From Variovorax sp. PAMC28562 (lineage in GTDB: Bacteria; Pseudomonadota; Gammaproteobacteria; Burkholderiales; Burkholderiaceae_C), in the NCBI RefSeq assembly GCF_014303735.1, contig NZ_CP060296.1, forward strand, positions 1,189,501 to 1,253,500: a stretch of DNA of 64,000 nt. The letters are read 5' to 3'. How positions within the stretch are numbered: position 1 is the first letter of the stretch; every line of letters begins with the position of its first letter. The position numbers and the translations under genes are program-made. This document shows positions 1 through 64,000 of this stretch, piece after piece. The notes below the pieces were generated by a model that was not told the origin of the DNA, did no database searches, and worked only from the letters and a program-made list of their open reading frames with translations.

Positions 1-145
1 GGCCGACTTCATCTTCAAACAGGATGAAGGTCTCGATGATCACTTCTCGCTCGGCCTTGGCAATGAGCTCGAAGACGCGCGGAAAAAACTCCTCGCCGTT
101 TTCCAGCAACGCGATAGTGTTGCCGGCGATCCAATGCGCGCTCAT
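1..145 (-). CDS. clsB: Cardiolipin synthase B, N-terminal fragment (runs off the window)
   Basis: The first 48 codons of a minus-strand gene read MSAHWIAGNTIALLENGEEF and continue into a segment ending ETFILFEDEVG. This matches the start of ClsB-type cardiolipin synthases (phospholipase D superfamily), where the LLENGEEFF and ETFILFED blocks are characteristic. The HKD catalytic motifs lie outside the window. ClsB makes cardiolipin at the inner membrane by phosphatidyl transfer. It follows the EEP-family nuclease gene by 17 bases, the same pairing as ybhP-clsB in enterobacteria, which supports the call. ATG start at base 145. Confidence 0.82.
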   Translation of the reverse strand, partial: MSAHWIAGNTIALLENGEEFFPRVFELIAKAEREVIIETFILFEDEVG

Positions 146-162
146 GGTTTGACCCCGATCGT

Positions 163-921
163 TTACAGCGAGATGTCTGCGACCAGCGGCGCATGGTCGG
201 ACAAATGCGACCAGGGCTTGCGCGGCAACACGATGGGCGAATGCACGCCGGCATTGCGCACATAGATACGGTCCAGTTGCAACACGGGAAAGCGTGCCGG
301 AAACGTGCGCGCGGCGCTGCCATTGGCCTGCACGAAGACTTCGTGCAGCGCAGCGCCTTGTTCGAGGATTTCGTGCGCGCGGCCGCGCCAGTCGTTGAAG
401 TCACCGGCAACGATCAGCGCCGCATCGGATGGCACTTCGTCTCGCACGATATGGCACAGCAGTTCGAGTTGCTTCTGACGATGTGCCTCGGCCAGACCCA
501 GATGCGCACAGATGACATGCACATCGACCGGGCGACCCGGAAGGCGCAGCACGCAATGCAACAGGCCGCGTTTTTCCGGCCCGGTGATGGATACATCGTG
601 GTTCTTGAAGTGCACGATCGGGAATTTGGAAAGCACCGCGTTGCCGTGATGTCCCTTGGGATACACCGCATTGCGGCCATAGGCAAATTGCGGCCACATG
701 GTGTCCGCAAGGAATTCGTAGTGCGGTGCCTCGGGCCAGTTGTCGACTTTGCGCGAGTGCCGCGAATGCGTGCCCAGCACCTCCTGCAAAAACACGACGT
801 CCGCGCCGACAGTCCGGACGGCATCGCGCAGCTCCGGCAGGATGAATTTGCGGTTGAGCGCAGTGAACCCTTTGTGGGTGTTCACTGTCATGACCTTGAG
901 GGAAGTGGGTGCGGCTGTCAC
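163..921 (-). CDS. Endonuclease/exonuclease/phosphatase (EEP) family protein, YbhP-like
   Basis: A 252-residue EEP-fold protein. Visible motifs are VNTHKG (about 13-18), the metal-binding Glu in FLQE (47), CAHLG (about 139-142), GDFNDW (173-178) and the C-terminal SDH (241-243), the set needed for Mg-dependent phosphodiester hydrolysis. Length and the opening [19 protein letters not shown] resemble Escherichia coli YbhP, encoded beside clsB. The actual substrate is not known; a role in phospholipid or nucleic-acid turnover is inference. The start taken is a GTG at 921 because it matches the family length; an ATG at 891 would remove ten residues. No strong ribosome site decides between them. 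Confidence 0.8.
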
Positions 922-1160
922 AGATCTCAGTTGTAACGGTCACGCGCTCGATGGGCTGTAGGAACGCGCCACCTTCGCCCTCATTCCTTTCCGACCCTGA
1001 CAAAGCTTGGCGAAACCTTTCGTGCTCGCCCTCCTCGCTCCTACAACTCTGGCTGCTGCGCCCCGACACGGTGCGCGCCAACAGGGGCTACGGTGGAGCC
1101 AGAGCTTTTCGAGCGGAAGGGCTCATCCATCCATTCTGAAATTCAGTAAAGGACATCGCC

Positions 1161-1586
1161 ATGAAAAACCAACGTCTGTTATCCGTACTCACCGCCACCT
1201 TGTTGGGCGTCGGCAGCATCAGCGCAATGGCCCAGGACAAGCCTGCAGCACCGAATCCGTCCAAGGGCGGCGAAGGCAGCACGATCTCGCTCAAGAACGG
1301 TACGACCAACCCGCCTCAGCGACCTGACGGCACCGAACCGGTGTCGCGCGAAGCTGTGAAGGCAGAGACGCGCGCTGCTAACCGCGCGAAGACCATTCCA
1401 ACCGGAGAAGCGAGCACGATGGGCTCGATGACCAAGCAGCCCAACGAAACGATGCAGGCGACCGGTGACATGTCCCGCAAGGAAGTCAGCATGGCGGGGC
1501 GCAAGACCAAGCCGGTGCGTGGTGACAAGGTCGAACGTCCAGACGTTCCCACCAATCCAGCCGCAGGTGGCGGTACGCCGAAGTAA
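1161..1586 (+). CDS. Small exported low-complexity protein, function unknown
   Basis: A 141-residue protein with a clear signal peptide (MKNQRLLSVLTATLLGVGSI, cleavage probably after AMA near residue 24) and a Pro/Lys/Thr/Gly-rich mature part without transmembrane segments. A short block SREAVKAETRAANRA (about 62-76) recalls a motif in DUF4148-like periplasmic proteins of Burkholderiales. The C terminus is also Pro/Gly-rich. AAAGGA seven bases before the ATG supports the start. A strong hairpin terminator follows at 1611-1646. I do not recognise a function; a periplasmic or envelope-associated role is all that can be said. Confidence 0.7.
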   Translation: MKNQRLLSVLTATLLGVGSISAMAQDKPAAPNPSKGGEGSTISLKNGTTNPPQRPDGTEPVSREAVKAETRAANRAKTIPTGEASTMGSMTKQPNETMQATGDMSRKEVSMAGRKTKPVRGDKVERPDVPTNPAAGGGTPK

Positions 1587-1610
1587 TTCAGTGCTCGCCT
1601 GAGGCAAAAC

Positions 1611-1646
1611 AAAAGCCCGTAGCGCGATGAGCGCCACGGGCTTTTT
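1611..1646. terminator. Bidirectional rho-independent terminator
   Basis: A GC-rich stem, AAAAGCCCGT-A-GCGC, then loop GATGA, then GCGC-C-ACGGGCTTTTT, with A-runs on one side and T-runs on the other. It lies between two convergent genes (ending at 1586 and 1690) and can stop transcription from both. Confidence 0.88.
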
Positions 1647-1689
1647 ATTGACGTCGAGGCTGAGCTTTTATGCACTCAGCGTCGATGGC

Positions 1690-2277
1690 TCATCCCTTGA
1701 CAGGAGGCGGCGCGCGATGGGCATCCGGGCCGCCCTGACCGTGGTGACCGCGGTGACCGTCATGGCCCATGTGCGCAGTTTCCGCATCGAAGGTTTTTTG
1801 CTGTTCGGGATTCAGGCCCGCGTAGAAGGTCTTCGTTGCTTCCGCCCGCTTCGCGAACATGGCGGTGCGTTCGCTCTGACGGGCTTGCATGCGCTCGAGA
1901 CGCTGCGGCGTTGTCAGCTTGGCAAACTCAGCGCGGTCGGTCCGCTGTGGTGGTGGGCCTGCAGGGGGCTGCGTCGATGCGGTGAAGTTGGTCCAGGCAG
2001 CTTCTTGCGTCGGGCTGAGCTTGAGCTTTTCTTTCAATGCCGCCATGCGTTTGGCCCGGTGCTCCTGCATGCGGGCAAATCGCTTGGCAGGATCTCCGTG
2101 GTCCATGCGGCGATGCTCGGCCGCTGGGTCGGCTTTGCCGACGGGAGCCTGAGCAGTGGGCGCAGTGGGCGCAGTCGTCGGCGCCGATGGCGCCGGTTGC
2201 GCGAAGGCTCCTGCAGTGACGAGCGTAGCGGTGGCCAGCATGCTGGCCCAGAGAACACGTTGGCGGAGTTTGATCAT
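1690..2277 (-). CDS. Spy/CpxP-family (LTXXQ motif) periplasmic protein
   Basis: A 195-residue protein with signal peptide (about 1-27, ending AFAQ), a Pro/Ala/Thr-rich linker, then a basic helical domain with two LTXXQ-type motifs, LSPTQ (about 87-91) and LNPEQ (about 154-158). These are the hallmarks of Spy/CpxP proteins, periplasmic ATP-independent chaperones or Cpx feedback inhibitors. The C terminus is His/Gly-rich (HMGHDGHRGHHGQ), which could bind metal ions. The ribosome site AAGGAAG lies 6-8 bases before the ATG and sits in a predicted hairpin (see 2284-2319). Which envelope stress system controls it is not shown by the sequence alone. Confidence 0.78.
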   Translation of the reverse strand: MIKLRQRVLWASMLATATLVTAGAFAQPAPSAPTTAPTAPTAQAPVGKADPAAEHRRMDHGDPAKRFARMQEHRAKRMAALKEKLKLSPTQEAAWTNFTASTQPPAGPPPQRTDRAEFAKLTTPQRLERMQARQSERTAMFAKRAEATKTFYAGLNPEQQKTFDAETAHMGHDGHRGHHGQGGPDAHRAPPPVKG

Positions 2278-2283
2278 GACGTT

Positions 2284-2319
2284 GCTTCCTTTTGAAGCCT
2301 GCCACCGAAGGGCGGCAGG
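2284..2319 (-). promoter_or_regulatory. Two stacked hairpins in the 5' leader of the Spy-like gene
   Basis: Read on the minus strand, the leader forms CCTGCC...GGCAGG with an inner GCC/GGT extension, directly followed by GCTTC-AAAAG-GAAGC. The second hairpin contains the AAGGA ribosome site just before the ATG at 2277. Such folding could modulate translation. The base pairing is seen in the sequence; regulation is inference. Confidence 0.3.
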
Positions 2320-2422
2320 TGAGGGTAAGTGTGGAAGCCGCCCGTGTCGATTCCGTGAGCGCAGCGTGAGCTTGCGTAAAGTTCAATGAACTGTTCAGTG
2401 ACTCATTTGGGCCGCGGCCGCC

Positions 2423-3769
2423 TCAATCGGACGTCAGGCGGGTCGGTCGTTCCAGAAACCAGTTGCCGTGAAAGCCTACCGGCACGCGATGCGGCAAGGA
2501 GGCGATGCACACCGGGCCCTTGGCGACGTCTCGCGCATCGAAGATGACGAGGTCGCTCGTGTCGCTGCGGCCGCGCCACACGGTGGCCAGGAGCCAGCCA
2601 TCGCCTTCGTCGGCTTCGTCGGCGCGGGGCACGAAGATGGCTTCGGAAACCATGTCGGGCGCATCGAAGGTGAACATGTCGCGGGCGCCTGTCGCGTGAT
2701 CGACATGGACGACGCTCGCGTACATGCGTACCTCGCCATCGTCTAGCGCGACGTGTCCGGCGAACCACCCGTGGCGATACGCGAACCCGGCGTAGCGCTC
2801 GTCCATTCGCGGGAATTCGCCGCGGGTTTCTTCCAGCACCGTTTGCGTGAACTCGTGGGCCGGGTTGTCGAGGTCGAAGGTCCAACGGGTGAGGCGTGAG
2901 GGCGTGCGGCTGTCGCCGGCGGGCGAGCCGTCCGGGTACGGAAAAAGCGGCGGCAGGTCGAACTGCATGACGTCGACGAACACGCTGTTGCCGGCTTCCC
3001 ACGCGTTCATCACATGGAACACGTAGCAGGCCGGACCCGACCACCAGACCAGGTCTTTGGTGCTGCCGTTGCGCGGCATCATGCCGACGCGCGTGCCTTG
3101 CGCAGGTTCCCACGCGAAGGGTGGCCGGCCCGATTGGGCGCGCTCGAGGCTGGCGGTGAGCGGCATGATCGGGAACATCACGTGCTCGGCACTGACCGCG
3201 AAGTCGTGGACCATGCTCGCGTAGGGCGCCTCGAATTGTTCCCGACGCGTAACGCGCCCTTCGCGCGAGACGGCGCCGAAGCTCATGCCGCTGGAGAGCG
3301 ACTCGGGCGTGCCGTAGCCGAAGAAGAGCAGCTCGCCGGTGCGCGGATCGGTCTTGGGATGGGCGGTGACGCGGTGCTGCAGGCCGCCGTCGAAGTCCGT
3401 TGGGCCCAGCGTGTCGAGGGTGGCCAGATCGATCACGACCGGCAGGTGTGCTTCTTCGAGCGCGAGCACTCGGCCTGCGTGGCCGATGACATTGGTGTTG
3501 GCGACGCCGTCCGACGGGCCCGTTTTGACCCAGCGGTTCCGGTAGTGCACTGCGCCGTCGGCGATGTGAAAGGCGTGGAGCATGCCGTCGCCCGAGAACC
3601 AATGGGCCTTGGCGTCCGGCACGCGCGGGTTCGGACCGTTGCGGACCAGCGTGCCGCGCAGACTTTCAGGCAATGTCCCGTGCAAGGGCAACGGGCCGAC
3701 TTCGGTCTCGAAATCGATCGGCGCCAGGTTCGATGGCGCCGCGGTGTGGCGCGGGGTCGCTTCGTTCAT
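2423..3769 (-). CDS. Carotenoid cleavage oxygenase family protein
   Basis: A 448-residue carotenoid/lignostilbene oxygenase-type protein (RPE65 family), a seven-bladed beta-propeller that cleaves double bonds with non-haem Fe(II). All four iron-ligating histidines can be placed: His137 (in TAHPKTD), His188 (MVHDF), His252 (VFHVMNAW) and His434 (GFHGNW). The N-terminal GTLVRNGPNP and HWFSGDGMLH blocks are also typical. The substrate could be a carotenoid, a stilbene or another aryl-alkene; no carotenoid biosynthesis genes are nearby. The start at 3769 has GGAG ten bases upstream; an earlier in-frame ATG would add 37 residues without family similarity. Transcribed divergently from the diiron gene at 3970. 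Confidence 0.88.
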   Translation of the reverse strand: MNEATPRHTAAPSNLAPIDFETEVGPLPLHGTLPESLRGTLVRNGPNPRVPDAKAHWFSGDGMLHAFHIADGAVHYRNRWVKTGPSDGVANTNVIGHAGRVLALEEAHLPVVIDLATLDTLGPTDFDGGLQHRVTAHPKTDPRTGELLFFGYGTPESLSSGMSFGAVSREGRVTRREQFEAPYASMVHDFAVSAEHVMFPIMPLTASLERAQSGRPPFAWEPAQGTRVGMMPRNGSTKDLVWWSGPACYVFHVMNAWEAGNSVFVDVMQFDLPPLFPYPDGSPAGDSRTPSRLTRWTFDLDNPAHEFTQTVLEETRGEFPRMDERYAGFAYRHGWFAGHVALDDGEVRMYASVVHVDHATGARDMFTFDAPDMVSEAIFVPRADEADEGDGWLLATVWRGRSDTSDLVIFDARDVAKGPVCIASLPHRVPVGFHGNWFLERPTRLTSD

Positions 3770-3969
3770 GAGAAGGCTCCTGTTCTTTGCGGAAATCGCG
3801 GCGCTGGGCTTTCCGCGCCTGCGCGATGCCATCGTATCGACAGCCTGCTTTTTAGGGGCATGCCGTCCTAATTCATTCATAAGTTGAATTGGTCACGCGC
3901 CTACAGGGTGGATCGGGCAACGGGCGAAGAATGAAGCAAGGGTCGAATCAACAACGTCAGGGAACGCAC

Positions 3970-4791
3970 ATGCCAGCGCACGAAGCCGCCCTATGGGAAG
4001 CGGAGGATCTTGATTTCCGGCGCATCGTGCTCGGCGACGTTCACGAGGACGAGAACCTTTTTTATTTGATCAGTTGTGCCTCTTTCATCGAGAGTGGCTC
4101 CGATCTCTACACGCACAACCTGATCGACTTCTTCCGTGGCGATACCGAGGTGGCCGACTGGCTTCGCGATCGCTGGGAGCCGGAAGAGCTGAAGCACGGG
4201 CGTGCCTTGCGAGCCTATGTCCAGCACGTCTGGCCTGAGTTCGCGTGGCAGCCGGCCTTCGACGCGTTCCTCCATGAATACGCCACCTACTGCAAGGTCG
4301 AACTGCTGGCGCCGACCCGGGCGCTGGAGCTGGCGGCGCGCTGCGTCGTCGAGACCGGCACGGCGACTTACTACAGCGCACTCGCCCACAGCACGAACGA
4401 GCCGTTGTTGCACGAGCTGGCTGAGCGCATCGCTGCCGACGAGGTCAGTCACTACAAGAACTTCTATCGCTTCTTCAAGCGGTATCGCGCGCAGGAAGCG
4501 CCGGGTCGGGCACGCGTGTTGGCGACGGTCGGCCGGCGCACGCTGGAGCTGAAGAGCGAAGACGCGGACTGCGCGATCAGGCACGTGGCCAGGTCGCACG
4601 CGCCGGAGCGGGCCGGTGACTCCGCTTACCTTCAGCAGATCAGCGCGCGCATGAATGCGACCATCCGCCGCAATTTGCGACCGGGCACCACGCTCAAGAT
4701 GTTGATGCGCCCGCTGGCGTTGCCGCCGACCTTGCAGGCCATCGTTCAGTGGCCGGTCGAGCAGTTCATGCAGCGCGTGTTCTTGCGCTAG
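3970..4791 (+). CDS. Ferritin-like diiron protein
   Basis: A 273-residue all-helical protein with a complete ferritin-like carboxylate-bridged diiron set: Glu41, Glu73/His76 (EELKH), Glu128 (VVETG) and Glu158/His161 (DEVSH), that is, two ExxH helix pairs. Proteins of this type can be oxygenases, desaturase-like enzymes or aldehyde deformylating oxygenases; the exact reaction is unknown. The preferred ATG has AGGGA about nine bases upstream; in-frame TTG (3889) and ATG (3931) starts would add an unconserved polar tail. It is divergent from the carotenoid oxygenase, so the two could share regulation. Confidence 0.75.
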   Translation: MPAHEAALWEAEDLDFRRIVLGDVHEDENLFYLISCASFIESGSDLYTHNLIDFFRGDTEVADWLRDRWEPEELKHGRALRAYVQHVWPEFAWQPAFDAFLHEYATYCKVELLAPTRALELAARCVVETGTATYYSALAHSTNEPLLHELAERIAADEVSHYKNFYRFFKRYRAQEAPGRARVLATVGRRTLELKSEDADCAIRHVARSHAPERAGDSAYLQQISARMNATIRRNLRPGTTLKMLMRPLALPPTLQAIVQWPVEQFMQRVFLR

Positions 4792-4824
4792 CGCCGCGGC
4801 ATCGGCCTCGGCCTCGCCCGCGCA

Positions 4825-5559
4825 TCAAGGCAGGGCTTCGAGTTCCCACGATACGTTTTGCCACACGACGCCGAAACCGGCTGGCGAGACATTGCGTGCC
4901 CCTGGATTCCGCAGCGCTTCGAGTGCCCATTGGGCACCGGCAGTGACGCTGTCGACCAGCGGTACCGGCACTTGCGCTGCGATGTCGGCGGCCATGCCTG
5001 CGAGGCCCGCGCCGCCGAGGATCACAGCCTGTGCCTTGAACCGATCGGCCGCCTGGCAGCAGGCCTCGGCCAGCAGCTTGCGAGCGCCGACCGGATCGGC
5101 GGCGAGCTGCGCGCCGGTGGGCGCTACCGTGTGGATGCCAGCCAGCGTCTGGCCGTGGCCGAGCGCATTGGCCAGGCGCGAGAGCATCGGCCGCCAGCGG
5201 TCGCCGCCGGTCACGATGGCGAAGCGCCCGTGCCACGCGGCGGCCGTGAAAGACGCCTCGGCCAGGCCGCTCACCGGCACACCGGCGCCATCGCGCAACG
5301 CAAAAAGTCCGGGATCGCCGAAGCACCCGATCAGTACCGCGTCCGGCTTGAGTCTTTGCGCTTGCGCCACCGCCCAGCTGTCGAGCACTGCGTGGTTCGC
5401 GACCGCGTAGCTGGCTTCGTCCGAGATGTAGGGTGCGCCGAAACGCGCCGTCAACGTATGCACCGACAAGGCCGGGCCGGCGGCGGCTTGCACGTGGTGC
5501 TGCAGCAGCGCGGTGACGGACGCCGAGGTGTTCGGATTGATGACGAGCAGGCTGGGCAT
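4825..5559 (-). CDS. Aspartate/glutamate/hydantoin racemase family protein, one catalytic Cys missing
   Basis: A 244-residue member of the Asp/Glu/hydantoin racemase superfamily. The N-terminal LLVINPNTS and the first active-site segment IGCFGDPGL (Cys79) are clear. The second site, normally LGCAG, reads LGGAG (181-185), so the second catalytic Cys is Gly. Two-base racemisation is therefore unlikely as written; the protein may act as an isomerase, decarboxylase-like enzyme or binding protein. It is the last gene of the ABC-importer operon, implying that it acts on the imported compound. The ATG at 5559 avoids overlap with the permease; an earlier ATG at 5616 would overlap by 20 bases. Confidence 0.72.
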   Translation of the reverse strand: MPSLLVINPNTSASVTALLQHHVQAAAGPALSVHTLTARFGAPYISDEASYAVANHAVLDSWAVAQAQRLKPDAVLIGCFGDPGLFALRDGAGVPVSGLAEASFTAAAWHGRFAIVTGGDRWRPMLSRLANALGHGQTLAGIHTVAPTGAQLAADPVGARKLLAEACCQAADRFKAQAVILGGAGLAGMAADIAAQVPVPLVDSVTAGAQWALEALRNPGARNVSPAGFGVVWQNVSWELEALP

Positions 5560-5596
5560 CGCGGCGTTGTTCCCGGGTCGCTCGGTGTCGTTCGGG

Positions 5597-6487
5597 TCAG
5601 CGGGACCGCGCGGCACGCCGACGCAGCAGCGCGGCCGAGCCGAGCGCGATCGCCATCACGCCGAACGACACGATGGTGGTCACGGTACCGAGCGCATAGA
5701 TCGACGGCGTCGTCACCGTCGAGGTCAGTCCCTGCAGTTCGAGTGGCAGGGTATTGACGTCGCCGATGGCCTGCGAGGTGCGTGCGATCTCGTCCCAGCT
5801 GAGCGTGAAGCCGAACATGCCGATGCCGACGATCGAAGGGCCGATGAGCGGCAACACGACGAACCTGAAGGCTTGCCACGGCGTGGCGCCGAGGTCGCGC
5901 GCGGCTTCTTCGTAAGCCGGGTTGAAGCGGTTGAACACCGCGAACATGATGAGCAGGCCGAAGGGCAACGTCCACGTCAGGTGCGCGCCGAGCGCCGAAG
6001 TAAAGAGGCCGAGGGCTGTGCCATAACCCTCGAGCATGTCGGTAGCGCCGAGTGCCGTCAGTGCTTCCTTGATGCCGGTGTCTATGAGGCGGAACTGCAG
6101 TCCGATGCCGAGCGAAATAATGATCGACGGCATGATCAAACTTGCCACCGTGATGAAGAAGAGGGCGTTGCTGCCAGTGAGCTTCTTGCGGAATGCGAGA
6201 CCTGCCAAAACCGACAGGACGACGGTGAAGGCCATGACGACGGCGCCGAGAGCGAGCGAGCGCCTGAACGCTGCGCCGATGTCTACCGTGCCGAGGCCTT
6301 CCGCGAGTTTGTAGAACCAGTGCAGGGAGACACCGCGCAGCGGGAACGTGAGGCCGCCTTCGGGGCCCTGGAAGCTGAGCACGAAGATCGTGATCATCGG
6401 GCCGTATAAAAAGACAACGAAAAGCGCGAAGACGATGGCCAGCGGCCAGAAGCCCGGGGAGCGTTGTTCGCCTATGCGGTTGCTCAT
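5597..6487 (-). CDS. ABC transporter permease, PotC-type
   Basis: A 296-residue inner-membrane permease with about six hydrophobic segments. The cytoplasmic EAA loop is visible as EEAARDLGATPWQAFRFVVLP (around 200), which docks the ATPase. The family is the spermidine/putrescine-type (Pot) importers of small cations and amino-acid-like solutes. It follows the other permease by four bases and belongs to an operon of substrate-binding protein, two permeases and a racemase-like enzyme. The substrate is not deducible; polyamine or a related amine/acid is the family default. Confidence 0.85.
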   Translation of the reverse strand: MSNRIGEQRSPGFWPLAIVFALFVVFLYGPMITIFVLSFQGPEGGLTFPLRGVSLHWFYKLAEGLGTVDIGAAFRRSLALGAVVMAFTVVLSVLAGLAFRKKLTGSNALFFITVASLIMPSIIISLGIGLQFRLIDTGIKEALTALGATDMLEGYGTALGLFTSALGAHLTWTLPFGLLIMFAVFNRFNPAYEEAARDLGATPWQAFRFVVLPLIGPSIVGIGMFGFTLSWDEIARTSQAIGDVNTLPLELQGLTSTVTTPSIYALGTVTTIVSFGVMAIALGSAALLRRRAARSR

Positions 6488-6491
6488 GGCG

Positions 6492-7409
6492 TCAAAGCTC
6501 CTTCCGGATGTCGACGAGCCGGGTCAGCCCCCAGATGATCATGAGCACGACTGCCAGCAGGATCATCGCGTTGGCTGCGGCGAGCGGGAACTGCAGGTAC
6601 GAGGTCTGTACCTGGATGATCTTGCCGATGGAGGCGATCTGCTGGCCGCCCATCACGCCGATGGTGACGAAGTCGCCCATCACGATGGTGATGACGAAGA
6701 TCGAGCCGATGAGGATGCCGGTGCGCGACAGCGGAACGATGACGTTCCACAGCGTCTGCCAGCCGGACGCTCCGGCGTCGCTGGCTGCTTCGAGCAGACT
6801 GCGGTCGATGCGCATCATCGAATTGAAAATCGGCACGATCATGAACATCGTGTAGAGGTGCACGAAAGCGAGCACCACCGAGAAATCGGAGAACAGAAGC
6901 CACTCGATCGGGTCGTGGACCACGCCCAGGCTCATCAGTCCCTGGTTGACCAGGCCGTTGCGACCCAGCAGCGGAACCCACGAGATCATGCGGATGACAT
7001 TGGAGGTCCAGAAAGGCACCGTGCACAGCACGAACAGCACCGTCTGCATGGTCGACGAGCGCACATGGAACGCGAGAAAGTACGCGACCGAAAAACCGAT
7101 GAGCAACGTGATGCCCCAGACCAGCAGACAGAACTTGAGCGTGCTGATGTAGGTGCTGAGCGTGACGCAGTAATCACCGTTGTCGGTGAGGTGCGTGCAG
7201 CCTTCGAAGATGCTGATGTAGTTGCGAATCGAGATCGCAGGAATGAGCTCGTATTCGTTGAAGTTCCACAAGCTGACCATCGCGATCAGCGCCAGTGGAA
7301 TCAAGAAGAAGAGCAGGAATACCAGCGCGAACGGCGCCGCCTGCCACCACGCCTTCACGGTGTGGCTGGGCAGGGATGCGGCGTGACCGGACGTTGCTGG
7401 TGCGCTCAT
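6492..7409 (-). CDS. ABC transporter permease, PotB-type
   Basis: A 305-residue permease with six predicted membrane helices and a cytoplasmic loop EAASDAGASGWQTLWNVIVPL (around 208), the EAA motif of Pot-type importers. A long periplasmic loop with CTHLTDNGDYC (around 72-82), containing two Cys, follows the first helix. Its stop lies four bases before the PotC-type gene, and it lies 45 bases after the binding-protein gene, consistent with one transcript and a heterodimeric membrane channel. Confidence 0.85.
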   Translation of the reverse strand: MSAPATSGHAASLPSHTVKAWWQAAPFALVFLLFFLIPLALIAMVSLWNFNEYELIPAISIRNYISIFEGCTHLTDNGDYCVTLSTYISTLKFCLLVWGITLLIGFSVAYFLAFHVRSSTMQTVLFVLCTVPFWTSNVIRMISWVPLLGRNGLVNQGLMSLGVVHDPIEWLLFSDFSVVLAFVHLYTMFMIVPIFNSMMRIDRSLLEAASDAGASGWQTLWNVIVPLSRTGILIGSIFVITIVMGDFVTIGVMGGQQIASIGKIIQVQTSYLQFPLAAANAMILLAVVLMIIWGLTRLVDIRKEL

Positions 7410-7454
7410 GAATCAACGTTGGAAGAGGAGTGTTCCCGAGGCGAGCAACAGTGT

Positions 7455-8738
7455 TCAGGCTGCTACGAACTCGTTCCACTTCTTGACCATGTACTCGTTC
7501 TCGTCCATCACCGCGTTCCAGCAGGCGATGCCGCCCATGCGTTCTTCATAACTGCCGCCGTCGCGGATTGCGCCGGTCTTGGCCAGCACATCGCCGTTCG
7601 GGCTCTTGATGTCTTGCGAAGCGGGTTTGCCTTCCATCCAGTAGGCCCACTCGTAGCCTTCCATCTTGGCCTTGGCGGTGTCGAGCACGGCGCTGTAGTA
7701 GCCCTGGCGATTGAGGTACGCGCCGGCCCAGCCGTCGAGGAACCAGTTGATGAACTCGTAGGCGCCGTCGAGCTTCTTGCCGCTGAGGGTGGCCGGCAGA
7801 CCGAAGCCGGCAGCCCAGGCGCGATAGCCTTCTTTCAGCGGTTGGAAGTTACAGGCGATGCCCTTGGTGCGCACGGCCGTGACGGCCGGCGACCACATCG
7901 ACTGGATCACCACTTCGCCCGAGGCCATCAGGTTGACCGACTCGTTGAAGTCTTTCCAAAGTGCGCGGAACTGGCCGGCCTTCTTGGCTTCGATCAGCGT
8001 CTTGATCGTCAGGTCGATCTCGGCCTTGGTCATGTTGCCCTTGTCGGCGTACTTGTGGATGCCCTTGGCTTCCACCACCATGGCCGCGTCCATGATGCCG
8101 ATCGACGGGATGTTCAGGATGGCTGCCTTGCCCTTGAACTCCGGGTTCAGCAGCTCGGCCCACGAGGTGATGGGGCGCTTGATGAGGTCCGGGCGAATCC
8201 CCAGCGTGTCGGCGTTGTAGACCGTGGGGATGAGCGACATGAACTGCGTCGGCATGGCCGAGAATTTCTTCGACTTTTCGCTTTCGAGGTAGATCACCTT
8301 CTTGGGTGCGGTGCCCTGGTCGCCGACCTTCTTGCCGGCCACTTCGCCCTTGGTGAAGAGCGCGGTGATCTTGTCGGCGTTCTTGATCTTCTTGACGTCG
8401 ATGCCCTTCAGGTTGCCGGTCGGCACGATCTTCTTGAGCGAGAAGAATTCGGTGTCGATCAGGTCGAAGCTGTTGGGCGCGGTCACGGCGCGCTTGGTGA
8501 CATCGTCGGTGGTCACGGCCACATACTGGATCTCGATGCCGGTGTCGGCCTTGAACTTCTCGCCGATGGCCTTGTCCTGGTTGACCGCCGTGCCGAGGTA
8601 GCGCAAGACGATTTTTTCCTGTGCGTGCACGAAGGGCGCGACGCCCGCAGCAAGGATGCCGGCCATGCCCGCGCCGCCTTGCAGCAGGACGCGGCGCTTG
8701 ACGCCATTGGCAGAAGAGTTGTCGATAGGGTCGGACAT
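7455..8738 (-). CDS. Periplasmic substrate-binding protein, PotD-like, Tat-type signal
   Basis: A 427-residue extracellular solute-binding protein. The N terminus has a twin-arginine-like signal (KRRVLLQGGAGMAGI, cleavage near HAQ at about 40), suggesting export in folded form. The body follows the PotD/spermidine-putrescine type, with IVLRYLGTAVNQDKAIGEKF early and a DGAYEFINWFLDG block near the C terminus. It delivers ligand to the permeases encoded downstream. AGGAGG-like sequence GGCCTCC on the opposite strand gives a strong ribosome site just before the ATG. The ligand is unknown. Confidence 0.84.
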   Translation of the reverse strand: MSDPIDNSSANGVKRRVLLQGGAGMAGILAAGVAPFVHAQEKIVLRYLGTAVNQDKAIGEKFKADTGIEIQYVAVTTDDVTKRAVTAPNSFDLIDTEFFSLKKIVPTGNLKGIDVKKIKNADKITALFTKGEVAGKKVGDQGTAPKKVIYLESEKSKKFSAMPTQFMSLIPTVYNADTLGIRPDLIKRPITSWAELLNPEFKGKAAILNIPSIGIMDAAMVVEAKGIHKYADKGNMTKAEIDLTIKTLIEAKKAGQFRALWKDFNESVNLMASGEVVIQSMWSPAVTAVRTKGIACNFQPLKEGYRAWAAGFGLPATLSGKKLDGAYEFINWFLDGWAGAYLNRQGYYSAVLDTAKAKMEGYEWAYWMEGKPASQDIKSPNGDVLAKTGAIRDGGSYEERMGGIACWNAVMDENEYMVKKWNEFVAA

Positions 8739-8841
8739 GAGGAGGCCTCCAGGTTTGTGGTTTGAGAGAACGGGATCGCGGGAATCGGGAGCGGTATCGG
8801 AAGAGTCGAGGACGCGTGGTCGAAGCGTTGCCGACGTGCCG

Positions 8842-9978
8842 TCAGGCGGGAATGGCCGTCAGCACTGCAGTCGCATCGCGGACGGCCGGCACCGCGTTGG
8901 AAGACGGTGGCGCCCTGCGTTCACCGCGCTCCGAAGGCCGCTTGACGCCGGGGCCGAGCACGCGCGCATCGGCTTCGTGCCACGACAGCGTGACCTGCTC
9001 GCCCTGCACGTACGGCCGGGCCAGAAACGGCGCTTCGCCCAGCAACACCGACACGGTCTTGCGGCCCGGTGCGCCTTGCAGCAACTCGAGGCCGAGCAGC
9101 ACATAGGTGCCCTGGTATTCGACGTCGGTGATCTGCGCGGCCACGGCGTTCGCGCCTTGGATGGGCTCGTTGGCCGGTGTGATCAGCATGTGGTCGTTGC
9201 GCACCGCGATCGGCCCGTTCGACGTGTCGATCACGTTGTGGCCTCCCATGAAGCGGGCGACGAATTCGCTGGCCGGATGGTTGTACACATCGTGCGGCGA
9301 GCCGACCTGTTCGATGAGCCCGTGGTTCATGACGACCATGGTGTCGGCCAGTGCCATCGCTTCTTCCTGGGAATGCGTGACGTGGATGAAGGTCAGGCCC
9401 AGTTCCTTTTGCCATCGGCGCAACTCGGCGCGCATCTGGATGCGCAGGAACGGGTCGAGTGCCGAGAGTGGCTCGTCGAGCAGCAGCACGCGCGGTTCGG
9501 TGATGAGGGCGCGCGCCAGCGCCACGCGCTGTTGCTGGCCACCGGAGAGTTCGGCCGGCTTGCGTTCGGCCAGGTGTCCCATGGCCACGCGTTCCAGCAG
9601 GTCACGCGCCTGCTTGTGGCGCTCGACCTTGCGGACGCCTTTCATCTTCAGGCTGAAGGCGACGTTGTCGAGCGCGGAGAGATGCGGAAAGAGCGCGAAG
9701 CTCTGGAACATCATGGCCGTGCCGCGGGCTGCGGCGGGCAAGTCGGTGATGTTGCGGTTGTCCAGCAGGATGTCGCCGCTCGACACCGACTCGTGGCCGG
9801 CGATCATGCGCAAGGTCGTGCTCTTGCCGCAGCCCGAAGGGCCGAGCAGACAGCAGTAGCTTCCGCTGGCGATGCGCAGGTCGATCTGGTCGACGGCCGC
9901 AGGCGTGCCAACAGCGTATTGCTTGGTCAGCGAGACGATTTCGACAGCCGCGGGCGGCAGGGCAGTGACAGCATCCAT
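8842..9978 (-). CDS. ABC transporter ATPase, PotA-type
   Basis: A 378-residue ATPase. Walker A GPSGCGKST (46-54), Q-loop FQSFALFPH, signature LSGGQQQR (about 149-156), Walker B VLLLDEP and the H-loop HVTHSQ are all present, so it should hydrolyse ATP. The C-terminal part (about 240-345) corresponds to a TOBE regulatory domain as in PotA/MalK. It is the first gene of the importer operon; 103 bases separate it from the binding-protein gene. ATG chosen because homology begins just after it (VEIVSLTKQYAVGTPAAVD). Confidence 0.87.
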   Translation of the reverse strand: MDAVTALPPAAVEIVSLTKQYAVGTPAAVDQIDLRIASGSYCCLLGPSGCGKSTTLRMIAGHESVSSGDILLDNRNITDLPAAARGTAMMFQSFALFPHLSALDNVAFSLKMKGVRKVERHKQARDLLERVAMGHLAERKPAELSGGQQQRVALARALITEPRVLLLDEPLSALDPFLRIQMRAELRRWQKELGLTFIHVTHSQEEAMALADTMVVMNHGLIEQVGSPHDVYNHPASEFVARFMGGHNVIDTSNGPIAVRNDHMLITPANEPIQGANAVAAQITDVEYQGTYVLLGLELLQGAPGRKTVSVLLGEAPFLARPYVQGEQVTLSWHEADARVLGPGVKRPSERGERRAPPSSNAVPAVRDATAVLTAIPA

Positions 9979-10070
9979 TTGATGCGGTTGTGCAAGACAT
10001 GTGCCAGTTGTGCGAACGCTCTTGCGCACTTTAGTGGTGCGATGTCTGGAAGACCCGATCGGCACCCAAA

Positions 10071-11336
10071 TCAGGGCGGTGCGAACTTGGCCGCGGCAAC
10101 GTTTTTGAGCAGCGCATCGCGCTGAAAACGGGTCACGCCACGCACTCCTTCGGCGACCCACTTGGCGCGGGCGGCGTCGATGCTGCCATCGCGTTGCCAT
10201 TTCTCGACGGCGACCTGCGGGTTGTTCAGCATGGCGGCCATCCAGACGGCCTGCGCCGGTTCGAGCTTGGCAGCGCTGCGCTTGAAGTAGCGCTTGGCGG
10301 CCGAGTCGGCACCGCACAGGTCGGTGCCCCAGGGTGCGTTGTCGAGGTACAGCTGGAGGATGCGCGCCTTGCCGAGGGTCTGCTCCATCTCGACGGCGTA
10401 GAGCAGCTCGCGCAGCTTGCGTTCTGCCGTGCGGTCGGCGCCGGTGACGAGCAGTCGGGCCAGCTGTTGGGTCAGGGTGCTCCCGCCGCGCTCCACGTGG
10501 CCGCTCTTCTGGTTGCTGTCGATGGAGGCGGTGAGTTCGGTCAGGTCGTAGCCTGTGTGGGTGAAGAAGCGCTGATCTTCGGCGGCGATGACGGCGCGTG
10601 CCAGCCAGCTGTCGTTGCTCAGTTTGGCGGGCGCGCCGCAACTGGTGCGGGCGCCGAGCATCGCTTCGGTGCCGAGCCCTTCGACGGTGAACTGCGCGAT
10701 GCGCGGCTGCAGCGCGAAGGTGCCGGCGGGCAGGGTGAACTGGCCGCGCATCGCCACGCTGCCGCCAATGCGGGCACGTTGCAGCTCGGGCAACGCCGGC
10801 GCAAGCACCGCGTACCAGAGTGCGATGGGCGCATCGGGCAGGTCGACGTTGATGGGCAGTGACTTGGGTGTGAGGCGGCCATCCCAGTTACCGCGCAAAA
10901 GAGTGGCACCGGTGGCCCCGACATTGGCTGCAGGTGTTGCCTCGAGCGTGCCGGCCAGCGCGTTGCCATCGCGACGCACGGTGGCGGTCAGGCGGTCCAG
11001 CCGGATCGGTGCAGAGCCCAGTGCCGGCAGCAACGCACTGCACGGCGCACACCGCAGTTCGAGTGCGCCGACGCTGTCGTTCCAGGCGAAATGCACGGTG
11101 CCGAAACGCGTGTCGAGCGAGCGGCCGTCGAGCCACGGCGCGAACCACGGCGAAGTGGCCACGCGGATGGCCGAGGGCACGCTGACATCGAAATCGACCG
11201 GCCCGAACTTGATGCGCGTCTGCCACTCACCGGCCGCCGGTGCCAGAGTAAAGCGCGCGATCAACGCTGCCGCCACACAGGTGGTGATCACCAGGGCCAG
11301 CAGCCCGAACAGCACGAAACGCAGCGTCTTCTTCAC
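10071..11336 (-). CDS. GT51 transglycosylase-domain protein with long N-terminal region
   Basis: A 421-residue protein with one N-terminal membrane anchor (about 5-27), a roughly 200-residue beta-rich AsmA-like region, and a C-terminal GT51 peptidoglycan glycosyltransferase domain. The catalytic Glu is E253 in AAEDQRFFTH, and GGSTLTQQLARLL (284-296) is the conserved second motif. There is no transpeptidase domain, so it resembles monofunctional enzymes that polymerise lipid II, but it is longer than MtgA. It is the last gene of the vWA-exosortase operon, 31 bases downstream of the preceding gene, which ties cell-wall synthesis to that system. Confidence 0.78.
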   Translation of the reverse strand: MKKTLRFVLFGLLALVITTCVAAALIARFTLAPAAGEWQTRIKFGPVDFDVSVPSAIRVATSPWFAPWLDGRSLDTRFGTVHFAWNDSVGALELRCAPCSALLPALGSAPIRLDRLTATVRRDGNALAGTLEATPAANVGATGATLLRGNWDGRLTPKSLPINVDLPDAPIALWYAVLAPALPELQRARIGGSVAMRGQFTLPAGTFALQPRIAQFTVEGLGTEAMLGARTSCGAPAKLSNDSWLARAVIAAEDQRFFTHTGYDLTELTASIDSNQKSGHVERGGSTLTQQLARLLVTGADRTAERKLRELLYAVEMEQTLGKARILQLYLDNAPWGTDLCGADSAAKRYFKRSAAKLEPAQAVWMAAMLNNPQVAVEKWQRDGSIDAARAKWVAEGVRGVTRFQRDALLKNVAAAKFAPP

Positions 11337-11367
11337 GGTTTTTCCGCCCTCTCTTTATTCGATGACC

Positions 11368-11982
11368 TTACATCGGTCTTGTGACGCGGGCGACGGTCAC
11401 GGCCTCCCACGGCCCGGTTGAGCGACCGCTGGCCGCCGCCCAGTACCAGGCTGAAGTGTCGGTGAAAGAAGTGCCCTTCGCATCGACGATGCGCTCGCAG
11501 ACACGCAGGGTTTGTCCCTGTTGGCTTAGGTGGCTCGATGCAATGCGCGTGGCACCTCGCTGGGCGTTGAAGCAGCGCCACAGCCGTTCTTGCGCATCAC
11601 GTTCCAGCCGCGCCTGCACGATGCGATAGCCCAGCGCACGGTAGCAATCGGCGGCGGGATGCAGCATGCGCGTCGGCGCCTCGACCTGCCGCAGCACGAA
11701 CATCTGCTCGCCGTCGGTCATGCGCGCGATGGCGCCCGGAAAGCGGTCGGCGAAGCGGTGCTCGACCTCGCTCGAAGCCAGCGGGCGCAGCGGCACGCCG
11801 CCCCATTCGCGCGGCCATTCGTGGAAGGCTGCTACGGGCTTTTGGGCGTCGGGTGGGGCACGAAGGCCGGAGGCAGTGCTCCACACGAGACACAGCAGCA
11901 TGGCCGCGCCGAACAGGCTCTTGTGCACTGCGCGGTGGATGAAGCGATTGGCGAACCAACGGTCAAAGAGGGGCATCGACAT
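11368..11982 (-). CDS. Small exosortase-associated exported protein (EpsI-like position)
   Basis: A 204-residue protein with a signal anchor (about 22-42) and a periplasmic domain containing paired Cys residues (ADCYRALGY, RLWRCFNAQR, LRVCERI). It begins inside the end of the exosortase gene (20-base overlap) with AGGAGG five bases before the ATG. Small periplasmic proteins of the EpsI type often accompany exosortases, and position suggests the same role here, but sequence similarity is not decisive by eye. Its function is unknown. Confidence 0.6.
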   Translation of the reverse strand: MSMPLFDRWFANRFIHRAVHKSLFGAAMLLCLVWSTASGLRAPPDAQKPVAAFHEWPREWGGVPLRPLASSEVEHRFADRFPGAIARMTDGEQMFVLRQVEAPTRMLHPAADCYRALGYRIVQARLERDAQERLWRCFNAQRGATRIASSHLSQQGQTLRVCERIVDAKGTSFTDTSAWYWAAASGRSTGPWEAVTVARVTRPM

Positions 11983-12874
11983 GGCGGCCTCCTGGGAATG
12001 AAATCAAGCCGGGGATGGCTTTGGTCGTCCGCCTCGCCATGGCCCAGGCGATGCCGCCGCAGACCAGCGCAAGCAGCAGCAAGCCGAACGCGTCGTGCGC
12101 CCAGGGCGCCAGCGCGTGTCCCGCACCTTCGAACGCGACCAGCACCGCATTGCGCACGATGTTGCCGATGAGCACCAGCAGTCCGGCCACGGGCAACCGC
12201 GCCGCGAACTGCCGGTCGGTGCGTCGCACCCACAGCCCGACTACGCAAGCGGTGAAGTAGCCGAGCCAGACCATCTGCACGCCAGAGCACGGCGCGTCGA
12301 CGATGACCATGCGGCCATCGACCAGCAGCGTGCTGCCTTCACGCATCACCTCGAAGCCCGGCATCAGCAGCCATCGGCTGGCTTCGGCCGTGACCACGCG
12401 CAACGGGTAGCCCGCATAGAACTGCAGCGACGAAAGCAGTGGCAATGCCAGCACCGCCAGCCCTGCCACCGGCAACGCGGCGATGCGCTTCGGCAAAAAG
12501 GCGATGAGGCCGCAGGCCAGTGCCAGCACGGCCAGCAGACCGGCCGCGAGCGGCGGCAGAGCAGCCACGACGCCGAGGCCGGTGCGGGCCACGACGGCAA
12601 CCAACGTACCGCCCGTTGCCAGCGCCAGCCACCCGAGCCGCGGCGCCGCGCGCAGCTCGTTTCGAAAATGCCAGACCAGCACGGCCAGCGAAGCGAGGGC
12701 CAGCGCGCCGAGCGGATCGTCCGAGCCGTCGCGCATGCGGATGACCATCCAGCACCAGGTCGGCGTGAGCGCAGCGAACTGCAGTGCGAGCCAGCCGGCG
12801 GCCGGCAGTCGATCGACTTGGATGCTCCAGTCCACGAAACGGGGATGGTGCTGTGCGAGGTGAGCGAGTGTCAT
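11963..12874 (-). CDS. Exosortase (PEP-CTERM protein-sorting transpeptidase-like enzyme)
   Basis: A 303-residue multi-pass membrane protein (about eight hydrophobic segments). The exosortase catalytic triad is visible: Cys196 in DAPCSGVQM, Arg241 in GNIVRNAVLV and His260 in WAHDAFGLL. Exosortases recognise the PEP-CTERM tail of exported proteins and cut within or near it, then release or attach the target. The only candidate target in the window is the protein encoded immediately upstream, whose stop is 18 bases away. This looks like a dedicated one-substrate system. Which numbered exosortase subfamily it belongs to cannot be told without a profile search. Confidence 0.85.
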   Translation of the reverse strand: MTLAHLAQHHPRFVDWSIQVDRLPAAGWLALQFAALTPTWCWMVIRMRDGSDDPLGALALASLAVLVWHFRNELRAAPRLGWLALATGGTLVAVVARTGLGVVAALPPLAAGLLAVLALACGLIAFLPKRIAALPVAGLAVLALPLLSSLQFYAGYPLRVVTAEASRWLLMPGFEVMREGSTLLVDGRMVIVDAPCSGVQMVWLGYFTACVVGLWVRRTDRQFAARLPVAGLLVLIGNIVRNAVLVAFEGAGHALAPWAHDAFGLLLLALVCGGIAWAMARRTTKAIPGLISFPGGRHVDAPL

Positions 12875-12892
12875 GGTGTGCGATCGCCCGCT

Positions 12893-15025
12893 TCAAGCCG
12901 TAAAGCGGCGGTCGTCGAGCCGGCGCGCGCGGCGGCGCAACATCGCGAGCATCGACAGCACCACCGCGATGGCGCCGAGCGTCTCGGGCTCCGGTGTGCT
13001 CGGCACCTCGGCACCGAGCGTGGCGCCGCCGACAGCCAGCTCGCTCACGCCTTTGGGCAACGGCACCGGCTGGTCGACGCCCGCCGTGTTTTGCGGCGCG
13101 ACATTGCGCACCACCTTGTCGACCGCGATGAAGCTGGTGTACTGCGTGAGCAGGCTGTATTGCAGGCCGAGATCGGTGATGCGCTGCTTGAAGCTGTCGC
13201 CGCCTTCCAGCGTTTCCTGGTCGTTCAGCGACGCGATGCGGTGGCGTGCCCACAGGCTGCGCAGTGCGGCGGTGTCTTGACGCACGGCGCCGTCGACCTT
13301 CAGTTCGTGCCGGTACGGGCCGTTGGCGCTGCGGCCTTCGATGACGATGCGGCCCTTGGGCGCTCCACCATCCGAGTTCGCGCGCCACTTGCCGAACACG
13401 ATTACCGGGCGCTCGCCCATCACGTCGGGCAACGCAGTCGGCTCGACGTCGTACACATCGATGCCTTCGAACTTCGCCTTCACGCTGGCCAGCACCGGCG
13501 ACTCGACCATGCGCCGAAAGCGCGCAGCCTGCTCGGTGGCCTGGATCGGGTCGGTGATGATGAAGGGCTCGCCCATGCCGGCCCGCGCAATGCCTTCCAT
13601 CAGGCTGCGGTTGACCGACGAGCCGATGCCGAAGGCGAACACGTTGGCTTGCGACAGGTTCTTGCGTACCAGCTCGAAGGCCTCGCGCTCGACCGTCACG
13701 TAGCCGTCGGTGATGACCACCACGGTGCGCGACACGTCGGGCTGCTTGGGCTCGGCGTAGACGCGCTTCAGCGCGGGGATGAGCTCGGTGCTGCCGCTGC
13801 CGCTGTAGTTCTGGATGGTCGCGAGCGCCTGTTCGATGTTGGCACGCGTCGCCGGAACCGAGTGCGGCGACAGCATCTTGTTGCTGCCTGAAAACAGCAA
13901 CACATTGAAGGTGTCGCTGGTGCGCAGCCCGCCGATCAGTTCACGGAGCACGACCTTGGCCGTGTCGAGCGGAAAGCCGTGCATCGAACCCGAGATGTCG
14001 ACGACGAAGATGTAGTCGCGTGGCGTGATGGCGGTGGCCGCGACCGACTTGGGCGGCTCGACCATCGCGAGGAAGAAGTTCTCCGCGGCTTCACCGTTCG
14101 GACCTTGGCCCTGGCCTTTGTAGAGCATCAGGCCGGATTCGATCTTCTCGCCAGCCAAGCGGTAGTCGAGCACGAAATCGCGGTTGTCCGCCGGCTCTGC
14201 ACTTTGCGTCAAGATGACGTCCGCGTGTTTGTCTGCATCGCCCTTCTTCACGTCGATGCCATGCGTGCGCGAACGCACTTCCTTGATGCCCATCGGCGTG
14301 TCGATCGCCACCTTCATGGCGAAGATCGTGCCCGGCGGCACGGCCGCACGCAACACCGGTTGCGCGACCCAGCTCGCGTTGGCCTGCGACGACTGCGGAC
14401 TGTTGTAGCGCGGGCCGACCACCGTCGGAAAGACGAACTGGTAGTTACCGGCCTGCGGCACCAGCAACTCGGTGTAGCGCAGCTCGACCTGAATGTCGTC
14501 GCCCGGCAGGATGTTGGCGACGTTCATCTGGAACACGTTGGGCAGATGCTGTTCGAGCAGCGCGGCCGTCTTGCCTTCTTTCTTTGCGGTGTCGTACTCG
14601 ATCTGCGCCTGAAGCTTCTCGCGGATCTGCGCGGTGATGAGGCGATCGGCCAGCCGCACGTTGAGACCGTTCACCGCCGCCTTGGTCGAGCCGGGGAACA
14701 CATACTTGGCTTCGATGGCGCGCTGGCCTTCGTTGCGGTAGTGCTGCGTGACCGTGACGTCGGCGATGACGCCCGTTATGTGCACTTTGACCTCGGTGCC
14801 CTTCAGCGGCAGGCGGTCGACCGTCGGGTCGTCGCTCTTCACGAAGAAATACGGGCTCTCGGTTTTGAGGCGCGGGCCGGGTGCTTCCTGGGCATGCAAT
14901 GGCCGCATGCCGAGGGCGACGAAGCCCAGCGTAGCGAGGCCCACAGTGATCGCCCAGAGCCAGCGGCCCGGACGGGTCGACGCGTCGTTGTTGTCGTTGT
15001 TGTTTAGGTTGTGGCAGGTGTCCAT
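12893..15025 (-). CDS. VIT and von Willebrand A domain protein with PEP-CTERM tail
   Basis: A 710-residue exported protein: N-terminal membrane segment (about 22-45), VIT domain (about 60-190, with VTVTQHYRNEG and EAKYVFPG), vWA domain from about 336 with an intact MIDAS start DISGSMHG (Asp343, Ser345, Ser347), and a C-terminal PEP-CTERM signal: PEP at 678-680, a hydrophobic stretch and a cluster of arginines. vWA domains bind ligands through a divalent metal. It is the first gene of the operon and the presumed substrate of the downstream exosortase. GGAGAAGAAG precedes the ATG. Upstream lies a double cre-tag shared with creD. Confidence 0.88.
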   Translation of the reverse strand: MDTCHNLNNNDNNDASTRPGRWLWAITVGLATLGFVALGMRPLHAQEAPGPRLKTESPYFFVKSDDPTVDRLPLKGTEVKVHITGVIADVTVTQHYRNEGQRAIEAKYVFPGSTKAAVNGLNVRLADRLITAQIREKLQAQIEYDTAKKEGKTAALLEQHLPNVFQMNVANILPGDDIQVELRYTELLVPQAGNYQFVFPTVVGPRYNSPQSSQANASWVAQPVLRAAVPPGTIFAMKVAIDTPMGIKEVRSRTHGIDVKKGDADKHADVILTQSAEPADNRDFVLDYRLAGEKIESGLMLYKGQGQGPNGEAAENFFLAMVEPPKSVAATAITPRDYIFVVDISGSMHGFPLDTAKVVLRELIGGLRTSDTFNVLLFSGSNKMLSPHSVPATRANIEQALATIQNYSGSGSTELIPALKRVYAEPKQPDVSRTVVVITDGYVTVEREAFELVRKNLSQANVFAFGIGSSVNRSLMEGIARAGMGEPFIITDPIQATEQAARFRRMVESPVLASVKAKFEGIDVYDVEPTALPDVMGERPVIVFGKWRANSDGGAPKGRIVIEGRSANGPYRHELKVDGAVRQDTAALRSLWARHRIASLNDQETLEGGDSFKQRITDLGLQYSLLTQYTSFIAVDKVVRNVAPQNTAGVDQPVPLPKGVSELAVGGATLGAEVPSTPEPETLGAIAVVLSMLAMLRRRARRLDDRRFTA

Positions 15026-15135
15026 GACAGCTTCTTCTCCGGTGCGTGCAACGGTGCACGGAGTCGAATGTCGGAGCCCAAGGAGAAGCCGCAATGAAGC
15101 CTTCGCGCGGTGACTTCGAAGGCCGCACGCCTGGT

Positions 15136-15151
15136 GTGAAGTCTGTGTGAA
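15136..15151 (-). promoter_or_regulatory. Perfect cre-tag (CreB binding site)
   Basis: GTGAA-GTCTGT-GTGAA on the plus strand is the exact complement of TTCAC-N6-TTCAC, the cre-tag described for the response regulator CreB in Escherichia coli. It lies 111 bases upstream of the vWA gene start and 82 bases upstream of creD. CreB and CreC are encoded a few kilobases away, so function is likely. Confidence 0.75.
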
Positions 15152-15166
15152 GTGACGCTGTCGATG

Positions 15167-15184
15167 CACTTCACACGGACTTCG
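15167..15184 (+). promoter_or_regulatory. Second, degenerate cre-tag in inverted orientation
   Basis: CACTTCACACGGACTTCG is an inverted copy of bases 15137-15154 with only two mismatches across 18 positions, separated by 12 bases. As a tag it reads TTCAC-ACGGAC-TTCGG. The arrangement gives one site facing each divergent gene (vWA protein to the left, creD to the right). Confidence 0.6.
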
Positions 15185-15232
15185 GATGGCGAGGCGAGCA
15201 TCGGGTCGTTCCACATCCAGGGAGAGAAAAAA

Positions 15233-16630
15233 ATGTTCAAGAACCTTCGCAATTCAGTGCTGTTCAAGATCGGTGTGCTCGTGCTGCTGACATTGTTGTT
15301 GTGCATCCCGCTGGCCGAGATCGGATCGCTGATCAACGAGCGCGGTGGCAGTCGACGGGAAGCAGCAGAAGAGCTCGGCCAGACCTACGCCGGTCCGCAG
15401 ACGCTGGTCGCGCCGCTGCTCATCGTCCCGTACACCGAGCGCTGGTCCGAAGAACAGCGCAACAGCGCCGGCAACGTAACGGGCACTGTAGGGAAGACCA
15501 AATCGCTCACGCACATGGTGTTTCCAGAGACGCTTCGCATCGAAGGCACCATGGCGCCGCAGCAGCGCTATCGCGGCATCTTCAACGTGCTGTTCTATAC
15601 CTTCAATGCCGGGATGGAAGGGCGCTTTGCCGTCTTCGATCCAGCGTCGATCCCGCGCAGCGAAACCGGGTCCACGATTGAAGCGGGCACGCCATACCTC
15701 GCTCTCGGCGTCAGCGATTTGCGTGGCCTCGATGGCTCACCGGCGCTGACGCTGGCTGGCGAAAGGCTGCGCTTCATGCAGCGCGTTCCGGGCCTTGGCA
15801 AAAAAGATGCATGGCTCGCTGGCGGTATTCATGCGCCGCTGGCCGGTGGCGCGTTGAAAGCGTGGAGCGCGAGAGAAGCGCTGCCGTTTACTTTGAAGCT
15901 TGGCTTGGTCGGGCAAGAGACGCTGTCCATCGCGCCGATCGCCGACGACACGACTGCGCATATCACCTCGCCATGGGCCGCGCCGAGCTTCGGTGGACGT
16001 TTTCTGGCATCGGAGCGCAGCGTGACGCCTCAGGGCTTCGACGCACACTGGCGCGTTTCTTCGCTGGTGAGCGCGGCGCGCGAGCAGGTGCGCTCTGGTG
16101 TGGGCGGGCCCCAGGGCAACGCGTTGGAAACTTTCGACGTGACGCTGGCAGAGCCGCTCAACGTGTACGCGATGTCGACACGCGCCGTAAAGTACGGAGG
16201 GCTTTTCGTCGGACTCGTGCTGATGGCCGGCTTCATGTTCGAACTTTTTCGCAAGTTGCGGCTCCATCCTGTGCAATACGGTCTGGTCGGCCTTTCGATC
16301 GCGCTGTTCTTCCTGCTGCTGCTGGCGCTGTCTGAAAAGCTCCTGTTCTGGCAGGCCTATTCTGTTGCTGCAACAGCGAGCGTGTCGCTGCTCGCCGTGT
16401 ACTTCAGCTCGGTGCTCGGCGGCTGGCGGCGCGGCGCTTCTTTCGCTGCCTTCGTGGCGCTGTTGTATGGCGCGCTGTACGGGCTGCTCGCTTCCGAGAG
16501 CAATGCGTTATTGCTCGGCGCCTTGCTGGTGTTCGGCATGCTGGCGGTACTGATGCTGGCGACGCGCAAGGTCGACTGGTACGCGCTGTCGAACGCAACA
16601 ACGGGCCAGCTAGACACCCGCACTCCGTGA
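15233..16630 (+). CDS. creD: CreD-family inner membrane protein
   Basis: A 465-residue inner-membrane protein with an N-terminal helix (about 10-30), a large periplasmic domain (about 35-320) and four to six C-terminal helices. The features SLINERGGSRREAAEELGQTY and PLLIVPYTER near the start, and KYGGLFVGLVLMAGFMFELF near 320-340, are typical of CreD, the main target of the CreBC system, linked to envelope stress and beta-lactam/colicin tolerance. GGGAG lies about nine bases before the ATG. The promoter region carries two cre-tags. Confidence 0.88.
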   Translation: MFKNLRNSVLFKIGVLVLLTLLLCIPLAEIGSLINERGGSRREAAEELGQTYAGPQTLVAPLLIVPYTERWSEEQRNSAGNVTGTVGKTKSLTHMVFPETLRIEGTMAPQQRYRGIFNVLFYTFNAGMEGRFAVFDPASIPRSETGSTIEAGTPYLALGVSDLRGLDGSPALTLAGERLRFMQRVPGLGKKDAWLAGGIHAPLAGGALKAWSAREALPFTLKLGLVGQETLSIAPIADDTTAHITSPWAAPSFGGRFLASERSVTPQGFDAHWRVSSLVSAAREQVRSGVGGPQGNALETFDVTLAEPLNVYAMSTRAVKYGGLFVGLVLMAGFMFELFRKLRLHPVQYGLVGLSIALFFLLLLALSEKLLFWQAYSVAATASVSLLAVYFSSVLGGWRRGASFAAFVALLYGALYGLLASESNALLLGALLVFGMLAVLMLATRKVDWYALSNATTGQLDTRTP

Positions 16631-16673
16631 CGTCTGGCCGCGTCGACACATTTATTCAGATATTGAGGTTCGC

Positions 16674-19013
16674 ATGGTTCCGATTCGCAAGCTTTTGAAA
16701 TGGACTGCCGTTACTGTGGCGGCCGGCGCGGTGTCGCTGCTGCTCGTGGGCGGTGTCGCGCTGGCCGTGATCTATCCCAAGCTCCCGGACGTATCGTCGC
16801 TGTCCGACTACCGGCCGAAGCTGCCGCTGCGCATCTTCTCGGCCGAAGGCACGCTGATCGGCGAATTCGGCGAAGAGCGACGCACGCTGACGCCGATCGC
16901 GTCTATTCCCAAGTCGATGAAAGACGCGGTGCTCGCGGTGGAAGACGCGCGCTTCTACGAGCACGGCGGCGTCGATTCGCTCGGCCTGATGCGCGCGGTG
17001 CTAGCCAATCTACGAGGCGGCATGCGCCAAGGCGCTTCCACCATCACGCAGCAGGTGGCGCGCAACGTCTATCTGAGCTCCGAACGCACGCTGAGCCGCA
17101 AGGTCTATGAGGCGCTGCTCGCCTTCAAGCTGGAGAGTCGATTGAGCAAGGACCAGATCCTCGAGATCTACCTGAACCAGATCTACCTCGGTAACCGGGC
17201 CTATGGCTTCGCGGCCGCGTCGGAGGTCTACTTCGGCAAGCCCCTGCAGGACATCACGGTGGCCGAAGCCGCGATGCTGGCCGGCCTGCCGAAGTCGCCC
17301 GGCACCGCCAACCCGATCAACAGCCCGACGCGCGCGCGTGCGCGGCAGCTCCATGTGATCGACCGCATGAAGGACACCGGCTTCATCACCGCTGCACAAG
17401 CCGATGAGGCGAGGCAGGAGCCGCTGCATCTGCGCGATGCGTCGGACCCGAACCGGCCGCACGCCGAATACGTGGCCGAGACGGTGCGGCAACTCATGTA
17501 CGCGCAGTACGGCGACAGCATCTACACGCGCGGCCTGTCGGTGCAGACCACGCTGGTGGCGGCCGATCAGCAGGCGGCGTATCGCTCGTTGCGCAAGGGC
17601 ATCATGGACTACGAGCGACGCCAGACATACCGCGGCCCCGAGGCTTTCGTCGATTTGCCAGACGACCCCAAGGCGCTCGACGATGCGGTCGACGACGCAT
17701 TGGCCGATCACCCGGACAACGACGACGTGATGTCCGCCGTGGTGCTCACCGCGGCACCGAAGTTGGTGACTGCGGTGCGCGGCAACGGCGACATCCTGCA
17801 GATCACGGGCGATGGCCTGCGGCTCGGCCAGCTCGGTCTTTCCGACAAGGCCGGCCCCAACATCAAGGTGCGCCGCGGCGCGGTGATCCGCGTCATGAAG
17901 GCGCCACGCAACACGTGGGAGATGGCGCAGCTGCCCGAGGTCGAAGGTGCGTTCGTCGCAGTCGATCCACGCGATGGCGCGATCAAGGCGATGGTCGGTG
18001 GCTTCGACTTCGGCAAGAGCAAGATGAACCGCGTGACGCAGGCGTGGCGCCAGCCAGGCTCGAGCTTCAAGCCCTTCATCTATTCAGCCGCACTCGAGAA
18101 AGGTTTTACGCCGGTGACCTTGGTCAACGATGCGCCGCTCTTCTTCGATGCGGCCACCATCGGCGGCCAGCCGTGGGAGCCGAAGAATTTCGAAGGCACC
18201 TACGACGGTCCCATGTCGTTGCGGCATGCGCTGCAGGAGTCGAAGAACCTGGTGACGATTCGCGTGCTGCAGTCGATCGGCACGGCGTACGCGCAAGACT
18301 GGATCACGCGCTTCGGCTTCGACAAGGACAAGCATCCGGCGTACCTGCCGATGGGTCTGGGTGCGGGCTCGGTGACGCCGATGCAGATGGCGACCGCCTA
18401 CTCGGTGTTCGCCAACGGTGGCCACCGTGTCGATCCGCACCTGGTGGTGCGCGTGACCGATCGTGATGGCAAGGTGCTGAGCGAAGTGAAGCCACCGGTG
18501 CTCGACGAGAGCAACCGCGCCATTCCGGAGCGCAATGCCTATCTGATGGACAGCTTGCTGCAGAGCGTGATGAAAAGCGGCACCGGCGCCAAGGCCTATC
18601 AAGCACTGAAGCGCGACGACATCTACGGCAAGACGGGCACGACCAACGATTCGGTCGACACTTGGTTCGCGGCGTTCCAGCCGACGATGGTCGGCATCGC
18701 ATGGGTCGGCTACGACACGCCGCGCAAGCTCGGTGTGCGCGGCGAGACCGGCGGCAGCCTGAGCTTGCCGATCTGGGTCGGCTACATGCAGGCCGCGCTC
18801 AAAGGTGTGAAGGTCGCTGAAGTTCCCGAGCCGCCGGGGCTGATGCACGCGGACGGCGAGGTGTTCTTCGACGACTACGGGCCGGGGCGCGGCGTGGCGA
18901 GCCTGGGTCTGGATGCGAACCCGACTGCACCAGCGGAAACCTTGGCGGGGGAGCAGGTCGCACCGGTTGCGCCCGTCGAGGAGCGCAACCGGATTCTCGA
19001 CATGTTCAAGTGA
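16674..19013 (+). CDS. mrcA: Penicillin-binding protein 1A (bifunctional peptidoglycan synthase)
   Basis: A 779-residue class A PBP. After one membrane helix (about 12-34), the GT51 domain holds catalytic Glu90 (AVEDARFYEH) and GASTITQQVARN; the transpeptidase domain has SxxK at Ser463 (GSSFK), SKN at 523-525 and KTG at 653-655, all intact. An OB-like insert is expected between the two domains (about 320-420). It polymerises and cross-links peptidoglycan in the periplasm. It sits between creD and the convergent creC, and its stop overlaps the creC stop by eight bases, with no room for a terminator. Confidence 0.92.
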   Translation: MVPIRKLLKWTAVTVAAGAVSLLLVGGVALAVIYPKLPDVSSLSDYRPKLPLRIFSAEGTLIGEFGEERRTLTPIASIPKSMKDAVLAVEDARFYEHGGVDSLGLMRAVLANLRGGMRQGASTITQQVARNVYLSSERTLSRKVYEALLAFKLESRLSKDQILEIYLNQIYLGNRAYGFAAASEVYFGKPLQDITVAEAAMLAGLPKSPGTANPINSPTRARARQLHVIDRMKDTGFITAAQADEARQEPLHLRDASDPNRPHAEYVAETVRQLMYAQYGDSIYTRGLSVQTTLVAADQQAAYRSLRKGIMDYERRQTYRGPEAFVDLPDDPKALDDAVDDALADHPDNDDVMSAVVLTAAPKLVTAVRGNGDILQITGDGLRLGQLGLSDKAGPNIKVRRGAVIRVMKAPRNTWEMAQLPEVEGAFVAVDPRDGAIKAMVGGFDFGKSKMNRVTQAWRQPGSSFKPFIYSAALEKGFTPVTLVNDAPLFFDAATIGGQPWEPKNFEGTYDGPMSLRHALQESKNLVTIRVLQSIGTAYAQDWITRFGFDKDKHPAYLPMGLGAGSVTPMQMATAYSVFANGGHRVDPHLVVRVTDRDGKVLSEVKPPVLDESNRAIPERNAYLMDSLLQSVMKSGTGAKAYQALKRDDIYGKTGTTNDSVDTWFAAFQPTMVGIAWVGYDTPRKLGVRGETGGSLSLPIWVGYMQAALKGVKVAEVPEPPGLMHADGEVFFDDYGPGRGVASLGLDANPTAPAETLAGEQVAPVAPVEERNRILDMFK

Positions 19014-20481
19014 CGGTTCGATTCGTGTCCCTCGCCAGATAAGACAGCGGCAACGTCAACGTCGCAATCGCCCCGCCGCCCTTCGCATTCGTCAGCTCGA
19101 TGCGGCCACCGTGCAACGCGGTGATCTCCTTGACGAAGGCCAGTCCGAGGCCGGTGCTCTTCTTCAGCGTGTGCGGACGCGCCAGCGAATAGAACTTCTC
19201 GAACACCTTGGATTGCGCGTAGTCGGGGATGCCCGCCCCGTGATCGCGTACGGTGACGACAACGTTGCGGCTCGCTACACGCAGTGCGAGCGTGACCCCT
19301 GCGCCGTCAGGCGAAAAATCGATCGCGTTCGCGAGCAGGTTGCTCACGGCCTGCTGCAAAAGGAACCGATCGCCGTCGCAATACAACTCACCGAGGTCTT
19401 CTCGCGGACCGTCGACCTGCACTGTGATGCCGCGCGCCGCAGCGCTGGTGCCGGCGCTGTCGGCCACCTCGCGCAGCAGCACGCCGAGCGCGACCGGCTC
19501 GGTACGGTCCAGCACGCGGCGTGTCTCCAGCGCGGTGAGCTCCATCATGCGGTCGACGATCTGCTGGATGCGCTCGGTCTCTTGCGCGATGTTGCCGAGG
19601 AAGCGCTCGCGTTCGGCCTCGGGCATGCTGCTTTCCTGCATCAGCTCGGCCGCACCGCGAATCGCCGAGAGCGGGCTCTTGATCTCGTGGGTGAAGGTCT
19701 GAACGTAGTCGGCGACATAGTTGCGGCCGGTGAGGGCGTCGCGCATTTCTCCGAACGCGCCGCGCACCATGACGATGGCGCGCCGCACCATGCGCACCGG
19801 ATGAAAGCCGCGCTGCGTGCGCAGCCATGCAATGTAGTCGGCGGTGAGGCCGAAGGGTCGCACCAGCCACACCGAGAGGATGAGCGTGAAGAGCAGCAGC
19901 GCCGCGGCCGATCCGGCACCGACCCACAAGGTGCGCGCCCGCGCGTCCTCGATGAACTGGCCGAAGCTCTGCACCGGCTTGCCAAGGCTGACGACGCCGA
20001 CGATCTCGTTGTTCCAGCGGATCGGCGCGCCGACGTACATCACCGAGGTGCGCGGATCGCTCTCGACGTCGCGTGAGGTGCGGGCGCCGTAGAGGCCGGC
20101 GAGCGACTTCGTCACGTCGTTCCATTGCGAGTAGTCGGCGCCCTGGTTGCGCCCGAGCGAATCGAACAGCACTCGGCCGTTGCGGTCGGTCACGTAGGCG
20201 CGCAACTCGACGCGGCTCTTGTGCAGGTTGTAGATCTGCGCGGAGAACTCGCGCGCGTAGACCGATTTGAAGATGGGGTCGAGCCGGGCCGGATTGATGG
20301 CACCGGCGATTACGTCCTGCTCCACCATGCTGGCCATGAGCTGCGTCGTGTCGACCAACGACTCTTCGGCCGACTCGCGGTAGCGCGGATTGATATCGAG
20401 CACCACACGATACAGCAGGAACGCGATGCCCGCGCTGTAGATCAGCAGGACGCCGATGAAGATACGGGTTCTCCGGCTCAC
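19006..20481 (-). CDS. creC: Sensor histidine kinase CreC
   Basis: A 491-residue membrane kinase. Two helices (about 7-29 and 186-207) flank a periplasmic sensor with VTDRNGRVLFDSLG, GADYSQWNDV and SVMYVGAPI, segments closely like Escherichia coli CreC. A HAMP-like region, the H-box FTHEIKSP (His265), N-box NLLANAIDF and G-boxes DHGAGIP and STGLGLAFV follow. It phosphorylates CreB, probably in response to envelope or metabolic stress. It starts with GTG four bases after the creB stop, so the two are cotranscribed. Confidence 0.9.
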   Translation of the reverse strand: MSRRTRIFIGVLLIYSAGIAFLLYRVVLDINPRYRESAEESLVDTTQLMASMVEQDVIAGAINPARLDPIFKSVYAREFSAQIYNLHKSRVELRAYVTDRNGRVLFDSLGRNQGADYSQWNDVTKSLAGLYGARTSRDVESDPRTSVMYVGAPIRWNNEIVGVVSLGKPVQSFGQFIEDARARTLWVGAGSAAALLLFTLILSVWLVRPFGLTADYIAWLRTQRGFHPVRMVRRAIVMVRGAFGEMRDALTGRNYVADYVQTFTHEIKSPLSAIRGAAELMQESSMPEAERERFLGNIAQETERIQQIVDRMMELTALETRRVLDRTEPVALGVLLREVADSAGTSAAARGITVQVDGPREDLGELYCDGDRFLLQQAVSNLLANAIDFSPDGAGVTLALRVASRNVVVTVRDHGAGIPDYAQSKVFEKFYSLARPHTLKKSTGLGLAFVKEITALHGGRIELTNAKGGGAIATLTLPLSYLARDTNRTVT

Positions 20482-20485
20482 GCGC

Positions 20486-21340
20486 TCAAACCGGTGTAGG
20501 CGGCAGGTCTTCGTTCAACGCATAGCCGGTGCCGCGCAGCGTGCGGATCGGCTCGACGTCGGGCGCGATCGCCTTGAGCTTGGCACGCAAGGTCTTGACG
20601 TGCGCATCGACCGTGCGGTCGAAGCTGTCGCTGGCGTCGTCCCACACGTGCTGCAGCAACTCGTCGCGCGTGAAGACGCGGCCGGGCCGCTGCACCAGCA
20701 GGCGCAGCAGGCCGTACTCGTAGCGCGAGAGTTCGAGCGGGCGGCCGTAGTAGCGGATTTGCATGCGCTCGGCGTCGAGGGCGAAAGGTGTCTTGCCGAC
20801 GACGACAGGCGTAATCGCTGCGGGCGATGCGATGGTCGGTGCAATGGTCGGTGAAAGAGGAGCGGCTGCCGTTGTGGCCGTGGGCGCAACGCCCACATGC
20901 CGCACGCTGCGCCGCAACACGGTCCGCACCCGTGCCACCAGTTCTCGTGGCGAAAAAGGTTTGGCGATGTAGTCGTCGGCACCCAATTCGAGCCCGACCA
21001 CGCGGTCGATTTCGTCGCTGCGCGCGGTCAGGAAAATCATCGGCACTTCGGGTGCGCCGGTGCTTTGCGTGATGGCCTGCAACCGCTTGAAGAGCTCGAA
21101 GCCGTTGAGGTCGGGCAGGCCGATGTCGAGGATTGCCAGGGCTGGCGGCTGCGCGGTGAATTGCGCGATGGCTTCTTGCGCCGTGGCACACCACACCGGC
21201 TCGAAGCCATCGGACTTGAGTACGTACTGCAGTGTGTCGGCAATGCCCGATTCGTCTTCCGCGATCAGGATGCGCAGTTTGGATGACGCCGATGGCGGCG
21301 TTGGAATCGATGGCGGATGCGGGGATGACATGCCCGGCAT
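20486..21340 (-). CDS. creB: Response regulator CreB (OmpR family)
   Basis: A 284-residue regulator: receiver domain (about 22-140) with phospho-acceptor Asp72 in ALAILDIGLP, then an unusually long Ala/Pro/Thr linker (about 150-190), then a winged-helix DNA-binding domain ending RTLRGTGYAL. OmpR-family proteins are usually about 230 residues; the extra length is the N-terminal tail and the linker. The ATG at 21340 keeps it clear of the cueR-like gene (stop at 21417); another ATG at 21331 is possible. It is expected to bind the cre-tags at 15136-15184. Confidence 0.86.
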   Translation of the reverse strand: MPGMSSPHPPSIPTPPSASSKLRILIAEDESGIADTLQYVLKSDGFEPVWCATAQEAIAQFTAQPPALAILDIGLPDLNGFELFKRLQAITQSTGAPEVPMIFLTARSDEIDRVVGLELGADDYIAKPFSPRELVARVRTVLRRSVRHVGVAPTATTAAAPLSPTIAPTIASPAAITPVVVGKTPFALDAERMQIRYYGRPLELSRYEYGLLRLLVQRPGRVFTRDELLQHVWDDASDSFDRTVDAHVKTLRAKLKAIAPDVEPIRTLRGTGYALNEDLPPTPV

Positions 21341-21416
21341 CGTAGCCGCGCCTTCGCGGCCTGCGCTCACCGGGTCGGGTAGCTGCGTCAGGCGCTCGTC
21401 TCCAATCCGAAAGTGT

Positions 21417-21839
21417 TCAGGCCGACCCAGCAAGGTCTTCAAGGATCGGGCAATCGGGCCGCGCATCGCCATGGCAGCAATGCACCAGATGCGCCAGCGT
21501 GCTGCGCATGGCCTGCATGTCGACGATGCGCTGTTCGAGTTCGTTCAGGTGCTGCTGTGCGATGCGCTTGACACTGGCACTGGCCCGACGGCGGTTGTGC
21601 CACAGACCGACCAGCTCGCCTATCTCGCCCATCGAAAAACCGAGATCACGCGCCCGCTTGATGAAGCGCAGGCTGTGCACATCGGCATCGCTGTATTGTC
21701 GGTAACCGCTGTCGGTGCGTGCGACTGAAGGCAGCAATCCGAGACCTTCGTAGTGCCGCACCATGCGTGCCGACACGCCGGAGCGCCGCGCTGCTTCTCC
21801 TATCGCGACATGGACCGGGCTGATGTCGGCGCTGCGCAC
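21417..21839 (-). CDS. cueR: Copper-responsive MerR-family regulator, CueR-like
   Basis: A 140-residue MerR-type activator: N-terminal winged helix (IGEAARRSGVSARMVRHYEGLGLL), dimerisation helix and a C-terminal metal loop CHGDARPDCPIL, with Cys122 and Cys130 spaced exactly as the Cu(I) ligands of CueR. It starts with GTG directly after the copZ TAG stop, indicating translational coupling. It should activate the copZ and copA promoters on either side of 22075-22157 by twisting their 19-base spacers when Cu(I) binds. Confidence 0.87.
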   Translation of the reverse strand: MRSADISPVHVAIGEAARRSGVSARMVRHYEGLGLLPSVARTDSGYRQYSDADVHSLRFIKRARDLGFSMGEIGELVGLWHNRRRASASVKRIAQQHLNELEQRIVDMQAMRSTLAHLVHCCHGDARPDCPILEDLAGSA

Positions 21840-22034
21840 CTATTGCACCCGGTAGCCGGCGTTTTCGATGGCGGCAACGATGTCCTGGCGCGGCTGCAGG
21901 CTCAGCACGTCGACATGGCCGGTCTCGAGATCGACGGTCACTTGCGCTTCAGGATCGACGGCCTGCACCGCGTTTTGCACCGTGCTCACGCAGTGTCCGC
22001 AGCTCATGCCGGTGACGTTGAATTTCTGACTCAT
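21840..22034 (-). CDS. copZ: Copper chaperone, heavy-metal-associated domain protein
   Basis: A 64-residue single HMA domain protein with the metal-binding motif GMSCGHC (about residues 9-15) and the usual beta-alpha-beta-beta-alpha-beta length. It carries Cu(I) in the cytoplasm to the exporter CopA. AGGAG seven bases before the ATG at 22034 decides the start; a longer in-frame start would add 19 unconserved residues. It abuts cueR downstream and is divergent from copA. Confidence 0.88.
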   Translation of the reverse strand: MSQKFNVTGMSCGHCVSTVQNAVQAVDPEAQVTVDLETGHVDVLSLQPRQDIVAAIENAGYRVQ

Positions 22035-22074
22035 CTTGATGCTCCTTTGGATTCGACGATTGAACAGAACTCCG

Positions 22075-22105
22075 AGTTTGAACCTTCTCACGATGTCAAT
22101 GTCCA
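22075..22105 (-). promoter_or_regulatory. CueR-type promoter of copZ-cueR
   Basis: On the minus strand TGGACA (-35, 22105-22100), a 19-base spacer and CAAACT (-10, 22080-22075). The spacer holds the dyad ACATTGACATCGTGAGAAGGT, which lines up base for base with the Escherichia coli copA operator, including the GAAGGTT right half. The overlong spacer is typical of MerR-activated promoters. Predicted leader is about 35 bases. Confidence 0.6.
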
Positions 22106-22126
22106 GCGCAGGGTCTCATTTGCAAC

Positions 22127-22157
22127 TTGACCTTGCCATGGTGTGAGGCTTTAGTCT
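22127..22157 (+). promoter_or_regulatory. CueR-type promoter of copA
   Basis: TTGACC (-35) and TAGTCT (-10) separated by 19 bases containing TTGCCATGGTGTGAGGCTT. The left half TTGACCTT equals that of the Escherichia coli copA promoter; the right half is weaker. The predicted transcription start falls at about 22164, on the copA start codon itself. Confidence 0.5.
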
Positions 22158-22163
22158 CCGGGC

Positions 22164-24452
22164 ATGGATTCTTCGATGGCTACCCCGGCTCCCTCGCAAA
22201 CCTTCGACATCGCCATCGGCGGCATGACCTGCGCGTCGTGCGTCGCGCGCGTCGAGAAAGCGCTCGATCGGGTGCCCGGCGTGCTCAGTGCCAGCGTCAA
22301 TCTCGCGACGGAGTCGGCGAGGGTGGTCGCCTCGTCGTTGCCCTCGGGAGTCGGCGAGCTCGATGCATTGTTGCGACGGGCGGTGCGTTCTGCCGGCTAC
22401 GAGCCGCGCTCGGCGAAAGCGGCCGCTGCGCTGTCCGACGCGGCGGCGGCATCGCCCTGGCAAGGCTTCGCGCCGATCGCGCTGGGCATGTTGTTGTCGG
22501 CGCCGTTGCTGGCACCCATGCTGTTCATGCCTTTCGGCATCGACCTCATGCTGCCGGCGTGGGCGCAGCTGTTGCTGGCTGCGCCGGTGCAGTTCTATCT
22601 GGGCGCTCGCTTCTATCGCGCAGGCTGGCATGCGGTGCTCGCGCGCTCCGGCAACATGGACTTGCTGGTCGCACTCGGCACCAGCGCGGCATTTGGACTG
22701 TCGCTGTGGTTGTGGTGGCGCGGCGTGCCGCATCTGTACTTCGAGGCATCGGCCGTGGTCATCACGCTGGTGCTGCTCGGCAAGTGGCTGGAGGCGCGTG
22801 CCAAGCGGCAGGCGACGTCTGCCATTCGTGCGCTGCAGCAGTTGCGGCCCGAGACAGCGCATCTGCTCGCGGAGCCCGGCACGCGCGGTGGCCGGATTGT
22901 CGAGAGCGACGTACCGCTCGCAGAGGTCATGAAGGGTGATTGTCTTGCGGTACGTTCCGGCGAGCGCGTTCCGGCCGATGCACGCGTGCTCGAAGGCGAG
23001 TCGGAGGTCGACGAAGCGATGCTCACCGGCGAGCCTCTGCCAGTGCCCAAGCGGCCCGGAGATTCGCTGACCGGCGGCTCGATCAACGGCGATGGTCGGC
23101 TGGTGATCGAAGTGCGCGCCGTCGGTGCCGAGAGCGTGCTGGCGCGAATCATTCGGCTGGTCGAGGACGCGCAGGCGGCCAAGGCGCCGATTCAGCGACT
23201 GGTCGATCGGATCGCCGCGGTCTTCGTGCCGGTGGTGTTGCTCATCGCGCTGGCAACGCTCGCAGGCTGGATGCTGCATGGAAGTGGCGTGGAGATCGCG
23301 ATGATCCACGCGGTCGCGGTGCTGGTGATCGCCTGCCCGTGCGCGCTTGGCCTGGCGACGCCCGTCGCTGTGATGGCCGGCACCGGCATGGCGGCGAAGC
23401 GGGGCATCCTGGTGAAGGATGCGAGTGCGCTCGAGATGGCGCGCCGTGTCGACACGGTGGCGTTCGACAAGACCGGCACGTTGACGTTGGGGCGGCCCGT
23501 GCTGACTGCGCTGGCGTCGCTCGAAGCGGGCAAGGGCGCATCCACTGCAGACGGCATTGCACAAGACGAAGCAGCATGGCTGGCCATCGCTGCGGGCCTG
23601 CAAGGCGGCAACGCGCATCCGCTTGCGCGCGCCGTGACCGATGCCGCTTCGCGGCGCGGCATGACGGCGTATGCGCTCGATGGGCTCAGGTCATGGCCAG
23701 GTCGCGGTGTGCGTGGCGACGTCGCCGGTCAGAGTTGGGCCCTTGCCAGCCTGCGCTGGTGTGCGGAGCTCGGTGTGGCGGTCGATGCGACCGCGCTCGA
23801 GCGGTTGCACTCACACGGCGCCACCGTGTCGGCGCTGCTGCGCTTCGATGCCAGCGACGCGGCCCAGGCCGTCGCGTTGCTGGCCTTCACCGACGAGCCC
23901 AAGCCGCATGCTGCCGAGGCCATCGCCACGCTGCATGGGCGGGGCCTGCGTGTGGTCATGATTTCGGGTGACAACGCGCAGGCCGCGCATGCCATGGCAG
24001 CACGGCTGGGCATCGCAGCCGATGACGTCTTCGCCGACGTATTGCCGGCCGACAAGGCCGCGCAAGTCACCGCGCTGAAGCAAGGCGGCCATGTCGTTGC
24101 GATGGTCGGCGACGGCGTCAACGATGCGCCGGCGCTTGCCGCCGCGGATGTCGGTATCGCGATGGCAAACCCGGACGGCGGTACCGACGTCGCCATGGAA
24201 GCCGCCGGCATCACGCTGATGCGCGGCGATCTCGCCTTGGTGGCCGAGGCGCTCGACGTGTCGGCGCGCACCGTGGCCAAGATCCGGCAGAACCTGTTTT
24301 GGGCCTTCGCCTACAACGTGGCCGGCATCCCGCTCGCTGCCTTCGGCTTGCTGAGCCCGGTGGTGGCGGGGGCGGCGATGGCGGCTTCGAGCCTGAGCGT
24401 GATGGCGAATGCGCTGTTGCTCAAGCGCGAAGGTCGTCGCAGCGGTCGATAG
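22164..24452 (+). CDS. copA: Cu(I)-exporting P1B-type ATPase
   Basis: A 762-residue heavy-metal P-type ATPase with one N-terminal HMA domain (GMTCASC, 20-26), eight membrane helices, transmembrane metal site Cys391-Pro-Cys393, phosphorylation motif DKTGT (Asp435), an HP motif (GNAHPL) and hinge [10 protein letters not shown]. These mark a P1B-1 Cu(I) exporter that pumps copper from cytoplasm to periplasm. Start: ATG at 22164 lies almost at the predicted transcription start, so the message may be leaderless, or translation may begin at the ATG at 22176. Divergent from copZ-cueR. Confidence 0.92.
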
Positions 24453-24466
24453 CGCGCAGGTCGGTT

Positions 24467-25321
24467 TCAGCGCACCGGCTGCAACTGCATCCGCACGCGG
24501 CGCGCCGCTTCTTCAGCTTTCGCGTCGTCGACTTCGCGCAGCACGTTGCCCACATCGACCGGGCCGGTCTGGCGCGCGAAGCGTCCGGTGAGCGGCGTCT
24601 CGACCTGTAGGGCGCCGCTTTCGTACAGGGACCAGATCTCGTCGCCGAAATTCGTCTTCAGCAACTCCGGCGCGAACTGCCCGAAGAAATTGCGCAGATT
24701 GGCGACGTCTCGCAGCAGCATGCGGTTGGCGTGGTTGTTGCCGGCCGCGTCGATCGCCTGCGGCAAGTCGATGATGACCGGGCCGTCGGCTGCCAGCAGC
24801 ACGTTGAACTCCGACAAGTCGCCGTGCACGACACCGGCGCACAGCATGCGCACGACTTCCTTCACGAGCGTCGCATGGTGTCCGCGCGCTTCGTCAGCGG
24901 TGAACACGCAGTCGTTGAGGCGCGGCGCGGCGTCGCCGTCGGCGTCAGTCACCAACTCCATCAGCAGCACGCCTTCGGCGAAGTTGTAGGGCGTGGGCAC
25001 GCGCACGCCGGCCGCGGCCAGGCGGTAGAGCGCGTCGACCTCGGCGCTTTGCCAGGCGGCTTCGGTGGCTTGCCGGCCGAACTTGGTGCCCTTGGCCATG
25101 GCGCGGGCCTGGCGCGAGTTCTTGACCTTGCGGTTCTCGGTGTAGTCGACGGCCTGGCGAAAGCTGCGGTTCGTCGCTTCCTTGTAGATCTTGGCGCAGC
25201 GCGTCTCGTCGCCACTGCGTACGACGTAGACCATCGCCTCTTTGCCGCTCATCAACTGGCGCACGACCGTGTCGATGAGGCCTTCGTCGACCAAAACCTG
25301 AAGTCTGGGAGGTGCTTTCAT
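24467..25321 (-). CDS. RIO1-like serine protein kinase
   Basis: A 284-residue protein of the bacterial RIO kinase family. Visible are the ATP-contacting lysine in RCAKIYKEA, the catalytic loop VVHGDLSEFNVLL and the metal-binding IIDLPQA segment, in RIO order and spacing. A roughly 25-residue N-terminal helical region precedes the kinase core. The bacterial substrates of such kinases are mostly unknown. The start at MKAPPRLQ is inferred from homology; no strong ribosome site is present. It converges with copA, 14 bases apart. Confidence 0.8.
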   Translation of the reverse strand: MKAPPRLQVLVDEGLIDTVVRQLMSGKEAMVYVVRSGDETRCAKIYKEATNRSFRQAVDYTENRKVKNSRQARAMAKGTKFGRQATEAAWQSAEVDALYRLAAAGVRVPTPYNFAEGVLLMELVTDADGDAAPRLNDCVFTADEARGHHATLVKEVVRMLCAGVVHGDLSEFNVLLAADGPVIIDLPQAIDAAGNNHANRMLLRDVANLRNFFGQFAPELLKTNFGDEIWSLYESGALQVETPLTGRFARQTGPVDVGNVLREVDDAKAEEAARRVRMQLQPVR

Positions 25322-25395
25322 CCGGCGTATTCTGCTCTGTACGCCAGCTCGGTTTCCCTTCTGGTTTCTTCTCAATCCTTCAACGGAGTCCTTTC

Positions 25396-26445
25396 ATGCG
25401 ACACAACCCTCTGGGCCGAACCGGCCTCTTCGTTTCTGAACTTTGCCTCGGCACGATGACCTTCGGTGGCAGCGACGGCATCTGGGGAAAGATCGGCGAC
25501 CTGCAGCAGAGCGATGCCGAGCGGCTGGTCGGCCAGGCGATCGACGGCGGTATCAATTTCATCGACACGGCCGATGTGTACGCGGGCGGACTGTCGGAAC
25601 AGATTACCGGTCAGGCGCTGAAGAACCTGAAGGTCCCGCGCGAGAACATCGTGGTCGCGACCAAGGTGTTCAGCGACGTGGGCAAGGGCCCCAATGCGCG
25701 TGGTGCGTCGCGTGGCCACATCATGGACGGCGTCAAGGCGAGCCTGAAGCGGATGCAGCTCGAGTACATCGACCTGTATCAAATTCATGGCTTCGATCCG
25801 GCTACGCCGATCGAGGAAACGGTGCGCGCGCTCGACCAGCTGGTGCGCCACGGCCATGTGCGCTATGTCGGCGTGTCGAATTGGGCCGCGTGGCAAATCG
25901 TCAAGGCGCTCGGCATCTCCGAGCGGCTCGGGCTGGCGCGCTTCGAGTCGCTGCAGGCGTACTACACAGTCGCCGGCCGCGATCTCGAACGCGAGATCGT
26001 GCCGATGCTGAAGAGCGAAGGCGTCGGCCTGATGGTGTGGAGCCCGCTGGCCGGCGGCCTGCTCAGCGGCAAGTTCGGCCGAGAGCAAAAAGGCGAAGCC
26101 GGCAGCCGCCGCGTCGAGTTCGACTTTCCGCCGGTGAACAAGGAGCGTGCCTGGGATTGCGTCGACGCGATGCGGCCGATCGCTGAAGCCAGAGGTGTGT
26201 CGGTGGCGCAGATCGCGCTGTCGTGGCTGCTGCATCAACCGCAAGTGACCAGCGTGATCCTCGGCGCCAAGCGACCCGATCAGCTGACCGACAACATGGC
26301 TGCAACGAAGGTGTCGTTGAGCGAGGACGAGCTGAAGAAGATCGGCGATGCCAGCGCACTGGCGCCTGAATATCCGGGGTGGATGTTCGAGCGGCAGGGG
26401 GAATTGCGGCGCGGGCAGATGGCGGAGCGGGCTGCGCCACGGTAA
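25396..26445 (+). CDS. Aldo/keto reductase
   Basis: A 349-residue NADPH-dependent aldo/keto reductase of the TIM-barrel type. The catalytic tetrad can be read as Asp and Tyr in FIDTADVYAGG, Lys in VVATKVF and His in YQIHGFD. The C-terminal SVILGAKRPDQLTDN segment binds the cofactor phosphate. Reduces carbonyl compounds; substrate unknown. GGAG nine bases upstream supports the ATG. Divergent from the RIO kinase gene, with 74 bases between starts. Confidence 0.88.
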   Translation: MRHNPLGRTGLFVSELCLGTMTFGGSDGIWGKIGDLQQSDAERLVGQAIDGGINFIDTADVYAGGLSEQITGQALKNLKVPRENIVVATKVFSDVGKGPNARGASRGHIMDGVKASLKRMQLEYIDLYQIHGFDPATPIEETVRALDQLVRHGHVRYVGVSNWAAWQIVKALGISERLGLARFESLQAYYTVAGRDLEREIVPMLKSEGVGLMVWSPLAGGLLSGKFGREQKGEAGSRRVEFDFPPVNKERAWDCVDAMRPIAEARGVSVAQIALSWLLHQPQVTSVILGAKRPDQLTDNMAATKVSLSEDELKKIGDASALAPEYPGWMFERQGELRRGQMAERAAPR

Positions 26446-26468
26446 GCGTGGAGTTGGCGCTCTTCGCG

Positions 26469-27608
26469 TCAAGCCTTCGTTAGCAGCACGACCGATAGGG
26501 TCAGCAACACCGTTTGCACCGCCCAAGCCCGTCGCAAACCGACGGTTGCACCAAGCACTGCGCCGGTCACCCACAACCCCGCCGCCACGCAGCCGAGGAG
26601 CGCGGCATCCACACCGAACGACAGCGCGTCTGCCTGCCACAGGAAGGCAAGTATCGCGGCGACCCACAGCATGAAGTGCGCGGCGCCGGTCCACTGCTGA
26701 ACACGCGAAAGCGAAGGATCGAAGCGACGCACTGCATCGAGCGCGAACGGTGGTTCGGGAAAGCGCGTCGCCACATCGGGCGGTCGCCACCCCGGCGCCT
26801 TGAACCACACGCGCAGCTTGTCGCGCCAGCGCCGTGCATGCCAGGCATCGCGCAGCAAAGGTACATACGGCCCGAACACCGCGCGCATGGGACTCCAGCT
26901 GTCCAGCGGCTTGCGCGTGCCGTACACGCAGGGCGTGCGTTCTTCGGCGAAGGTGCCGAACATCCGGTCCCACAGAACCAGCATGCCGCCGTAGTTGCGG
27001 TCGATGTATTCGTCGTTGACGGCATGGTGCACGCGATGATTCGACGGCGAAGAGAACACGCGATCGAACCAGCCGAGCTTGCCGATGTGCTCGGTATGAA
27101 TCCAGAACTGGTAGACCAGCACGATGAGCCCCGCCACGCCGAACTGCTCGGGTGGCACGCCGAGCAAGGCCATCGGCAGGTAGAACGGCCAGCCCAACAA
27201 CGCGACCGTGCTCTCTTGCCGCAACGCGGTCGAGAGGTTGAAGTCCTGGCTCTGGTGATGCACCGAGTGCGCTGCCCAGAACACGGCCGACTCGTGCCCC
27301 GCACGGTGCAGCCAATAGTCGCAAAAGTCGAACAGCACCACGGCCAGAACCCAGCCGATGGCGCTGTCCCAGAAAGTTTCGCCGGGCGGATGGATCCACC
27401 GCGTCGCCAGCGGAAACACCATCGCGTAGAGGCCGATTTGAAAGAGCTGCGTGCAGACCGCAGCGGCCTGGCTCAACAAGCCCTGGCTCAGGCTGCTGAT
27501 GCTGTCGTTGAGCCGCCAGGTGTTGCGCCGCTTACGCCAACCCCAGGCGAACTCGAGCGCCATGAGCAACGCGAATACCGGCACCACCAACACCACCAGA
27601 CGATGCAC
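26469..27608 (-). CDS. Sterol desaturase/fatty acid hydroxylase family protein
   Basis: A 379-residue membrane protein with the histidine-box signature of non-haem diiron hydroxylases: HRAGH, HSVHH and HRVHH, set between hydrophobic helices, plus an extra C-terminal membrane region of four helices. The layout resembles alkylglycerol monooxygenase-like members more than C5 sterol desaturases. It would hydroxylate or cleave a lipid in the membrane. It follows the ketosynthase gene by 12 bases, starts with GTG, and is probably the last gene of the hydrolase-ACP-ketosynthase operon. Confidence 0.82.
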   Translation of the reverse strand: MHRLVVLVVPVFALLMALEFAWGWRKRRNTWRLNDSISSLSQGLLSQAAAVCTQLFQIGLYAMVFPLATRWIHPPGETFWDSAIGWVLAVVLFDFCDYWLHRAGHESAVFWAAHSVHHQSQDFNLSTALRQESTVALLGWPFYLPMALLGVPPEQFGVAGLIVLVYQFWIHTEHIGKLGWFDRVFSSPSNHRVHHAVNDEYIDRNYGGMLVLWDRMFGTFAEERTPCVYGTRKPLDSWSPMRAVFGPYVPLLRDAWHARRWRDKLRVWFKAPGWRPPDVATRFPEPPFALDAVRRFDPSLSRVQQWTGAAHFMLWVAAILAFLWQADALSFGVDAALLGCVAAGLWVTGAVLGATVGLRRAWAVQTVLLTLSVVLLTKA

Positions 27609-27620
27609 GAGATGCTTCGC

Positions 27621-28862
27621 TCAGTCGGTGAGACTGGCGCGACTCGCGACCAGTACGGCGTTGGTACCGCCGAACGCGAACGAGTTCGAAATGGCGTGCC
27701 GCAGCCGCGGTGCCGCGCGCGCGGCGCCGCGCACGAAGTCGAGCGCGAACGCCGCATCGGGCGTCTGCAGATTGGCCGTCGGCGGCACGCTGCGACGCTC
27801 CAATGCGCGCAGCGTGGCAACCAGCTCGACGGCACCGCCGCCGCCCAGCAGGTGGCCGTGAATCGCCTTGGTCGCACTGACCGGCACGGCATCGCCGAAC
27901 ACCTCGTTCACCGAGATTGCCTCTGCCGCATCGCCGGCGCCGGTGGCGGTGCCATGCGCGTTGATGTAGCCGATGTCGGCTGCATCGAGGCCGGCATCAC
28001 GCAACGCGGCGCGCATGGCACGCACTTGGCCGCCCGCATCGGGGTTGGTCATGTGCACGCTGTCGCAGTTGGTGGCGTAGCCGCTCAGGAAGGTGGTGGG
28101 CTTCACGCCGCGCGCCAAGGCGTGCGCTTCCGATTCGATCACCAGCGCAGCAGCGCCTTCGCCGAGAGCGAAGCCGACGCGGTCGGCCGAGAACGGACGG
28201 CATGCAGTCGAAGGGTCGTCCGCCGGTGGCTGCGCGGTGACGCGCATCGAATGCCAGCCAGCCATCGTGCCGGACGTGAGCATGGCCTCGTGCCCGCCGA
28301 CGATCGCGATATCGATCCAGCCGCCTCTTATCGCGCGCATCGCTTCGCCGATAGCGACAGCCGATGAGGCGCATGCGCAGGCATAGCTCAACGCCGCACC
28401 ACGCGCACCGAACAGCAGGCCGAGCTCGGCCGCGGCGGCGTTTGGCATGGTCGTGAGCACCGCGGTCGGGCGGATGCGTCGCTTGTGGCGATACAGCGCG
28501 ATCGCCGTTTCGTCGAAGCTCGCCGAGCCGGCCATGCCGCTGCCCCAATACACGCCGAGGCGTTCGCCGTCGGGTGGCGTTTCGGCCAGGCCCGCCATGG
28601 TGAATGCATCGCGTGCCGCAGCGATGGCCATGGCCGTGCCGCGGTCGAGCGGCAAGCGCGATGTGCTGCGTTCGGAGTCGTCGAAGTCGCAGGATGCGAC
28701 GGCGAGCTGCATCGCATCGAGCCCTTCGATTTCAAGCGTGAGCGCGCGCACCGCAGAACGACCCGCGAACAGCGCGTCGTCGAATTGCGCAAGCGTGTGG
28801 CCGAGCGGCGTGACGAGGCCGATGCCGCTCACGCCGATGCGTGCGCCCTGGCCGTTGCTCAT
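27621..28862 (-). CDS. Beta-ketoacyl synthase (FabF-like)
   Basis: A 413-residue condensing enzyme. The active-site Cys is Cys164 in SYACACASSAVAIG, followed by the two catalytic histidines in NAHGTATGAGD and HGHLLGGGG, giving a full CHH triad. It extends acyl chains bound to an acyl carrier protein. Its ATG overlaps the ACP stop codon (ATGA), indicating coupled translation with a dedicated ACP. No acyltransferase, ketoreductase or dehydratase is encoded nearby, so it must borrow those from fatty acid synthesis or act alone. The pathway is unknown. Confidence 0.84.
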   Translation of the reverse strand: MSNGQGARIGVSGIGLVTPLGHTLAQFDDALFAGRSAVRALTLEIEGLDAMQLAVASCDFDDSERSTSRLPLDRGTAMAIAAARDAFTMAGLAETPPDGERLGVYWGSGMAGSASFDETAIALYRHKRRIRPTAVLTTMPNAAAAELGLLFGARGAALSYACACASSAVAIGEAMRAIRGGWIDIAIVGGHEAMLTSGTMAGWHSMRVTAQPPADDPSTACRPFSADRVGFALGEGAAALVIESEAHALARGVKPTTFLSGYATNCDSVHMTNPDAGGQVRAMRAALRDAGLDAADIGYINAHGTATGAGDAAEAISVNEVFGDAVPVSATKAIHGHLLGGGGAVELVATLRALERRSVPPTANLQTPDAAFALDFVRGAARAAPRLRHAISNSFAFGGTNAVLVASRASLTD

Positions 28863-29200
28863 GCGCGTGCTGAGCTCAGCACCGGCTTCATCGCGTTCGC
28901 AAGCGGTGCCACGGGGGTCGCTGCGGGCGCGGGCAGATCGTCGATGACTTCGCACAGCCGTTGCAACGTGATGCCGGCCTCGCGGGGGTCGAGACGCTCT
29001 TCCGGAATGCGCAGGTGAAACGCATCTTCGACAGCGAAGACGAACTCCATCAACGCCAGCGAGTCGAGGCCGAGGTCGGTCAACGTCGTCGTCGGTTGAA
29101 CGGCTGCGGCCTCGACCTTGAAGTCGCTCCGCAAAATGCCGGCGATGGTGTTGAATGTGGGCGATGTCGCGGACGTCGTCGAGGTTGTCGTTGCGGTCAT
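28859..29200 (-). CDS. Acyl carrier protein
   Basis: A 113-residue carrier protein with the phosphopantetheine site DLGLDSLALMEF (Ser47). A Thr/Ser-rich N-terminal tail of about 15 residues and an Ala/Pro-rich C-terminal tail of about 25 residues make it longer than housekeeping AcpP (about 78). It overlaps the ketosynthase start by four bases and follows the hydrolase gene by 37 bases, so it most likely serves only this cluster. Confidence 0.85.
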   Translation of the reverse strand: MTATTTSTTSATSPTFNTIAGILRSDFKVEAAAVQPTTTLTDLGLDSLALMEFVFAVEDAFHLRIPEERLDPREAGITLQRLCEVIDDLPAPAATPVAPLANAMKPVLSSARA

Positions 29201-29237
29201 GTGGATCTCCTGTGTGCCGATGGTGAGAGTCCGTGCG

Positions 29238-30086
29238 TCAGCCAGCGCTGTGCGCGATGGTCGAAGCGAACTCGAGGGCGTGCCGGACCACTTGATGGCG
29301 GTCGTTGTCGATGGTGATCATGTGATAGCTGTCACCCAGCACCACGGCACGAAAAGAAGCGGAGCGCAGTCCGCGCGCAAGCAGATCGAGGTTGCCCACG
29401 CTGGCCACTTCGTCCTGCCGCGCATGCAGCGCGAGCACGTGATCGCAGACCACGCGGCCAAGCTGGCTGCGCACGTGGCGCATCAGGCGATGGTGTTCGC
29501 GCATGTGTGCGATACCGATCACCGAAGAACCTGCACTGGAAATGCGACGCGTGCGCAGTTCGCGCTCGATCCATGCGCGCACACGCTCGTTCTTGACGCC
29601 ATAAGGCGCGCGCTCACGGTACTTCCAGAAACGGCCGAGCGGCGTGTACAGCGCCAACGGCAGCAAGAACTGCCAGCGCGGAACGGCCCAGCCGTCGAAG
29701 CGCAAAGTAGTCGACATCAGCAGCAGTGCATCGACGCGGCGCTCGCAGCGGATGGCTGCGGCCAGCGCAAGCGATGCGCCGGCTGAAATACCGACCAGCA
29801 TCACGCGCTCGTGTGACGTGCGCAGTGCGTCGATGCGACGTTCGATCGAATCTATCCACTGCTCGAACGGAGCTGCTTTTTGCTTCTCGACGCCTGGATT
29901 GAAAGAGTAGCCATCGATCGACATCGGGTGCACCGAGTAACCCACGCTGCGCAGCGCGCTTTGCACGCCCTGCAATTCATCGGGCGTGCTGCACAAGCCG
30001 TGCAGCAGCACGACCGCTGTGCGACTGGCCGTTGAATGATCTAAGCCGTGGTCGTGTCCAATGACAAATGCGGGCCGCGCGCTCAA
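29238..30086 (-). CDS. Alpha/beta hydrolase, possible thioesterase or lipase
   Basis: A 282-residue alpha/beta-hydrolase. Oxyanion-side VVLLHGLCSTP (about 25-35), nucleophile elbow GISAGAS (Ser101), an acidic residue in HARQDEVA and the catalytic His in DSYHMITID form the triad, close to carboxylesterases of the Est30 type. Together with the downstream ACP and ketosynthase it might release acyl products. It starts with TTG, preceded by AGGGG about eight bases upstream; no ATG start is available nearby. Divergent from the response regulator at 30247. Confidence 0.75.
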   Translation of the reverse strand: MSARPAFVIGHDHGLDHSTASRTAVVLLHGLCSTPDELQGVQSALRSVGYSVHPMSIDGYSFNPGVEKQKAAPFEQWIDSIERRIDALRTSHERVMLVGISAGASLALAAAIRCERRVDALLLMSTTLRFDGWAVPRWQFLLPLALYTPLGRFWKYRERAPYGVKNERVRAWIERELRTRRISSAGSSVIGIAHMREHHRLMRHVRSQLGRVVCDHVLALHARQDEVASVGNLDLLARGLRSASFRAVVLGDSYHMITIDNDRHQVVRHALEFASTIAHSAG

Positions 30087-30246
30087 CGGTAGACCCCTGG
30101 CCTTTTGCTGATAACCCGCTCCCTGAAAATCACCTGCTGTCGTATGCTCATGCCCCGTTTATCGCGCCGAGCGGCTGACGTGCCGCTGACCCTCTGATTG
30201 CGTATAAACACGTACTTTCGACCACCGTTTTCTCCAGCTAAAACCG

Positions 30247-30936
30247 ATGCGAATACTTCTTGTCGAAGACGACGCCGTACTGCGCGAAGTGATGCTGCGC
30301 AGCCTCGCGGATGCGGGGCATCGCGTCGATGTCGCATCGAATGTCGATGACGCCGATCACCTGTGGCGGGTGCAGCCGTTCGATGCGGTGCTGCTCGATC
30401 TCAACTTGCCGGTGACCGGTGCGATGGGCAGTGTAACTGGCAGCGGCCTGACCGCGTTGCGCCATGCGCGGGCTCGTGGCGACCGCACGCCGGTACTGGT
30501 ACTGACCGCACGCGACCGCACCGAAGAGCGCATCGCCGGTCTCGATGCAGGCGCCGACGACTACCTCGGCAAGCCCTTCGATCTGGCCGAAGTCGAAGCG
30601 CGCTTGCGGGCCTTGGTGCGACGCGCCAAGGGCACCGAAGACATGGTCACGCTCGGCCAGCTCAAGCTCGATCGCAAGGCACGGCGCTTTGCGATGGGCA
30701 GCACGCCGCTCGACTTGCCGGCGCGCGAGTTCGAGGTGCTGTGGGAACTCATGAGCCCGCCGGGTCATGCGGTGAGCAAGCGCTCCTTGTCGGACAAGCT
30801 CTCGACCTTCGATGAGGCGCTCGGCGACAACGCGCTCGAAGCCTTCATCTCGCGCCTGCGCAAGAAGCTGCTGGGCAGCGGTGCAAGCATCCGTACATTG
30901 CGAGGCATCGGTTACCTGCTGGAAGCCGAACAGTGA
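30247..30936 (+). CDS. OmpR-family response regulator (TctD/QseB-like) with receiver insertion
   Basis: A 229-residue regulator: receiver with acidic DD (8-9), phospho-acceptor Asp51 (LLDLNLP) and Lys in GKPF, then a winged-helix domain ending IRTLRGIGYLLE. Between the LP of beta3 and the following GL helix start there are about 11 residues instead of the usual three: VTGAMGSVTGS, apparently a small in-frame duplication. It is paired with the kinase gene that overlaps it by four bases. Promoter targets are unknown; the divergent hydrolase-ACP operon is a candidate. Confidence 0.85.
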   Translation: MRILLVEDDAVLREVMLRSLADAGHRVDVASNVDDADHLWRVQPFDAVLLDLNLPVTGAMGSVTGSGLTALRHARARGDRTPVLVLTARDRTEERIAGLDAGADDYLGKPFDLAEVEARLRALVRRAKGTEDMVTLGQLKLDRKARRFAMGSTPLDLPAREFEVLWELMSPPGHAVSKRSLSDKLSTFDEALGDNALEAFISRLRKKLLGSGASIRTLRGIGYLLEAEQ

Positions 30937-32279
30937 ACGCGCCTTCGCTGACGCAGCGTCTGCTGCGCAGCGTGCTGCTGCCCTTGGGCCTGACATGGCT
31001 CATCGGCACGGCGGTGGCGATCTTCATCGCCAACGTGTTGACCGAGCAGGCCTTCGATCACGCGATGCTCGACGATGCGTATTCGGTGTCGACCAACGTG
31101 CAGGTGAGCGATGGCGGCATCGAGCTTTTGCTGTCGCCGCGCGAAGTGACCACGGTGCTTTTCGATCAGGTCGAAACCGTGTACTTCGCGGTGCTGCGGC
31201 CCGATGGTTCGCTGCTTGCAGGCAACGCCGGGCTGGAAGCGCCGGCGCCTGGCGAAAACGCGCAGCTGCGCTTTTCGGACATCGTTTTTCAGGGCAATGC
31301 GTTGCGTGCCGTGGTGCTCAGGCATGACTCGCCAAATGCCTATCAAGTCATCATCGCGCAGACCACGCGAGCCCGTTCCACGCTGGTTGCGCGGCTGCTC
31401 AGCTATGCGCTCACACCGCAACTCATCCTGCTCGCCTTGTTGGCGCTGTGGATCTGGCGGCGTATCCGAAACGACCTGCGGCCGTTGGGTGAGCTGCAAC
31501 GCGCACTCGACCGCCGCGATGCGCGCGACCTCGCGCCGGTGCCGGTGGCGCAGACGTCGCGTGAGTTGCAAAGGCTCGGCAATACCGTCAACTCGCTGTT
31601 CGAACGGCTCGGTTCAAGCGTCCGGGCGCAGCGGGAATTTGCCGGCAATGTGGCGCACGAGTTGCGGACGCCGCTGGCCGGCATTCGTGCGCTGGCCGAG
31701 TACGGACTCGCTCAGCCAAACCCCGTGGTGTGGCGTGAGCAACTGGAACGCATTGCGGCGAGCCAGGCACGCGCGAGCCGCCTCGTCGACCAGCTGCTCG
31801 GCCTCGCATTGGCCGATGAGGCGCACGCGGGATTGCAACGAGAGCCGGTTCGGCTCGATCGCCTCGCTGAAGAAGCCGTCATGCGGCACCTGACGCGCGC
31901 CGATGCGAGGGGCGTCGATCTCGGTGCGATCGGGCTTGAGAAGCCTGTCACGGTGGATGCCAACGCCGCATTGATCGAAGGCATCCTGGACAACCTCATC
32001 GACAACGCGATGCGCTATGGCGGGCGCACGATCACGATCGAACTCGCAGGCAGCACGCTCAGTGTGGTGGACGATGGCGCCGGAATTCCGGCCGATGCGC
32101 AACGTGAACTGGTGCAGCGCGGGTCGCAAGGTGCGGCGGGGCAGAAGCTGGGCCAGGGCGCCGGACTCGGACTGTCGATCGTGGCGCGCTACGCCAAGCT
32201 GCTTGGCGCCGAGCTCACGCTGGAAAACGACGCGGCCACCGGTGGCTTGCGCGTCAACGTCGCGTTCGCTGGCGCCTGA
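30933..32279 (+). CDS. Sensor histidine kinase, TctE-like
   Basis: A 448-residue membrane kinase with two helices (about 13-35 and 157-178) around a periplasmic 2CSK_N-type domain (FDHAMLDDAYSVSTNV, YFAVLRPDGSLL). Kinase motifs: H-box NVAHELRTPLAGIRALAEY (His242), N-box DNLIDNAMRYGG, and G-boxes DDGAGIP and GAGLGLSI. TctE-like kinases often sense organic acids such as tricarboxylates; the ligand here is unknown. It starts with GTG in a GTGA overlap with the response regulator stop. Confidence 0.86.
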   Translation: MNAPSLTQRLLRSVLLPLGLTWLIGTAVAIFIANVLTEQAFDHAMLDDAYSVSTNVQVSDGGIELLLSPREVTTVLFDQVETVYFAVLRPDGSLLAGNAGLEAPAPGENAQLRFSDIVFQGNALRAVVLRHDSPNAYQVIIAQTTRARSTLVARLLSYALTPQLILLALLALWIWRRIRNDLRPLGELQRALDRRDARDLAPVPVAQTSRELQRLGNTVNSLFERLGSSVRAQREFAGNVAHELRTPLAGIRALAEYGLAQPNPVVWREQLERIAASQARASRLVDQLLGLALADEAHAGLQREPVRLDRLAEEAVMRHLTRADARGVDLGAIGLEKPVTVDANAALIEGILDNLIDNAMRYGGRTITIELAGSTLSVVDDGAGIPADAQRELVQRGSQGAAGQKLGQGAGLGLSIVARYAKLLGAELTLENDAATGGLRVNVAFAGA

Positions 32280-32331
32280 GACGCGCGCCACTTTCAAGGC
32301 GCGAATTCGGCTATGCCCAGGCTGCCGGGCG

Positions 32332-33435
32332 TTATGCGAGCGCCGGATAGTCGGTGTAGCCCTTTGTGCCGCCGCCGTACAACGTGGCCTTGTCGAGCTC
32401 GTTCCATGGCGCGCTTTCGCGGATGCGGCGTACCAGGTCCGGGTTGGCGATGAAGGGCCTTCCGAAGGCCACGAGATCGTCGCCTTCCTTGACCGCGATC
32501 TCGGCCATCGGCTTGTCGTAGCCGTTGTTCACCATCCAAGCGCCCTTGCCGCCGGCCTGGCGGTAAGCAGCCTTGAGCGCTTCGTAGTCGAACGGCCTGT
32601 CGTCCAGTTCACGCGGGCCACCGGTGGCGCCTTCGATGATGTGGATGTAGGCCAGCCCGAGCGTCGCCAAGTGCTTCACGACGTAGGTGAAGAGCGGTTG
32701 TGGATCGGCGTCTTCGACGCCGTTGGCTGGCGTCACCGGCGACAGGCGGATGCCGGTCTTGCCGCCGCCGACGGCATCGACTACGGCGCGCGTGACTTCG
32801 AGCGTGAAGCGGGCGCGGTTCTCGATGCTGCCGCCGTAGTCGTCGGTGCGCTGGTTGCTGTTGGTCTTCAGAAACTGGTCGAGCAGGTAGCCGTTGGCGC
32901 CGTGAATTTCGACACCGTCGAAGCCGGCCGTTTCAACTGCGTTGCGTGCCGCAGTGGCAAAGGAGTGAACGATGCCGGGGATCTCTCCAGCGTCGAGCGC
33001 GCGGGGTTCCGAGGTGTCGACGAAGCCTGCCACGCCGTCCTTGATGAGCACGGTCTTGGTCTTGGCGGTGATGGCCGAAGGTGCGACGGGTTTGCCGCCT
33101 TCGGGTTGCAAGTCGATGTGCGACACGCGGCCCACGTGCCAGAGTTGCACGACGATCTTGCCGCCGTCGGCATGCACCGCGTCGGTCACCTTCTTCCATG
33201 CGTCGAGCTGCTCGGTGCCGTAGAGGCCCGGTACGTCGGAGTAGCCCTGGCCCTGCTGGCTGATCGCGGTTGCTTCGGTGATGAGCAGTCCGGCGCTGGC
33301 ACGCTGCGCGTAATAGGTCGAGGCGATGTCGGGCGGAACGGCGTTGGGCGAGCGATTGCGCGTCAGCGGCGCCATCACGATGCGGTTGGCGAGGTGCAGG
33401 TCGCCGGCTTGTACGGGGTCGAAAAGTGTGTGCAT
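32332..33435 (-). CDS. Old yellow enzyme family ene-reductase (NADH:flavin oxidoreductase)
   Basis: A 367-residue FMN-binding TIM-barrel protein. Features typical of NemA-type alkene reductases are LFDPVQAGDLHLANRIVMAPLTRNR at the start, VQLWHVGR, GFDGVEIHGANGYLLDQFL (substrate-binding His/Asn pair), NQRTDDYGGS and the FMN-phosphate segment DLVAFGRPFIANPDL. It reduces activated C=C bonds, nitroesters or quinones. The ATG at 33435 matches the family start; a TTG at 33459 would add eight residues. Confidence 0.9.
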   Translation of the reverse strand: MHTLFDPVQAGDLHLANRIVMAPLTRNRSPNAVPPDIASTYYAQRASAGLLITEATAISQQGQGYSDVPGLYGTEQLDAWKKVTDAVHADGGKIVVQLWHVGRVSHIDLQPEGGKPVAPSAITAKTKTVLIKDGVAGFVDTSEPRALDAGEIPGIVHSFATAARNAVETAGFDGVEIHGANGYLLDQFLKTNSNQRTDDYGGSIENRARFTLEVTRAVVDAVGGGKTGIRLSPVTPANGVEDADPQPLFTYVVKHLATLGLAYIHIIEGATGGPRELDDRPFDYEALKAAYRQAGGKGAWMVNNGYDKPMAEIAVKEGDDLVAFGRPFIANPDLVRRIRESAPWNELDKATLYGGGTKGYTDYPALA

Positions 33436-33570
33436 CGGGATCAGGTCTAAGTTGGACAAAAGGGGACGAGGGCGGCAAGGTTAGCGCCGCGCGCGCAAAC
33501 GTGCTGTGACAGGGTTGTCGTGCGGTGTCGGCCGGGTGTCGCAAAATGATCTGCCGACCGCCACGAGCCC

Positions 33571-34845
33571 ATGACCTTTTCGTCCAAGCCACCCGACACG
33601 CCAGCCCTGGCCGCGCTGTCATCGGCGGCGTCGCGCTCTGTTCGAAGCCCGCTTCGAATGGCCCTTGCGCTGTCGATGGGTGCAGCGGTGTCGCTCGGCA
33701 TCACGCGCTTCGCCTATGGCCTGCTGTTGCCACCGATGCGCGCCGATCTGGGTTGGAGCTATGCGCTGGCCGGCGGCATGAACACCGCCAATGCCTTCGG
33801 CTACCTGATGGGCGCGCTGGTGATGCCGGCCTTGATGCGGCGCGTCGGCCCCAAGCGCTTGCTGGTGTGGGGCGCGGTGCTGGCGAGCATCTTCATGGCC
33901 GCGAGCGGCTTCGTCGAAGCGGCGCCTGCCCTGTTGTTGCAACGCTGGCTCGCCGGCGTGGCCAGCGCATGGGTCTTCGTGGCGGGTGGGCTGCTGGCTG
34001 CGCGGCTCGGCGCCGAGCACCCGACGCGCGCCGGCTTGTTGCTCGGCATCTATTACGGCGGGACTGGCTTCGGCATCTTGCTGTCGGCGTTGCTGGTGCC
34101 GCCGGTGCTGCATGCGGCGGCGGGCGTGCCGCACGGTTGGGCCTGGGCGTGGTGGATGCTGGCGGCGGTGAGTGCCGTGGCGACGATGGTGTTGGCGGTG
34201 ACGGTGCGTGCGCTGGACCGCAATACAGCACGCCGAACGACCGTGCCCACGAACACGGCGGAGGTGCGAGTCGGTCCGCGGCCCGTGCCGGTGCGCCGCT
34301 TCGGCTGGGCACTCGGTGGCTACACCTTCTTCGGCGCAGGCTACATCGGCTACATGACTTTCGTCATCGCGCTGCTGCGGGAGCAGGGCGCCAGCGCCGG
34401 CGGCGTCACGTTGTTTTATTCGTTGCTCGGCGTGGCCTGCGTCGCGTCGTCGCGTCTTTGGGCTGGCCTGCTCGATCGCTATCGGGATGGTCGACCGCAG
34501 GCACTGCTGAACACCTTGCTGGGCATAGCGACCTTGCTGCCGGTGTTGAGCACGTCGTGGCCTGTGGCGGTGGCGTCCGGTGTACTTTTCGGCGCGGTGT
34601 TTCTGTCGGTGGTGGCATCGACCACGGCACTGGTCCGGCACAACCTGCCAGAAGCGCAGTGGGCCACCGGCATCAGCGCATTCACGATCGCTTTCGCGCT
34701 GGGGCAGATCGTCGGACCGACGGTGGCGGGCTGGATTTCCGATGGTTCAGGGGGCCTGGCGCGCGGGCTCGTCGTGTCGGCGATCACTTTGTGGATCGGC
34801 GCTGCGTTGGCGTCGAAGCAGAAGCCTTTGGCAATGCCGACATGA
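33571..34845 (+). CDS. MFS transporter, YbfB/YjiJ family
   Basis: A 424-residue membrane protein with twelve hydrophobic segments and a charged central loop (about 210-235). The opening GITRFAYGLLLPPMRADLGW and TANAFGYLMGA blocks are characteristic of the YbfB/YjiJ group of major facilitator transporters, whose substrates are mostly uncharacterised. The N-terminal 28 residues are polar and may not all be translated. It is divergent from the ene-reductase and converges with the GST gene. Confidence 0.82.
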   Translation: MTFSSKPPDTPALAALSSAASRSVRSPLRMALALSMGAAVSLGITRFAYGLLLPPMRADLGWSYALAGGMNTANAFGYLMGALVMPALMRRVGPKRLLVWGAVLASIFMAASGFVEAAPALLLQRWLAGVASAWVFVAGGLLAARLGAEHPTRAGLLLGIYYGGTGFGILLSALLVPPVLHAAAGVPHGWAWAWWMLAAVSAVATMVLAVTVRALDRNTARRTTVPTNTAEVRVGPRPVPVRRFGWALGGYTFFGAGYIGYMTFVIALLREQGASAGGVTLFYSLLGVACVASSRLWAGLLDRYRDGRPQALLNTLLGIATLLPVLSTSWPVAVASGVLFGAVFLSVVASTTALVRHNLPEAQWATGISAFTIAFALGQIVGPTVAGWISDGSGGLARGLVVSAITLWIGAALASKQKPLAMPT

Positions 34846-34874
34846 CGACGGTCGGGCGCGCTCCCGTCATTGCG

Positions 34875-35483
34875 CTACTTCAGCGCGGCTTCAGCCTTCA
34901 AGGCTTCCTGAACAGCCGGTCGCGCACCAACGCGCGCATGCCAAGCCATGACCGCCGGGTACGGCGACAAGTCGATGCCCAGCGGCTTGGCCCAGTTGGT
35001 GATGGTGAACAGGTAGCCGTCGGCCACGTTGAAGTGCTCACCCATCAGGTACTCCTTGCCTGCGAGCTCGCTCTCCAGCCATGTATAGCGCGACGCGAGC
35101 CGTGCCTTGACCACGGCTTTGTACTCGTCCGGCGTGGCCGGATTGAAGAGTGGGCTGAAGCCCTTGTGCATCTCCGTGCCGATGAAGTTCAACCACTCTT
35201 GCAGGCGGTAGCGCGGCATCGTGCCCGCAGCGGGCGCAAGGTTTTTCAGCGGGACCAAGTCGGCGATGTATTGCAGGATGGCCGGGCCCTCGCGCAGGCG
35301 CGTGCCATCGTCTAGTTCGAGCATGGGCACGTAGCCGAGCGGATTGATGCCGTAGTAGTCGGTGCCGTCTTGCAGCTTGTGGCTCTTGGTGCTGGCGAGC
35401 ACGGGCTCGAACGCGAGGCCGGCCTCATGCAGGGCGATGTGCGGCGACAGCGAGCAGGCGCCGGGGGAGAAATACAGCTTCAT
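34875..35483 (-). CDS. Glutathione S-transferase, beta-class (GstA/BphK-like)
   Basis: A 202-residue GST with the beta-class N terminus MKLYFSPGACSLSPHI, where Cys10 forms the mixed disulfide with glutathione. The cis-Pro region (GYVPML), GSH-binding EGPAILQYI and a C-terminal helical domain with ADGYLFTI are in place. It conjugates or reduces electrophiles in the cytoplasm. CGGAG nine bases before the ATG decides the start. Confidence 0.9.
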   Translation of the reverse strand: MKLYFSPGACSLSPHIALHEAGLAFEPVLASTKSHKLQDGTDYYGINPLGYVPMLELDDGTRLREGPAILQYIADLVPLKNLAPAAGTMPRYRLQEWLNFIGTEMHKGFSPLFNPATPDEYKAVVKARLASRYTWLESELAGKEYLMGEHFNVADGYLFTITNWAKPLGIDLSPYPAVMAWHARVGARPAVQEALKAEAALK

Positions 35484-35687
35484 GGAGTGCTCCGTTGGTT
35501 TCATTTGTGTCGACAAGATGGCGAATGCTAACGGGTCCATGGACTCCGGGTGAGGGTGCGGAGGATCTAGCCAGTGACCGCGTTTTTGTCCTACGGTCCC
35601 TCGCGGGCGCCGACTATTCGCTGCCGCTCGCGCCAACATTTAATCTTTGTTTCCCTGCGGGCGGTGGCCTGCTGCAAAGGAGTTTCC

Positions 35688-35873
35688 ATGTTGAAGTACG
35701 CAATTGTTTTTGCCGTGATTTCGCTTATCGCCGGTGCTCTCGGCTTTGGTGGTGTGGCTGCCGGCGCCGCCGGCATTGCGAAGGTGCTGTTCGGCTTGTT
35801 CCTGATCCTGGCAGTTGTGTTCCTGGTACTCGCCGCACTGGGTGTGGGAGCTGTCCGAAAAGCGCTCGACTAG
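35688..35873 (+). CDS. DUF1328 small membrane protein (YtjA-like)
   Basis: A 61-residue protein made of two transmembrane helices (about 3-22 and 30-52) separated by a Gly/Ala turn, as in the DUF1328/UPF0391 family. AAAGGAG sits seven bases before the ATG. Function is unknown in the family; several members are stress-induced. It stands alone between the GST gene and mnmG. Confidence 0.85.
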
Positions 35874-36126
35874 TTTTTCATTTTGGAGCTGTGCCGGGCT
35901 CGTCGAAGATCAGCTACGAGGCGACGGTGCATCGGGCCCAGGTCATTGCGGTCGCAGACTGAGCAGCCCGTGCTACCAATAGGATAGCGTTAGAGGCAAA
36001 TGGCATCAGGCTTTTGCGATGCCTTGATTCGAGAGGCCTATAGGCAAAGGATGGTGCGAATGTCCGAGGCGGCGATTAAAATCGACGCCCCACTTTGCTG
36101 CAGCGCGTCAGAGTCGCGCCCCATTC

Positions 36127-38091
36127 ATGCTGTACCCCGAAGAATTCGATGTGATCGTCGTCGGTGGCGGTCACGCCGGCACTGAAGCCGCGCTGGCTTC
36201 GGCGCGCATGGGCGCGCGCACATTGCTCCTGTCGCACAACATCGAAACCCTGGGCCAGATGAGCTGCAACCCGTCGATCGGCGGGATTGGCAAGGGCCAC
36301 TTGGTCAAAGAGGTCGATGCGTTGGGCGGTGCGATGGCGCTGGCGACCGACGAATCAGGCATTCAATTTCGCATTCTTAATTCCAGCAAGGGCCCCGCCG
36401 TGCGGGCCACGCGGGCGCAGGCCGACCGGGTTTTGTACAAGGCCGCGATTCGGCATCGGCTCGAAAACCAACCGAACCTCTGGCTTTTTCAACAGGCCGT
36501 CGATGACCTGATCATCGAAGGTGACCGTGTGGTGGGCGCTGTCACGCAAGTGGGCATTGGCTTCCGCGCGCGCGCGGTGGTGCTGACGGCCGGAACCTTT
36601 CTCGACGGTCGCATTCATGTCGGCCTCGACAACTATCAGGCTGGACGCGCCGGTGACCCGCCCGCGATCAGCCTGTCGGCGCGGCTGAAGGAGCTCAAGC
36701 TGCCGCAGGGCCGCTTGAAGACCGGCACGCCGCCTCGACTCGACGGTCGAACGATTGATTTTTCGAAATGCACCGCGCAGCCCGGCGACGGCATGGAAGG
36801 CGGCACGGGTCCAATGCCGGTGTTCAGTTTCATGGGGCGTGCGGGAATGCATCCAGCGCAGATGGCCTGCTGGATTACGCACACCAACGCGCGCACCCAC
36901 GACATCATCAGATCCGGATTCGATCGCAGCCCAATGTTCACCGGCAAGATCGATGGCATCGGCCCCCGTTATTGCCCGAGCGTCGAAGACAAGATCAATC
37001 GCTTTGCAGACAAGGAAAGCCACCAGATCTTTCTGGAACCAGAAGGTTTGACGACGAACGAGTACTACCCGAACGGGATCTCGACGAGCTTGCCTTTCGA
37101 CATCCAGTATCAGCTGGTGCGGTCGATGGCCGGTTTGGAAAACGCGCACATTCTTCGACCTGGCTACGCCATCGAATATGACTACTTCGACCCACGTGAG
37201 CTCAAGGGCAATTTCGAGACACGTGCGGTGCGGGGGTTGTTCTTTGCGGGGCAGATTAACGGCACGACGGGTTACGAAGAGGCGGCTGCGCAGGGTCTTT
37301 TTGCGGGCGTGAATGCCGCGCTGCAATGCCGGGGCGACGATGCCTGGCTGCCGCGTCGTGACGAGGCCTACCTTGGCGTGCTTGTCGACGACTTGATCAG
37401 TAAGGGCGTGACCGAGCCTTACCGAATGTTCACCAGCCGAGCGGAGTTCAGGCTCCAACTTCGCGAGGACAACGCCGACATGCGTCTGACAGAGACTGGT
37501 CGCAAGCTCGGGTTGGTCGACGATGCGCGATGGGATGCTTTCAGCCGAAAACGTGATGTTGTTTCACGTGAAACAGAGCGGTTGAAATCGATCTGGATCA
37601 ATCCGCGCAATCTTCCGTCGGCCGAGTCGGAGCGCGTCCTCGGGAAGGCGATCGATCACGAATACAACCTGGCTGATTTGCTTCGACGCCCTGATGTCAG
37701 CTATGCCTCGTTGATGTCGTTGAATGGTGGCAAGTACGTTGCGGATTTGCCTCTTGGTGAGACCGAGATAGAGCAGATTGAAATCTCCGCCAAATACTCG
37801 GGTTACATCGAACGTCAGCACGATGAAGTCGAGCGCGCGTCCCACTTCGAGAATCTGAAGCTGCCGGACGCATTCGACTACACCCAAGTGCCGGCGCTGA
37901 GCTTTGAGGTTCGGCAGAAATTGACGAAGCATCGGCCGGAGACTTTGGGGCTGGCTTCGCGCATTTCTGGTGTGACTCCGGCAGCGATTTCGTTGCTGCT
38001 CGTGCATCTGCGTAAGGGCGGACATCGCGCCTTTGCAGTGGATGCGTCGGGGCTCGGGGCCAGGCAGCCAGAGCCGCAGGCTGCCGAATGA
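36127..38091 (+). CDS. mnmG: tRNA 5-carboxymethylaminomethyluridine-forming enzyme MnmG
   Basis: A 654-residue FAD protein, close to the usual 630. N-terminal dinucleotide fold [21 protein letters not shown] (about 8-28), [15 protein letters not shown] (about 45-60), folate/substrate segment LKTGTPPRL and a C-terminal domain ending [14 protein letters not shown] are all conserved. With MnmE it modifies U34 of certain tRNAs. A perfect parS site lies inside the gene (37560-37575) without disturbing the frame. The stop overlaps rsmG (ATGA). Confidence 0.97.
37560..37575. promoter_or_regulatory. parS centromere site, perfect 16-mer
   Basis: TGTTTCACGTGAAACA, identical to the parS consensus bound by chromosomal ParB. 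It lies inside mnmG, about 3.5 kb before parB. ParB loads here and spreads, organising origin segregation. Confidence 0.92.
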
Positions 38092-38741
38092 CCACTGTGC
38101 TCTCGGACGCTGCGCTGCGACGCGGCGCGGAGGCATTGAATGTTGAACTGACGGGCGCCCAATTGGCGCAGTTGGGAAACTACGGCGCGCTCCTGATGAA
38201 GTGGAGCAAGGTCTACAACCTGACGGCGGTGCGCGACCCGGCAGGCATCTTGACGCACCACTTGCTTGACAGCATGGCTGTCGTTCCCGCTCTTCGTCGC
38301 GAGTTGAAAAAAAGAGGATGGGAGAAGATCCGTCTTCTGGATGTGGGATCGGGCGCCGGCCTGCCAGGTGCCGTGATCGCGATCCTTTGCCCGAATGTCG
38401 ATGTGACTTGTCTCGATGCCGTCGCCAAGAAGATCGCATTCGTTCAGCAAGCTGCGGCTGAACTCGAGTTGCCCAATCTCACAGGCCTGCATGCCCGCAT
38501 CGAGGCAATGACAGATCCTTACGAGGTCGTCAGTTCACGCGCATTTGCCTCGCTCGGAGACTTTGTCGGTGGCTCAGCAAACGCCCTGCGGTCCGATGGG
38601 ATCTGGCTTGCGATGAAGGGTCGAACGCCGGATGAAGAGATTAAAAATCTGCCTGTCGGGACGGTAGTGTTTCACGTGGAACAACTGGTTGTTCCCGGCC
38701 TGGACGCCGAGCGTTGCATCGTCTGGCTTCGGAAGGATTAG
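38088..38741 (+). CDS. rsmG: 16S rRNA (guanine-527 N7) methyltransferase
   Basis: A 217-residue SAM-dependent methyltransferase. Signature segments: [14 protein letters not shown] (about 43-56), SAM-binding [17 protein letters not shown] (about 82-98) and [11 protein letters not shown] (about 148-158). It methylates G527 of 16S rRNA; its loss gives low-level streptomycin resistance in other bacteria. It overlaps mnmG by four bases and contains the second parS (38668-38683). Confidence 0.95.
38668..38683. promoter_or_regulatory. parS site with one mismatch
   Basis: TGTTTCACGTGGAACA differs from the consensus at one position (A to G) and is a well-known functional variant. It lies near the end of rsmG, 1.1 kb after the perfect site. 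Confidence 0.85.
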
Positions 38742-38918
38742 ACAAATCATGTCGGCGGCGTTCTTCGTGACGTCCGAGACAGAAGGGCGTGTCCATGTCG
38801 ATCACCCGCTCTTTCACCACGTTCCCCGGGCCCGAACGGGCCGGCAGCCCGGCTGCCCGCAATTGGGAAATGTCGAAGCCATGCGTACACTCGGGGTTTT
38901 CCTACAGCCCCCAATTCC

Positions 38919-39533
38919 ATGTTCGGCATCGCTGACTACGGTGCGTTTGTCGCCGCCATAATCCTGTTTTTGCTGATCCCCGGCCCGGGCAATCTGGCAT
39001 TGATCACGTCGACTGGCAAGGGCGGGATTCGAGGTGGTTTGGCTGCCACGCTGGGTGTGATCGCTGGCGACCAGATATTGATGTGGGCCGCTGTCGCTGG
39101 CGTCGCTGCTTTGCTCTCCGCATATCCGATGGCCTTTCATGCCGTCCAATGGCTGGGCGCTGCTTATCTCGCGTGGCTCGGTTTGAAGATGTTGCTTGCC
39201 AAGCCCGGCGCCGCGCCGATTCTCAACATCCGGCCGCGGCAGTTCTTTCGGCAGGCGATGGCGATCACGCTGTTGAACCCCAAAGCCATCGTCTTCTACA
39301 TGGCGTTCTTCCCGCTGTTTGTCGATCCGGCGCAGCACCAAGGACTCACGACTTTCGGCGTGATGGCTGCGACGATCGCCGCGTTGACGCTCGCTTATGG
39401 ACTCATCGCCACCTTGTTGACTTACTTTCTCGCCGAAAGGCTCCGTGCCAATCCGCGCGTGTCGTCGACGCTGGAAAAATTGGCGGGCGCTTTTCTGATC
39501 GGCTTCGGCGTCAAGCTGGCGCTGTCCCGCTAG
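38919..39533 (+). CDS. LysE/RhtB-family amino-acid exporter
   Basis: A 204-residue membrane protein with six hydrophobic segments. LLIPGPGNLALITSTGKGG (about 17-35), QWLGAAYLAWLGLKML and AITLLNPKAIVFYMAFFP are the standard LysE/RhtB motifs. It exports amino acids or derivatives; substrate unknown. Sits between rsmG and parA, with 177 bases of upstream DNA in which I recognise only a GC-rich hairpin. No strong ribosome site precedes the ATG. Confidence 0.85.
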   Translation: MFGIADYGAFVAAIILFLLIPGPGNLALITSTGKGGIRGGLAATLGVIAGDQILMWAAVAGVAALLSAYPMAFHAVQWLGAAYLAWLGLKMLLAKPGAAPILNIRPRQFFRQAMAITLLNPKAIVFYMAFFPLFVDPAQHQGLTTFGVMAATIAALTLAYGLIATLLTYFLAERLRANPRVSSTLEKLAGAFLIGFGVKLALSR

Positions 39534-39549
39534 CCGACCGAACAAGCAC

Positions 39550-40464
39550 ATGGCTAAAATTTTCTGCATTGCCAATCAAAAGGGCGGCGTCGGCAAGACG
39601 ACCACCACAGTCAACCTGGCCGCCGGCCTGGCCAAAGTTGGTCAGCGAGTGCTCATGATCGACCTCGATCCCCAGGGCAACGCGACCATGGGGTCCGGCA
39701 TCGACAAGCGACAGCTCGAACTGTCGGTGTACGACGTACTGCTTGAGTCGGCGACCGTGGCCGAAGCTCGCGTCAAAGCCGAGAAGCTGGAGGCGGCAGG
39801 TTGCGGATATGACATCCTGGGCGCCAATCGCGAGCTGGCCGGCGCAGAGGTGGAGATGGTCGCGCTCGACCGCCGGGAAAAGCGCCTGCGTACCGCGCTG
39901 GCTTCCGTCGGCGCCGAGTACGACTTCATCCTGATCGATTGCCCTCCCTCCCTCAGCCTGCTCACGCTCAACGGCCTGTGTGCGGCCCACGGCGTCATCG
40001 TGCCGATGCAATGTGAGTACTTCGCGCTCGAAGGTCTGACCGACTTGGTCAACACCATCAAGCAGGTACACGCCAACCTCAACAAGAACCTGCAGATCAT
40101 CGGCTTGCTGCGAGTGATGTTCGATCCGCGCATCACGCTGCAGCAGCAGGTGAGTGATCAACTGAAGGCGCACTTCGGCGATAAGGTTTTCGACACGGTG
40201 ATCCCGCGCAACGTGCGCCTCGCGGAGGCGCCGAGCTACGGGCTGCCTGGCGTGGTGTTCGACCCGTCAGCCAAAGGCAGCGTGGCCTTCGTCGCCTTCG
40301 CTAAAGAGCTGGTGGAAAAGATGCCGCCGGCCAGCGCACTGCAATCTCCGTCGGCACCCCCCGATGACGGGCCGGTCGTTGGGGTGAGTACAGCCAGCGC
40401 CGCAGGTGTGGCAGATAAAGCCTCCGGCGTGCAACCAGCGGTGCAGAACCACAATGGCGGCTAG
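39550..40464 (+). CDS. parA: Chromosome-partitioning ATPase ParA (Soj)
   Basis: A 304-residue deviant Walker ATPase: [14 protein letters not shown] (11-24), switch segment IDLDPQGNATMG and DFILIDCPPSLSLL. It forms ATP-dependent dimers on DNA that move ParB-parS complexes. It is about 45 residues longer than usual, through an Ala/Ser/Pro-rich C-terminal tail after PPASALQ. Its end overlaps the following hydrolase gene by 11 bases, so parA and parB are separated by another coding region. Confidence 0.95.
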   Translation: MAKIFCIANQKGGVGKTTTTVNLAAGLAKVGQRVLMIDLDPQGNATMGSGIDKRQLELSVYDVLLESATVAEARVKAEKLEAAGCGYDILGANRELAGAEVEMVALDRREKRLRTALASVGAEYDFILIDCPPSLSLLTLNGLCAAHGVIVPMQCEYFALEGLTDLVNTIKQVHANLNKNLQIIGLLRVMFDPRITLQQQVSDQLKAHFGDKVFDTVIPRNVRLAEAPSYGLPGVVFDPSAKGSVAFVAFAKELVEKMPPASALQSPSAPPDDGPVVGVSTASAAGVADKASGVQPAVQNHNGG

Positions 40465-41026
40465 TCCTGCGGACGGTACGGTCCTGCTGCTGCCGGGTTG
40501 GCAGAACAGCGACGCTGGTCATTGGCAAAGCCGCTGGGAAACGCTCTACGGCGACCGCCGGGTCGAGCAACACGAGTGGATGCATCCGCGCCGCGGCGAC
40601 TGGTCCGCGCGCCTCGAAGAAGAAGTGCTGGCCGCGCCGAGCCGGGTGATCCTCGTTGCGCACAGCCTAGGCTGCATCCTCGTCGCCGCCTGGGCTGCGC
40701 ACTCACGCAACACGCAGAAGGTGCATGCGGCGCTGCTCGTTGCGCCGGGCGACGTCGAGCGCGATGACCTGAGGCAGATGATCCCTGGCTGGGCGCCGAT
40801 CGTGCGGCGGACCTTGCCTTTCAAGGCTCTGATGATCGCTGCCGACAACGACCCGTATTGCACCATCGACCGCTCCCGACACATGGCCGCCGACTGGGGA
40901 GTCCGCTTTGTCGATTCAGTGGACGCTGGCATCGGCGGTGAAGGCGGACATCTCAACAGCGAATCTGGCCTGGGTGATTGGCCCCAAGGGCGCGCCCTGC
41001 TCAACGAAATTTCGAAAGAAGAATAA
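40454..41026 (+). CDS. RBBP9/YdeN-family alpha/beta hydrolase
   Basis: A 190-residue compact serine hydrolase. VLLLPGWQNSDAGHWQSRWE (about 10-29) is the family start, the nucleophile lies in LVAHSLGC (Ser near 71), the acidic residue in AADNDPYC and the His in GEGGHLNSES. Members act as esterases or peptidase-like hydrolases with unknown natural substrates. Its start overlaps parA and its stop is five bases before the parB ATG, so it is cotranscribed with the partition genes. Confidence 0.82.
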   Translation: MAASPADGTVLLLPGWQNSDAGHWQSRWETLYGDRRVEQHEWMHPRRGDWSARLEEEVLAAPSRVILVAHSLGCILVAAWAAHSRNTQKVHAALLVAPGDVERDDLRQMIPGWAPIVRRTLPFKALMIAADNDPYCTIDRSRHMAADWGVRFVDSVDAGIGGEGGHLNSESGLGDWPQGRALLNEISKEE

Positions 41027-41031
41027 CGATC

Positions 41032-41979
41032 ATGGTCACCAAAAAACTCAAAGGCCTTGGCCGCGGACTCGAAGCCTTGCTCGGCCCGACCGCATCTTCA
41101 GCCAGCGGTAGCCTCGACGGAAACGGCATTGCGCACAACCCGACCGTGCTGAGGCTCGATCAAATGGTGCCCGGCGTCTACCAGCCACGCACGCGCATGG
41201 ACGAGGGCGCTCTGTACGAATTGGCCGAGAGCATCAAGGTTCAAGGCATCATGCAGCCGATCCTGGTGCGTCGGCTAGACGCCGAATCGGCAGACGCGAA
41301 GAACGCGGAATTCGAAATCATCGCAGGTGAACGTCGCTACCGCGCAGCCAAACTGGCTGGTCTCGACAGCGTGCCGGTGCTGGTGCGCGACGTGCCCAAC
41401 GAAGCCGCGGCGGCGATGTCGCTGATCGAGAACATTCAGCGTGAAGACCTCAACCCGCTGGAAGAGGCTCAAGGCCTGCAGAGGCTGGTGGCTGAGTTTG
41501 GGCTCACTCACGAAGCTGCGGCGCAGGCTGTAGGCCGTTCAAGAAGCGCGGCGAGCAACTTGCTTCGCTTGCTTAATCTGGCCGAGCCGGCGCAGGCCAT
41601 GCTGATGGCGGGCGACATCGACATGGGTCACGCGCGAGCTTTGCTGTCGCTCGATCGTGGCACGCAGATCACCGCGGCCAACCAGATCGCCGCAAAGAAG
41701 ATGTCGGTTCGGGAAGCCGAAGCCCTGGTCAAAAAGCTGGCGGCCGAGTTCAGCCTGTCGCCTTCGCCGCGCCACGGCAGCGCAGCGGGCGAGAAGTCCC
41801 GCGACTTGCAGCGCGTCGAAGAAGAGCTGGCCGACCTGCTCACAGCCGAAGTCGAAGTCCGGCTCAAGAAGCGCACCAAGCGCGGCGGGCAAGTGGAGCA
41901 GAGCGGTGAGCTTGCGATCCACTTCGGCACGCTTGAGGCGCTGAATGGGTTGATCGATCGCCTACGTCGAATGGCATAG
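41032..41979 (+). CDS. parB: Chromosome-partitioning protein ParB (Spo0J)
   Basis: A 315-residue ParB: N-terminal KGLGRGLEALLG (ParA-stimulating peptide), CTPase/nuclease-like domain with GVYQPRTRMDE and IIAGERRYRAAKLAGL, helix-turn-helix LTHEAAAQAVGRSRSAASNLLRLL (about 162-185) for parS, and a C-terminal dimerisation domain. It binds the two sites in mnmG and rsmG. ATG at 41032 begins the conserved MVTKKLKGLGRGL. Confidence 0.96.
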   Translation: MVTKKLKGLGRGLEALLGPTASSASGSLDGNGIAHNPTVLRLDQMVPGVYQPRTRMDEGALYELAESIKVQGIMQPILVRRLDAESADAKNAEFEIIAGERRYRAAKLAGLDSVPVLVRDVPNEAAAAMSLIENIQREDLNPLEEAQGLQRLVAEFGLTHEAAAQAVGRSRSAASNLLRLLNLAEPAQAMLMAGDIDMGHARALLSLDRGTQITAANQIAAKKMSVREAEALVKKLAAEFSLSPSPRHGSAAGEKSRDLQRVEEELADLLTAEVEVRLKKRTKRGGQVEQSGELAIHFGTLEALNGLIDRLRRMA

Positions 41980-42052
41980 GAAAGGAAGCCAGCGCGCTGC
42001 TGGCCCTCATCGACAACCGCTCCGGCAAGGAGAAGATGAGCGAGCGAAATCT

Positions 42053-43474
42053 CTAGCGGAAGATTTTTCCTGGATTCATGATGTTCTTCGGGTCCAGCGC
42101 CCGTTTGATCGTCCGCATCATGTCCACCGCTCCCGCGCCCGCCTCGGTCACGAGAAAGTCCATCTTGTGCAGCCCGATGCCGTGTTCGCCGGTGCAGGTG
42201 CCTTCCAGTTCGATCGCGCGCATCACCAGTGCATGGTTCAGCGCCTCGGCCTTGGTGCGTTCTTCGGCATCGTTGGGGTCGATCAGATAGCCGAAGTGGA
42301 AGTTGCCGTCGCCGACGTGACCGACCAGAAAGTAGGGGATGCCGCTGGCGTCGACCTCGGCCACCGACTCGAGCAGGCAGTCGGCCAGCCGGGAGATCGG
42401 CACGCAGGTATCGGTCGAAATCGCCCGACAGCCTGGCCGCGACTGAATCGCCGCGAAGTAGCTGTTGTGACGTGCTGCCCAGAGGCGCGTGCGCTCTTCG
42501 GGCGTGCTGGCCCACTCGAAGGCGTTGCCGCCATGGCCGCTGGCCAGCTCTTGAACGGTTTCGGCCTGTTCCTTGACGCCGGCCGGCGAGCCGTGGAATT
42601 CCATCAGCAGCAACGGCTCTTCGCGCAGCGTGAGTTTCGAGTACGCGTTGACCATGCGCACCGTGTTCACGTCGATCAGTTCGACCCGCGCGATCGGAAC
42701 GCCCAGCTGGATGATCTCAATGGTCGTGCGCACAGCCGCCTCGATGCTCGGAAACGAGCAGATCGCCGCTGACACCGCCTCGGGCAACGGATAGATCCGC
42801 AGCGTGATTTCGGTGATGACCCCAAGGGTGCCTTCGCTGCCGACCATCAGGCGGGTGAGGTCGTAGCCTGCCGATGATTTCTTGGCGCGCGTGCCGGTGC
42901 GAATGACTTCGCCACCGGCCGTGACCACTTCGAGCGCCAGCACGTTCTCGCGCATCGTGCCGTAGCGGACCGCGTTGGTGCCGCTGGCGCGGGTGGCGGT
43001 CATGCCGCCGATCGATGCGTCGGCGCCCGGGTCGATGGGAAAGAAAAGGCCGGTGCTCTTGATCTCTTCGTTGAGCGCCTTGCGCGTGACGCCCGGCTGC
43101 ACCGTCACCGTCAGGTCGTCGGCGTTGATCGAGAGCACCTTGTTCATGCGCGACACGTCGATGCTGATGCCACCCTGCACGGCGAGCAGATGGCCTTCGA
43201 GCGACGAGCCGACGCCGAACGGAATGACCGGCACGCTGTATTCGCTCGCGAGCGTGACTGCGTCGGCGACGTCCTGCGTCGATTCGGCGAACACCACGGC
43301 CGACGGCGGCGGCGCCTCGAACGACGACTCGTCGCGCCCATGCTGCGTGCGCACGGCCAGCGCCGTGGAACAGTTGGTGCCGAAGCGCGCCTTCAACGCG
43401 TCGATCAATGCGTCGGGTGTGTTGCGCAACGCCAATTCAGGCGTCAGATGGGCGAGGGCGGTGGGTGCGTTCAT
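42053..43474 (-). CDS. FAD-linked 2-hydroxyacid dehydrogenase (D-lactate/glycolate oxidase type)
   Basis: A 473-residue flavoprotein of the GlcD/D-lactate dehydrogenase class. FAD-binding features are VIPFGVGSSLEGHLLAVQGGISID, the GADASIGGMTATRASGTNAVRYGTM loop and GSEGTLGVITE; the C-terminal metal/substrate region has LVGHVGDGNFHFG and CTGEHGIGLHKMDFL. It oxidises D-lactate or related 2-hydroxyacids and passes electrons to the chain. Converges with parB; 73 bases lie between them. Confidence 0.9.
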   Translation of the reverse strand: MNAPTALAHLTPELALRNTPDALIDALKARFGTNCSTALAVRTQHGRDESSFEAPPPSAVVFAESTQDVADAVTLASEYSVPVIPFGVGSSLEGHLLAVQGGISIDVSRMNKVLSINADDLTVTVQPGVTRKALNEEIKSTGLFFPIDPGADASIGGMTATRASGTNAVRYGTMRENVLALEVVTAGGEVIRTGTRAKKSSAGYDLTRLMVGSEGTLGVITEITLRIYPLPEAVSAAICSFPSIEAAVRTTIEIIQLGVPIARVELIDVNTVRMVNAYSKLTLREEPLLLMEFHGSPAGVKEQAETVQELASGHGGNAFEWASTPEERTRLWAARHNSYFAAIQSRPGCRAISTDTCVPISRLADCLLESVAEVDASGIPYFLVGHVGDGNFHFGYLIDPNDAEERTKAEALNHALVMRAIELEGTCTGEHGIGLHKMDFLVTEAGAGAVDMMRTIKRALDPKNIMNPGKIFR

Positions 43475-43543
43475 GGATGTCTCCGGAGGCGGTCTACCAT
43501 TCTAAGAACCTACCGCCAAACTCCACAGCAGAAAGACACCACC

Positions 43544-44140
43544 ATGGGCAACCGCCTGACGCAGATCGCGACCCGCACCGGCGACGACGGCACCACCGGC
43601 CTGGGCGATAACACGCGCGTGCCCAAAGACCACTTGCGCGTACACGCCATGGGCGACGTCGACGAGCTGAATTCGCAGATCGGCGTGCTGCTGTGCGAGC
43701 CGATGCCGGACAAAGTGCGCGAACTGCTGGTCGACATCCAGCACCAGCTCTTCAACCTGGGCGGCGAGCTTTCGATGCCGGGCTACACGCTGCTGAAGCC
43801 GGAGGCGCTGCTGCAGATCGACAACGCGCTGGCCGAGCACAACGCGGCGTTGCCACGATTGGCGGAGTTCATCTTGCCGGCGGGCACGCGCGCGGCCTCG
43901 CTTGCGCATGTGTGCCGCACAGTCGCGCGGCGCGCCGAGCGTGCGGTCGTTTCACTGGGTGCGGCAACCGAGATCAACGATGCGCTGCGGCAGTACCTGA
44001 ATCGGCTCAGCGACCTGCTCTTCGTGCTGTCGCGGGTCTTGAACCGAATGGATGGCGGCGACGATGTCTACTGGAAGAGCGAGCGGATGGCGCGTGCGGC
44101 GGCGGATGGCGCAGCCGAAGATGGTGCGCCGACGGCCTAG
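43544..44140 (+). CDS. Cob(I)yrinic acid a,c-diamide adenosyltransferase, PduO type
   Basis: A 198-residue four-helix adenosyltransferase. ATP-binding TRTGDDGTTGLGD (about 10-22), GDVDELNSQIG (about 37-47) and CRTVARRAERAV plus NRLSDLLFVLSR are the PduO-type motifs. It transfers the adenosyl group of ATP to cobalamin, making coenzyme B12. Divergent from the dehydrogenase gene. No cobalamin riboswitch is seen in the 69 bases before it. Confidence 0.92.
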   Translation: MGNRLTQIATRTGDDGTTGLGDNTRVPKDHLRVHAMGDVDELNSQIGVLLCEPMPDKVRELLVDIQHQLFNLGGELSMPGYTLLKPEALLQIDNALAEHNAALPRLAEFILPAGTRAASLAHVCRTVARRAERAVVSLGAATEINDALRQYLNRLSDLLFVLSRVLNRMDGGDDVYWKSERMARAAADGAAEDGAPTA

Positions 44141-44159
44141 CTTCTTGACGCAGCCGCAG

Positions 44160-44700
44160 GATCTCAGCCATGCCGGCCTCGCGCAGCCGTGAGCCGATGC
44201 ATGCGAACACCGTCTTGCACGCGCTGTCGGTCACGCTCACCGTCGGCGCTGCTCCGGGCGAGTTGTCGACGTCGAGGGTAACGCTGTAGCCCTTCAGTGG
44301 GTACACCGGCAGGTAGGCGCCAAGCTGGCGCCCAAACCGCGCCGAGGCGCTTCCCAGGGCCATCACGAAGGCATCTGCCTGCACCGGGCCTCCGGCGGCT
44401 TGCACAGCCTGCACGCGGCCCCCGCGATTTGCCGGTGGCAGAGAAGTCGATGTCGGCCGGCAGCTCGGCGCGCACGCTGTCGAACACGGCGCGGCTCGCT
44501 GCGGCCATCGGGGCATTGCGGGCAGCCAGGGACGCGAGGCCCCAACGCCGCTGCTGCGAATCGAGTTTCGGCCGCAGCTTCAGCGGCGACGAAGGCGAGA
44601 ACAACAAGTGCGGCAACTGTCGCCAGATCGACGGATCGGCCAGCGCCGCCACATACGAGTAGCTCAGCTGCGCGCCGTTGCCGGCACTTGCGCCTCCTTT
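44160..44700 (-). pseudogene. dadA: Decayed D-amino acid dehydrogenase gene
   Basis: Two minus-strand segments in different frames match DadA. The upstream part (about 44700-44430) reads GNGAQLSYSYVAALADPSIW, later SPLKLRPKLDSQQRRWGL and FDSVRAELPADIDFSATGK. The downstream part (about 44420-44160) reads GGRVQAVQAAGGPVQADAF, YPLKGYSVTLDVD and GSRLREAGMAEI. The N-terminal FAD-binding fold, an internal stretch and the C-terminal third are missing, and a frameshift joins the two parts. DadA oxidises D-amino acids such as D-alanine. This remnant cannot be functional. Confidence 0.8.
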
Positions 44701-44867
44701 GTTCTGGAAAATGCCGATGCGCTCGACCTCGCGAGCTTGGCTAATGATGAGCTGCGACGCAGTGCGGATCTGGCGTGTGCGGTGCATGGGACATGTTGGC
44801 ACCCGCCTTGCGTACTGCCGAGCTCTTTCCAAGTTTCTTGTTCGTTCAGTTCTCCAAAGAGGTCTCC

Positions 44868-45764
44868 ATGAAACTTTCTGCCCTCACGACCGCTGTGCTG
44901 GCCGTTGCCGCCGCACTTGCCGCTTGCACCGGCGCGCATGCTGCCGACACGCTTGCGAAGATTGCCGCAGCCAACAAGATGACTGTGGCCTACCGCGAAT
45001 CGTCGGTGCCTTTCAGCTACCTCGACGGTCCTGAGAAACCCGTCGGTTTCTCGGTCGAGCTGACGAACGCCATCGTCGCAGCGGTCAAGCAAAAACTGGG
45101 CAAGCCGAATCTGGAAGTCGGACTGATGGCGGTGACGTCACAAAACCGTATCCCGCTCATCACCAACGGCACGCTCGATCTGGAGTGCGGCTCCACCACC
45201 AACAACTCGGCGCGCGCCAAGGACGTCGCCTTTGCCATCAACCATTTCTATACCGGCACGCGGCTGCTCGTGAAGAAGGGCGCAGGCATCAAGGACTACC
45301 CGGACCTCAAGGGCAAGAAGGTCGCCATCACGACCGGCACGACCAACGTTCAGGTCGTGCGCAAATACAGCACCGACAAGAACCTCGACATCGACATCGT
45401 GATGGGCAAGGACCATTCCGATTCGTTGCTGCTGTTGGAGAGCGATCGCGCCACGGCCTTCGCGATGGACGACATCCTGCTGTACGGGTTGAAGTCGAAC
45501 TCCAAAACCCCGGCCGACCTCGAAGTCGTCGGCGAAGCGCTGCAGGTCGAGCCGTACGCCTGCATGCTGCCCAAGGACGATCCGCAGTACAAGGCGCTGG
45601 TCGACGGTGTCATCACCGGCTTGATGAAGTCGGGCCAGTTCGACAAGCTCTACGACAAGTGGTTCATGCAGCCCATCGCGCCGAAGAACCTGCCCATCGG
45701 GCTTCCGATGAGCAAGGAACTGAAGGACAACATCATGACGCCGAGCGACAAGCCGGCGACTTGA
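44868..45764 (+). CDS. Amino-acid ABC transporter substrate-binding protein (GltI-like)
   Basis: A 298-residue periplasmic protein of the type that binds glutamate/aspartate. After the signal peptide the body has VAYRESSVPFSYLDGPEKPVGFSVEL, GTLDLECGSTTNN and LKGKKVAITTGTTNVQV. The signal ends LAACTGAHAAD, which offers both a lipobox-like LAAC and a signal peptidase I site AHA, so anchoring is uncertain. AGAGG precedes the ATG. No permease or ATPase genes are adjacent, so it is an orphan that must use a transporter encoded elsewhere. Confidence 0.87.
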   Translation: MKLSALTTAVLAVAAALAACTGAHAADTLAKIAAANKMTVAYRESSVPFSYLDGPEKPVGFSVELTNAIVAAVKQKLGKPNLEVGLMAVTSQNRIPLITNGTLDLECGSTTNNSARAKDVAFAINHFYTGTRLLVKKGAGIKDYPDLKGKKVAITTGTTNVQVVRKYSTDKNLDIDIVMGKDHSDSLLLLESDRATAFAMDDILLYGLKSNSKTPADLEVVGEALQVEPYACMLPKDDPQYKALVDGVITGLMKSGQFDKLYDKWFMQPIAPKNLPIGLPMSKELKDNIMTPSDKPAT

Positions 45765-45893
45765 CCGCGATCAGGGGTGATGGCGAGGTTGGACGGTTAC
45801 GCGGCTGTACCTGACGCGCGTCTGATCCGGGTGCGGGCGACAAATGAGTCGAAGACACTGAATGCCCGTCGCTTAAACATGAAGGAGTTTCAA

Positions 45894-46010
45894 ATGAACA
45901 AGCCCAGCACCGGCATTCTCGCCGGCGCTCTCGCGGCGCCGGCGGCGGTCACTTTGTGCTCGCCGCCATCGCGACCGGGCTGATCGCGCAGATCATCTCG
46001 AATCAGGAGT
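45894..46010 (+). pseudogene. Possible frameshifted small membrane-protein gene
   Basis: An AAGGAG site seven bases before an ATG starts MNKPSTGILAGALAAPAAVT, which ends after 29 codons at 45983. In another frame the next bases give GGHFVLAAIATGLIAQIISN, so the two frames together would make one hydrophobic protein. Either a tiny peptide is made or the gene is broken by a frameshift in the GC-rich run near 45940. I do not recognise a family. Confidence 0.3.
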
Positions 46011-46054
46011 CGCAGCGGTGTGCGGGCAGTAGACCGTATCCACTTCAAGCTGCG

Positions 46055-46309
46055 CTAATCGGCGACAGCAGCCGGCGCCATCTGCGCGCAGACGTTCTTG
46101 CCGGTGATCGTCAGCCGGAGGCCGCCACCCTGCCACTCGAGCCAGTTGAGAGCGACGTAGGCTTCGATGTCGTCGACGTCGATCTGGTCGGCGTGCCGCT
46201 CACGGAGCATGGCGACAGTTGCCGGCAAAGCCAGCCTGAGACGGTCGCGCCGGATGGTTTCAGCAGAAACGAAATCCTTCGGGGCAACTAGAGGGCGGCG
46301 CAGTGGCAT
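46055..46309 (-). CDS. Small hypothetical protein
   Basis: A possible 84-residue protein beginning MPLRRPLVAPKDFVSAETIR and containing a helical, charged middle (RERHADQIDVDDIEAYVALNWLEW) and a beta-like end (GGGLRLTITGKNVCAQM). Composition and codon use are protein-like and there is no overlapping better candidate. No convincing ribosome site precedes the ATG, so a longer start is possible. Function unknown. Confidence 0.45.
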   Translation of the reverse strand: MPLRRPLVAPKDFVSAETIRRDRLRLALPATVAMLRERHADQIDVDDIEAYVALNWLEWQGGGLRLTITGKNVCAQMAPAAVAD

Positions 46310-46457
46310 GACGATCCATTTCGGGAGCAGTACTGTGTACCAATGTACGCTTGCCTTAGCGGCTGCCGCGGACTTATTTGGCGCTGCACTGTCCGCAGCG
46401 CGGCACTGTGCCAATGGGCCCACAGATCCTGTGATTCCATGTGACCTCTCGCGGTGC

Positions 46458-47411
46458 TCATCGTCTTTCTTCCCGCAGGTAAGGCTCGCCCAATGCACCG
46501 GGTTCGCCATCGTTGGTCCCACCGCCCTCGTCACTCTTTTGTGCAACCGCGACCCAGATCATCACGGCGAGCGTGATGGCGTACGGCGTCATCGACACGA
46601 AGTACTGCGGCAGCTGCACGCCGGCCGCGGCGAGCTGCGGAATCAACGCCTCGATGCAGCCGAACAGCACCGCGCCAGCCAACGCTTTCCATGGCGACCA
46701 GCGCGCGAAGATCACGAGGCCGACTGCGATCCAGCCGCGCCCACCGGTCATGCCGGCGATCCAGAGCTTGGTGCTCACGACAGAGATGTAGGCGCCCGCT
46801 AACCCGACCAGCGCCGCCCCAGCGAGTACCGCAGCGAAGCGCCATGCCCCGACGCTGATGCCGGCCGCATCGGCCGCCTGCGGGTTCTCGCCGACCGCGC
46901 GCATGCGCAGTCCGGCGCTGGTGCGCGTTAGGTACCAGACCACCGCGATGAAGATCGGCAGCGTGAGGTACACGACGATGTTCTGCGTGAAGAGCCGGCC
47001 CACCAGCGGCAGCTCCGACAACGGCCACAACGGCAGCGCACTGAAGCTGGTCACCGCCACATTGGTCCAGCCGAACAGCGTGCCGACGAGACTGGTCAAG
47101 CCCTGGCAAAAGAAGACCAGTGCCAGCCCGGCGATGACCTGGTTCACGCGCAGCAGGATGGTCATGACGGCGAACAGGATCGACACCGCGCTCGCCGCCA
47201 GCATCGCAATGACGAGCGAAAGAGCGGGATGCCCGAAAGCGATCTGCGCGCCGATGCCGGCCAGCGCACCGACCAGCATCAAGCCTTCGGCGCCGAGCGA
47301 CAGCACGCCCGATCGCTCGGTGAGAATGAGCCCGAGTGCGGCCAACGCATACGGCACTGCAAAGTCCGGCGCGTTGCCTAACCAATTGGTAGCGATCGCA
47401 AAAGCGCTCAT
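46458..47411 (-). CDS. BMP-type nucleoside/nucleobase ABC transporter permease (second)
   Basis: A 317-residue permease with about nine hydrophobic segments. It has the typical SLGAEGLMLVGAL and GENPQAADAAGISV segments of permeases that partner Bmp/RbsA-type systems for nucleosides or nucleobases. The C-terminal tail is hydrophilic and Glu/Gly-rich. Its ATG overlaps the stop of the preceding permease gene. Last gene of the oxygenase-VOC-transporter operon. Confidence 0.87.
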   Translation of the reverse strand: MSAFAIATNWLGNAPDFAVPYALAALGLILTERSGVLSLGAEGLMLVGALAGIGAQIAFGHPALSLVIAMLAASAVSILFAVMTILLRVNQVIAGLALVFFCQGLTSLVGTLFGWTNVAVTSFSALPLWPLSELPLVGRLFTQNIVVYLTLPIFIAVVWYLTRTSAGLRMRAVGENPQAADAAGISVGAWRFAAVLAGAALVGLAGAYISVVSTKLWIAGMTGGRGWIAVGLVIFARWSPWKALAGAVLFGCIEALIPQLAAAGVQLPQYFVSMTPYAITLAVMIWVAVAQKSDEGGGTNDGEPGALGEPYLREERR

Positions 47412-48520
47412 CGAACGCGCCGTATCCGGTGCCGGATGAAGAAGTCCGACGAAGCCACGCAGATCACCACGATCGCCTGGATCAGCTGCACCATCGAGAA
47501 CGGGATTTGATAGAACACCTGCAGGTTGCGCCCCGCCACGAAGAGCGCTGCGACCAGCACCGCAACCACCGTCGCAGCCAACGGATTGTTGCGCGCGAGG
47601 AAGGCGATCAGGATGCCGGAGAAGCCGTAGCCCGCGTAGAAGGCCTGCGTCAGCCGGCCCTCCTGTCCCGCCACCACCACGAACCCCGCGATGCCCGACA
47701 GCGCACCCGACACCAGCACCGCCGACAGGATCATCCGGCGCACCGGCACGCCCACCGCCTCGGCCATGCGCGGGTTGGCATAGACGAAGCGCAGGTACAG
47801 CCCCGCACGGCTGATGCCGACGAACCACCACGCCAGCACGGCAACGATCAGCGCGAGGCCGATCGCCGCGGTGCTCACATTCCCGAACCATTCGGGCAAC
47901 CGCTCGAAGGCGCGGAACTGCGGCGAATACGGGAACGAATCCTTCGGGTCTTTCCATGCGCCGTAGACGAGGTGCAGCAGGAAGTAGCCGGCGATGTAGT
48001 TGAGCATCAGCGTCGAGATGATTTCGTTGACGCCGAGCTTCAGCTTGAGCAGCGCGGGTGCCACTGCCCACGAGAGCCCGAGCCCGATCGCCATGAGCAG
48101 CATCAGCGGCAGGCGCAGGGCCGGCGGCCCGAGGTCGAAGAACGAGATGGCCGTCGCACCGATGGCGCCCCAGATCATTTGCCCTTCGAGCCCGAGGTTC
48201 CAGAAGCGCGCACGAAACGACATTGAGGCCGCGATGCCGACGAGGATCATCGGCGCCGCCTGGAACAGCACCGCCATCAGACTTTGCTTGTCGAACAGCG
48301 TCTGCAGCACGAACTCGTTGAGCAGCTCGTTCGCGGGCACGCCCGCCGCGACCAGTATGGCCGCGGAGATGCCCATGCCGATGGCGAGCGATACGACGAG
48401 GATCGCGGCCTGCGGCAGCCATCCCATCTGCTGCCGGATCTCCAATGCGAAGCGCCGGCTTGCGAACGGCTGCCGTGCCACGGTCGTGGCGATCGATCCG
48501 TCCACCGTGAGCTCAGCCAT
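47408..48520 (-). CDS. BMP-type nucleoside/nucleobase ABC transporter permease (first)
   Basis: A 370-residue permease with about ten hydrophobic segments. RARFWNLGLEGQMIWGAIGA, GVNEIISTLMLNYIAGYFL and RFVYANPRMAEAVGVPVRRM are family segments shared with NupP-type permeases. It pairs with the next permease as a heterodimer. Its start overlaps the ATPase gene end by eight bases, and its stop overlaps the second permease start by four. Confidence 0.87.
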   Translation of the reverse strand: MAELTVDGSIATTVARQPFASRRFALEIRQQMGWLPQAAILVVSLAIGMGISAAILVAAGVPANELLNEFVLQTLFDKQSLMAVLFQAAPMILVGIAASMSFRARFWNLGLEGQMIWGAIGATAISFFDLGPPALRLPLMLLMAIGLGLSWAVAPALLKLKLGVNEIISTLMLNYIAGYFLLHLVYGAWKDPKDSFPYSPQFRAFERLPEWFGNVSTAAIGLALIVAVLAWWFVGISRAGLYLRFVYANPRMAEAVGVPVRRMILSAVLVSGALSGIAGFVVVAGQEGRLTQAFYAGYGFSGILIAFLARNNPLAATVVAVLVAALFVAGRNLQVFYQIPFSMVQLIQAIVVICVASSDFFIRHRIRRVR

Positions 48521-50045
48521 GGTCGACCATCGCCTGTCCCACGGCTTGCCGATCGGCCGGCTGATCGAACTCCGCCACGATGCGCCCGCGCGTCATCACA
48601 CCGACGCGATCGGCCAGCGCCAGCACTTCGTCCAGGTCTTCACTGATGAGCAGCACCGCTGCGCCGGCATCGCGCGCGGCCAGCAGCCGCGCATGCACCT
48701 CGGCACCGGCGCGCACGTCGAGCCCGCGGCTCGGGCTGTGCGCCAGCACGACGCGTGGCGTACGGCCGAACTCGCGCGCCAGCACCAGCTTCTGCGCGTT
48801 GCCACCCGAAAGCAATGCCGCCTTCTGGTCCAGGTTGCGCACGCCCTGCACGTCGAACTGTTCCACGGCGGCCTTCGCATCGGCTTGAAGCTGCGTGGTG
48901 TCGAGCCGCCACGGCGAGCCGTAGCGCCCGCCATGCACCTGGCCGATGCCGAAGTTCTCCGCCACCGACAAGGCGCCGGCCAATGCGAGCCCATAGCGAT
49001 CGGCCGGGATGGCGGCGAACTGCAACGCGCGCCGTTGCGAGTTCGAGGCGGCCTTCAAGTCGCCGAAATCCTCCAGCGTGATGTCGCCATCGATCGTCGA
49101 GTCGAGTCCTATCAACGCGGCGGCGAGTTCGCTTTGACCGTTGCCGCCGACGCCGGCCAGACCGTAGATCTCGCCGGCGTGCAGCGTGAGGTCGACACCA
49201 TCGAGGGCGGGCCGCGCATCACCGACGACCTTGGCCGCAGCCGTGCGCAAGCCGCGCACGGTAAGCCGCGCCGCACCGGCCTGCGAGCGCTGCGGTCGCA
49301 AGGTCGAGTGCGCGATCGAGTCGCCGACGGTGAGCTGCACCAGCTCGGCCACCGCGGTCTGCTTCGGGTCGACGGTCTTCACCGTGCGTCCACCGCGCAT
49401 CACCGTCACGCGGTCGGCATAGCGCCTCACGTCGGCCATCTTGTGCGTCACCAGCACGACGGCAGAACCGCTGCGCGCCAGCGCCTGCACCGTCGACAGC
49501 AAGCGTTCGGCTTCGCGGTCGGTCAGCACCGCGGTCGGCTCGTCGAGGATCAGGATGCGGGCGCCCGCGAGCAGCACTTTCAGGATCTCGACGCGCTGCT
49601 GTTCGGCGATCGACAGCCGCTCCGTGCGTTGCCGCGGATCGATGGCGAATCCGAGCTCGTCGGCCTTGGCGCGGATCTGCGCTTCGAGCACGCCGAGCCG
49701 CTTGCGATGACTGCCTTCACCCGATGCGAGCGGATGCCCGAGCAGGATGTTCTCGGCCACGGTGAAAGGCTTCACCAGCTTGAAGTGCTGGTGCACCATG
49801 CCGATGTGATGCCGCGCTGCATCGCGTGGGCCGTCGAGCCGCACCGCGTTGTCGTCGACCAGCAGCTGGCCCGACTCCGGCGCATAGAGGCCGGCCGCGA
49901 TGTTCATCAGCGACGACTTGCCCGCGCCGTTCTCGCCGAGCAGCGCATGCACCTCGCCCCAGCGCGCGCTGAAGTCCGCGTCGATCAGCGCCTTGAAACC
50001 GTCGAACGATTTGCAGATGCCAGTGAGCTGCAGCGCGGTCGCCAT
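48513..50045 (-). CDS. BMP-type ABC transporter ATPase with two nucleotide-binding domains
   Basis: A 510-residue double ATPase of the RbsA/NupO type. Domain 1: Walker A GENGAGKSS (about 37-45), signature LSIAEQQRVEIL, Walker B LILDEPTAVLT. Domain 2: a degenerate Walker A GVGGNGQSE and signature LSGGNAQKLVLARE, so only the first site probably turns over ATP fast, as in relatives. It energises import of nucleosides or nucleobases. It lies 19 bases downstream of the binding-protein gene. Confidence 0.9.
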   Translation of the reverse strand: MATALQLTGICKSFDGFKALIDADFSARWGEVHALLGENGAGKSSLMNIAAGLYAPESGQLLVDDNAVRLDGPRDAARHHIGMVHQHFKLVKPFTVAENILLGHPLASGEGSHRKRLGVLEAQIRAKADELGFAIDPRQRTERLSIAEQQRVEILKVLLAGARILILDEPTAVLTDREAERLLSTVQALARSGSAVVLVTHKMADVRRYADRVTVMRGGRTVKTVDPKQTAVAELVQLTVGDSIAHSTLRPQRSQAGAARLTVRGLRTAAAKVVGDARPALDGVDLTLHAGEIYGLAGVGGNGQSELAAALIGLDSTIDGDITLEDFGDLKAASNSQRRALQFAAIPADRYGLALAGALSVAENFGIGQVHGGRYGSPWRLDTTQLQADAKAAVEQFDVQGVRNLDQKAALLSGGNAQKLVLAREFGRTPRVVLAHSPSRGLDVRAGAEVHARLLAARDAGAAVLLISEDLDEVLALADRVGVMTRGRIVAEFDQPADRQAVGQAMVDHG

Positions 50046-50064
50046 GACGCTGAATGTCCCGCGC

Positions 50065-51153
50065 TTACTTTTGCGTGACCACGCCCTTGACGTACCAGTC
50101 CATCTTCCACAGGTCGGCATCCGACAGCGTGCCGCCCGCAGCCACGCGCTCCTTGCCGTCGCGGTCTTTCAGCGGGCCGGCGTAGATCTGCTTGCCCTTG
50201 AGGATCGCGTCGCGCTCGGCGGTGATGATCGCGGCCTTGTCCTTGGGTACGCCGGCACCGAAGCCCGCGATGTCGGTGCCGCCGTCCTTCATCTCGATGA
50301 AGGCGCCGTATTGCGAAGGCGTCCAGTTGCCGGCCATGATCTTCTTCAGCTCGGACGTCAGGAACTTGTCCCAGACCCAGACCGACGAGCACAGCGTGGC
50401 CTTGGGCGCGAACTGGCGCAGATCACGATGGTGGCCGGTGCCGTACACGCCGCGCTCCTGCGCGACGATCTGCGGTGTCGGCGAATCGACGTGCTGGCCG
50501 ATGACGTCGGCACCCTGGTCGATCAACGCCATGGCGGCCGCGCGCTCCTTCACCGGGTCGTTCCATGCGCCGGTGTAGATCACGTTGACGGTGGCGTTCG
50601 GGTTCATCTTTTGCGCACCGAGCGCAAAGGCGTTGACGGTCCAGTTCACCACGCCGAAGGGGTTGGCCGCCACGAAGCCGAGCTTGCCCGACTTGGATGC
50701 CGCGCCGGCCGCCATGCCGCACAGGTACTGGCTCTCGTAGGTGCGGCCGTAGAACGATTCGAGGTTGCTGCCGTTGGTGGTGCCCGAGCCGTTGAGGAAC
50801 GCGACGTCCGGGTACTTGGCAGCCAGTTCCTTGAAGGTGTCGGAGTAGCCGAAGGCGGTGCCGATGATGATGTTCGCGCCGCGCGAAATGAAGCGCTCGG
50901 CCGCCGGCTTGATGGCCGACGCGTCTTCGGGCACGTTCTCGACGAACTGGATCTTCTTGCCGGTCGCAGCCTCGACCTTGATGCGCGCCTCGTCGAAAGC
51001 CTGCGTCCAGCCGCCGTCGTTCTTGGGGCCGAAATAGATCATCGCGATCTTCGGCTCGCCCTTGAGCGTGAAGCCGTCGGCCATGGCCGGCGCGACGAGA
51101 ACGGTGCAGGCGGTCAGCGCCACGAGGGCGTACGGGGCGGTGTTGCGGAACAT
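50065..51153 (-). CDS. BMP-family substrate-binding protein (nucleoside/nucleobase import)
   Basis: A 362-residue periplasmic binding protein, signal peptide about 1-25 (ending AMA). KIAMIYFGPKNDGGWTQAFDEAR near the start, IIIGTAFGYSDTF and QHVDSPTPQ are BMP-family features; relatives bind purine or pyrimidine nucleosides and bases. AAAGG before the ATG at 51153 fits better than an ATG at 51186 with no ribosome site. It follows the VOC gene by 69 bases in the same direction. Confidence 0.88.
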   Translation of the reverse strand: MFRNTAPYALVALTACTVLVAPAMADGFTLKGEPKIAMIYFGPKNDGGWTQAFDEARIKVEAATGKKIQFVENVPEDASAIKPAAERFISRGANIIIGTAFGYSDTFKELAAKYPDVAFLNGSGTTNGSNLESFYGRTYESQYLCGMAAGAASKSGKLGFVAANPFGVVNWTVNAFALGAQKMNPNATVNVIYTGAWNDPVKERAAAMALIDQGADVIGQHVDSPTPQIVAQERGVYGTGHHRDLRQFAPKATLCSSVWVWDKFLTSELKKIMAGNWTPSQYGAFIEMKDGGTDIAGFGAGVPKDKAAIITAERDAILKGKQIYAGPLKDRDGKERVAAGGTLSDADLWKMDWYVKGVVTQK

Positions 51154-51222
51154 GGTCAGGCCTTTGGTGGTGAGCGTTGAAGACATCGAGAAGAGAAGAA
51201 GGGGACAGTCGCCGAGGCCGCG

Positions 51223-51609
51223 TCACATCATGAAGTTGATGCGGAAGACATTGCCTTCCGGGTCGAGCAGCACCGACTGGTACCAGTTGTAGTAAGTGAC
51301 GTAAGGCGCCTTGATCAGCGTCGCGCCAGCGGCCACTGCGATCGGCACCATGCGGTCGACATCGGCCTGGCTGTCGACATCGATGTTGAGCAGGAACTTG
51401 ACGCCGCGCGTGTCGGAGAACTCGGCTAGGTGCAGCAGCTCGTACGCTTCGAGCGCGTTGAAGCCGAGGCTCGATTTGCCGGTGTCGAGCCCACGAAAAA
51501 TCGGCGAGCGAATCGCCTCGATTTCAGGGAAGCCGAAGACGCGTTGATAGAAGCCGCTGAGCGCGAGAACGTCTTTCGCAAAGACGTTGACGTAGGAAAG
51601 ATGGGCCAT
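51223..51609 (-). CDS. VOC (glyoxalase/bleomycin-resistance) family protein
   Basis: A 128-residue protein with two VOC beta-alpha-beta-beta-beta modules. The N-terminal LSYVNVFAKDVLALSGFYQRVFGFPE and the C-terminal VLLDPEGNVFRINF are typical. The metal ligands are not all obvious, so it may be an isomerase, a dioxygenase or a binding protein. It follows the 2OG oxygenase gene by 13 bases, implying action on the same compound. Confidence 0.83.
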   Translation of the reverse strand: MAHLSYVNVFAKDVLALSGFYQRVFGFPEIEAIRSPIFRGLDTGKSSLGFNALEAYELLHLAEFSDTRGVKFLLNIDVDSQADVDRMVPIAVAAGATLIKAPYVTYYNWYQSVLLDPEGNVFRINFMM

Positions 51610-51622
51610 CGAAACGTGCGCC

Positions 51623-52624
51623 TCAGGCCGCGACCTTGGTGCCGCCGAAGGTCGTCTGTTTCACGAACTTCGACATCAGGTGGTCGCCTGAAGAAATGGG
51701 CGCGTACGTCGGCTTGTCGCCGGGTGCCAGACAACTCGGCAGGCACTCGACCATCGCGTCGTAGTTGGGCTGGTGAAAGAACACCAGCGACTGGCGGCGG
51801 TTGGTGCTGGCTGCCTCGAAAGGCGGGTTGATCACGCGGTGCATGGTCGACACCCACTGGTCGTTGGTCCACTGCATCATCAAGTCGGCGATGTTGACGA
51901 CGAGGCCACCTTCGACCTGGGGCACGTCGACCCACTGGCCGGCCTTGTTGAGCACCTGCAGTCCCTTGTCGTCGGGCAGCACCACTGTCAGGCTGCCGTA
52001 GTCGCTGTGCGCACCGGCACGCAACTGGCCCGGCAACGGGGCTTCTTTCTGTGGCGGGTAGCTCAGCACGCGGAACATGCTGATGTGTTCGTCGATCTTG
52101 TCGTCGAAAAAACGCTCCGGCAGCTTCAGGCCCAGCGCGAAGATACGCATCAGCGAGCGCGAGAGCTCGCTCATCGCCTCGAAGTATTCCTCGTAGGCCT
52201 CGCGAAAGCCCGGGATGTCGGGCCAGCTGTTGGGCTCGAAGTGCGGGCCGGCCGCCTTGCCGCGGTGGTACTCGTCGTCCGGCACGTTCGACGGACCGAC
52301 CGAGAACGACTCCTTCAAGTCGCCGGGTGTCGTTTCTTCCAGGCTGTACGACAAACCTTCTTCGCCGACCGCGCTGTAGCCGCGCACCGCGTCTTCGCGC
52401 GGCCGGTCGACGCGGCGCTTGTCGGCCAGAGGCAACGCGAAAAACTGGCGCGACAGCTCGGACACGCGTGCGATCAATTCGGGCGAAATGCCGTGGTGCG
52501 TGATGACCAGAAAGCCGATGCTGCGCGAAGCCTCGTCGACCTTGCGCGCGACCTCGGCGCGGCCTTGTTCGGTGCCCTCGAAGTAGGGCGCGAGATCGAT
52601 GATGGGTACGGTCAGCAGGGTCAT
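51623..52624 (-). CDS. 2-oxoglutarate/Fe(II)-dependent oxygenase, isopenicillin-N-synthase family
   Basis: A 333-residue oxygenase. N-terminal DIOX_N part (PIIDLAPYFEG, FLVITHHGIS) and jelly-roll core with iron ligands His206 and Asp208 (AHSDYG) and His262 (STMHRVINP), and the 2-oxoglutarate-binding Arg277-x-Ser279. Fungal thymine 7-hydroxylase belongs to this broad class. Placement next to rutR and a nucleobase importer suggests oxidation of a pyrimidine or purine, but the substrate is inference. First gene of its operon; a RutR-like palindrome lies 71 bases upstream. Confidence 0.88.
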   Translation of the reverse strand: MTLLTVPIIDLAPYFEGTEQGRAEVARKVDEASRSIGFLVITHHGISPELIARVSELSRQFFALPLADKRRVDRPREDAVRGYSAVGEEGLSYSLEETTPGDLKESFSVGPSNVPDDEYHRGKAAGPHFEPNSWPDIPGFREAYEEYFEAMSELSRSLMRIFALGLKLPERFFDDKIDEHISMFRVLSYPPQKEAPLPGQLRAGAHSDYGSLTVVLPDDKGLQVLNKAGQWVDVPQVEGGLVVNIADLMMQWTNDQWVSTMHRVINPPFEAASTNRRQSLVFFHQPNYDAMVECLPSCLAPGDKPTYAPISSGDHLMSKFVKQTTFGGTKVAA

Positions 52625-52694
52625 GGGTCGAATCCTTTTGAACAGCGCGAACCGGTGCGCTGCAGCGGCAGTGACATGCAACGTTTGTGCCAGT

Positions 52695-52712
52695 TGGACC
52701 AAATGGACAAAT
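52695..52712. promoter_or_regulatory. RutR-like operator between rutR and the 2OG oxygenase gene
   Basis: TTGGACCAAATGGACAAA is an imperfect palindrome of pattern TTnGnCCA-nn-TGGnCnAA, close to the known RutR site TTGACCA-nn-TGGTCAA. Almost the same sequence, inverted, occurs before rutA (58089-58106). It lies midway between the divergent starts. Confidence 0.68.
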
Positions 52713-52774
52713 GCGGCAGACTGGCCCGCGTCATGCAAGCAGCACGGCATGCAGAAACAAGAAAGCAACAGCCC

Positions 52775-53560
52775 ATGCCGAAGACATCCGGAGGAGCGGT
52801 GAAGGCGGCCAATGCCAAGATGGCCAAGACGGCCAAGACGGCCAAGACGGCCAAGCTCGTCAAGTCGGCACCCGCCACCAAGCCGTCGCAGCGCGGGCAA
52901 GCGCTGCGCACACCCGGCGTGCGCAGCGTGGCCGCGGTGAATCGCCGGCTGCGCCAGATCGAAGACAAGCGCAGCGTGATCCTTGCTGCCGCATTGGGGT
53001 TGTTCTCGCGCTTTGGCCTGCATGGCACCAGCGTCGATCAGGTGGCAGCGCGGGCCGACGTCTCCAAGAGCAATCTGCTCTATTACTTCGCCAACAAGGA
53101 AGAGCTGTACGTGAGCGTGTTGCGCGAACTGCTCGCCGTATGGCTCGAACCCTTGCGCGGTTTCAGCGCCGAGCAAGACCCGCGTGAAGCCATCGGCCAC
53201 TACATCCGACGCAAGCTGGTGATCTCGCGCGACCAGCCCGACGCATCGCGGCTGTTCTGCCTCGAGATGATTCAGGGCGCACCGTTATTGCGCGACGAAC
53301 TGGGGCGTGAACTGCGCGATCTGGTCGACCGCAAATCGGAGGTCATCAGGGAATGGGTCGCGGCCGGCAAGCTGGCGCCTGTCGACCCGCATCACCTGAT
53401 CTTCGCGCTGTGGGCGACCACGCAGCACTACGCCGATTTCGGCGTGCAGGTGCAGGCCATCACCGGTCGCACGCTCGAGGATCCGGCGTTCTTCGAAGAT
53501 ACGGTGGAGAGCGTGCAGCGCATCGTGCTGCAGGGCATCCTGTCGGCCGCGAAGAACTGA
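52775..53560 (+). CDS. rutR: TetR-family regulator of pyrimidine utilisation, RutR-like
   Basis: A 261-residue TetR protein. The helix-turn-helix is ILAAALGLFSRFGLHGTSVDQVAARADVSKSNLLYYF (about 69-105), and the C-terminal ligand domain contains RLFCLEMIQGAP and ATTQHYADFGVQV, as in RutR, which binds uracil or thymine and then releases DNA. The N-terminal 60 residues are extra, with a Lys/Ala/Thr stretch coded by about four nine-base repeats (52811-52855). It converges with rutF and is divergent from the oxygenase. Confidence 0.88.
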   Translation: MPKTSGGAVKAANAKMAKTAKTAKTAKLVKSAPATKPSQRGQALRTPGVRSVAAVNRRLRQIEDKRSVILAAALGLFSRFGLHGTSVDQVAARADVSKSNLLYYFANKEELYVSVLRELLAVWLEPLRGFSAEQDPREAIGHYIRRKLVISRDQPDASRLFCLEMIQGAPLLRDELGRELRDLVDRKSEVIREWVAAGKLAPVDPHHLIFALWATTQHYADFGVQVQAITGRTLEDPAFFEDTVESVQRIVLQGILSAAKN

Positions 53561-53601
53561 ACGGACGCGAAATCGGACTCGGCCTTTTGTCCCGAGCCGG
53601 C

Positions 53602-54162
53602 TCAGTGCGCCGGTGGCGTCACGATGTCGTGATAGCGACGATCGAAGTAGATGAGCCCATGCGCCGCTTCGCCCATCGCCACTGCCACGACCTCGCAGAA
53701 CAGCACGTCGTGCGTGCCGACGCTGGTGCTGCTGGTGACGCGGCAGTCGAAGGACACGGAGGCGCCTTCGAGCACCGGCGAACCGGTGGCGCCTCGCTCC
53801 CACTGCGAGCCGGCAAAACGTTCGTCCATCGGCGTCTTGCCACCAAAGACACTTGAGAGCGCGCGCTGTCCCGCGCCCAGCACGTTGACGCACAGCACGC
53901 CATTAGCCCGGAAGGCCGGGTACACCGAGGCGGTGCGATTGAGGCAGATGAGCAGGGTCGGCGGCTCGTCCGTCACGCTGCACACCGCCGATGCGGTGAA
54001 CCCCGCGCGGCCTGCAGGGCCATCGGTGGTGATGATGTTCACCGCTGCGCCGAGCCGTGACATCGCATTGCGAAAGTCGCTGCGCTCGAGTGCCGCCTCG
54101 CGCTCGGACGGTGCTGGCAGCTCAGACAAGGGCACGGGCACGGGCATGGTCGTGCAAGGCAT
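53602..54162 (-). CDS. rutF: RutF, flavin reductase of the pyrimidine Rut pathway
   Basis: A 186-residue flavin reductase-like protein. [42 protein letters not shown] and FCEVVAV are typical; it supplies reduced FMN to the monooxygenase RutA. Family length is about 165; the extra residues are at the N terminus. ATG at 54162 lies four bases after the rutE stop; another ATG at 54147 is possible. Last gene of rutABCDEF. Confidence 0.88.
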
Positions 54163-54166
54163 GACG

Positions 54167-54757
54167 TCAGGCCAGCACGCAGGCTTCGTCGAACGCCAGG
54201 CGCGGCAAGCGGCCGAACACCTTGCTCGCATCACCGTGACCGAGGTTGATCAGCAGGTTGACCGACCAGCTCGTGCCTTCGAAGAACGCGGCGTCGACCA
54301 CGGCCTTGTCGAAGCCCGACATCGGACCGCAGTCGAGCCCGAGCGCACGCGCTGCCAACAAAAAGTAGCCGGCCTGCATCGAGGCATTGCGGAACGCGGT
54401 CTCGTGCGCGGCTTCGGCGCTGCCGGTGAACCAGGCGCGCGCATCGGCGTGCGGAAACAGGGCAGGGAGCTTGTCGTAGAAAAGCCTGTCCCACGCACAG
54501 ATCACCGTGACCGGTGCGCTCATCGTCTTGTCATGGTTGGCTTTGGACAACGCCGGCGAGAGCTTTGCCTTGCCTTCGGGCGTGCGCACGAACACGAAGC
54601 GCGCTGGCGAGCAGTTGGCCGAAGTCGGCGCCATGCGGGTCAGGTCGTAGACGCTCCTCAGCAACTCGTCGGACACGGGTGCGTCGGTCCAGCCGTTGTG
54701 GCTGCGGGCGTCGGTGAAGAGGGTGGCCAGTGCGGCGGGGTCGAGGGTCTGTGTCAT
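54167..54757 (-). CDS. rutE: RutE, nitroreductase-family malonic semialdehyde reductase
   Basis: A 196-residue FMN-dependent nitroreductase-fold protein. [19 protein letters not shown] (about 49-67) binds FMN, and [22 protein letters not shown] is the conserved start. In the Rut pathway it reduces toxic malonic semialdehyde to 3-hydroxypropionate. Its ATG overlaps the rutD stop by four bases. Confidence 0.9.
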
Positions 54758-55599
54758 TTGCGTTGTCCGCTGAAAGTAGCGTCAGGTTGGTTATGCGTTG
54801 GCTGTTCTTGCTGCTGCGTTTGTTGCGCGAGGAACTTCAGCAGCACCGGATTGAAGGCGTCGGCTTCGGTCACGTTGTGCGCGTGGCCGCCATGTACGAC
54901 GCGCTCCATCGTCGCGTTCGGCAAGCCATCGGCCAGCCGCTGCGAGCAGGTCCACGGCACGAGTACGTCGTCGGTAGCGGTCGCGACCAGGGTCGGTACG
55001 CCGATGTCACCCAGCCGCGCATCCACATCGAATGCGCGCAACGCGCCGATGCGCGCCAGCAGGTTGGCGTCGCCCGGAAAGTTGTCGTAAGCGTGATCGA
55101 CTTCGGCGGCCACGTGCTCGGCATGCGCCGCGCTCCATGCGGCCGGGTACAAAAAGATCGGCTGCGCTTCGACATAGGCGCGTCGGCCCGAGCCGGCGAG
55201 CAAGGCGATGCGGGCATCGAAACAACGCGCTGAATGTGGGTTCGGCTTCGACCACGCATTGATGAGCACCAGACTGGCGACACGCCCTGGCGCATCGAGT
55301 GCCAGCTGCAAGCCGACAAGCCCGCCGAGCGCATGCCCGACGAGGTGACAGCGTGCCGTGCCGCTGGCATCCAGCACCTCGACCACGTCGCGTGCCATGT
55401 CGGCGATGGCGTAGTCGTTGGGCAGCACACCGGGGCTGCGGTGGGTGCCGCGCTGGTCGTACACCACCACCCGCCAGCCGGCGGCGACCAGGCCGGGCAA
55501 CTGCGGACGCCAGAAGCCAGCCGAACCGCCGAGGCCGGACGACATCAACACGCTGGGTGCGCCCGAGTCGACGCCGTGGACTTGGAAGTGCAAAGTCAT
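54754..55599 (-). CDS. rutD: RutD, alpha/beta-hydrolase of the Rut pathway
   Basis: A 281-residue alpha/beta hydrolase. The nucleophile elbow is GHALGG, with Ala where Ser is usual; this is also so in Escherichia coli RutD, so it is a family trait. [20 protein letters not shown] and [14 protein letters not shown] match as well. It is thought to speed aminoacrylate or carbamate breakdown. A Gln-rich C-terminal tail of about 20 residues is extra. It lies 37 bases downstream of rutC. Confidence 0.88.
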
Positions 55600-55636
55600 T
55601 TCAGGGGCATGGAAAATTATGTGAGCCGGACTGCAG

Positions 55637-56026
55637 TCAGGGCTTGCCGACGTGCGCGATGGACGCGATCTCGATCAGCGCCTCCGGCTTGACCAGGCCG
55701 CACTGGATGCAATAGCGCGCCGGCTTCACGCCCGGAAAGTACTCGGCGTAGACCGCATTGACCTTGGCGTAGTCGGCCCAGTCCTTGATCATGATCATGT
55801 TGAAGGTGACGTCGTCCATCGTGCCGCCGGCCGTCGTGATCACGCTCTTGATGGTCTCCAGCACATGGCGCGTTTGCAGCGTGGCGTCGCCCACGTGGAC
55901 CACGTTGTTGTCCTTGTCGAAGGGCAGCGTGCCCGACACGTAGACGATGCCGTCGGCCATGGTGCCGGGCACGAAAGGCGCGATCGGCGTGGTGGTGCCG
56001 GGCGGGATGATGGCTTGCTTGGGCAT
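55637..56026 (-). CDS. rutC: RutC, RidA-family aminoacrylate deaminase
   Basis: A 129-residue Rid-family protein. [19 protein letters not shown], the active-site-like [20 protein letters not shown] (Arg and the strand after it) and length all fit RutC, which helps hydrolyse 3-aminoacrylate in the uracil-degrading Rut pathway. GGAG precedes the ATG. Gap to rutB is 36 bases. Confidence 0.92.
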
Positions 56027-56062
56027 GGATGCTCCTGGGAATAAGTCGGATCTAAGGCACTC

Positions 56063-56815
<753 letters not shown>

Positions 56816-56863
56816 GGCGATGTCCTTCGGATCCTGGGCGATGCAGTGGCGGCGCAATTCAAT

Positions 56864-57976
<1,113 letters not shown>

Positions 57977-58088
57977 TGGAATGGTCCTCGCCGCAGCAGG
58001 ATGAACATGGGAAACGCATACATGCATGCAGCGTGCCAAGTCATAAAACCAATGAAATCAACGCCCTACGTCAAGCCGGCCTGGTCAA

Positions 58089-58106
58089 TTTGTCCAAATG
58101 GTCCAA
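58089..58106. promoter_or_regulatory. RutR-like operator upstream of rutA
   Basis: TTTGTCCAAATGGTCCAA follows the same TTnGnCCA-nn-TGGnCnAA pattern and is nearly the reverse complement of the site at 52695. A TGGTCAA half-site sits immediately before it (58083-58089). The region has no gene and separates rutA from minE. Confidence 0.7.
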
Positions 58107-58171
58107 AGTGGATCGTTTGGCGCACGCCGGTTGTGCAGCCACGCACTGGCGCCGCCCGACCCCTTTTTGGA

Positions 58172-58507
58172 TCAGCGAGCCTTGGGAGCCGGCGCAGCGA
58201 CAGGTGCCGCTGTGACAGCAGGCGCGGCCGGCCGAGTGACCGCCTTCTTCACCGCATCGGGCAACTCGATCTTCACTTCGAGCACTTCGAGGTTGTCCTG
58301 CCTCTCGACATGCACCTTGAGGTCTTCGGGGCGGATCGACACGTACTTGGAGATCACTGCTAAAAGCTCGCGCTGCAGCTCGGGCAGATAGTCGGGTCGC
58401 TTGCTGTTGAGGCTGGATCGCTCGTGCGCCAGGATGATCTGCAGCCGCTCCTTGGCGACGTTGGCAGTCTTCTTTTTCTCTCCGAGGAGAAACGAGAAAA
58501 GCGACAT
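58172..58507 (-). CDS. minE: Cell-division topological specificity factor MinE
   Basis: A 111-residue MinE. The N-terminal membrane/MinD-binding part is [30 protein letters not shown], and the topological domain holds [15 protein letters not shown]. It drives MinD off the membrane and keeps the inhibitor away from midcell. It is about 25 residues longer than usual because of an Ala/Pro/Val-rich tail after [11 protein letters not shown]. Two bases separate it from minD. Confidence 0.93.
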
Positions 58508-58509
58508 GC

Positions 58510-59325
58510 TTACTTTCCTCCGAAGATGCGTTTGAAGAAGCTCGGTTTGTCAGCGTCGATGAAGCGCAGCGGACGGTCTTCGCCCAGAAAACGGGCGACC
58601 ACGTCCTGGTAGGCCTCGGCCACGTCGGTGCCCTTGTCATGGATGGCGGGCACGCCCTGGTTGGACGCGTTGAGCACCGTCTCGGATTCGGGGATGACGC
58701 CGATCAGCTTGATGCGCAGGATGTCCTTGATGTCGTCGAGCGACAGCATCTGGCCGCCGGCTACGCGGTTCGGGTTGTAGCGCGTGATGAGCAGATGCTC
58801 CTTGATTGGGTCACCACCGTCGATCGCGCGCTTGGTCTTGCTGCCGAGCATGCCGAGGATGCGGTCGGAATCGCGCACCGAAGAGACTTCGGGATTGGTC
58901 ACGATGAGCGCTTCGTCGGCGAAGTGCATGGCCATCATGGCGCCGGTCTCGATGCCGGCCGGCGAGTCGCACACGATGTAGTCGAAGTCCATGTTGGACA
59001 GGTCCTTGAGGACCTTCTCGACGCCCTCTTGCGTCAGCGCTTCCTTGTCGCGCGTTTGCGAGGCAGCCAGCACGAACAGGTTCTCGCACTGCTTGTCCTT
59101 GATCAATGCCTGGTTGAGGTTGGCCTCGCCCTGAATCACGTTGATGAGGTCGTACACCACGCGGCGTTCGCAACCCATGATGAGGTCGAGGTTGCGCAGG
59201 CCGACGTCGAAGTCGATCACAGCCGTCTTCTTGCCGGCCAGCGCCAGGCCGGATGCAAAGCTGGCGCTCGTCGTCGTCTTGCCGACGCCGCCCTTGCCCG
59301 AAGTCACCACCACAATTTTGGCCAT
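58510..59325 (-). CDS. minD: Septum-site-determining ATPase MinD
   Basis: A 271-residue deviant Walker ATPase: [13 protein letters not shown] (about 8-20), [22 protein letters not shown] and the C-terminal amphipathic membrane helix [10 protein letters not shown]. It recruits MinC to the membrane. Two ATGs occur six bases apart; the second (59325) has GAGGA at proper distance and is preferred. Confidence 0.96.
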
Positions 59326-59350
59326 GGCCATTCCTCTTTTATGTTTCTGT

Positions 59351-60109
59351 TCAGGCGATCGGATCGATCACCAATTTTTTGCCGTCCAGGCGGATGGTCG
59401 CCGGCTTGCCGAGCACATTGGCGGGCAGCGGAACCTCCGCGGTGCGGTAGATGCCCGCGATGGCCACCAGTTGCGCTTCGAGGCAGGTCGAAAAGATGCG
59501 CGCATCGATGTTGCCGCGAGCGCCCGCAATGGCTTTGCCACGCAACGGTGCGTACACATGGATGTTGCCATCGGCGATGACCTCGGCACCGAAGCTCACG
59601 ACCGCGGTGACGATGACATCGCCGCCGCGTGCATAGACCTGCTGGCCCGAGCGCAGCGGCTTGTCGATGACGAGCGTGCCGTTGGCAGGCACGGGCACCT
59701 CACGCACGATTCGCGGTGCTTCCGGTGCAGCGGCAACCGCTTCTTGCGCTGGAGCCCGAGGCGCCGGGGACACCGGCATGGCCGCCAGCGACAGACCGGC
59801 CGCGCGTGCCGCGATGTTTTGCAGCTCGTTGCCACCTCGTACGGCAATGGGCTGCGTCTGGTGGCGCGCCAGCAGGCTGCGCAGCCGGGCGAAGTCGATG
59901 TCGGGCGCCGTACCGGTTTCTTGCAGCACAGACAGATCGATCACCACCGGCTCTTGCTCGAAGAAGTCGGGTGAGTCGGCGAGCTGCGCATCGAGCGCTT
60001 CAGCCAGTATCGCGAGGTCGGCGGTCTTGAGGATCACCGCGATCAGCGGGAGCGTGGCGCTCTTGAATTCGAAAACCGCCTTGGTGCGCGCGGCGGATGA
60101 ATCGGCCAT
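59351..60109 (-). CDS. minC: Septum-site-determining protein MinC
   Basis: A 252-residue FtsZ inhibitor. N-terminal domain (about 1-105) with FEFKSATLPLIAVIL, a Pro/Ala linker (about 112-140) and a C-terminal beta-helix with LRSGQQVYARGGDVIVTAVVSFGAEVIADGNIHVYAPLRGKAIAGA and GIYRTAEVPLP, which binds MinD. First gene of minCDE, 25 bases before minD. Confidence 0.94.
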   Translation of the reverse strand: MADSSAARTKAVFEFKSATLPLIAVILKTADLAILAEALDAQLADSPDFFEQEPVVIDLSVLQETGTAPDIDFARLRSLLARHQTQPIAVRGGNELQNIAARAAGLSLAAMPVSPAPRAPAQEAVAAAPEAPRIVREVPVPANGTLVIDKPLRSGQQVYARGGDVIVTAVVSFGAEVIADGNIHVYAPLRGKAIAGARGNIDARIFSTCLEAQLVAIAGIYRTAEVPLPANVLGKPATIRLDGKKLVIDPIA

Positions 60110-60289
60110 GGAAAACGTTCGTTCGAAAAGCTGGCGAGTCTACCGGGCTCGTTGCGACTGCCCGGCAAAAAGCAGGCCCGATGACCGGGACGACCTACAC
60201 TTCTTGCATGCGGTTGCACTTTTTTAGCCGTCAGGCAAAGGCGACGCACTCCTACAGCGAAGCGTTTTGGCAGCGGCAGACTGCTTCAC

Positions 60290-60724
60290 TTGGAAAAAAA
60301 TACTTCTTCGACTACCGGCCCGTCAAGCATTGCCTTGCAGCCTATTCTGGATGTGCGGAAGGCACACCCCGGCGGCGTGCACTTCACTTACTCCGTGAGC
60401 GCCGTTGTGGTTCCGGAACAGGGCTCGCCCGGCGAGTTGTTCGACTCGGTCGAGCGCTGCCTTTACGACGCCGGGCTCGCGCTCCAGCACTACTTCGACG
60501 GCGTGCAAATTCGCTACGAGGGCATTGCACTCGGAACCTACGCCGTGTCGCGTTTGGTCAACGATCCGCTGGGCTTGTTCGATGATCTGCTGCAGCGCCT
60601 GATTGCAACTTTTCGCATGCGAACCCGAGGCTATGTCACGACCCCGCGTGTGTCGGGATTGGGCACCGTTTCCATGGCGGTTCCATCGGCCGTCATACCC
60701 GCGGTCGAACGAGTCGATTCGTAA
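60290..60724 (+). CDS. Conserved hypothetical protein
   Basis: A protein of up to 144 residues starting with TTG. The core HPGGVHFTYSVSAVVVPEQGSPGELFDSVERCLYDAGLALQHYFDGVQIRYEGIALGTYAVSRLVNDP is compact, acidic and without a signal peptide or membrane segment. No known motif is recognised. No ATG exists in this frame upstream and no clear ribosome site precedes the TTG, so the start is uncertain. Divergent from minC. Confidence 0.6.
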   Translation: MEKNTSSTTGPSSIALQPILDVRKAHPGGVHFTYSVSAVVVPEQGSPGELFDSVERCLYDAGLALQHYFDGVQIRYEGIALGTYAVSRLVNDPLGLFDDLLQRLIATFRMRTRGYVTTPRVSGLGTVSMAVPSAVIPAVERVDS

Positions 60725-60742
60725 GCCTCTTGGCGGTCGGCG

Positions 60743-61198
60743 TCAGCTCTTCGCCCCGTTCGCGTCTTTGGCGCCACCACGCGGCTGCAGCACCGCCATC
60801 GTGATGCGCGAGACGCAAGTCAATTCGCCGGCGTCGTTCTTCATGTCGATTTGCCACACCTGCGTGGTCCGACCACGGTGAACAGGGCGCGCCGTGGCCG
60901 TCACCCAGCCGCTGGTGGCAGAGCGCAGGTGGTTGGCGTTGATGTCCAGCCCCACCGCGCGGTCGCCTTCCGGGGCTGAATAGTGGGCACCGCAAGATCC
61001 CAGCGTTTCGGCCAGCACCACCGACACGCCGCCGTGCAGCAGGCCATACGGCTGGCGCGTGCGCACGTCGACCGGCACGCGACCGGTGATGAAGTCGTCG
61101 CCGACCTCGGTGAACTCCATGCCGAGGTGCTCGACCGCAGTGCCCACGTGGCTCTGGGTCAGTAGTTCTATCGAGATTTCTTTCTTCCAGATCCGCAT
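60743..61198 (-). CDS. Hotdog-fold acyl-CoA thioesterase (PaaI/YdiI-like)
   Basis: A 151-residue hotdog protein. The helix segment GLLHGGVSVVLAETLGS carries the catalytic Glu and the conserved HGG, and VGLDINANHLRSA follows, as in the YdiI/EntH/MenI group. It hydrolyses aromatic or acyl-CoA thioesters; the physiological substrate is unknown. It converges with the gene ending at 60724 and is divergent from the AsmA-like gene. Confidence 0.87.
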   Translation of the reverse strand: MRIWKKEISIELLTQSHVGTAVEHLGMEFTEVGDDFITGRVPVDVRTRQPYGLLHGGVSVVLAETLGSCGAHYSAPEGDRAVGLDINANHLRSATSGWVTATARPVHRGRTTQVWQIDMKNDAGELTCVSRITMAVLQPRGGAKDANGAKS

Positions 61199-61282
61199 GG
61201 GTGTTGCTCCAGTGAACGATTGCCGAAACTATAGCGACGGCGGCTGACAGGCCGCGGAGCCGCCGCACGCTAAGCTGAAACG

Positions 61283-62602
61283 ATGACTCGCACCCAACGT
61301 TGGCTGACCGGAATCGCCGTGGCGTTGGGCGTGGTGGTGAGTGCGGTGGTCGTCACGGCCAGCGCGCTTTTACCGAGCGACGAAAAGATCGCAGCCGAGC
61401 TCAGCGCACGCTTCGAAGAGAACTTCGGCATCGGTCTCAAGATCGGCAGCGCGCACCGCACGCTGTGGCCCATGCCGACCTTGGTGCTGAACGAGCTGGC
61501 GACTGCGCAAGCGCAGCCCATCGTCGCCAGGCGCGTGATGCTCCGGCTGCGCGTCGCACCGCTGTGGCGCCGCGAGATCGCGTTCGACGCGGTCGATGTC
61601 GAAGGCGCCGTTTTTCCCAGTGCGTCGGTGCGGGCGTTTCGAGGGCGTGGCGGTGCCGGCAAACAAGACGACCTGGCGAAGAAACACCTGCCCAGCGAGT
61701 GGACGTTGGCATCGACACCGGTCGAGCAATTGCGCTGGCGCGACGTCCGCTGGATCGACCGGCGCGACATCTCACTCGCCTATGACGGCGAGGTCACCTT
61801 CGACGCCAGCTGGCGACCGCGGGTGGCGGCGATTCGACGGCTGGGCGTCGAGCCTGTGACGCAAGCCCGCGCCGAGCGCGTCGGCAGCAACGAGGATCGA
61901 TGGCGCGTTCTCATGGAAGCCGGTGGCGGCACGTGGAACGGAGAAGCCAGGCTCGACACCACGCCCGCCGGACTGCTGCGTGTCACAGGTCGATTCGAAG
62001 CAAAGGCGATCGACATCGAGAGCCTGGTGAAAGCATTCGACCGGCGTGCGCCACTGGCCGGCAAACTTTCGGGCACGACCGAGATCGATGTCGAGGGCGA
62101 GCAGGTCACCGAGTTCGCCCGAAAGCTGCACACGCGCACGCGGTTCTCGGTCAAGCCCGCAGCGCTGACACGAATCGATCTCGCCAAAGCAGTCAGCACC
62201 GCCGGCATCAGCCGCGGCGGCCGCACGCCGCTCGATGAGCTCAGCGGCACGCTCGACACCCAAGGCACCGACGACGGCGTCGTCCTCAAGTACACCAACC
62301 TGAAGGCACGTTCCGGCGTGCTCACCGCCACGGGCAACGTGCGATTGTTCAACCGCAAGATCGATGGCGATGTGGCGGTCGACATCGTCGACGGCGTGGT
62401 CGGCGTGCCATTGAAAGTGGCTGGCACGGTCGATGAGCCGGAGGTGTCGCTGACTGGCGCTGCGCTCACCGGGGCTGCGATAGGTACCGCGGTGCTGCCG
62501 GGCGTGGGAACCGCGATCGGGGCGCGTATCGGGCAGAAGGTCGAGCAGATGTTCGGTGGGAAGAAGGACGATAGAGCGAAGGCCGGGGTGGGGCGGCCTT
62601 AG
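61283..62602 (+). CDS. AsmA-family inner-membrane-anchored protein
   Basis: A 439-residue protein with an N-terminal membrane anchor (about 7-30) and a long beta-rich periplasmic part. A C-terminal AsmA_2-like region holds SGTLDTQGTDDGVVLKYTNLKARSGVLTATGNVRLFNRKIDGDVAVDI and a Gly-rich tail. AsmA-like proteins are linked with lipid transport to the outer membrane. ATG at 61283; no operon partner. Confidence 0.75.
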   Translation: MTRTQRWLTGIAVALGVVVSAVVVTASALLPSDEKIAAELSARFEENFGIGLKIGSAHRTLWPMPTLVLNELATAQAQPIVARRVMLRLRVAPLWRREIAFDAVDVEGAVFPSASVRAFRGRGGAGKQDDLAKKHLPSEWTLASTPVEQLRWRDVRWIDRRDISLAYDGEVTFDASWRPRVAAIRRLGVEPVTQARAERVGSNEDRWRVLMEAGGGTWNGEARLDTTPAGLLRVTGRFEAKAIDIESLVKAFDRRAPLAGKLSGTTEIDVEGEQVTEFARKLHTRTRFSVKPAALTRIDLAKAVSTAGISRGGRTPLDELSGTLDTQGTDDGVVLKYTNLKARSGVLTATGNVRLFNRKIDGDVAVDIVDGVVGVPLKVAGTVDEPEVSLTGAALTGAAIGTAVLPGVGTAIGARIGQKVEQMFGGKKDDRAKAGVGRP

Positions 62603-62634
62603 CTGCTTGGCTGGTTGTGTGCCGTTGCAGGCAA

Positions 62635-63336
62635 TCAGACCCCCAGCCACCCAGCCAGTTCATCGGGCGCCGCACTCAATTCAGCGGAAGAGGACGCCAG
62701 CACGATGCGCCCCTTCTCCATCACCACCGCCCGGTCGGTATGGGCCAGCACGCGGCGCCAGTCGCGGTCCACGATGAGCGTCGCGATACCGGTGGCCCTG
62801 ATGTCGCCGATCACGCGCCAGATCTCCGCGACCACCAGCGGCGCGAGTCCTTCGGTCGCTTCGTCGAGCACCAGCAGGCGCGGGTTCGTCATCAGGGCCC
62901 GGCCGATCGCGAGCATCTGCTGCTCGCCGCCCGACAGTTGCTGCCCGCCGAAATTGAGCCGCTCGGACAGCCGCGGAAAGGTCGCCATCACGCGCTCGAA
63001 AGTCCAGTCGCGAGCGCCGCCGATGCCCGCCCGTTCGCTCATCACCAGGTTCTCTCGCACCGACAGATTGGGGAAGATGCCGCGGCCCTCGGGCACGTAG
63101 CCGATGCCGCGTCGCGCCATCTTCTCCGGTGCGCTGCCGGTCACGTCGATGCCGTCGAGCAGTAAACGGCCCGACGCCGGCCGCACGTAGCCCATCAGCG
63201 TGCGGATGAGCGTGGTCTTGCCCATGCCGTTGCGCCCGAGCAAGCCGAGCGACGTGGCGGCAGGGAGTTCGATATCGACACCGCGCAGGATGTGGCTGTC
63301 GCCGTAGTACGTGTTGATGGCTTCGATCTGGAGCAC
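62635..63336 (-). CDS. livF: Branched-chain amino-acid type ABC transporter ATPase LivF
   Basis: A 233-residue ATPase. Walker A GRNGMGKTT (about 35-43), signature LSGGEQQML, Walker B LVLDEATEGL, and the LivF-type GYVPEGRGIFPNLSV block. It pairs with LivG to power uptake of branched-chain amino acids or related compounds such as ureas and aromatic acids. The GTG start at 63336, with AAGGA seven bases before it, lies one base after the livG stop; an upstream ATG would overlap livG by 35 bases. Confidence 0.88.
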   Translation of the reverse strand: MLQIEAINTYYGDSHILRGVDIELPAATSLGLLGRNGMGKTTLIRTLMGYVRPASGRLLLDGIDVTGSAPEKMARRGIGYVPEGRGIFPNLSVRENLVMSERAGIGGARDWTFERVMATFPRLSERLNFGGQQLSGGEQQMLAIGRALMTNPRLLVLDEATEGLAPLVVAEIWRVIGDIRATGIATLIVDRDWRRVLAHTDRAVVMEKGRIVLASSSAELSAAPDELAGWLGV

Positions 63337-63337
63337 G

Positions 63338-64000
63338 TCAATGTCCTTCGCCGAGGTAGGCGGTGCGCACATCGGCGTTGTTGCGGATCGCGGCCGGATC
63401 GCCGGTCGCGATGACGGTACCGTTCACCATCACCGTGATGCGATCGGCGATGCGAAACACCGCGTCCATGTCGTGCTCCACCAGCAGGATCGCATGCGTC
63501 TTTTTCAGACGCGTCAGCAAGGCGAGCATGCGTTCGGTTTCTTCAGCGCCCATGCCTGCGAGCGGTTCGTCGAGCAGCAGCACGCGCGGCTTCGTCGCCA
63601 GGCACATCGCGACTTCGAGCTGTCGCTTGGCACCGTGGCTCAGCGTACCGGCAATGCGCCCTGCATCGGCCTCGAGGCCGGCGGCAGCGAGTGCTTCTCC
63701 CGCCGCTGCATTGCTCGCCGCGCAACTGCCCGATGCCTGCCAGACCGCCCACGGCCGTGCCGTCGCGGCCTGCGCCGAAAGCCGGCAGTTCTCGTGCACG
63801 CTGAACTCCGGAAAGATCGTGGTGCGCTGGTAGCTGCGACCCACTCCGTCACGCGCGCGGCGCGACTGCGCGCGCGTCGTGATGTCGACACCATCGAGCG
63901 CCACGCGCCCGCTCGATGCGGCGATCTCGCCCGACAGCATGTTGATCAAAGTCGACTTGCCTGCGCCGTTGGTGCCGATCACCGCGTGGATTTCGCCGCG
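63338..64000 (-). CDS. livG: Branched-chain amino-acid type ABC transporter ATPase LivG, N terminus beyond window
   Basis: The last 220 residues of a LivG-type ATPase. Walker A is GTNGAGKST at the window edge; QRTTIFPEFSVHEN, signature LSHGAKRQLEVAM and Walker B LLLDEPLAGMG follow, ending in the LivG-like LAGxG/AYLG tail. It forms the ATPase pair with LivF. Permeases and binding protein would lie beyond base 64000. Confidence 0.88.
   Translation of the reverse strand, partial: RGEIHAVIGTNGAGKSTLINMLSGEIAASSGRVALDGVDITTRAQSRRARDGVGRSYQRTTIFPEFSVHENCRLSAQAATARPWAVWQASGSCAASNAAAGEALAAAGLEADAGRIAGTLSHGAKRQLEVAMCLATKPRVLLLDEPLAGMGAEETERMLALLTRLKKTHAILLVEHDMDAVFRIADRITVMVNGTVIATGDPAAIRNNADVRTAYLGEGH

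Follow-up and report, generated by a model that had tools for sequence, protein, structure and literature searches.

Examination of the window, the whole stretch of 64,000 nucleotides from Variovorax sp. PAMC28562 that was analysed, revealed two oppositely oriented cre tags between an exosortase gene cassette and creD. The region that carries them would very probably function as a two-way CreB-controlled promoter, serving the exosortase operon on one side and creD with a second PBP1A gene on the other. The features concerned are the following:

10071-11336, minus strand: lone peptidoglycan transglycosylase of the GT51 type, last gene of the cassette
11368-11982, minus strand: EpsI-like partner, here named XapQ, whose match to exosortase T is confined to the C-terminal part of the latter
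11963-12874, minus strand: exosortase Q (XrtQ), matched by NF012182 with 383.9 bits against a cut-off of 270
12893-15025, minus strand: VIT-vWA protein, with VIT and VWA domains and a C-terminus of STPEPE, a hydrophobic stretch and an Arg-rich end
15085-15099, minus strand: weaker 11-bp-phased pair CTTC-N7-CTTC, between the exact tag and the vWA start
15136-15151, minus strand: exact cre tag TTCACACAGACTTCAC (TTCAC-N6-TTCAC), pointing toward vWA-xrtQ
15170-15185, plus strand: inverted weaker cre tag TTCACACGGACTTCGG, 18 bases from the exact tag and pointing toward creD-PBP1A
15233-16630, plus strand: creD, 465.9 bits against a cut-off of 275, divergent from the cassette
16674-19013, plus strand: second PBP1A gene, downstream of creD
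19006-20481, minus strand: creC, 564.5 bits against a cut-off of 356, of the exosortase-associated CreC subfamily by its place in the tree
20486-21283, minus strand: creB, 302 bits against a cut-off of 273

The perfect GTGAA-N6-GTGAA reported in the initial annotation is read at 15136-15151, as an exact TTCAC-N6-TTCAC on the minus strand. Its inverted copy, said to stand 12 bases on with two mismatches in 18, gave the same count in the window, where the gap from ...GTGAAGTG to CACTTCAC... is 12 bases and the 2 mismatches in 18 bases correspond to 2 of the 10 tag positions; creB and creC, placed 5 kb off by the same annotation, do lie about 4-5 kb away. Our reading suggests that the exact tag is the distal predicted CreB site of the exosortase operon, and the CTTC pair likely provides the proximal CreB half-sites.

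The VIT-vWA protein scored 404.7 bits against TIGR03788, under the cut-off of 551.65. What had been described as a PEP-CTERM vWA operon consists of vWA, exosortase Q, the EpsI-like gene and the lone transglycosylase gene. The vWA C-terminus resembles a PEP-CTERM signal, while the PEP-CTERM model gave 17.5 bits on it, under a cut-off of 20.7; this is the best match of that model in the genome, the sole other one (14 bits) being under the cut-off as well. Among 113 vWA homologues read, 109 carry 'PEP' within the last 45 residues; two of the other four read STPEA and two have tails seemingly in the wrong frame. In XrtQ the residues C196, R241 and H260 are invariant, and we propose the VIT-vWA protein as its putative sole substrate. 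Another PBP1A copy elsewhere in the genome is 74% identical to the one downstream of creD. CreB has an OmpR-type output domain (Trans_reg_C) and is 45% identical to E. coli CreB, the recognition helices (DRTVDAHVKTLRAK versus DRTVDTHIKTLRAK) being nearly identical.

When the window was shuffled 100 times, 10 of the resulting sequences had at least one exact tag, a chance level of about one window in ten. The 4.69-Mb genome holds four exact tags against two occurrences of a reversed control pattern, and the three exact tags other than that of the cassette all lie within open reading frames of at least 100 amino acids. The lone string is barely above chance, and it is conservation in relatives that places the exact tag beyond it.

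Of 200 genomes of the same family, 33 (that of the window among them) have an XrtQ scoring over the cut-off, a count that leaves out genomes with partial or weak XrtQ matches (for example G325, G411, G440, G331 and G462). The vWA start was unreadable in two of the 33 loci (L064 and L068). In 29 of the 31 readable loci, the window included, an exact tag stands no more than 450 bases upstream of the vWA match, and the remaining two (L070 and L071) have a one-mismatch tag. A second set of 80 loci, mostly from Variovorax and sharing at least five contigs with the first, came to 79 after L139, which is without vWA, was dropped; 77 have an exact tag, one has a one-mismatch tag and one has none. The locus without a tag is L190, and L158 has only a one-mismatch tag, as does the out-of-family L073. 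The comparison across relatives that the initial annotation had called for thus finds tags that are well conserved and face vWA. Exact tags elsewhere amounted to four in 34 loci (650,599 bases), one of them duplicating the vWA tag of L074, and none were found elsewhere in the loci of the second set. When any perfectly repeated pentamer was considered, TTCAC at a spacing of 6 was present in 29 of the 34 loci, and at the other spacings from 0 to 15 no repeated pentamer reached more than five.

Gene order could be conserved without functional regulation, the tags being kept by recent common descent only; the second set is indeed mostly Variovorax, and the co-occurrence test given below ignores relatedness. 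We regard this as extremely unlikely. The mean column identity of 16 aligned intergenic regions is 27% (ragged ends counted), yet of their 17 invariant columns the tag accounts for 10 and the CTTC pair for 5. Moreover, tags are kept where creBC has moved away, and the layout recurs in a genome of another order.

All exact tags upstream of vWA, in both sets, lie on the vWA strand and point at vWA. The E. coli creD tag TTCACCGTCACTTCAC is on the creD strand, that is, in the same orientation to its target as the tag at vWA, and the exact tags before creD in XrtQ-negative loci are likewise on the creD strand. Because creD tags read on the strand of their target gene, the exact tag is best assigned to vWA; since it always stands upstream of vWA and points at it, the perfect tag would be that of the exosortase operon. 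The tags might instead serve creD and PBP1A only, with the exosortase operon as a passive divergent neighbour. creD is the classical CreB target, and the usual position of a tag is upstream of creD: among 20 XrtQ-negative CreC loci that were opened (of 47), an exact tag precedes creD in 12 and a transglycosylase gene in one. Such a restricted role is nonetheless very unlikely, given that the exact tag points at vWA wherever it is found and is kept without creD, a dispensable gene found in only 13 of the 33 XrtQ genomes. The perfect tag as the site of creD was rejected on these two grounds, orientation and persistence without creD.

The imperfect inverted copy is predicted to serve the divergent gene, whether creD or PBP1A. 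A loose inverted tag was defined as TTCA with a TTC 11 bases further along, no more than 40 bases away from the vWA tag, and it lies mostly 17, 18 or 28 bases from that tag. The comparison was restricted to loci with a vWA tag. Of the 78 in which creD or PBP1A is transcribed away from vWA, 74 have the loose inverted tag, and of the 15 whose upstream gene is codirectional with vWA, none does. These rows are largely near copies; restriction to the diverse set gives 5 of 6 and 0 of 12. This count omits seventeen loci in which no near neighbour was recognised; among these, L150 has an inverted tag. The 15 codirectional loci, two of which are repeats of one contig, speak once more against a role confined to creD, as they lack the inverted tag and yet have a vWA tag that is exact in 14 and has one mismatch in one. 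The proposal that the tags link both sides therefore stands as to conserved sites, with the correction that the perfect tag faces the exosortase operon and the imperfect copy creD/PBP1A. As had also been proposed, CreB control would reach the exosortase operon, a reading supported by the conservation and orientation of the tag.

Of 32 diverse loci, 27 have a CTTC-N7-NTTC pair 18-75 bases past the tag, where mononucleotide shuffles gave a mean of 0.11. This weaker 11-bp-phased pair nearer the start resembles an activator array. The tag itself stands well upstream of the start codon and is oriented as in creD tags, whose effect is activation. Both observations argue against repression of the exosortase operon by CreB, which we consider unlikely even though E. 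coli CreB, according to the available text of PMC3962086, represses malE besides activating seven genes. Activation by CreB remains the preferred reading.

A GTGC/GCAC inverted repeat was observed at 15046-15059 of the window, between the tag and the vWA start, and a similar one recurs near the tag: 66 of 110 loci have it overall, and 11 of 32 in the diverse set. A sigma-70 scan of 14950-15300 found no promoter-like site. At the far end of the cassette, genes resembling those of a polyamine-type ABC transporter (named by eye) lie behind the transglycosylase gene and codirectional with it at 7455-10125 of the window, and are likewise placed in 34 of the 79 second-set loci; read-through into them from the CreB promoter is possible.

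The association with CreBC extends to gene content. CreC was over the cut-off in 79 of the 200 family genomes, namely in 32 of the 33 with XrtQ and in 47 of the 167 others (p 2.7e-14, uncorrected for relatedness), and the lone XrtQ genome without it is 76% complete. It lies within 12 kb of XrtQ in 26 of the 33. Where it is farther off, the vWA tag is exact in four of five readable loci (L059, L061, L066 and L067) and has one mismatch in L070; a sixth locus with distant creBC was unreadable at the tag. OmpR/PhoB-type regulators recognise 11-bp direct repeats, and such genomes hold many of them, so that a different member of this family might use the repeats. This is highly improbable, as the motif is the published CreB tag, CreC co-occurs with XrtQ as described, and unlinked creD genes of the same genomes carry the tag, exact in G419, G333, G414 and G264 and with one mismatch in G390, G412 and G489. 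CreB is the likely reader because these unlinked genes are tagged and its recognition helix is nearly identical to that of E. coli.

A CreC tree of 55 rows was built, with a midpoint root for drawing only and the CreC of three XrtQ genomes left out. Beyond one 100/100 branch lie 28 of the 29 rows from same-family XrtQ genomes, that is, all 25 XrtQ-linked rows and three of the four unlinked ones, together with two out-of-family rows (the second CreC of G032, and G182) and two without XrtQ. The opposite side holds E. coli, 18 XrtQ-negative rows, G480, G279, G077 and the first CreC of G032. The window CreC falls outside the classical creBCD clade of the E. coli protein, the 100/100 branch lying between the two, and by sequence nearly all CreC of the same-family XrtQ genomes define a CreBC subfamily apart from classical creBCD. 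Among the exceptions, G480 combines the cassette and XrtQ with a CreC of the classical side and a degraded vWA tag. Two other loci have an exact tag, directly before creD in L209 and before a transglycosylase gene in L211, and look as if they had lost the cassette. At L211:7362-8991 the transglycosylase gene stands alone after creBC and the exact tag; neither vWA nor XrtQ was found at this place, and the gene looks like a cassette remnant.

Relatives outside the family were also considered. Order-wide, XrtQ was matched in 13 of 300 genomes, four of them over the cut-off, and class-wide the A2 alignment was matched in 4 of 369 genomes besides the window's own. G800, which belongs to another order, shows the layout creB-creC-exact tag-vWA-xrtQ-xapQ. 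In G182 the tag is exact and CreC lies about 17 kb off. In G032 and G077, which belong to one genus, an exact tag precedes a highly divergent operon coding for a VIT-domain protein with a PEP-CTERM-like end and no VWA Pfam match, followed by an XrtQ-like and an EpsI-like gene; G077 has this exact tag, yet its sole over-cut-off CreC is on the classical side. G279, with XrtQ over the cut-off, has only a one-mismatch tag and a classical-side CreC. At L258:517-1431, in G032, an exact tag and a 271-amino acid protein come after the second CreBC pair; for this protein no Pfam or NCBIfam match was found at E 0.001.

Three further genomes (G790, G649 and G559) have related genes, but neither the TTCAC tag nor an over-cut-off CreC was found in them. 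A divergently transcribed CreB-like regulator scored under the cut-off of 273 in G790 (240.8) and G649 (229.2), and the kinase of G790 is CreC-like (195.4 against a cut-off of 356). These two genomes, which belong to two other families than the window's, have a TGCAC-N6-TGCAC pointing at the VIT-type gene (L306:12700-13050 and L307:5650-5920), and each stretch has two or three perfectly repeated pentamers, TGCAC among them. Their CreB-like regulator has a changed recognition helix, DRTIDSH[MI]RRVR, and a matched change of regulator and site is possible.

Exact tags counted over whole genomes were rejected as general evidence. The 33 XrtQ genomes contain 1-17 of them each, against 0-8 for the reversed control. 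The 47 non-cassette tag loci opened in relatives, mostly chosen by a C before the second box, are not a census; 41 of these tags overlap an open reading frame of at least 100 amino acids on either strand, which proves little because the DNA is GC-rich. Five exact tags front envelope genes: creD (L106), a second PBP1A (L098:2481), two MurA-like genes (L095:2120 and L099:2297, if the genes start where homology starts) and an alpha-2-macroglobulin gene (L094:2405). A third MurA case (L102) was discounted, its tag being too far from the gene, and other tags precede genes that share no theme. Judged by eye, none of the exact tags among the matches listed lies at a PBP1A copy, apart from that of G333. 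The tagged genes fit a wall response: in the window they are those for the transglycosylase, the second PBP1A and CreD, and individual relatives add PBP1A, MurA-like and alpha-2-macroglobulin genes. The tags found in single relatives could possibly mark a wall-repair regulon.

Several known systems can be compared with this arrangement. As far as the available text of the sources goes, the cre tag is critical for CreB binding and CreBC is triggered by metabolic signals or peptidoglycan stress (PMC4689548), loss of PBP4 triggers it in Pseudomonas aeruginosa (PMC2654508), and the E. coli CreB targets named are metabolic genes and creD (PMC3962086). With the CreBC/BlrAB regulon of E. coli, Aeromonas, Pseudomonas and Stenotrophomonas, the Variovorax locus shares the tag, its geometry and its orientation to the target; CreB and CreC are over the NCBIfam cut-offs, and creD is adjacent with its own weaker tag. 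It differs in that the exact tag faces the exosortase operon, creD is optional and its CreC falls in a clade apart.

Among systems already known, the nearest in kind is the proteobacterial dedicated sortase system (TIGR03784 sortase, TIGR03788 target and TIGR03785/TIGR03787 pair), in which a VIT-vWA target stands with an adjacent sorting enzyme and an adjacent OmpR-type two-component system. Exosortase Q and CreBC fill those roles here, with one VIT-vWA target, one adjacent sorting enzyme and one adjacent OmpR-type system. Variovorax differs in having an exosortase instead of a sortase, a PEP-CTERM-like tail instead of LPXTG, CreBC and an added transglycosylase; on the window's CreBC the dedicated-pair models reached only 91.9 against 612.2 (TIGR03785) and 133.2 against 335.7 (TIGR03787). 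VIT-vWA proteins bear GlyGly-CTERM, PEP-CTERM or LPXTG tails, which shows that bacteria differ in the enzyme that sorts this family, an exosortase being one of those used; the text covered of that paper does not describe regulation (PMC3237569). A two-component system also controls exosortase substrates in the case of PrsK/PrsR, together with sigma-54 (available parts of PMC1569441 and PMC9850573). PrsR is, however, an NtrC-type regulator of many PEP-CTERM genes, whereas in Variovorax an OmpR-type one would act on a single substrate-exosortase operon; no sigma-54-interacting NtrC-type regulator was identified at the locus, where the neighbouring CreB has an OmpR-type output domain. A CreB-type regulator has been linked to biofilm control in Burkholderia, in a different operon (PMC5192318, in the part available).

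We infer the following course of events. CreC would sense an envelope or peptidoglycan signal, and phosphorylated CreB would bind the two TTCAC half-sites of the exact tag, 11 bp apart, and probably also the weaker 11-bp-phased CTTC pair nearer the promoter. Binding would activate vWA-xrtQ-xapQ-GT51 as a putative operon, and the inverted weaker tag would let CreB switch on creD and the second PBP1A. The VIT-vWA protein would be exported, processed by XrtQ at its C-terminal PEP-CTERM signal and delivered to the cell surface, and the wall may meanwhile be adjusted by the lone glycosyltransferase, PBP1A and CreD. With modest confidence, we lean towards a broader view in which the separate CreBC subfamily, the VIT-vWA protein, exosortase Q, the EpsI-like protein and usually GT51 would make up a self-contained, envelope-stress-induced system for surface-protein assembly, the exosortase counterpart of a dedicated sortase system; CreD would be one of several interchangeable CreB outputs, and regulator and tag would co-evolve (TGCAC versus TTCAC).

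The tag, CreBC and exosortase Q are each already known. The initial annotation knew of no description of CreB control extending to such a protein-sorting system, and in agreement with this no paper joining CreBC and exosortases was among the matches listed in a search that covered few subscription journals; nor was a description of OmpR-type control of an exosortase system found within the literature searched. To our knowledge, what is known of CreBC comes mostly from creD and metabolic genes. Our findings suggest that CreB, known mainly for creD, may run a dedicated protein-sorting system in Variovorax and many related bacteria. With a conserved output dedicated to what would be the production and sorting of a single surface protein, CreBC acquires a concrete job that is open to test in a harmless soil bacterium.
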